A DNA stretch of 17,963 nucleotides, taken from Streptomyces sp. NBC_00289 (lineage in GTDB: Bacteria; Actinomycetota; Actinomycetes; Streptomycetales; Streptomycetaceae). The translations under genes and the position numbers were made by a program. Shown piece by piece: positions 1 through 17,963 of this stretch (position 1 is its first letter; every line of letters begins with the position of its first letter). Location of the stretch: positions 1-17,963 of the forward strand of contig NZ_CP108050.1 in assembly GCF_041435115.1 (NCBI RefSeq), in the 5' to 3' direction. The notes below the pieces were generated by a model. It was not told the DNA's origin. It saw nothing but the letters and a program-made list of their open reading frames with translations, and did not search any database.

Positions 1-209
1 TACGGCGCGGAGCGCCGTAATTCGGTCCGTATTTGAATTCGCGGAGCGAATTCCCCGCGCCCGGAATGCAGCGCAGCGCAATTCCGGATTCGGTCGCAGA
101 CCGAATGGGAGAGTGCGGAGCACTCGAATTCTCTTCGAATTCGAAACCGGCTCGCCGCCGAAATTCGAGAAATTCAGATTCGGCCGATTGCGGTAATTCC
201 GAAGGAATT
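1..209. repeat. Left end: telomere-like cluster of short palindromes
   Basis: Successive hairpins run inward from base 1. They are TACGGCGC-GGA-GCGCCGTA (1-19), GAATTCGC-GGA-GCGAATTC (35-53), CCGGAAT...ATTCCGG (61-87), ATTCGGTC-GCA-GACCGAAT (88-106), GAGTGC-GGA-GCACTC (111-125), paired GAATTC sites (126-131, 137-142) and AATTCC-GAA-GGAATT (195-209). Three-base GNA loops closed by G/C pairs are typical of Streptomyces telomeres, where the 3' overhang folds during end patching. The bases do not match the common chromosomal telomere that I remember. The true terminus may lie a few bases outside the window. Confidence 0.7.
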
Positions 210-394
210 GCACGTTTTTGGAGAGGGGGTGAATTCCTATTTGATCTCTGACTCGTGGAAATTGCGAGGCTTTATGGGGGGCCCGTTCGGTCGCCTTGCG
301 CGGCCGTTTTGGCGACCACTCTACGCGATGTCCTCGCAGGTCAGATGGCGTTACCGCCGGTATCTCTAGCGGTAGTGCGTCCGGCTGGACACGT
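210..394. other. Subterminal stretch without a gene
   Basis: No reading frame with a ribosome binding site and Streptomyces-like codon use was seen here. The stretch holds a T-run near 215-219, a GAATTC site at 231-236 and a weak inverted repeat TACCGC...GCGGTA near 354-376. It separates the palindromic end from the first gene pair, whose transcription runs toward this end. Confidence 0.5.
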
Positions 395-432
395 GAATTC
401 ACCCACCACCTTAGCGGGTGGTGGGTGAATTC
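395..432 (-). terminator. Strong hairpin after the leftmost gene
   Basis: A perfect 16-bp stem pairs 395-410 with 417-432 around a 6-base loop, 20 bp beyond the stop of the leftmost gene on the minus strand. There is no clear U-tract, as is common for Streptomyces terminators. Both arms end in GAATTC, so the hairpin also shares the sequence theme of the plasmid ends and might belong to the end structure instead. Confidence 0.65.
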
Positions 433-451
433 GGGAGGGTGAATTCGAGGG

Positions 452-928
452 TTAGACAGCCGCGATGATGAGCGCGGCGACGCCGAGCCAGAGCATGTGC
501 CAGCTCTGGTCCAGGGCGTACGCGCCGGTCCCGAGCGTCGCCGCCGGGGTGCCCTCCTCGGTCACCGGGTGGGCGGGGTGAGCCGGGGTACCGAGGCTGT
601 AGAACTCGGCCTTTCCGCAGGTCGCGGCCAGTTTTGCCAGCGTCGTGCGGCGGTCGGCCCAGTAGTGCGAGGCGGCGTCCACGGTGAGGCCGGCCACCAG
701 GCCCAGCACGGTCACGGACAGGCTCAGGACCAGGGCGACGGGGGCGAGGACGGCGGCCTTGGTGAGGGTCAGGCCGATGACGTGCCGACCGCAGGCGAGG
801 CGGCCTGACCAGCCGGGCAGGCCCTTGGTGGCGGCCTGGCACGAGGACTGGACCCAGTGGTCTCCCACGGTGTGGCCGATGTAGAGGGCGACGAAGACAG
901 CGGCGAACAGGGCGGCGGTGTCGGTCAT
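452..928 (-). CDS. DUF3307-like small membrane protein
   Basis: A 158-residue protein starting MTDTAALF at an ATG preceded by GGAGAG. The first hydrophobic helix leads into HTVGDHWVQSS, and a second block reads GRLACGRHVIGLTLTKAAVLAPVALVL. A third segment reads VTVLGLVAGLTVDAASHYWADRR and a last helix closes the protein (MLWLGVAALIIAAV). The spaced histidines and H-x2-GD-x4-Q pattern resemble DUF3307 proteins, which are frequent on actinobacterial plasmids and phages and have no known function. About four membrane segments predict an inner-membrane protein. It follows the 285-residue gene on the same strand, with a strong hairpin in the 83-bp gap, so it may be co-transcribed with attenuation. 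The family assignment is from memory of the pattern. Confidence 0.75.
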   Translation of the reverse strand: MTDTAALFAAVFVALYIGHTVGDHWVQSSCQAATKGLPGWSGRLACGRHVIGLTLTKAAVLAPVALVLSLSVTVLGLVAGLTVDAASHYWADRRTTLAKLAATCGKAEFYSLGTPAHPAHPVTEEGTPAATLGTGAYALDQSWHMLWLGVAALIIAAV

Positions 929-967
929 GATGGGGTCTCTCCTGGTCTGGTGACGGGTCGGGAGGAC

Positions 968-1003
968 GGGGCGGCCGTGCGCCTGGCAGTGGACGGCCGC
1001 CCC
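968..1003 (-). terminator. Intergenic hairpin, possible terminator or attenuator
   Basis: GGGGCGGCCGT (968-978) pairs perfectly with ACGGCCGCCCC (993-1003) around a 14-base loop. It lies directly after the stop codon of the 285-residue gene and before the DUF3307-like gene, and could reduce transcription into the latter. No U-tract follows. Confidence 0.5.
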
Positions 1004-1011
1004 CGCTCGGG

Positions 1012-1869
1012 TCAGTCGCGGGTCGGCTCGGTGCTGCCGTCGGCGGCCTCCAGCTCGGTCACCTGGAAGCCCAGGATGTCGGCGAAGACCTCCTGGGCCC
1101 GCGGCTTGCCGCTCAGGCCGCGCACGTTGAGCGAGCCGTCCCGGGCCTCTGCCGTCACCTCGCCCACCCTGCCGATCAGGTCGGTGCGGTCGGCCAGGGG
1201 ACCGGACACGCCCGTGATGCGGACCCGCTGACCGATGACGAACCCGCCGGCCACCCGAGTGCCGGTCGAGTAGGGCGAGACGCCCTCGTCGGTCGGGGTG
1301 CCGAAGAAGCCGTTGCCCGGGGTGGTGGCGTGGCTGCGGTGGATGCGGAAGGCGTCGTCGTCGGCGGTGGTGACGATCGGGTCGGTGGGCCGGGCCGGGT
1401 GCCCGCAGGCCCCGCAGTGCTCGCGCTCGGGCCCGCCCTGGGTGGCCCAGCGCTCCCACGAGGTGGCCGCGCGGTTCATCACGACGTTGCGCCGGGACTG
1501 CGCGGTCGACTTCGCGACGTCCATGGCCAGGGCCAGGTCGCCGATGCTGCCCCCCAGCTCCTGGTGGCGGCGTACGGCTGCGTCCCGGATGCCCTGGAGG
1601 CGGGGCAGGAGGCGGTGGTCCAGGTCGTTGAGGACCGTGTACAGCGCTTCCGGGGTGACGTCGGTGGCGCCCTGGCCGCCTCGGTCGCTGTAGCCGTTGC
1701 GCAGGAGGGCGAGGGCCCACAGCGCGGTGTCGAACCAGTCCGCGAGGGTGCCGGCCTCGAAGCCCAGGGCTTCGGCCTCGCCAGGGGTCAGGCTGATGGT
1801 GATGTCCAGGCCGCCCCGGATCGCGTCGGCGCCGCTGCGGAAGCTGGGGTTGGGGGTCTGGGTGCTCAT
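1012..1869 (-). CDS. Putative DNA-binding protein, function unknown
   Basis: A 285-residue protein. The ATG at 1869 is chosen because GGAAGG lies just upstream (1875-1880) and because a longer frame would run through the operators and promoter. An N-terminal region (about 15-60) has a leucine/tryptophan-rich helix. Residues about 107-130 (GGSIGDLALAMDVAKSTAQS) read like a helix-turn-helix. A single CGACGH lies near residue 152. The C-terminal part contains GQRVRITGVSGPL and a following RVGEV, reminiscent of a small beta-barrel (KOW/SH3-like) fold. I do not recognise the family. The gene has its own repressible-looking promoter with two palindromic operators, and the HTH-like segment suggests it may regulate itself; that is inference. 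Confidence 0.75.
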   Translation of the reverse strand: MSTQTPNPSFRSGADAIRGGLDITISLTPGEAEALGFEAGTLADWFDTALWALALLRNGYSDRGGQGATDVTPEALYTVLNDLDHRLLPRLQGIRDAAVRRHQELGGSIGDLALAMDVAKSTAQSRRNVVMNRAATSWERWATQGGPEREHCGACGHPARPTDPIVTTADDDAFRIHRSHATTPGNGFFGTPTDEGVSPYSTGTRVAGGFVIGQRVRITGVSGPLADRTDLIGRVGEVTAEARDGSLNVRGLSGKPRAQEVFADILGFQVTELEAADGSTEPTRD

Positions 1870-1888
1870 GGCTGCCTTCCGGTGAAGG

Positions 1889-1944
1889 GGTACGAAGGTT
1901 CGTACCCACATCTCTAAGGTACGAAGGTTCGTACCCCCCGTCAA
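1889..1944 (-). promoter_or_regulatory. Promoter with two identical 18-bp palindromic operators
   Basis: On the minus strand, TTGACG (1944-1939) and TACCTT (1921-1916) are separated by exactly 17 bp, a good sigma-70/HrdB-type promoter. GGTACGAAGGTTCGTACC (8-bp arms, two central bases) occurs twice, at 1889-1906 and 1918-1935, 29 bp apart. The upstream copy overlaps the -10 and spacer, and the downstream copy begins just after the expected start site. This is classic repressor-site architecture for the 285-residue gene. The binding protein is unknown. Confidence 0.8.
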
Positions 1945-1969
1945 GGGACTGTCGTGAACTCGCGGGTCC

Positions 1970-1987
1970 GTGGCCTCATGACGTCAC
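1970..1987. repeat. Dispersed GGCCTC/GTCAC element, copy 1
   Basis: GTGGCCTCATGACGTCAC lies between the promoter of the 285-residue gene and the end of the partition operon. Related GAGGCC/GTCAC elements recur at 3551-3568, 5811-5836, 8133-8164 and 13863-13895. A small hairpin GCTGCA-ACG-TGCAGC follows at 1997-2011. Function unknown. Confidence 0.4.
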
Positions 1988-2043
1988 CAGGGCGACGCTG
2001 CAACGTGCAGCGCTGCCCGTGCAGCATCGGCGTTCACACAGGT

Positions 2044-2076
2044 CAGGGCCGCAACGCTGCACGCGTTGCGGCCCTG
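2044..2076 (-). terminator. Terminator of the partition operon
   Basis: CAGGGCCGCAACG (2044-2056) pairs perfectly with CGTTGCGGCCCTG (2064-2076) around a 7-base loop, 17 bp past the stop of the zinc-ribbon gene. The 13-bp GC-rich stem without a U-tract fits Streptomyces terminators. Confidence 0.75.
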
Positions 2077-2092
2077 TGTTGCAGCAGAGGTT

Positions 2093-2293
2093 TCAGCCCT
2101 CTTCGGTCGCCAGATGCGGGAACGGGTCGGGCCAGGCGTCATGGCACGGCTCACACACGCCGTACGCCCATGCGTGCACCCGGCGGCAGTCCTCGCACGC
2201 CCTGCGCCCGCAGGTGAGGCACCGCCCGTCGCCCTCGCGGTCCTCGTAGTAGACGACGACGTGCGGCTTCTCCGGGTCCTGCGGACCCTTCAC
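2093..2293 (-). CDS. Small zinc-ribbon-like protein, third gene of par operon
   Basis: A 66-residue protein starting at a GTG that overlaps the stop of the parB-like gene by four bases (GTGA), so translation is probably coupled. The sequence has CLTCGRRACEDC and later CEPCH, which gives four CxxC-like half-sites suitable for binding one or two zinc ions. The protein ends in an acidic tail. No known partition system that I recall has an obligatory zinc-ribbon third component. It may be an accessory DNA- or protein-binding factor, or only a co-transcribed plasmid gene. The function is not assignable from sequence. Confidence 0.7.
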   Translation of the reverse strand: MKGPQDPEKPHVVVYYEDREGDGRCLTCGRRACEDCRRVHAWAYGVCEPCHDAWPDPFPHLATEEG

Positions 2294-2694
2294 CGCAGCC
2301 GCTTCAGCAGCGCCCGCCTGGTCGCGTCGTGCTCCCGAGCGAGCCTGAGCACCTCGCGGAAGACCTCGGCCTTGTCGAGGTTGCGGCGCTGCGCCTGCAC
2401 CCGCAGTTCGAGGACGAACTGGTCGACCTCCGCCGACTCCTCCGGGTCGAAGCGGATCGTCGTCGGGATCGCGTCGGCAGCGGAGGGCGGTGGGCGCCGG
2501 CCCCCGCGCGTCCGTCCCGGCCGGGGAGGCTGAGCGGGCGGCAGCTCGTGCTCCTGGTCGCGCCTTTCCTCCGGGGCCTGGTCCTCCTCTGTGCCCCGGC
2601 CGCCGACCTTCAGCGGCCCCGTCTTCGGCGTCAGCTTCGGCGGGGCGAGGGGCGAGGACGACGCGGGGATGTTCCGCTCCTTCGGCGGGTTCAC
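2290..2694 (-). CDS. ParB-like centromere-binding protein (ribbon-helix-helix)
   Basis: A 134-residue protein starting at a GTG that overlaps the parA stop (GTGA). The N-terminal half is disordered and rich in proline, arginine and glutamate. The C-terminal part has the order of a ribbon-helix-helix fold: a strand TTIRFD (about 80-85), helix SAEVDQFVLELRVQ and helix DKAEVFREVLRLAREHD, followed by a basic tail ending LLKRLR. Small RHH proteins directly downstream of a parA-type ATPase are standard type Ib plasmid partition adaptors; they bind arrays of short direct repeats and stimulate the ATPase through the flexible N-terminus. The 12-bp repeat arrays upstream of parA are the likely target. 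No HTH-type ParB CTPase motifs are present. Confidence 0.8.
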   Translation of the reverse strand: MNPPKERNIPASSSPLAPPKLTPKTGPLKVGGRGTEEDQAPEERRDQEHELPPAQPPRPGRTRGGRRPPPSAADAIPTTIRFDPEESAEVDQFVLELRVQAQRRNLDKAEVFREVLRLAREHDATRRALLKRLR

Positions 2695-3500
2695 GCGGCC
2701 GGCACCTCCTTCACGAACCGCTGGGCCAGGTTCTCGAACACGCCCCGCACCTCGGAGCTGTCGCTGATCTCGTCCAGGGGCTGCGCGTACTCGTCTGCGT
2801 TCGTGATCAGCGACCGGCGCGGGACCACGCCCCACACCTGGTCCCCGAAGATCTGCCGGGCCCCGTCGAGCTGCCCGACGTGCGCCCCGACGCGCATGTC
2901 GTACGCGCTCACCACGAGGCCCAGGAAGCTCAGGTCCGGGTTGCCCAGGTCGTCGGCAGAGGCCGCCACGAAGTCCCGGTAGCGCACCGCGGCTTCGATG
3001 CTGTCGTACTCCGGCTCGGTGCTGGCCAGTGCGAAGTGACAGGCCCCCAGCGCCATCTGGGTCAGGTGCCCGAGCGAGGGAGGGCAGTCGATAAGGACGT
3101 AGTCCAGATCGTCGTCGGTGCCCTTCAGCGACTTCGCCAGCCGCCGCCAGGCGCCCCGCATCCCGGCCTCGGTCGCCCGGTCCTCCAGCGTGTAGCGCGC
3201 CGGGATCAGCCTGATCCGCTCCGCGTACGGCGTCGTCCAGCCGATCGGCTGCCAGACCTCGGCGGCCTGGCCCTCGAAGACGATCTGCTTCTCGTTGTAT
3301 TCGATGGCCTCCGCTGCGGTGAGCTGCGGAGCGTCGGGGTTGTCCTTCCACCCCAGCCGCCGCGAGGCGTTGCCCTGCGGGTCGAAGTCGACCACGCCGA
3401 CCCGCTTGCCCGCCTTGGCGAGGGCTTCGGCCAGGCGGACGGCCAGGGTGGTCTTCTTCGCCCCGCCCTTGTTGTTGCCGATCGCCACGCGTGTCGCCAT
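2691..3500 (-). CDS. parA: ParA-type partition ATPase
   Basis: A 269-residue MinD/ParA-family ATPase that would segregate the plasmid by forming ATP-dependent, nucleoid-bound gradients. The ATG at 3500 is chosen because a full AGGAGG lies upstream (3505-3510); an upstream extension in frame lacks one. The deviant Walker A reads NNKGGAKKTT at residues 9-18, Walker A' is VVDFDPQGNAS (36-46) and Walker B is YVLIDCPPSLG (134-144). The usual KGGVGKTT glycine before the catalytic lysine is a lysine here. The length is normal for short ParAs lacking an N-terminal HTH. It is the first gene of a three-gene coupled operon. Upstream lies a large repeat region that probably includes the centromere. Confidence 0.93.
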   Translation of the reverse strand: MATRVAIGNNKGGAKKTTLAVRLAEALAKAGKRVGVVDFDPQGNASRRLGWKDNPDAPQLTAAEAIEYNEKQIVFEGQAAEVWQPIGWTTPYAERIRLIPARYTLEDRATEAGMRGAWRRLAKSLKGTDDDLDYVLIDCPPSLGHLTQMALGACHFALASTEPEYDSIEAAVRYRDFVAASADDLGNPDLSFLGLVVSAYDMRVGAHVGQLDGARQIFGDQVWGVVPRRSLITNADEYAQPLDEISDSSEVRGVFENLAQRFVKEVPAA

Positions 3501-3543
3501 CGGTCCTCCTTCGTCGGTGTCGTCGGAAGCGTAGAGCCTGCCT

Positions 3544-3579
3544 GGTGGCCCCACGAGGCCGCGAGGCCGTGCGTCCACC
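3544..3579. repeat. Dispersed GAGGCC element, copy 2, in the parA leader
   Basis: CCACGAGGCC (3551-3560) and GCGAGGCC (3561-3568) form a direct repeat, flanked by GGTGG (3544-3548) and CCACC (3575-3579) as an inverted pair. It sits 44-79 bp upstream of the parA start, where an operator or leader structure could act. A further small hairpin of GGGGG-N5-CCCCC lies at 3597-3611. Confidence 0.4.
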
Positions 3580-3636
3580 AAAGGGTGACTCCGGTCGGGG
3601 GCTGCACCCCCGTATGCGTAAGTGCTGCCGGAAACG

Positions 3637-3732
3637 TGTAGCCCCTGTAGCCCCTGTAGCCCCCGCGCAGGTCAGAGCCCTGTTTTCGGGGGCTACACAG
3701 GTAGCCCCGGGGTAGCCCCCGGGTGTAGCCCC
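3637..3732. repeat. Iterons (T/G)GTAGCCCC, candidate replication origin
   Basis: Seven copies of a 9-bp motif occur. TGTAGCCCC is repeated in tandem at 3637-3645, 3646-3654 and 3655-3663. An inverted GGGGCTACA lies at 3689-3697. Direct copies follow at 3700-3708, 3711-3719 and 3724-3732. The segment 3689-3732 has the same architecture as 8262-8305 inside the replication gene. Tandem 9-bp copies are nearly one helical turn apart, as expected for an initiator-binding array. Confidence 0.7.
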
Positions 3733-3793
3733 CCGCGTTAACTGCCCCGGAGAGGGCCTTTTGAGGACCGGTCCGGGGCCCGTCGCGTCACCA

Positions 3794-3872
3794 GGTCGCG
3801 CCTCTGGTCGCGCCTCTAGTCGCGCCTCTAGTCGCGCTCCTGGTCGCGTCTCTGGTCGCGCCTCTGGTCGCA
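3794..3872. repeat. 12-bp tandem array A (GGTCGCGCCTCT)
   Basis: About 6.6 units lie in strict 12-bp register. Identical GGTCGCGCCTCT units are at 3794-3805, 3806-3817 and 3854-3865. Variants are at 3818-3829, 3830-3841 and 3842-3853, and a partial unit is at 3866-3872. There are no spacers, so it is not a CRISPR. Its position upstream of parA suggests a centromere or origin role. Confidence 0.75.
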
Positions 3873-3900
3873 GCGGAGGGCAGCGCGAAGCGCACGAAAC

Positions 3901-3920
3901 CGCAGACCGCAGGGTCTGCG
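3901..3920. repeat. Perfect 8-bp hairpin between arrays A and B
   Basis: CGCAGACC (3901-3908) pairs with GGTCTGCG (3913-3920) around GCAG. It lies inside the gene-free repeat region. No adjacent gene explains it as a terminator. Confidence 0.5.
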
Positions 3921-4011
3921 AACGGGGGTGGGCCGCGCCGACTACTTCCCTACAGAGGGTCTGTGCGAAGTCGGACCCGATGCCGTCGACCGCTTCGGCC
4001 AGGAGCTTGCT

Positions 4012-4083
4012 CTACAAGTGGCCCTACAAGTTGCTCTACAAGTTGCTCCTCAAGTTGCCCTGCAACCTGCTCTACAACTTGCC
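4012..4083. repeat. 12-bp tandem array B (CTACAAGTTGCT)
   Basis: Six contiguous 12-bp units run from 4012 to 4083. Units 4024-4035 and 4036-4047 are identical; the others differ at one to four positions. The array is more AT-rich than its surroundings, which would suit an unwinding element or a protein-binding array. Open frames across it encode only a monotonous repeat, so coding is unlikely. Confidence 0.75.
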
Positions 4084-4100
4084 CCCAGCCGACGCCCGGC

Positions 4101-4154
4101 GGAGCACCGAGAGGGGCCCTGAGCTGCATGGTCAAGGGGGCCCCGGAGTGCTCC
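4101..4154. repeat. Large two-part stem-loop in the gene-free region
   Basis: GGAGCAC (4101-4107) pairs with GTGCTCC (4148-4154). Inside it, GGGGCCC (4113-4119) pairs with GGGCCCC (4138-4144), leaving an 18-base loop. No gene ends here, so it is probably part of the origin or centromere architecture. Confidence 0.5.
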
Positions 4155-4227
4155 ACCGACGCCGACAACTTCTCTACGAGGGTGTCTCGCGGAAGCCGGA
4201 CCCGTGCCGACGTCCGATGCGGCCCTA

Positions 4228-4301
4228 GACCCAGGACCCAGGTTGCTGGGTCCCGAGGAGGGCGTTTGCCCAGGGCGAGCGAGGTTGTTGGGTCCTGGGT
4301 C
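4228..4301. repeat. Long inverted repeat GACCCAGGACCCA
   Basis: GACCCAGGACCCA (4228-4240) is matched perfectly by TGGGTCCTGGGTC (4289-4301), with 48 bp between. The spacer contains another TGGGTCC at 4247-4253. Each arm itself is a tandem of GACCCAG-type half-sites. Confidence 0.6.
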
Positions 4302-4318
4302 CGCTGGGTTCTGAACAG

Positions 4319-4410
4319 TGACACAGAGGGCGGCGCGGTCTGCGTCCACCTGGGAGAACAGGGGGTCGATGACACAGATCAGGTTGTGTCACCGCCGATC
4401 TGTGTCATCG
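4319..4410. repeat. TGACACAG repeats with a 14-bp perfect inverted repeat
   Basis: CGATGACACAGATC (4367-4380) and GATCTGTGTCATCG (4397-4410) are exact inverted copies 16 bp apart. The spacer contains TGTGTCAC (4384-4391), and a further TGACACAG lies at 4319-4326. The layout is that of a multi-site protein-binding locus. Similar GTGACA sites recur at the 3' end of traB. Confidence 0.65.
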
Positions 4411-4465
4411 CCTGTCGCGCCGACGTCAGGGGCGGGGGTCGATGGGGGTCAGCCCAGCTCACGGC

Positions 4466-4515
4466 GTGCGACAGGCGCCCGTGCGACAGGCCGTGCGACA
4501 GGCCGTGCGACAGCA
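4466..4515. repeat. 12-bp array C (GTGCGACAGGCC)
   Basis: GTGCGACAGG occurs at 4466, 4481 and 4493, and GTGCGACAG at 4505. The last three units are in exact 12-bp register and the first is offset by 15 bp. It is the third 12-bp array within 720 bp, adjacent to the terminator of the next gene. Confidence 0.7.
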
Positions 4516-4516
4516 C

Positions 4517-4551
4517 GAAGGGCCCCCGCCGGCGTCCGGCGAGGGCCCTTC
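4517..4551 (-). terminator. Terminator of the two-gene unit 4563-5716
   Basis: GAAGGGCCC (4517-4525) pairs with GGGCCCTTC (4543-4551). The enclosed GCCGG...CCGGC extends the stem. It lies 11 bp past the stop codon of the 102-residue gene on the minus strand. Confidence 0.75.
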
Positions 4552-4562
4552 AGGCGGGCGGC

Positions 4563-4871
4563 TCAGTCGTCGACTCCCAGGGCCTCGCTCACGGCCTTGC
4601 GGGCACGGGCGAGGTCGGCCTCGCTCACGTCCTCGTCGCACTCCAGGTTCGACAGCCACCCCGTGATCTCGTTCGGGTGCCAGGTCCGATCGAAGGTCGG
4701 GATCTCCAGCGGGGTGGTGGAGCTGGACATGGTCACCTCGGACCACTCGCCCGAAGTGCCTTCCCTGCGGCCGGCCGACGCGGTGATCCGGCCGATGAGC
4801 TGTTCGGCCTCGTCGGGGGCCATGGTGTTCTTCGAGCTGACGCCGACTTCGTCGCGGGGGGCGATGTCCAC
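4563..4871 (-). CDS. Small acidic protein of unknown function
   Basis: A 102-residue protein. I chose the GTG at 4871 because AGGAGG lies 6 bp upstream (4878-4883). An in-frame GTG at 4952 overlaps the preceding stop as GTGA and would give a longer protein, and a later ATG before SSSTTPLEIP also has a purine-rich site. The C-terminal half is acidic and helical (LECDEDVSEADLARARKAVS) and follows a conserved-looking FDRTWHPNEITGWL. There is no recognisable domain. It sits directly after the 255-residue gene and shares its terminator, so the two are probably one transcript and perhaps partners. Confidence 0.65.
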   Translation of the reverse strand: MDIAPRDEVGVSSKNTMAPDEAEQLIGRITASAGRREGTSGEWSEVTMSSSTTPLEIPTFDRTWHPNEITGWLSNLECDEDVSEADLARARKAVSEALGVDD

Positions 4872-4948
4872 GGGGGTCCTCCTGGTGGTGGTGATCGGCA
4901 GGGGCGGGGCGCCGTACTGCGGGGTCGGTGCGCTGGACAACGAGCGGG

Positions 4949-5716
4949 TCACCCGTTCGGCTTCTTCCGGGCCGGAGCCAGCAGCAGCAGGGCCGCGCGC
5001 AGGCTCACGTCCAGGCCGTCCTCCTCGCGGTCGAAGCCGAGCGAGGAGGCGAAGGCGCCGGCCTGCCCCGGCAACGGCATCATCGGGAACCGCGCGCCGT
5101 GGAACTCCTCGGAGCTCCCGGCGAAGTCCCGCGCGTACTGGTGGAACTCTTCGGCAGTGCGGTACCCGTAGTCGTCCGCGCCGTCGGGCAGGTAGCCGGG
5201 GTAGATGCCGTGTTCGCGGGAGCCCCACGCCAGGCTGAGCAGCAGCGCGGCCCGGGTCTCCGGTTCGGCCCGTTCCCACGTCTGGGTCACCTCCTGGTCG
5301 TGGAGGGCGTCCTCGAGGAGCGGGTGGCGGTCGATGGCTTCGGCCAGGGTCATGGTGACGTCGGGGATCTGCATCGCGATGCCCAGCGGGTGCCCGGCGC
5401 CGGCCATCTCGCCGAACGCGCTCACCTGGTCTCCCCCGTCCTCGGGGTCGACGTCGTGCTCGGGGTTCCATCCGCTCTCGGTCATGCCGTACAGCTCCGG
5501 GTCGTCCACGATCGCCTCTTGGATCTGCCGACCGATGGTCTCCATGTGCTTGGCCATCGACGGGGTGGTGCCGGGGAACCGGGTGGTCGTCTGGAGTGCC
5601 ATGACGATCAGGTAGAGGTCTTGCCGGTGCATCTTCAGCGAGACCGGCGGCATGTCCTTCCACCTGGCGTACGCGGCTTCCAGGACGTCGACGCCGGGGG
5701 GCTTCTGGTCGGTCAC
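4949..5716 (-). CDS. Protein of unknown function, 255 residues
   Basis: Starts at a GTG preceded by GAAGGAG, reading MTDQKPPGVDVLEAAYARWK. Overall it is acidic and probably soluble; helical stretches include LYLIVMALQTTTRFPG (near 34-49) and TRAALLLSLAWGSREHG (near 153-169). It ends in an alanine/leucine helix and a short basic tail KKPNG. I see no catalytic or membrane motif and do not recognise the family. Codon use matches the neighbouring plasmid genes. It is first in a two-gene unit; its leader contains a GAGGCC-type hairpin and the inverted repeat GATGA-AGCC-TCATC (5745-5758). Confidence 0.75.
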   Translation of the reverse strand: MTDQKPPGVDVLEAAYARWKDMPPVSLKMHRQDLYLIVMALQTTTRFPGTTPSMAKHMETIGRQIQEAIVDDPELYGMTESGWNPEHDVDPEDGGDQVSAFGEMAGAGHPLGIAMQIPDVTMTLAEAIDRHPLLEDALHDQEVTQTWERAEPETRAALLLSLAWGSREHGIYPGYLPDGADDYGYRTAEEFHQYARDFAGSSEEFHGARFPMMPLPGQAGAFASSLGFDREEDGLDVSLRAALLLLAPARKKPNG

Positions 5717-5810
5717 GGCTTCTCCTTCGGTCGGGTGGTGCTCTGATGAAGCCTCATCCTGCCGTCTGCCGGAGGCTCTACGGCGGGGATTCAGCCGATT
5801 AGGTGACCCC

Positions 5811-5836
5811 GTGGCCTCGTGGCGTCACGAGGCCAC
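5811..5836. repeat. Dispersed GAGGCC element, copy 3: perfect hairpin
   Basis: GTGGCCTCGTG (5811-5821) pairs perfectly with CACGAGGCCAC (5826-5836) around GCGT. It lies between the leader of the 255-residue gene and the terminator of the replication operon, and is the most symmetrical member of the dispersed family. Confidence 0.5.
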
Positions 5837-5840
5837 GAGA

Positions 5841-5869
5841 GGGGCCCGCACAGCGAGCGTGCGGGCCCC
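5841..5869 (-). terminator. Terminator of the replication operon
   Basis: GGGGCCCGCAC (5841-5851) pairs perfectly with GTGCGGGCCCC (5859-5869) around a 7-base loop. It lies 6 bp beyond the stop of the 192-residue gene. Confidence 0.8.
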
Positions 5870-5875
5870 GGCGGA

Positions 5876-6454
5876 TCAGTTGTAGGTGACGTTCTCGATG
5901 TTGGACGCTGCGGTGTCGATCTGGCTGGCGACCGGCATGTTCCAGTGGTCCGCGATGAGCTGCGCGCACTCGCTCCACTTGTTCGCCTCGTAGGCGAGGA
6001 TGAACGCCTTCGCCTTGTTGCCGGTGAGGGTGGCCTCCATCTGCCCGTACCAGTCGTTGTTGGAGATCCTCCAGTCGCCGTCCGCCTCCGCGTCGATGCT
6101 GGACGGGAACGACCGCTCCTTCTCAGGCGCGACCGGACCAGCCGGGCCCCCGCCGCCCTCGCCTACTTCACCGCCCCCAGCGGGCGCGGTCGGCGGTGCG
6201 GCCGGGGGAGCCGACGGAGCTGCCGGGGGTGCGGCGGGCGGTGCCTCCGGGGCGGGAGCCTTCTCCTTCTTGCCCTTGCCCCGGCCGAACAGCCGCCCGA
6301 GCAGACCGCGCTTCTTCTCCCCGCCGCCTTCGGTGCCGGCCGCAGGCTCCGGAGCCTGCGGGGTCGGTGCCGGGGTCGGTGCGGGCGCCTGCTCCGGGGC
6401 GGGTCCCTGCTCCTGGTCCTTCTTGCCGAGTCCGAACTTCCACCACTTGGCCAT
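5876..6454 (-). CDS. Basic proline-rich protein paired with the replication protein; candidate terminal protein
   Basis: A 192-residue protein whose ATG lies 6 bp after the stop of the 1226-residue gene, so the two are surely co-transcribed and probably coupled. It has three parts: a basic N-terminus (MAKWWKFGLGKKDQE), a long disordered proline/alanine/glycine region with a strongly basic patch GLLGRLFGRGKGKKEK near the middle, and a compact C-terminal domain of about 75 residues (from DWRISNNDWYGQMEA to ENVTYN) containing Tyr, Ser and Thr side chains. There is no signal peptide. In Streptomyces, tap is followed by tpg, which encodes a terminal protein of about 185 residues. Matching order and size make this a candidate end-capping protein, but I see no sequence similarity to Tpg, so that role is inference. 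Confidence 0.7.
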   Translation of the reverse strand: MAKWWKFGLGKKDQEQGPAPEQAPAPTPAPTPQAPEPAAGTEGGGEKKRGLLGRLFGRGKGKKEKAPAPEAPPAAPPAAPSAPPAAPPTAPAGGGEVGEGGGGPAGPVAPEKERSFPSSIDAEADGDWRISNNDWYGQMEATLTGNKAKAFILAYEANKWSECAQLIADHWNMPVASQIDTAASNIENVTYN

Positions 6455-6460
6455 GGCCGA

Positions 6461-9400
6461 TCACTCCCCCCGCTCAGCGGTGTACTGCTCGATTGCGTTG
6501 TGGATGAAGACTCGGTGGTCCTCGGTGACCTGCTCGAACATCGGCAGGAAGTCGGCCATCGGCACGGTGTTCTCCGCCGTCCACTGCCCGCCCTGCGACC
6601 CGAGCTTCATGCCGTCGGGCTTCGCCAGCTCGGGGTCGGCCTCGTTGCTCGCGAACCCGGCGGCGTCCACGTTCACGTACAGCGGCGTGACGCCCTCCTC
6701 GCGGGCGAACGCCACCAGGTTGCGGTACATGTTCGCCGTGGCGTGCGACAGCAGCATGAAGGCCCAGTCCGGCCGCCAGTAGATGTCCTTGGTGTACGCC
6801 TCGCCCGTGGCGTAGTCGAGGCGGGGACCCTTCGAGCGGCCCAGGTAGCCGCGGAACGACTGGTACACCGCGCCGTTGATCTGCTTGGCGAACTTCGCGC
6901 CCGGACGCCCGGCCTCGGCCGCCGCCACGATGTAGACCCGCGAGTCCTTGACCTTCTTGTAGAAGCCCTCCAGGGCCCGCTTCGAGTCCTCCCAGACCCA
7001 CGCCTCCAGGATCTGCGGTTCCCACGTCGGCCACAGCACCTTCAGCAGGTCCATGCTCGGAGTGGCCACCCAGTAGCCGCCCTCCTCAGCCTCCTTGAAC
7101 ACCAGCGGCGGCAGGCCCGGCAGCGCGACCAGGCCCGGGATCTCAGCGATGCGCCAGTACCCGGCGAACCGCTTGTTGTACGCGATCGTCCCGCCGTCGA
7201 AGTGGGTCGGCTCCCCGATGCCGAGCTGCACGTTGGAGTACGCGGGCAGCCAGGCCGCCGTCTTGTCGTACTCCTGGATCCAGGCCGCCGCCCGCTGCTC
7301 CTGGGTGAACTCGGCCAGCGGCTTCTCCCAGATCTGCGGGACCATCGCCCAGTTGACGCAGTCCTTGTTCTCCGGGTCAGCCGGGGGCACGATCCGCCGG
7401 CGGATCGCCTCGCACGCGACGTCCGGACGGCCCAGGCCGCCCGCGAAGTCCTCGCCCGTCTTGTTCGGGGAGGCGTAGTAGGGCGTCACCTCCGGGGAGG
7501 CGTCGCGGCCGTGCCGGGTGGACAGGGTCCACACCATCAGCGCGTCCAGCAGGACTTCCGGCGTCTCCGGTCCGGCCAGACCGGCCAGGCGGGCCTGCCG
7601 AGCCTTCTTGATCCGGTCGTCGTAGGCCGGGACCGCGACCGACAGCCGCTCGTCACGGGCCTTGTCGGCCAGGACCAGCGTCATCCAGCAGGACAGAGCC
7701 GCCGGACGCATCGAGGCGATCGGCCCGCCCTCGGTCGGCGTCGCCCACTCGTGAGCGACCGGCGTCTGGGCTCCGATCCTGCGCACGTACTCCGTCGGAC
7801 CCAGCCCCTTCGCCTCCCGCTCCTGCGTGACACCCAGCGCCTGACGCTCCTTGAGCGTGGGCAGGCCCATGGGCTCCATGGCCTCCTCGTGGACGTACAG
7901 GGTCTTGATCCCGTACGCCTGCATGAGGGCCGGGACCTGGTCGACGTGCCGGGGGAGCGAGACGTGTACCGGTTCGTGGTTGGGCAGGAACAGCCGCCCA
8001 TTGCCCAGCACCGCGAACCGCAGCGCGGACGCGGTCCGGCCCTTCGCCTTGAACTCCAGCTCCAGCCACTCGCGGTCACAGCCCGGCTCGTCCGGCTGGA
8101 TCATCCGCGCGGCAGGGAACACGGCCGTCGTCGTGGCCTCGTGAGCCCGCGAGGCCGTGGCCTCTTCAGCAGGGGAGAGATCCTCCTCGGAGAACTCGAA
8201 GGGCAGCGGTGTAGGACCCGCAGCCCCGGTAGCCCCGTCGCTGGTCGGGGCCTGGTCGGCCGGGGCTACCGGGCCATCTGAGGGGTAGCCCCCGGGTGTA
8301 GCCCCGCCCGGGAACTGCCCGTCAGAACCGCCGTCCGGCTCGTCGCCCGGCTCGTCGGGAGCGAACAGCTCAGCCGCCCGGCGGACGTCGAAGCAGTGCA
8401 TCCTCTCCCCGAGTCCGTGACCCCGGATCGCCTTCGGCAGCTTGCGCTGCACGTTCCGGCCCGCGTCGCGCTTGTGGACCCCGCGGTCGCGGAGCTCCCC
8501 CAGCGCGGCCGACACGTTGTCGATCCCGGCCTGGAGGGCGGCCTCCTGGACGACGGGGTTGACCACCCACCACTCGCTCGTGTCCGGGTTGTAGAACCCG
8601 CGCAGCCGCCGGAAGCCCTCCTTGGAGGCAGTCGGCAGGTCGTCCATGTCGGGGAACGCGGACTTCTCGATCCGCAGCGCGTCCAGGGCCTCCCACAGCT
8701 TCTCGTGGTCGGAGACGTTGTTCTCGGCAGCGACCTGGATGGCGGCCTGGAGGCGCGCGGCGGCCTCCTTCTCAGCGACCTCTCCCAGCGTCGGCACGCC
8801 GATGGCCTGCCCGAGCATGTGGGCACCGACGACCCAGGCCATGTGCATTTCCGCGATCGTGCCCGCGATCCCGCCCTCTGCAGGGCGGTACTTCGCGCAC
8901 AGCTCAAGGTGGAACTTCTTCAGCTTGGCCAGGTTCTCCGCCCGGTACATGCCCTTGCGGATCGCCCACTCCAGCGGCCAGCCGCCGAACTCCTTCGCCA
9001 GCCGCTTCAAGCGCTTGGAGATGTGCTCCGCTCCACCCAGGCCGGGGTCGGCCGGGGCGCCCTCGGAGTCGACGAACTTGTTCGGGAAGAACGGCGCCGA
9101 CACCTCGTGCAGGCGCGAGGCCAGGTCTTCCGTCTGGCCCGAAAACTTCAGCGGCTCGTTGCTGGTCGAGAACGCAGCCGAGTTCCAGAACCCGTCCGAC
9201 TCGCGAGGGCTGCCGTCGGCGCTGCCGATGGAGCGCTGTGCGCCGGCCACGTACTGGCTGATCTCGCGGGACGACTCCTTGATGGAGCGGCCCGAGCTGC
9301 TGTGCTCATCCATGCCCAGCGGCAGGAAGCCCCGGAGCCTGAGCGTCTGGCCGATGCCCTGCTTGCTCGCGTCCCAGCTGATCAGGATGCGCTGGCGACG

Positions 9401-10141
9401 GGGCTTGATGTCACCGAAGCAGGCGCACGACACGGTGAGGATGGTCGACTTGCCCTGCTGCCCGGGGCCGTAGGCGTTGACCATGTGCGGCAGCACGTCC
9501 AGGGCGTCGAAGACGGGCCCGGCGAACATGAAGCCCATGCACAGCGCGGACTTCCCGCAGTCGCAGGCCCAGGCACCGATCTCGTCCCACGCCTCCCGGG
9601 CGTCCTTCTCCTCGCCCCGCAGGACGCGGTACCCGAGGGTCTGAGCGTCAGCCTCCGGGAAAACCAGGTCCCCGGCTTCGTTGTAGTACGTCCGAGCCGA
9701 GACGATCGGAGCCTTGTCGCCCGCCTCGCGGATCAGCCTGGCGAACGCGTGGCGCTCGTCGTTCCCGGTGGGCCGACGCTGGCCGGCCTTCGAGGACCAG
9801 GTGCCACGGTCCAGTTCGTCTTCGGTGTAGATGCGTGCGCGCCGCTGGCGCTTGCCGATGCCCAGGTACTCGGTGCGGATGTCCTCGCCGTCGTCGGTGA
9901 GGTGGACGATCTGAGCGGTGATCCTCGGCACCTGGCCGATGGGAAGGAGAGCGTCCTCAGGGTTCTGCCGGTGCAGGATCATCCGATCTGCTTCCCGGTA
10001 GAACCAGCCCCGCTTCATGCCCGCGATCGGGCGGCATCCCGCCGGGGTTCCGCCCCGTTCGAGGTTCGAGACCGACCCGCGGCGACGCTGCGGCGGGACG
10101 TCTCCGTCGGTCGACGGGGTCTCGGTTGACTGGTGAGTCAC
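6461..10141 (-). CDS. Replication protein: DUF927-type ATPase/helicase fused to a Tap/PolB-like domain
   Basis: A 1226-residue protein with a GTG start preceded by AGAAAGG (10153-10147). The N-terminal half matches the DUF927 helicase-like pattern: Walker A GPGQQGKS (225-232), SWDASKQG (255-262), Walker B LPLGMDEH (273-280), a sensor-like STSN (325-328) and ASRLHE (341-346). A Pro/Gly/Asp-rich linker spans about 590-670. The C-terminal half has family-B-polymerase-like motifs: YDKTAAWLPAY as motif A (D959), KFAKQINGAVY as motif B (K1083-Y1093), and LYVNVDAAGF as motif C, where Asn1157 replaces the first catalytic Asp. IYWRPDW (about 1120-1126) and the residues after it resemble what I remember of Streptomyces Tap telomere proteins. 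The usual Tap N-terminal HTH is absent. It probably initiates replication and/or handles telomeres. Confidence 0.8.
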   Translation of the reverse strand: MTHQSTETPSTDGDVPPQRRRGSVSNLERGGTPAGCRPIAGMKRGWFYREADRMILHRQNPEDALLPIGQVPRITAQIVHLTDDGEDIRTEYLGIGKRQRRARIYTEDELDRGTWSSKAGQRRPTGNDERHAFARLIREAGDKAPIVSARTYYNEAGDLVFPEADAQTLGYRVLRGEEKDAREAWDEIGAWACDCGKSALCMGFMFAGPVFDALDVLPHMVNAYGPGQQGKSTILTVSCACFGDIKPRRQRILISWDASKQGIGQTLRLRGFLPLGMDEHSSSGRSIKESSREISQYVAGAQRSIGSADGSPRESDGFWNSAAFSTSNEPLKFSGQTEDLASRLHEVSAPFFPNKFVDSEGAPADPGLGGAEHISKRLKRLAKEFGGWPLEWAIRKGMYRAENLAKLKKFHLELCAKYRPAEGGIAGTIAEMHMAWVVGAHMLGQAIGVPTLGEVAEKEAAARLQAAIQVAAENNVSDHEKLWEALDALRIEKSAFPDMDDLPTASKEGFRRLRGFYNPDTSEWWVVNPVVQEAALQAGIDNVSAALGELRDRGVHKRDAGRNVQRKLPKAIRGHGLGERMHCFDVRRAAELFAPDEPGDEPDGGSDGQFPGGATPGGYPSDGPVAPADQAPTSDGATGAAGPTPLPFEFSEEDLSPAEEATASRAHEATTTAVFPAARMIQPDEPGCDREWLELEFKAKGRTASALRFAVLGNGRLFLPNHEPVHVSLPRHVDQVPALMQAYGIKTLYVHEEAMEPMGLPTLKERQALGVTQEREAKGLGPTEYVRRIGAQTPVAHEWATPTEGGPIASMRPAALSCWMTLVLADKARDERLSVAVPAYDDRIKKARQARLAGLAGPETPEVLLDALMVWTLSTRHGRDASPEVTPYYASPNKTGEDFAGGLGRPDVACEAIRRRIVPPADPENKDCVNWAMVPQIWEKPLAEFTQEQRAAAWIQEYDKTAAWLPAYSNVQLGIGEPTHFDGGTIAYNKRFAGYWRIAEIPGLVALPGLPPLVFKEAEEGGYWVATPSMDLLKVLWPTWEPQILEAWVWEDSKRALEGFYKKVKDSRVYIVAAAEAGRPGAKFAKQINGAVYQSFRGYLGRSKGPRLDYATGEAYTKDIYWRPDWAFMLLSHATANMYRNLVAFAREEGVTPLYVNVDAAGFASNEADPELAKPDGMKLGSQGGQWTAENTVPMADFLPMFEQVTEDHRVFIHNAIEQYTAERGE
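8133..8164. repeat. Dispersed GAGGCC element, copy 4, inside the replication gene linker
   Basis: GTGGCCTCGTGAG (8133-8145), GCGAGGCC (8149-8156) and GTGGCCTC (8157-8164) form overlapping direct and inverted repeats. They lie within coding sequence for a low-complexity segment that can tolerate such DNA. Confidence 0.4.
8228..8305. repeat. Iterons (T/G)GTAGCCCC inside the replication gene
   Basis: Direct copies lie at 8228-8236, 8284-8292 and 8297-8305, with an inverted copy at 8262-8270. The 24 bp at 8282-8305 are identical to 3709-3732. The inverted copy begins 20 bp upstream of the 24-mer in both places. The DNA encodes roughly residues 612-638, in the disordered linker between the two halves of the protein. 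An origin embedded in the initiator gene is plausible. Confidence 0.7.
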
Positions 10142-10189
10142 GTGAGCCTTTCTAGGCCCACTGGGCGAGTGGTAGGTGTCCTAGAACAC

Positions 10190-10219
10190 CAGGGGGGAGG
10201 AGAAATCTCCTCACCCCTG
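10190..10219 (-). promoter_or_regulatory. Leader hairpin upstream of the replication gene
   Basis: CAGGGG plus GAGGAG pairs with CTCCTC plus CCCCTG around an AAAT loop with single-base bulges. It sits 49-78 bp before the GTG start. A smaller hairpin GGTGT...ACACC lies at 10174-10190. Together they could control expression of the replication protein. I found no convincing promoter hexamers in the leader. Direct repeats CTTCGACC(T/C)CT start at 10273 and 10290. Confidence 0.45.
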
Positions 10220-10304
10220 CCTTACACTCGGCAGCAGACCTTGTGATGGTCGCCGCGTAGCCCTTCTCCGGACTTCGACCTCTTTCAGGCTTCGACCCCT
10301 GATT

Positions 10305-10333
10305 GAGACCCGGGTGGGGCTCGCGGCTTTTTT
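10305..10333 (+). terminator. Plus-strand terminator-like hairpin with T6 and no upstream gene
   Basis: GAGACCC (10305-10311) and GGGGCTC (10316-10322) form a short stem with one mismatch, and a run of six T follows at 10328-10333. No plus-strand gene precedes it. It would fit the end of a short antisense RNA crossing the leader of the replication gene. A weak TTGACT at 10126-10131 lacks a convincing -10. Confidence 0.4.
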
Positions 10334-10388
10334 GTGTTTACGGATCTTGTTCGTGCGTTCTGTGCAGCTTACGTCCGGTAGCGGACAC

Positions 10389-10405
10389 CCCTACGCGCGG
10401 TAGGG
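10389..10405 (-). terminator. Hairpin after the GntR gene
   Basis: CCCTAC-GCGCG-GTAGGG lies 14 bp past the stop of the GntR gene on the minus strand. A second small hairpin GTCCG-GTAG-CGGAC follows at 10373-10386. They may terminate the repressor transcript before the replication leader. Confidence 0.5.
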
Positions 10406-10418
10406 ACACCACATTCGG

Positions 10419-11099
10419 TCAGGAGATCGAGAGGGGGTGTCCAGGGGCGTACACGCCTTCCCCCACGCCGATCACCTTGTGGCCGGTCACGTAGATGCTG
10501 CGCAGGAGGACGACGGAGTAGATGCCGTCACCTAGCCCGAGGGCTTGGCGGTCTTCCTCGGTGGCGATCCGGGACGTCACCTCCTTGGAAGAGACCTCAA
10601 CGCTGTTGCCAGAGCGATCCTCGTAGACCGCTTGCCACGTGGGGTCACAGGCTTGGGGCTCATCAACCTCGGGGACGACCTCGGCAACGTCCAGGTGAAC
10701 CCAGGACTGAGACGCCTGAAGGATGGAGTCTCCGCGGTTCACGGTCCGCACCCGGTTGACGCACTCGCCCTCTCCGAGGTGTGCGGCGACCCAGTCGGGG
10801 GGCTGTACCCGGGTGCTGCTCTTGTGGTGAATCGTCTCCCCCGGCTGCGTGATGCCCCGGATGCGCTTGGTGCCAGCGATGAGTTTCCTACGGTCGGAGA
10901 CGAACACGCCCTTGCCCTGCTGGCTGTGGACGTAGCCCTCCGCCTTGAGCAAGGCGATAGCGCGGTAGACCGCGTTGTCGCTCAGGGCGAACTGCTTCAT
11001 CAGGGCCTGGGTCGGCGGGAGCTTGTTGCCTGCCTCCAGCGTGCCTCGGTCGATGCGGGCCTTCAGATATGCAGCCATGCCAGCAACGGTGCCTGTCAT
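10419..11099 (-). CDS. GntR-family (HutC/UTRA type) transfer repressor, KorA-like
   Basis: A 226-residue regulator with an ATG preceded by GGGAGG. The N-terminal winged helix (about 1-70) has the GntR pattern LPPTQALMKQFALSDNAVYR, then LKAEGYVHSQQGKGVFV. The remainder (about 85-220) looks like a UTRA ligand-binding domain ending in GIYSVVLLRSIYVTGHKVIGVGEGVYAPG. In Streptomyces plasmids such as pSAM2 and pIJ101, GntR-type Kor proteins repress the transfer gene, whose uncontrolled expression harms the host. Here it is divergent from the transfer operon, with three palindromic operator-like sites between them, so it probably represses the operon and itself. The inducing ligand is unknown. Confidence 0.9.
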   Translation of the reverse strand: MTGTVAGMAAYLKARIDRGTLEAGNKLPPTQALMKQFALSDNAVYRAIALLKAEGYVHSQQGKGVFVSDRRKLIAGTKRIRGITQPGETIHHKSSTRVQPPDWVAAHLGEGECVNRVRTVNRGDSILQASQSWVHLDVAEVVPEVDEPQACDPTWQAVYEDRSGNSVEVSSKEVTSRIATEEDRQALGLGDGIYSVVLLRSIYVTGHKVIGVGEGVYAPGHPLSIS

Positions 11100-11115
11100 T
11101 TTCGCCTCCCTCAGT

Positions 11116-11191
11116 CTTCCTATCGGATGTTGCTTGACGATACCTGAATCATGACCTAACTTCCTACAGGAAGCTACTTCCTATCGGAAGT
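11116..11191. promoter_or_regulatory. Divergent control region: three CTTCC-N4-GGAAG operators and the transfer promoter
   Basis: ACTTCCTATCGGAAGT (11176-11191) is a perfect palindrome with four central bases. ACTTCCTACAGGAAGC (11159-11174) has 5-bp arms. CTTCCTATCGGATG (11116-11129) is an imperfect copy 17 bp before the GntR start. On the plus strand, TTGACG (11134-11139) and TAACTT (11157-11162) are exactly 17 bp apart. The -10 overlaps the second operator, and the third lies just beyond the expected start site, so a bound repressor would block this promoter. The outer copy is placed to control the repressor itself. Confidence 0.82.
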
Positions 11192-11212
11192 TTCTTCGAT
11201 CACACGCAGAAC

Positions 11213-11248
11213 GGCCCTGACCTGGTGTCCAACCACCTGGTCAGGGCC
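11213..11248 (+). promoter_or_regulatory. Long leader hairpin of the transfer operon, possible attenuator
   Basis: GGCCCTGACC-T-GGTG pairs with CACC-T-GGTCAGGGCC: a 15-bp stem with one mismatch and a 6-base loop. It lies in the untranslated leader, about 45 bp after the predicted start and 45 bp before the sigma gene. It is strong enough to terminate or to protect the RNA. Confidence 0.55.
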
Positions 11249-11293
11249 TGAGACCGATCCCCGTTCTGAAACACCAGAAGGGAGCGATCCTCC

Positions 11294-11842
11294 GTGGATC
11301 GTATCGACGCACAGCCGCTGTCCGCGGCTTCGGCTGAACGGCTCGACACGCTGTTCCGCCTCTACGGCACCCGCCTCTTGGCCTACGCCCGGACCCAGAC
11401 CCGCGACGCCGACGCCGCTCAGGACGTCGCCGCCGAGACCTGGATTCGCGCAGGCCGTGGCATCCACAACCTCCGCAACGACGACGACGGCGCCTTCGCC
11501 TGGCTGCGGGTCATCGCGCAGCACGCCGCGTCCTCCTACTACAGCGGCTACGAGCGCCCCGAGGACTGGACGGACGCCGTCGCCTCCCGCGCCCTCCCGG
11601 CCGCCGCGTCCGCTGAGGACGTCGCCCTGACTGAGCCGCCCGCGCCGGCCGACGTCGACCCCGAGCTGGTCGCCGCGCTGGACGCGCTCCCCGAGCAGGA
11701 CCGCAAGGTCGTCCGCCTCCGCAGCGAGGGCCTGACCTGGGAGGCCGTCGGCCAGTCCTACGGCCGGACCTGCGGCACGGCCTACCGCCGCTACCACCGC
11801 GTCATCAACTCCCTGCGGGCCACGTCCGCGCTGGCCGGGTGA
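11294..11842 (+). CDS. ECF-like RNA polymerase sigma factor, first gene of the transfer operon
   Basis: A 182-residue protein starting at a GTG preceded by GAAGGGAG. The region 2-like segment (about 18-80) reads LFRLYGTRLLAYARTQTRD, then AAQDVAAETWIRAG and FAWLRVIAQHAA. A Pro/Ala linker leads to the region 4 helix-turn-helix (about 122-178): LPEQDRKVVRLRSEGLTWEAVGQSY, then TAYRRYHRVINSL. Length and two-domain order fit extracytoplasmic-function sigma factors. There is no anti-sigma partner nearby. The gene heads the long plus-strand operon under the GntR-type operators, so it may boost transfer-gene or host-gene expression once the repressor is released. The target promoter is unknown. Confidence 0.88.
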   Translation: MDRIDAQPLSAASAERLDTLFRLYGTRLLAYARTQTRDADAAQDVAAETWIRAGRGIHNLRNDDDGAFAWLRVIAQHAASSYYSGYERPEDWTDAVASRALPAAASAEDVALTEPPAPADVDPELVAALDALPEQDRKVVRLRSEGLTWEAVGQSYGRTCGTAYRRYHRVINSLRATSALAG

Positions 11843-11847
11843 TCGCG

Positions 11848-11982
11848 ATGGCCGTGAACCCGACCACCGACCCCGCCGCCGCTCAGCACATGGCCCAGGC
11901 CGCTCAGGCCGCCGCCGCCGCTGAGGCCGCGCGCCAGGCCGCCGAAGCGCTCCGGGCCCAGCAGCAGGGAGGCCAGAAGTGA
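11848..11982 (+). CDS. Alanine/glutamine-rich micro-protein
   Basis: A 44-residue frame, ATG at 11848, five bases after the sigma stop. The sequence is MAVNPTTDP followed by an almost continuous amphipathic helix of Ala, Gln, Glu and Arg, ending GGQK. Its stop overlaps the GTG start of the next gene as GTGA, and the next gene's GGGAGG lies inside this frame, which is good evidence that the frame is translated. It may form a coiled coil. No function is known. Confidence 0.6.
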   Translation: MAVNPTTDPAAAQHMAQAAQAAAAAEAARQAAEALRAQQQGGQK

Positions 11983-12179
11983 GCCTTCGCCGCGAGACCA
12001 AGCGCGAGGACGACGCCCGCACCGGTGCCCTGCTGGACGCCGTGGACAAGGCGTTCGACTACGACGGCCTGGCCCAGTACGACGACCCGGACTTCGAGGA
12101 CGTCGTCCTGTTCGGCATCGCGGGTGACCCCGCTCAGCAGTACCCGCCCGCCGGCCACAACTACCCGAAGAGGGGCTGA
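11979..12179 (+). CDS. Small acidic protein of unknown function
   Basis: A 66-residue protein starting at a GTG with GGGAGG six bases upstream (11967-11972) and a four-base overlap with the preceding frame. The first 15 residues are basic (MSLRRETKRE) and the middle is acidic and aromatic (FDYDGLAQYDDPDFEDVV). It ends PAGHNYPKRG. I recognise no domain. It belongs to the tightly packed small genes between the sigma factor and the Spd/TraB genes, which in Streptomyces plasmids usually influence spread or host fitness. Confidence 0.7.
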   Translation: MSLRRETKREDDARTGALLDAVDKAFDYDGLAQYDDPDFEDVVLFGIAGDPAQQYPPAGHNYPKRG

Positions 12180-12182
12180 CCC

Positions 12183-12497
12183 ATGGCGAACACCCGCCGA
12201 CTGGACCGCGAGATCGCCCTGGCTGCTCGCAAGCTCGAAGCCGCGAAGCAGGGCGAGATGTGGCCGCTCACCGGCTCGGAGAGGCGTCGGGTCCTGACGG
12301 CTCTGGCCGGTGGCTCGTACAAGGTCGCCAGGGGCAAGAGCCCTGGCCGCGCCGAACGGAAGCTGGACGCCGTGACGAGCGAGATCCAGAGCCGTCTGAG
12401 TGCGGAACTCACCGCCCTCCAGACCGCGAAGCAGCAGATCATCACCCAGGCCGCCACCGCCAAGGCCGCGAAGAAGACCGAATCGAAGTGGTGGTGA
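12183..12497 (+). CDS. Small basic helical protein of unknown function
   Basis: A 104-residue protein, ATG at 12183 after GAAGAGGGG. It is lysine/arginine-rich and mostly helical, for example DREIALAARKLEAAKQGEMW, then RRRVLTALAGG and a long helix LTALQTAKQQIITQAATAKA, ending KKTESKWW. It could bind nucleic acid through the basic helices, but no family is recognised. Its stop codon shares one base with the ATG of the next gene, indicating translational coupling. Confidence 0.78.
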   Translation: MANTRRLDREIALAARKLEAAKQGEMWPLTGSERRRVLTALAGGSYKVARGKSPGRAERKLDAVTSEIQSRLSAELTALQTAKQQIITQAATAKAAKKTESKWW

Positions 12498-12664
12498 TGG
12501 CGAGCGCGAAGGCTCTGAACCCGCCGAAGGGTCAGTGCCGCCAGTGCTGGCTTCACGCCTACGACAGCCGGGCCCAGCACAAGCACCTCGCCCCGCGCGA
12601 GGACTGCCCGGCCTGCGTGTCCCACATGGGCGGCAAGTGCCCCGACTCGATGATCGTGAGGTGA
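12497..12664 (+). CDS. Cysteine/histidine-rich small zinc-binding-like protein
   Basis: A 55-residue protein whose ATG overlaps the preceding stop (TGATG). It contains CRQCWLHAYDSRAQHKHL, then CPACVSHMGGKCP, giving CxxC-x2-H, H-x-H and CxxC groups suited to one or two zinc ions. No family is recognised. Similar small zinc proteins are common among plasmid transfer genes of Streptomyces, where their roles are unknown. Confidence 0.72.
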   Translation: MASAKALNPPKGQCRQCWLHAYDSRAQHKHLAPREDCPACVSHMGGKCPDSMIVR

Positions 12665-12668
12665 CCCG

Positions 12669-12968
12669 ATGAGGACCCTGATCGCCCTCCCCGTGTTCTA
12701 CGTCGTCTCCCGGGCCCCGCAGCTCGGTGGGCTCCTGGTCGGTCTCGGCCTGGTCGGTCTGCTGACCCAGAGCGGGATGCCGATCGCCTCCGGGCTCGTG
12801 GTCCTGGCCGTCGCCCTCCTCGGCTCCCTGGCCGTCGGCCTCGCCTGCGCCCTGCCCCTGCTGGCCACGACGAACGGCGGTCGCCGCGCCGTCAAGGACG
12901 CCTGCTGGCAGGCCGCCGACGACGTTGCCGACTGGGCCGGATGGGAGACCGGACCACCGAATCCGTGA
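12669..12968 (+). CDS. Small membrane protein, possible spread (Spd) protein
   Basis: A 99-residue protein, ATG at 12669 with GAGGTG upstream, where the preceding gene ends. Two or three hydrophobic segments are visible: LIALPVFYVV (near 4-13), LGGLLVGLGLVGLL (19-32) and a long GLVVLAVALLGSLAVGLACALPLL (42-65). A soluble tail, RRAVKDACWQAADDVADWAGW, follows. Small hydrophobic proteins beside traB often act in intramycelial spread. The assignment here rests on context and hydrophobicity only. Confidence 0.72.
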   Translation: MRTLIALPVFYVVSRAPQLGGLLVGLGLVGLLTQSGMPIASGLVVLAVALLGSLAVGLACALPLLATTNGGRRAVKDACWQAADDVADWAGWETGPPNP

Positions 12969-12982
12969 CCTGTCCGCTCCCC

Positions 12983-13022
12983 GTGGTGGGCTCGTGGACC
13001 CACAAGCCCATGAGCCCACCAC
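12983..13022 (+). terminator. Intergenic hairpin within the transfer operon
   Basis: GTGGTGGGCTC (12983-12993) pairs perfectly with GAGCCCACCAC (13012-13022) around an 18-base loop. It lies between the membrane protein gene and the zinc-binding RRQ-motif gene, and may attenuate or stabilise parts of the long mRNA. Confidence 0.45.
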
Positions 13023-13053
13023 ACCCCGACTACCAGCCAAGGAGGTGACCGAC

Positions 13054-13437
13054 GTGAAGTTCTTCGACCCGGACGGCGAGGAGTACGGCATCCCGACCTA
13101 CCCGCGCAAGTTCGCCCCCGAGGGCCTGGCCACTCGCCGCCAGCTCCGCGCCCGGGGCCTCCGTCCCAACGGCCAGGACGTTGTCGCTCAGATCCTCTGG
13201 CACGGCCGGCGCGACCCGCGCACCCGGGTCCGCCCGGTCCGTGCCGCCTACCTCTACCGCATCGACCTGGCCGCCCCCGTCCGGCCGATGACGCCGGGGC
13301 GGATGCGCGCGGTCGCCGCCATGATGCGCGCCCGCCGCACCTGCTCCGACTGCCTCGTCACCTACGACTTCGTGATCCCGACGTCCCTCGGCTGCTGCCC
13401 TGGGTGCGCCGACAACCCGGCCGCCCTCGCGGCGTGA
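13054..13437 (+). CDS. RRQRL-motif-like zinc-binding protein
   Basis: A 127-residue protein. The GTG at 13054 is chosen for a full AAGGAGG at 13039-13045 with 8-bp spacing. The core begins TRRQLRARGLRPNGQDVVAQ, followed by ILWHGRRDPRTR, AYLYRIDLAAPVRPMTP and a C-terminal zinc ribbon RRTCSDC...GCCPGC. This order matches the RRQRL-motif zinc-binding proteins that I remember from Streptomyces plasmids and integrative elements, where they lie among transfer genes. The biochemical role is not established. The spacing to neighbours suggests membership of the same transcript as traB. Confidence 0.82.
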   Translation: MKFFDPDGEEYGIPTYPRKFAPEGLATRRQLRARGLRPNGQDVVAQILWHGRRDPRTRVRPVRAAYLYRIDLAAPVRPMTPGRMRAVAAMMRARRTCSDCLVTYDFVIPTSLGCCPGCADNPAALAA

Positions 13438-13451
13438 AGGAGAGACCAGCC

Positions 13452-13844
13452 ATGAACCACAACGAGATCCAGCACTTCGAGCCGCAGCCGCTGCCCGTCA
13501 TCCCGCCCGGCATGACCGTCGCGTACACCGTCCAGGGCCAGCCGGTCTACGTCCCCCAGCAGCAGGCCCAGCCGCAGCCGGTCATCGTCCAGATGCCGTC
13601 CCAGCCGATCCCGACCTGGCTCCGCAACGGCCTGATCGCCTCCGTCGGCCTGTTGATCCTGTGCACCCCCGCCGCCGTCCTCCTGGTCGTCGCCGCCCCC
13701 GCCATCGCCGCTACCGGCGTCGCCGTGGCGGGGGCAGGCCAGGCCATCGCCTACAGCGGCATCGGCGTCGGCATCGGCGTGATCGGCGTCGCCGCCGCCA
13801 TCAAGAGCCTGCGCGAGACGCCCCGCGCCGCGAAGAAGAAGTGA
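13452..13844 (+). CDS. Membrane protein, Spd-like
   Basis: A 130-residue protein, ATG at 13452 after AAGGAG. The N-terminal 55 residues are hydrophilic and rich in Pro/Gln (VPQQQAQPQPVIVQMPSQP). Then come LIASVGLLILCTPAAVLLVV and a following alanine/valine stretch, then a Gly/Ile-rich segment GIGVGIGVIGVAAAI and a basic tail RETPRAAKKK. Two to three membrane helices are likely. This layout is typical of small hydrophobic proteins preceding traB in Streptomyces transfer operons; the exact role in plasmid spread is inferred. Confidence 0.8.
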   Translation: MNHNEIQHFEPQPLPVIPPGMTVAYTVQGQPVYVPQQQAQPQPVIVQMPSQPIPTWLRNGLIASVGLLILCTPAAVLLVVAAPAIAATGVAVAGAGQAIAYSGIGVGIGVIGVAAAIKSLRETPRAAKKK

Positions 13845-13862
13845 CCGTCACCCGAACCCTGA

Positions 13863-13895
13863 TGACGTCACGAGGCCGTGAGGCCGCGACGTCAC
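13863..13895. repeat. Dispersed GAGGCC element, copy 5, with ACGTCAC ends
   Basis: The intergenic stretch holds GACGTCAC, CACGAGGCC, GTGAGGCC and a second GACGTCAC in a row. It shares GTCACGAGGCC with the hairpin at 5811-5836 and ATGACGTCAC with 1978-1987. Confidence 0.45.
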
Positions 13896-13921
13896 AACAA
13901 GCCACGAAAGGCAGCCTGACC

Positions 13922-14971
13922 ATGAAGAAGTCCCTCGGCTGGGTGAAGATCACCCTCCTGTCCGTCACGGCCCTGGTGATGGTCGGCGTCGGCGCCCTCG
14001 GCGGTGTCGGCACCTACTCCAACCTCTCCCACCGCTACGGAGGCGAGACCGCCCTCGGTGCCCTCGGCGCCGGTGAAGGCGCGACCGCCGTCCTGGCCCT
14101 GGTCCTCCTCGTCACCACCGTGTTCAACCGGCCTGCCCCGAAGCTGGTCCGCCTCGGACTGTGGGCCCTGCCGGCCGCCGCCGCCGTGATGGGCGCGACC
14201 GCCGCCAACGGCACGGGCCAGACGATCGTGTACGCCCTGACCCCGATGGCCATCACCGCGTCGGCTGAGTCCGTCGCCTACCTCGCACGCCTCGCCGTCG
14301 TCCACCAGGAGGGCCGCGACGTCGAAGCGGAGGCCCGCGCCGCCGCCCTCGTCCGTGACCTGGCCTACCACCAGGCCCGCGCCGCCGCCCACCCGGACAA
14401 GAAGGTCCGCGAGAAGTCGGTGAAGAAGTCCTGGAAGCTCGCGGCGAAGGTCGGCACGGGCGACACGACCCTCGGGACGGACCTGCTGGACGTCCAGCGC
14501 GTCCGCCTCACCCAGGGTGCCGACATCGCCTTGGAGCGGATGTTCGCCCCCGGCCTGTCCGCCACGGCCCCCGCCCTCGCCCCGGCATCCGCCGACACGG
14601 TCCCCGCCATCCTCGCCGCGTCCGCTGATGACGCCACGAGCCCGCGCACCCACGAGGCCACTATCCACGCGGACACGAACGGATATCCGGCCGACGAGGG
14701 CTCTGACCAGGAAGAAAGCACCGAGAACGTCCGCCCGACCCTCAAGGTCGTCCGCGACGTCAAGGCCAAGGGCAAGTCCATGCGCGCCGACGTCCGCGAA
14801 ATGGTCGCCAGCGGCGTCACGAACGTCCGGCACGTGGCCGACGCCATCGCCACCCGCCACGGCCGCGACGCCGACGACAAGGGCTTCCAGGCCACCGTCG
14901 GCAAGTACGTCCGCGAGGCCAAGGCGGACATCCCCCAGGACGACAGCGCCAACACCGGCCAGTACCTCTGA
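13922..14971 (+). CDS. SpdB-like membrane protein with C-terminal DNA-binding-like tail
   Basis: A 349-residue protein, ATG at 13922. The first 125 residues hold about four membrane segments (ITLLSVTALVMVGVGALGGV, ATAVLALVLLVTTVF, LGLWALPAAAAVMGATAA and IVYALTPMAITASAESVAYL), resembling the SpdB/DUF2637 layout of Streptomyces plasmids. A charged helical middle (EAEARAAALVRDLAYHQARA) and a disordered acidic region follow. The final 60 residues (VREMVASGVTNVRHVADAIA, then FQATVGKYVREAK) look like a helix-turn-helix. SpdB proteins help plasmid spread through the mycelium, and DNA binding has been reported for a family member. It directly precedes traB. Confidence 0.82.
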   Translation: MKKSLGWVKITLLSVTALVMVGVGALGGVGTYSNLSHRYGGETALGALGAGEGATAVLALVLLVTTVFNRPAPKLVRLGLWALPAAAAVMGATAANGTGQTIVYALTPMAITASAESVAYLARLAVVHQEGRDVEAEARAAALVRDLAYHQARAAAHPDKKVREKSVKKSWKLAAKVGTGDTTLGTDLLDVQRVRLTQGADIALERMFAPGLSATAPALAPASADTVPAILAASADDATSPRTHEATIHADTNGYPADEGSDQEESTENVRPTLKVVRDVKAKGKSMRADVREMVASGVTNVRHVADAIATRHGRDADDKGFQATVGKYVREAKADIPQDDSANTGQYL

Positions 14972-14975
14972 CCAA

Positions 14976-15019
14976 CCGCCCGGCAGGCCCACTCCTGCCA
15001 GAGACCACCTGCCGGGCGG
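14976..15019 (+). terminator. Hairpin between the SpdB-like gene and traB
   Basis: CCGCCCGGCAGG (14976-14987) pairs perfectly with CCTGCCGGGCGG (15008-15019) around a 20-base loop, just after the stop codon. There is no U-tract. It may attenuate transcription or protect upstream mRNA, keeping TraB levels low. Confidence 0.55.
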
Positions 15020-15051
15020 CTCCGGTCCCTCCCACAAAGGGGAAGAACCTC

Positions 15052-17538
15052 ATGCACAGCATGTCCGCCCTCGCGGCGAACACCACCACCACACCCCCGG
15101 CCGTCGGCGGCTGGGGCCTCGCCGCTGTCGTCGTTGTCCTCCTGGTCATCGCCACCAAGAAGGGCGCGGGTGCCGCCGCCACCGGCCAGACCGGCAAGGT
15201 CCGCAGCTTCTTCCGCGCCCTGATCAGCGCTTTCAAGGCCCTGGGCAGCATCTTCCGCGCCATCTGGGCCGTCGTGCGCTTCTACGGCGGCCGGGAGCTC
15301 CGGGGCGAGCCCCGCAGCACCGCCACGTTCCTCCGCGCCGGAACCCCGATCGGTGGGCCCGTGCAGGCCCCGCCCACCGTCTCCATGGACTCCGTGGCCG
15401 CCCTCCCGCCGAAGGTGAGCCTGGTCAAGAAGCCGCGCCGCCAGCCCAGCCCCTGGGCCCGGGACGCCGCCGCCTGGCTCAACGACTACAGCGGCCGGGG
15501 CGCCCGTGCCCTCGACCGCGCCGTCCGTACGGCCCTGTGGAGCGCCCGCGCCGCCGGGAAGCTCTGGCGCTTCCTGCGGGCCATCTGGCGCTTCCTCGCG
15601 GCCGTCTACGCCTTCCTGGCGCCGGTCGTGGCCGCCCTCGCCCGCGCGGCGCGTGGCTGGCACTGCTGGCCGTACGCCGCCCGCGGCCTGGCCCGCCTGG
15701 CCCTCACCGCCGCCCTGGTCGGCCTCGCCGTCCCGGCCTGGCGCACCTGGACCGTCCTCGGCCTGGTCCTGGTCGCGGCCGGCGCTTTCGCCCTCGCCCA
15801 CCGCTTCCGCCCGACCCCGCCCGGCGATGACGCCGTGTACGGGCCCCGGATCTGGGCCGTCCTCCGTGACGACCTGGACCTCCCCGGAGACGAGCCGCGC
15901 GAGAACTGGCTGCGCCTCCCGGCCTCCCTGGCAGCCCCGGACGCCCGGATCGTCATCCGCCTGCCCTGGACCTGGCGCGGGTCCGACATCGACCGCGAGA
16001 ACCTGTCCGCCCTGGTCAACAGCCGTATCCCCGGGCAGTGGGTCGGCCGGGTCAGCCTGACCGGCGAGACCTTCACCGCCGTCTACACCCACAAGCCCGC
16101 CCCCAAGCCGCCGGCCCCCGTGCCCACGCCTCCCAAGGCCGTCGACATCGAGGAGCCGCGCGTCCAGGAGGCCCTGGCCAACCTCGCCCCGGAGGAATTC
16201 CTCCTCGGTGCAGACGAGAACAACGAGCTGGTTGTCCGCCGGATGGCAGGCGAAGTTTCGCACTGGGCCTACTCCGTCGGCTCCGGTGGTGGAAAGTCCA
16301 CGACCCTCCAGTGGCTCGCAGTCCAGATGATTCTGAAGCGCGGAACCATCGTCGGAGTTGACCCGAAGCTCATCAGCCTTGCGCCCCTCGAAGGGGTGCC
16401 CGGCGTATTCCTCTACAAGGACCCCGAGAACGGCCGCGATATGCGCAACGTTCTTTACTGGGTGGCCGACGTCGTGATGGCTCGCTTTTACGAGATCGAG
16501 CAGGGCACCGCGAAGGAATTCGACCCGCTGTATGTGTTCCTGGAGGAATGCAACGAGCTTGCCGGAATCCTCCGGAACGTGTGGAACAAGATTCGCACTA
16601 AGAAGGGTGATGACAAGGACCCCGCCGCCGATCCGATTTGGGAAGAGGCCGTTGCCCGCATTCTCCGCTTCGGCCGCGCGGCGAATGTCCACCTGCTCGC
16701 AGTGTTCCAGGACTTCAAGGACAACGAATTCAGCGGCCAGTCCCTCCGTCCGCTTTTCCCGTTCAAGGTGCTCGGCAGTTATGACCCCCACCAGTGGGAG
16801 CGCATTACCGGACTGCCCAAGAGTGTTATGCCCCCGAGCGTGCGGAAGCCGGGCCGAATGGTCACCGTGACCGACGGAGTTCCTTTCTCCTACCAGACCC
16901 CCTATCTGTTCCTCGACGAGGAGAACGAGGACGGGGAAATGGACAGGCGCGGTGCCAGCGAAGAAGAGGCCAAGGTCCTCTACAACAAGCTCTACAAGGA
17001 GCTGCGCGAGCGCCACGGGTGGAGCGACCGCGGCCTCTACAGCGAGCCGCCGGCCAACAGCCCCCGGGGCGTCCCGCGGCTCCTCCAGGACCGCCTGGAG
17101 GGCCTGTCACGTGACACCGACCCCAACACGCCGAACGGGGGCTCTGAGGGGGGTCTGAGCGACGAAACCGCAGGTCGCGGTGTCACGCTCCCTGGCAGTG
17201 TGACACCCGGCGTGACACCCCAGCGTGACAGGCTGCGCCTGGTCCCCGGCCAGGGCGGCGCCGAGGGCTCAGAGGACCCCCTGGCGGCCCCCGTGCTCCT
17301 CAGCGTGGCCGAGATCGCCCGCGAGATGCAGGCCCGCGGCTACGACATCGAAGCGGGCCTGATCCGCACCCACAAGTCGCGCCGGGACAAGGGAATGAAC
17401 AACGGATTCCCCACCGGTATCGGTGAGGGGCGCGACGAGAAGTTCACGCTGGCCCAGCTCATCACCTACTACGAGCAGCGCGGCATCGAGAAGCGCGAGG
17501 AAAGCGAGGCAGAGGCAGAGCAGGACGACGCTGTCTGA
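15052..17538 (+). CDS. traB: TraB-type FtsK/SpoIIIE DNA translocase for conjugation
   Basis: An 828-residue protein, ATG at 15052 with AAGGGG upstream. Residues 20-36 form a first membrane helix, and three more lie at about 172-252. The ATPase core has Walker A GSGGGKST (410-417, K415) and Walker B-like LYVFLEE (E498, E499), followed by LLAVFQDFK. The C-terminal 100 residues (SVAEIAREMQARGYDI, then HKSRRDKGMNNG) resemble a winged-helix/HTH DNA-recognition domain. Streptomyces TraB proteins form hexameric pores and move double-stranded plasmid DNA between hyphae, recognising 8-bp repeats. Codon use is clearly less GC-biased across the core (about 16192-16980) than on either side. It is the last gene of the operon, followed by a U-tract terminator. 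Confidence 0.92.
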   Translation: MHSMSALAANTTTTPPAVGGWGLAAVVVVLLVIATKKGAGAAATGQTGKVRSFFRALISAFKALGSIFRAIWAVVRFYGGRELRGEPRSTATFLRAGTPIGGPVQAPPTVSMDSVAALPPKVSLVKKPRRQPSPWARDAAAWLNDYSGRGARALDRAVRTALWSARAAGKLWRFLRAIWRFLAAVYAFLAPVVAALARAARGWHCWPYAARGLARLALTAALVGLAVPAWRTWTVLGLVLVAAGAFALAHRFRPTPPGDDAVYGPRIWAVLRDDLDLPGDEPRENWLRLPASLAAPDARIVIRLPWTWRGSDIDRENLSALVNSRIPGQWVGRVSLTGETFTAVYTHKPAPKPPAPVPTPPKAVDIEEPRVQEALANLAPEEFLLGADENNELVVRRMAGEVSHWAYSVGSGGGKSTTLQWLAVQMILKRGTIVGVDPKLISLAPLEGVPGVFLYKDPENGRDMRNVLYWVADVVMARFYEIEQGTAKEFDPLYVFLEECNELAGILRNVWNKIRTKKGDDKDPAADPIWEEAVARILRFGRAANVHLLAVFQDFKDNEFSGQSLRPLFPFKVLGSYDPHQWERITGLPKSVMPPSVRKPGRMVTVTDGVPFSYQTPYLFLDEENEDGEMDRRGASEEEAKVLYNKLYKELRERHGWSDRGLYSEPPANSPRGVPRLLQDRLEGLSRDTDPNTPNGGSEGGLSDETAGRGVTLPGSVTPGVTPQRDRLRLVPGQGGAEGSEDPLAAPVLLSVAEIAREMQARGYDIEAGLIRTHKSRRDKGMNNGFPTGIGEGRDEKFTLAQLITYYEQRGIEKREESEAEAEQDDAV
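17105..17232. repeat. GTGACA-type repeats in the traB 3' end, candidate transfer locus (clt)
   Basis: A palindrome TGTCACGTGACA lies at 17105-17116. Further sites are GTGTCAC (17180-17186), TGACACC (17201-17207), GTGACACC (17212-17219) and GTGACAGG (17225-17232). They lie in the segment coding the linker before TraB's C-terminal DNA-binding-like domain. TraB recognition repeats of 8 bp near traB are known from other Streptomyces plasmids. Confidence 0.5.
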
Positions 17539-17558
17539 CCTGCGGAAACACGGAAACG

Positions 17559-17582
17559 GCCCCCTCTACGGAGGGGGCTTTT
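17559..17582 (+). terminator. Intrinsic terminator of the transfer operon
   Basis: GCCCCCTC (17559-17566) pairs with GAGGGGGC (17571-17578) around TACG, followed directly by TTTT. It is the clearest factor-independent terminator in the window, 20 bp after the traB stop. Confidence 0.9.
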
Positions 17583-17752
17583 CCATGCCCGGGGGTGCCG
17601 TAGAATCCCAGAAACTACACAGGCAATCGGTGTGATGCATTCCAGAAAAGAGGGGTTGCGGGCCCCTCGATTGGGGGTGTATAAACGTGTTCTGAGGGTC
17701 CGATAAGGGCCCAGAAAATCACCGGAGAATCACCCTGATTGATCGGTTCGGA
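17583..17752. other. Right subterminal stretch without a gene
   Basis: No credible gene was seen. The stretch is AT-richer than the plasmid body. It contains a small hairpin GAGGGG-N7-CCCCTC near 17651-17669 and an imperfect repeat AATCACC (from about 17708 and 17729). Confidence 0.5.
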
Positions 17753-17963
17753 GAATTCAAGAAAGGGGCAAAAATGGGGAAGATCGGAAATTCTGAGAAT
17801 TCAGAAAATGGGCCGATGCGCGAAGCGCGAGGCTCTGGAATTCGAATTCTTGGCCGCGCCGATAAACGGCGAGAAACCCCCGGCTGAAAGTCGCGAAGCG
17901 GCTTTCATAAAGGCCGCAAGCGGCCTCGGATTCCGAATTCGAATTCGCTCCGCGAATTCATGG
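17753..17963. repeat. Right end: telomere-like palindromes, GAATTC-rich
   Basis: GAATTC occurs at 17753, 17797, 17838, 17844, 17935, 17941 and 17954. Hairpins include CGCCG-ATAAA-CGGCG (near 17859-17873), GAAAGTCGC-GAA-GCGGCTTTC (17886-17906, one wobble pair), AGGCCGC-AA-GCGGCCT (17911-17926) and GAATTCGC-TCC-GCGAATTC (17941-17959). The last is the exact reverse complement of 35-53, so both ends present GAATTCGCGGAGCGAATTC reading inward. Beyond this element the two ends are not homologous. Confidence 0.7.

Follow-up and report, generated by a model that had tools for sequence, protein, structure and literature searches.

The locus and its fusion gene

The window, the 17,963-nucleotide stretch of Streptomyces sp. 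NBC_00289 DNA that was analysed, contains a gene encoding a helicase, a linker and a Tap/PolB-like polymerase domain in a single 1226-aa chain (6461..10141, reverse strand). The reading frame is intact, with a GTG start and no internal stop. Directly downstream is a 192-aa ORF for a candidate terminal protein (5876..6454, reverse strand). A parA partition ATPase gene lies towards the left end (2691..3581, reverse strand; Pfam AAA_31, E 1.9e-27) and a gene for an FtsK/TraB-like conjugation ATPase towards the right (15052..17538, forward strand; Pfam FtsK_SpoIIIE, E 4.2e-4 and 20.3 bits, below the cut-off of 24). The 18-kb replicon is probably conjugative.

The fusion protein has at least 79 homologues at E<=1e-3, at least 69 of which cover >=94% of the query; these counts are lower bounds, as scoring covered the 7985 best candidates. 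The longest contig is no longer than 19,063 bp for 77 of the 78 homologues listed above P0080. A full-length fusion occurred in one of 41 genomes in the relatives search, namely the source genome, and 11 other matching genomes carried Tap-like stretches only. Scanning genome contigs with the single fusion sequence gave two loci. A scan of IMG/VR with six peptide patterns from that sequence, which is informative on close relatives only, gave no match, and a phage collection yielded DUF927 matches only, in one phage (two records). The plasmids of two relatives (pFSYMDG01 and pXCEL01) have records that give them as circular. The earlier note had named a restriction of homologues to circular plasmids as grounds for rejecting its reading, but for four of the five full-length relatives that are named, the record gives a linear plasmid.

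The helicase half

Judged by sequence, the N-terminal half is a Cch-type (DUF927) AAA+ helicase, with DNA unwinding as its predicted activity. Its core (approximately residues 184-354; 9080..9592, reverse strand) matches Pfam DUF927 over residues 184-285 (E 3.9e-6), the sole Pfam family found in the protein, and the SCCmec helicase structure PDB 5dgk (E 2.4e-10). It contains a Walker A motif, GPGQQGKS (residues 225-232; 9446-9469), a DEH/Walker B motif, MDEH (residues 277-280; 9302-9313), and a sensor, STSN (residues 325-328; 9158-9169), all on the reverse strand. Residues K231, E279, N328 and R343 are each present in 72/72 sequences of the family alignment. The AAA+ core and DUF927 are common to the Cch helicase of SCCmec (5dgk) and SaPI Rep, but here the helicase is joined to a polymerase domain. 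In contrast to Cch of SCCmec, the gene annotations of the five named relatives include no recombinase. The listed Taps carry PF01381 and most of them PF13560 too; the Pfam search of the fusion protein returned DUF927 and no N-terminal HTH. A helicase thus takes the place of the short HTH of Tap, as the earlier note had proposed.

The C-terminal half is related to Tap

On profile evidence, the C-terminal domain (residues 694-1226; 6464..8062, reverse strand) is homologous to the C-terminal domain of Tap. Residues 938-1196 match the NCBIfam model telomere_Tap (NF047542; E 2.6e-10) with 39.7 bits, below the equivalog cut-off of 600 bits, and hhalign aligned the domain to a host Tap with Prob 98.0 and E 2.9e-13. 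The segment IYWRPDW (residues 1120-1126; 6764..6784, reverse strand) is common to Tap, where it reads WRPDI. All seven motifs quoted in the earlier note are found in the 1226-aa translation, and with DUF927 and telomere_Tap matches in one intact ORF its proposals of a helicase-Tap fusion and of kinship with Tap both hold. The C-terminal half is Tap/PolB-like, and not the unrelated domain that the note had named as a refuting outcome.

As in the Tap/Tpg system of Streptomyces archetypal telomeres, a small gene lies directly downstream; unlike Tpg, its product has no Tpg sequence match. Profile searches with the 192-aa protein, which has a proline-rich N-terminus and a conserved C-terminal domain, found no family match and no detectable Tpg homology. 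In seven further members of the family, plasmids or contigs, the gene in this slot encodes a product of comparable length and composition, and tblastn with the 192-aa protein gave E 5e-16 to 2e-5 for five of them. In more distant relatives the neighbour slot matches Tpg at E<=1e-3 in six of nine cases, all below the cut-off (19-40 bits against 90) and partly shared with other HTH families.

A predicted polymerase fold

The model of the C-terminal domain is predicted to adopt the fold of a protein-primed family B (phi29-type) polymerase, matching that type over 399 residues with modest global TM-scores (0.38-0.41). Motifs A, B and C follow in the expected order. Motif A, YDKTAAWLPAY (residues 958-968; 7238..7270, reverse strand), contains D959, which aligns with the aspartate of phi29 FDVNSLYP and is invariant (72/72 and 28/28). 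In motif C, LYVNVDAAGF (residues 1154-1163; 6653..6682, reverse strand), D1159 is likewise invariant (72/72, also 28/28), and N1157 aligns with the first Asp of phage DTD at a position that varies within the family (N in 16/72, Y in 26/72, D in 1/72). The motif A Asp and the second motif C Asp are the residues that we take to be the metal ligands of family B polymerases. The motif B region, KFAKQINGAVY (residues 1083-1093; 6863..6895, reverse strand), was placed by alignment. Its K1086 is a lysine in 71/72 sequences and sits one turn upstream of the motif B Lys column, which holds G1090 in the fusion protein and K in 14/14 Tap-like sequences outside the window family. A further segment, MKLGSQGGQWTAEN (6569..6610, reverse strand), aligns with phi29 KLGYWAHE.

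The domain thus has in common with phi29-type polymerase the fold, the motif A Asp, the second motif C Asp and the KLG-W-E segment; it differs in the loss of the first motif C Asp, in showing no exonuclease carboxylates and in a match that ends before the thumb. The exonuclease signature of phi29-type polymerases is DxE. The equivalent strand here reads FAVLGNG and has no carboxylate, in a register taken from VIA ranges rather than from residue-level superposition. The end of the 533-residue model aligns with phi29 residue 515.

The profile match to phage polymerases depends on the diverse relatives and is significant only for the diverse Tap-like set. The fusion protein has no Pfam match to PF03175, and its single-sequence comparison with phi29 polymerase was not significant. 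Neither were comparisons with phage polymerases of the window family alone (eight phage polymerases; score 20.6, shuffles up to 28.4) or of Taps alone (score 16.6, shuffles up to 22.9). The relative pGnB68 matches PF03175 with E 0.024 and 14.0 bits, below the cut-off of 25.8. Structure prediction of Tap itself (A4) was of low confidence (pLDDT 47).

The polymerase fold could have been kept without activity, serving only to bind telomere hairpins while a host polymerase patches the ends. The asparagine in place of the first motif C Asp and the out-of-register motif B Lys are consistent with this reading, as is the binding of telomere hairpins by Tap described in PMC4513846. However, the aspartates aligned with metal ligands are invariant while the first-Asp position drifts freely, and that report describes DNA synthesis in vitro by Tap and Tpg alone. 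We therefore consider a binding-only role unlikely. Of the earlier interpretation, the fusion, the Tap kinship, the PolB fold, the motif order and the two catalytic-type aspartates stand; the inactive fold used for binding is unsupported.

Iteron arrays and replicon ends

The linker between helicase and Tap-type domain is variable in the family. In the window, its coding region (approximately residues 608-645) contains a 112-nt repeat of the GTAGCCCC type (8209..8320), a degenerate iteron array and candidate internal origin. This repeat matches 3636-3747 at 74% and retains four exact GTAGCCCC; the array at 3636..3747, upstream of parA, is the perfect copy with seven. The whole window holds 11 exact GTAGCCCC against 0.61 expected. 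Eight-mers that recur in the linker as well as in the parA-upstream region were found in two of eight replicons (the window and L032), with the parA-upstream region guessed for L032 and L033; parA was placed afterwards in L032, not in L033. The shared 8-mer test gave no clear array in L024-L027. Iteron spacing is conserved in relatives, and this conserved geometry suggests that replication starts internally.

The contig ends are palindromic, from which we infer that the replicon is linear. Telomere-like palindromes occupy the left, par-side end (1..144; at 1-19, 35-53, 88-106, 111-125 and 124-144) and the right, tra-side end (17911..17960; at 17941-17959 and 17911-17926), and the 19-mer at 17941-17959 is identical to that at 35-53. 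Hairpins cover 106 of 250 nt at the left end, a level reached by none of 345 interior segments. DNA fold z-scores were -4.56 at the left end and -2.35 at the right. Fold energy alone is no telomere marker, because an interior control in the iteron region (3700-3849; z -4.07) folds almost as strongly as the left telomere; the other interior controls gave +1.55, -1.75 and -0.21. Closed-hairpin telomeres were considered, but the end sequences inspected do not continue into their reverse complement.

At least one end exceeds every interior segment in hairpin coverage in six of eight window-type replicons (the window, L024, L025, L026, L032 and L033), those of L026 being of another, TGTGGCAGG type. 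Coverage does not exceed the interior at both ends of L023 and L027 or at the left ends of L024, L025, L026 and L032. The L027 record stops inside kilB. The circularly recorded L031 has no hairpins at its record ends.

Discussion

We propose that the fusion protein probably serves as replication protein for a linear plasmid of 18 kb, in which the helicase opens the DNA internally and the polymerase half completes the telomeres. The helicase would load at the iterons, one array of which lies within the gene's own linker. A terminal protein, most likely the 192-aa neighbour, would receive its first nucleotides from the polymerase half, and the 3' overhangs left by replication at the palindromic ends would thereby be filled, as by Tap and Tpg. 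Synthesis may be confined to short stretches and lack proofreading, given the apparent absence of exonuclease carboxylates and a chain that stops short of the thumb. Counted against this mechanism are the dependence of the phage-profile match on diverse relatives, the modest TM-scores, the displaced motif B Lys, the neighbour's lack of Tpg homology, the low-scoring and partly unspecific Tpg matches beside the relatives, the two circular relatives and the low-confidence Tap model.

A phi29-like polymerase and a helicase in one chain, on a replicon of phi29 size (19,282 bp), could instead point to copying from end to end, with protein-primed telomeres, the fused helicase displacing the strand and no internal origin. 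The geometry of the iteron arrays argues for an internal start, though; the unmatched thumb and unseen exonuclease carboxylates speak against processive copying; and Tap stops at 13 nt, as PMC4513846 describes. We regard end-to-end replication as improbable. It is very unlikely that the polymerase half serves for priming at the internal origin, in the manner of the A-family CCPol-MP beside Cch2 in SCCmec, and has no telomeric substrate. That precedent for a helicase with a special polymerase (described in PMC7581432), the circular records and the CHC2/Toprim primase-type domains of several relatives would fit such a role, whereas homology to Tap, a telomere enzyme, the weakly Tpg-like genes beside distant relatives and the hairpin-rich ends of most window-type replicons, L023 and L027 excepted, favour a substrate at the ends.

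For the Streptomyces linear plasmid pRL2, a passage on candidate telomeric proteins (PMC8743542) likens one protein to both Tap and a helicase, as here, and a second to Tpg; that passage mentions neither a polymerase fold nor iterons. The fusion architecture is therefore less new than had been thought. A gene named pRL2-8 is present on three of the five named relatives. Large 'telomere-binding' or related proteins of Rhodococcus, Curtobacterium, Glutamicibacter and Nonomuraea plasmids also combine a Tap-like C-terminus with a small downstream gene, but these four proteins (1641-1831 aa) have no DUF927 match. The N-termini are primase-type (CHC2 or Toprim) in the Curtobacterium, Glutamicibacter and Nonomuraea proteins; Rhodococcus pBD2 gives weak DnaG-like matches only.

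A 2015 report described DNA synthesis by Tap on its terminal protein, saw no DNA polymerase motif and termed it a new polymerase class, and a 2026 survey describes B-family polymerases as typically absent from Actinobacteria. We see an even chance that actinobacterial Tap and its relatives form an unrecognised phi29-like PolB branch, repeatedly fused to helicases or primase-type domains, and that origin firing and end completion are here physically coupled, with the origin inside the protein's own gene. The fusion protein suggests which type of enzyme completes linear bacterial DNA at its termini. Should the Tap-type domain be a phi29-like PolB, a fold, an active site and residues to mutate would be gained for the enzyme with which end patching begins on Streptomyces chromosomes. 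Bacterial telomere maintenance would then be linked to the protein-primed replication of phages and adenovirus, and plasmids would be seen to join the end-patching enzyme to primase-type domains as well as to replicative helicases.

A predicted helicase-polymerase of small linear plasmids

The fusion gene (6461-10141, minus strand) is intact and encodes a 1226-aa protein, in which all motifs quoted in an earlier note on this DNA are found. DUF927 is matched at residues 184-285 (Pfam, E 3.9e-6) and telomere_Tap at residues 938-1196 (NCBIfam, E 2.6e-10), the latter scoring 39.7 bits where the cut-off is 600. The gene lies on a 17,963-bp contig (C5), all of which is the window, from an 11.0-Mb genome of six contigs; the nearest homologues suggest that it is Streptomyces-like. 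At least 79 relatives were recovered by protein search at E<=1e-3, and at least 69 of these span at least 94% of the query. Among the 78 relatives listed above entry P0080, the longest contig is at most 19,063 bp in 77 (between 13 and 19.1 kb in 51 of them) and 131 kb in the single exception. The fusion is rare: a full-length copy is present in one of 41 genomes, the window's own.

Full-length homologues with 34-69% identity are carried by five named plasmids of 15-17 kb, four recorded as linear and one (L025) as circular. These plasmids have a common main gene order, with partition genes, a small gene and the fusion on one side and transfer-type genes on the opposite side; a GntR regulator adjoins the fusion in four of the five. 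In L025 the hairpin score is high at the right end and zero at the left, and both ends read like those of linear family plasmids. We conclude that the fusion is a real, conserved predicted helicase-polymerase of a small linear plasmid family.

For the helicase half, a profile built from 49 members of the family retrieves the Cch helicase of SCCmec (5dgk, E 2.4e-10), and K231, E279, N328 and R343 are invariant in each of the 72 members that exceed 1100 aa, the window's among them. In PMC7581432, Cch is described as containing DUF927, resembling MCM and being related to the SaPIBov1 Rep helicase.

The Tap-like half and phi29-type polymerases

On the PolB-type fold the earlier note was right. A profile built from 28 Tap-like C-termini, of which 14 belong to the window family, 5 are Taps and 9 are others, aligns with eight phi29-like phage polymerases at E 3.2e-5 (hhalign, Prob 72.8, score 50.0). 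Against this score, the reversed template gives 14.4 and 60 column shuffles a mean of 14.6 and a maximum of 24.4. We repeated the comparison with groups left out, using 40 shuffles each. The nine other plasmid proteins alone score 48.6 (shuffle maximum 18.6) and the set lacking the window family 31.7 (18.5); the window family alone reaches 20.6, below its shuffle maximum of 28.4, and the Taps alone 16.6, below 22.9. The link to the phage polymerases is therefore carried by the diverse relatives; on sequence evidence, it reaches the window family and Tap via homology to them.

In the 28-sequence profile alignment, D959 is paired with the motif A aspartate of phi29, N1157 and D1159 with the motif C DTD, and KLGSQGGQWTAEN with KLGYWAHE; in the usual numbering, the aligned phi29 aspartates are D249, D456 and D458. 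The phi29 metal ligands are D249 and D458. D959, G1098, R1140 and D1159 are invariant in 28 of 28 Tap-like sequences. Residue 1157 is N in 16 of 72 members and mostly Y or R in the rest, so the Asn that had been taken as a sign of an inactive fold occupies a freely varying position, and that reading is not supported. The strand expected to carry the exonuclease carboxylates is FAVLGNG, its register set by alignment ranges only. The protein ends approximately at the start of the phi29 thumb. An end before the thumb would fit the short, 13-nt products reported for Tap in PMC4513846.

Distant relatives and a candidate partner gene

A CHC2 or Toprim primase-type domain precedes a Tap-like C-terminus in Curtobacterium pC1c, Glutamicibacter pGnB68, Nonomuraea and Streptomyces NBC_00691, whose protein has DUF927 as well. 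Xylanimonas pXCEL01 has a CHC2 match under cut-off, and Rhodococcus pBD2 has weak DnaG-like matches with no stronger primase-type match. DUF927 precedes the Tap-like domain in pNPL1; pFSYMDG01 matches Tap and has an N-terminus without a named domain; pPR2 has DUF927 and lacks the NCBIfam Tap match, yet aligns at both aspartates. At six loci of such relatives (L042-L046 and L028) the Tap-like domain ends proteins of 1427-1831 aa, most with primase-type N-termini, and each large gene is followed by a gene of about 180-205 aa with a weak Tpg match. Both pXCEL01 and pFSYMDG01, which encode large Tap-like proteins, are recorded, rightly or wrongly, as circular.

Directly after the fusion gene lies a 192-aa ORF (5876-6454). 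A protein alike in size and make-up occupies this place in 7 of 7 other family replicons examined, with homology to those of the five named plasmids at E 5e-16 to 2e-5 (tblastn). Neither Pfam nor NCBIfam gives a match for the 192-aa protein. Of nine relatives that are more distant, six have a gene in the same slot that hits telomere_Tpg at E<=1e-3, with NBC_00691 giving the best value (3.1e-10); the gene of pPR2 matches it weakly (0.031), and those of pNPL1 and pFSYMDG01 do not match it. All these matches are well under the 90-bit cut-off, some of the genes also match other HTH families, and in pBD2 the RacA model outscores telomere_Tpg. C5 has no Tpg match at E<=1, and contigs C2 and C4 of the same genome hold five above cut-off. 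From gene position, we infer a terminal-protein role for the 192-aa product.

Plasmid ends

Perfect short-loop hairpins occupy 106 nt of the left and 51 nt of the right 250 bp of the window, compared with a mean of 8.5 (sd 13.7) in interior windows, where the left value is reached in 0 of 345 and the right in 2.6%. The two telomeres (1-144 and 17911-17960) are unlike in sequence outside short common strings, and the 19-mer GAATTCGCGGAGCGAATTC lies near both ends. Two further replicons of the window type, L032 and L033, likewise have two ends that differ except for short shared strings, whereas the end sequences compared for pNPL1 and for pPR2 are identical. By eye, GCCGGGCC in L032 and GGCCCAGCCG in L033 adjoin the outer side of the palindromes at each end; on the tra side they form the extreme tip, and on the opposite side they lie 46 nt (L032) or 7 nt (L033) in from the contig end. 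This placement suggests a short tip common to both ends, and a window without its last few nucleotides.

On the chromosome (C1), broken tap fragments with stops lie mirrored at 140035-140541 and 10485630-10486136, about 140 kb from both ends. CCTCCGG hairpins at its left end set it apart from the left ends of C2-C4, and the chromosome may thus be capped by another telomere type.

Iteron arrays

The window has 11 copies of the 8-mer GTAGCCCC against 0.61 expected, a count reached in 0 of 200 shuffles. Seven copies (3638-3732, array 3636-3747) lie upstream of parA and four (8229-8305, array 8209-8320) within the stretch of the fusion gene that encodes the linker. L032 has ten copies, three in the linker (array 10408-10471) and seven (13803-13897) right before parA at 13954. 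The plasmid L023 has a single GTAGCCCC; another 8-mer, GGAGCCAC, is present in nine copies in its linker (5588-5760) and in that of L033 (9942-10113). A pattern of seven copies with spacings of 9, 9, 33, 12, 11 and 13, the fourth inverted, makes up the array beside parA in both the window and L032, and it recurs as the core of the linker array in L023 and in L033. Spacings of 11 and 13 cannot be divided by three, so the copies are not peptide repeats; we read the array as DNA-binding, a candidate origin or centromere. PMC7581432 describes binding to iterons adjacent to the protein's own gene both for SaPI Rep initiators and for Cch2, which belongs to another helicase family; this makes a candidate origin inside the fusion gene attractive but unproven. 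A test for repeated 8-mers shared by the linker and the parA-side region showed no such array in the other four named plasmids (L024-L027). Between parA and the 255-aa gene, the window has more 12-nt tandem arrays (3794-3871, 4007-4084 and 4465-4513).

Relation to earlier work

The fusion as such is already known, because pRL2 was described as encoding one protein that resembles both Tap and a helicase and a second that is Tpg-like (PMC8743542, citing Zhang et al., 2006). According to PMC4513846, no DNA polymerase motif is present in Tap or Tac, and Streptomyces has no gene for a B-family polymerase; PMC12926913 states that B- and X-family members are typically absent from Actinobacteria. Within the open-licence literature searched, Tap was not found named as a family B polymerase. 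The value of our analysis lies in the proposed assignment of Tap-type telomere proteins to the phi29-like family B polymerases, with two residues named for test.
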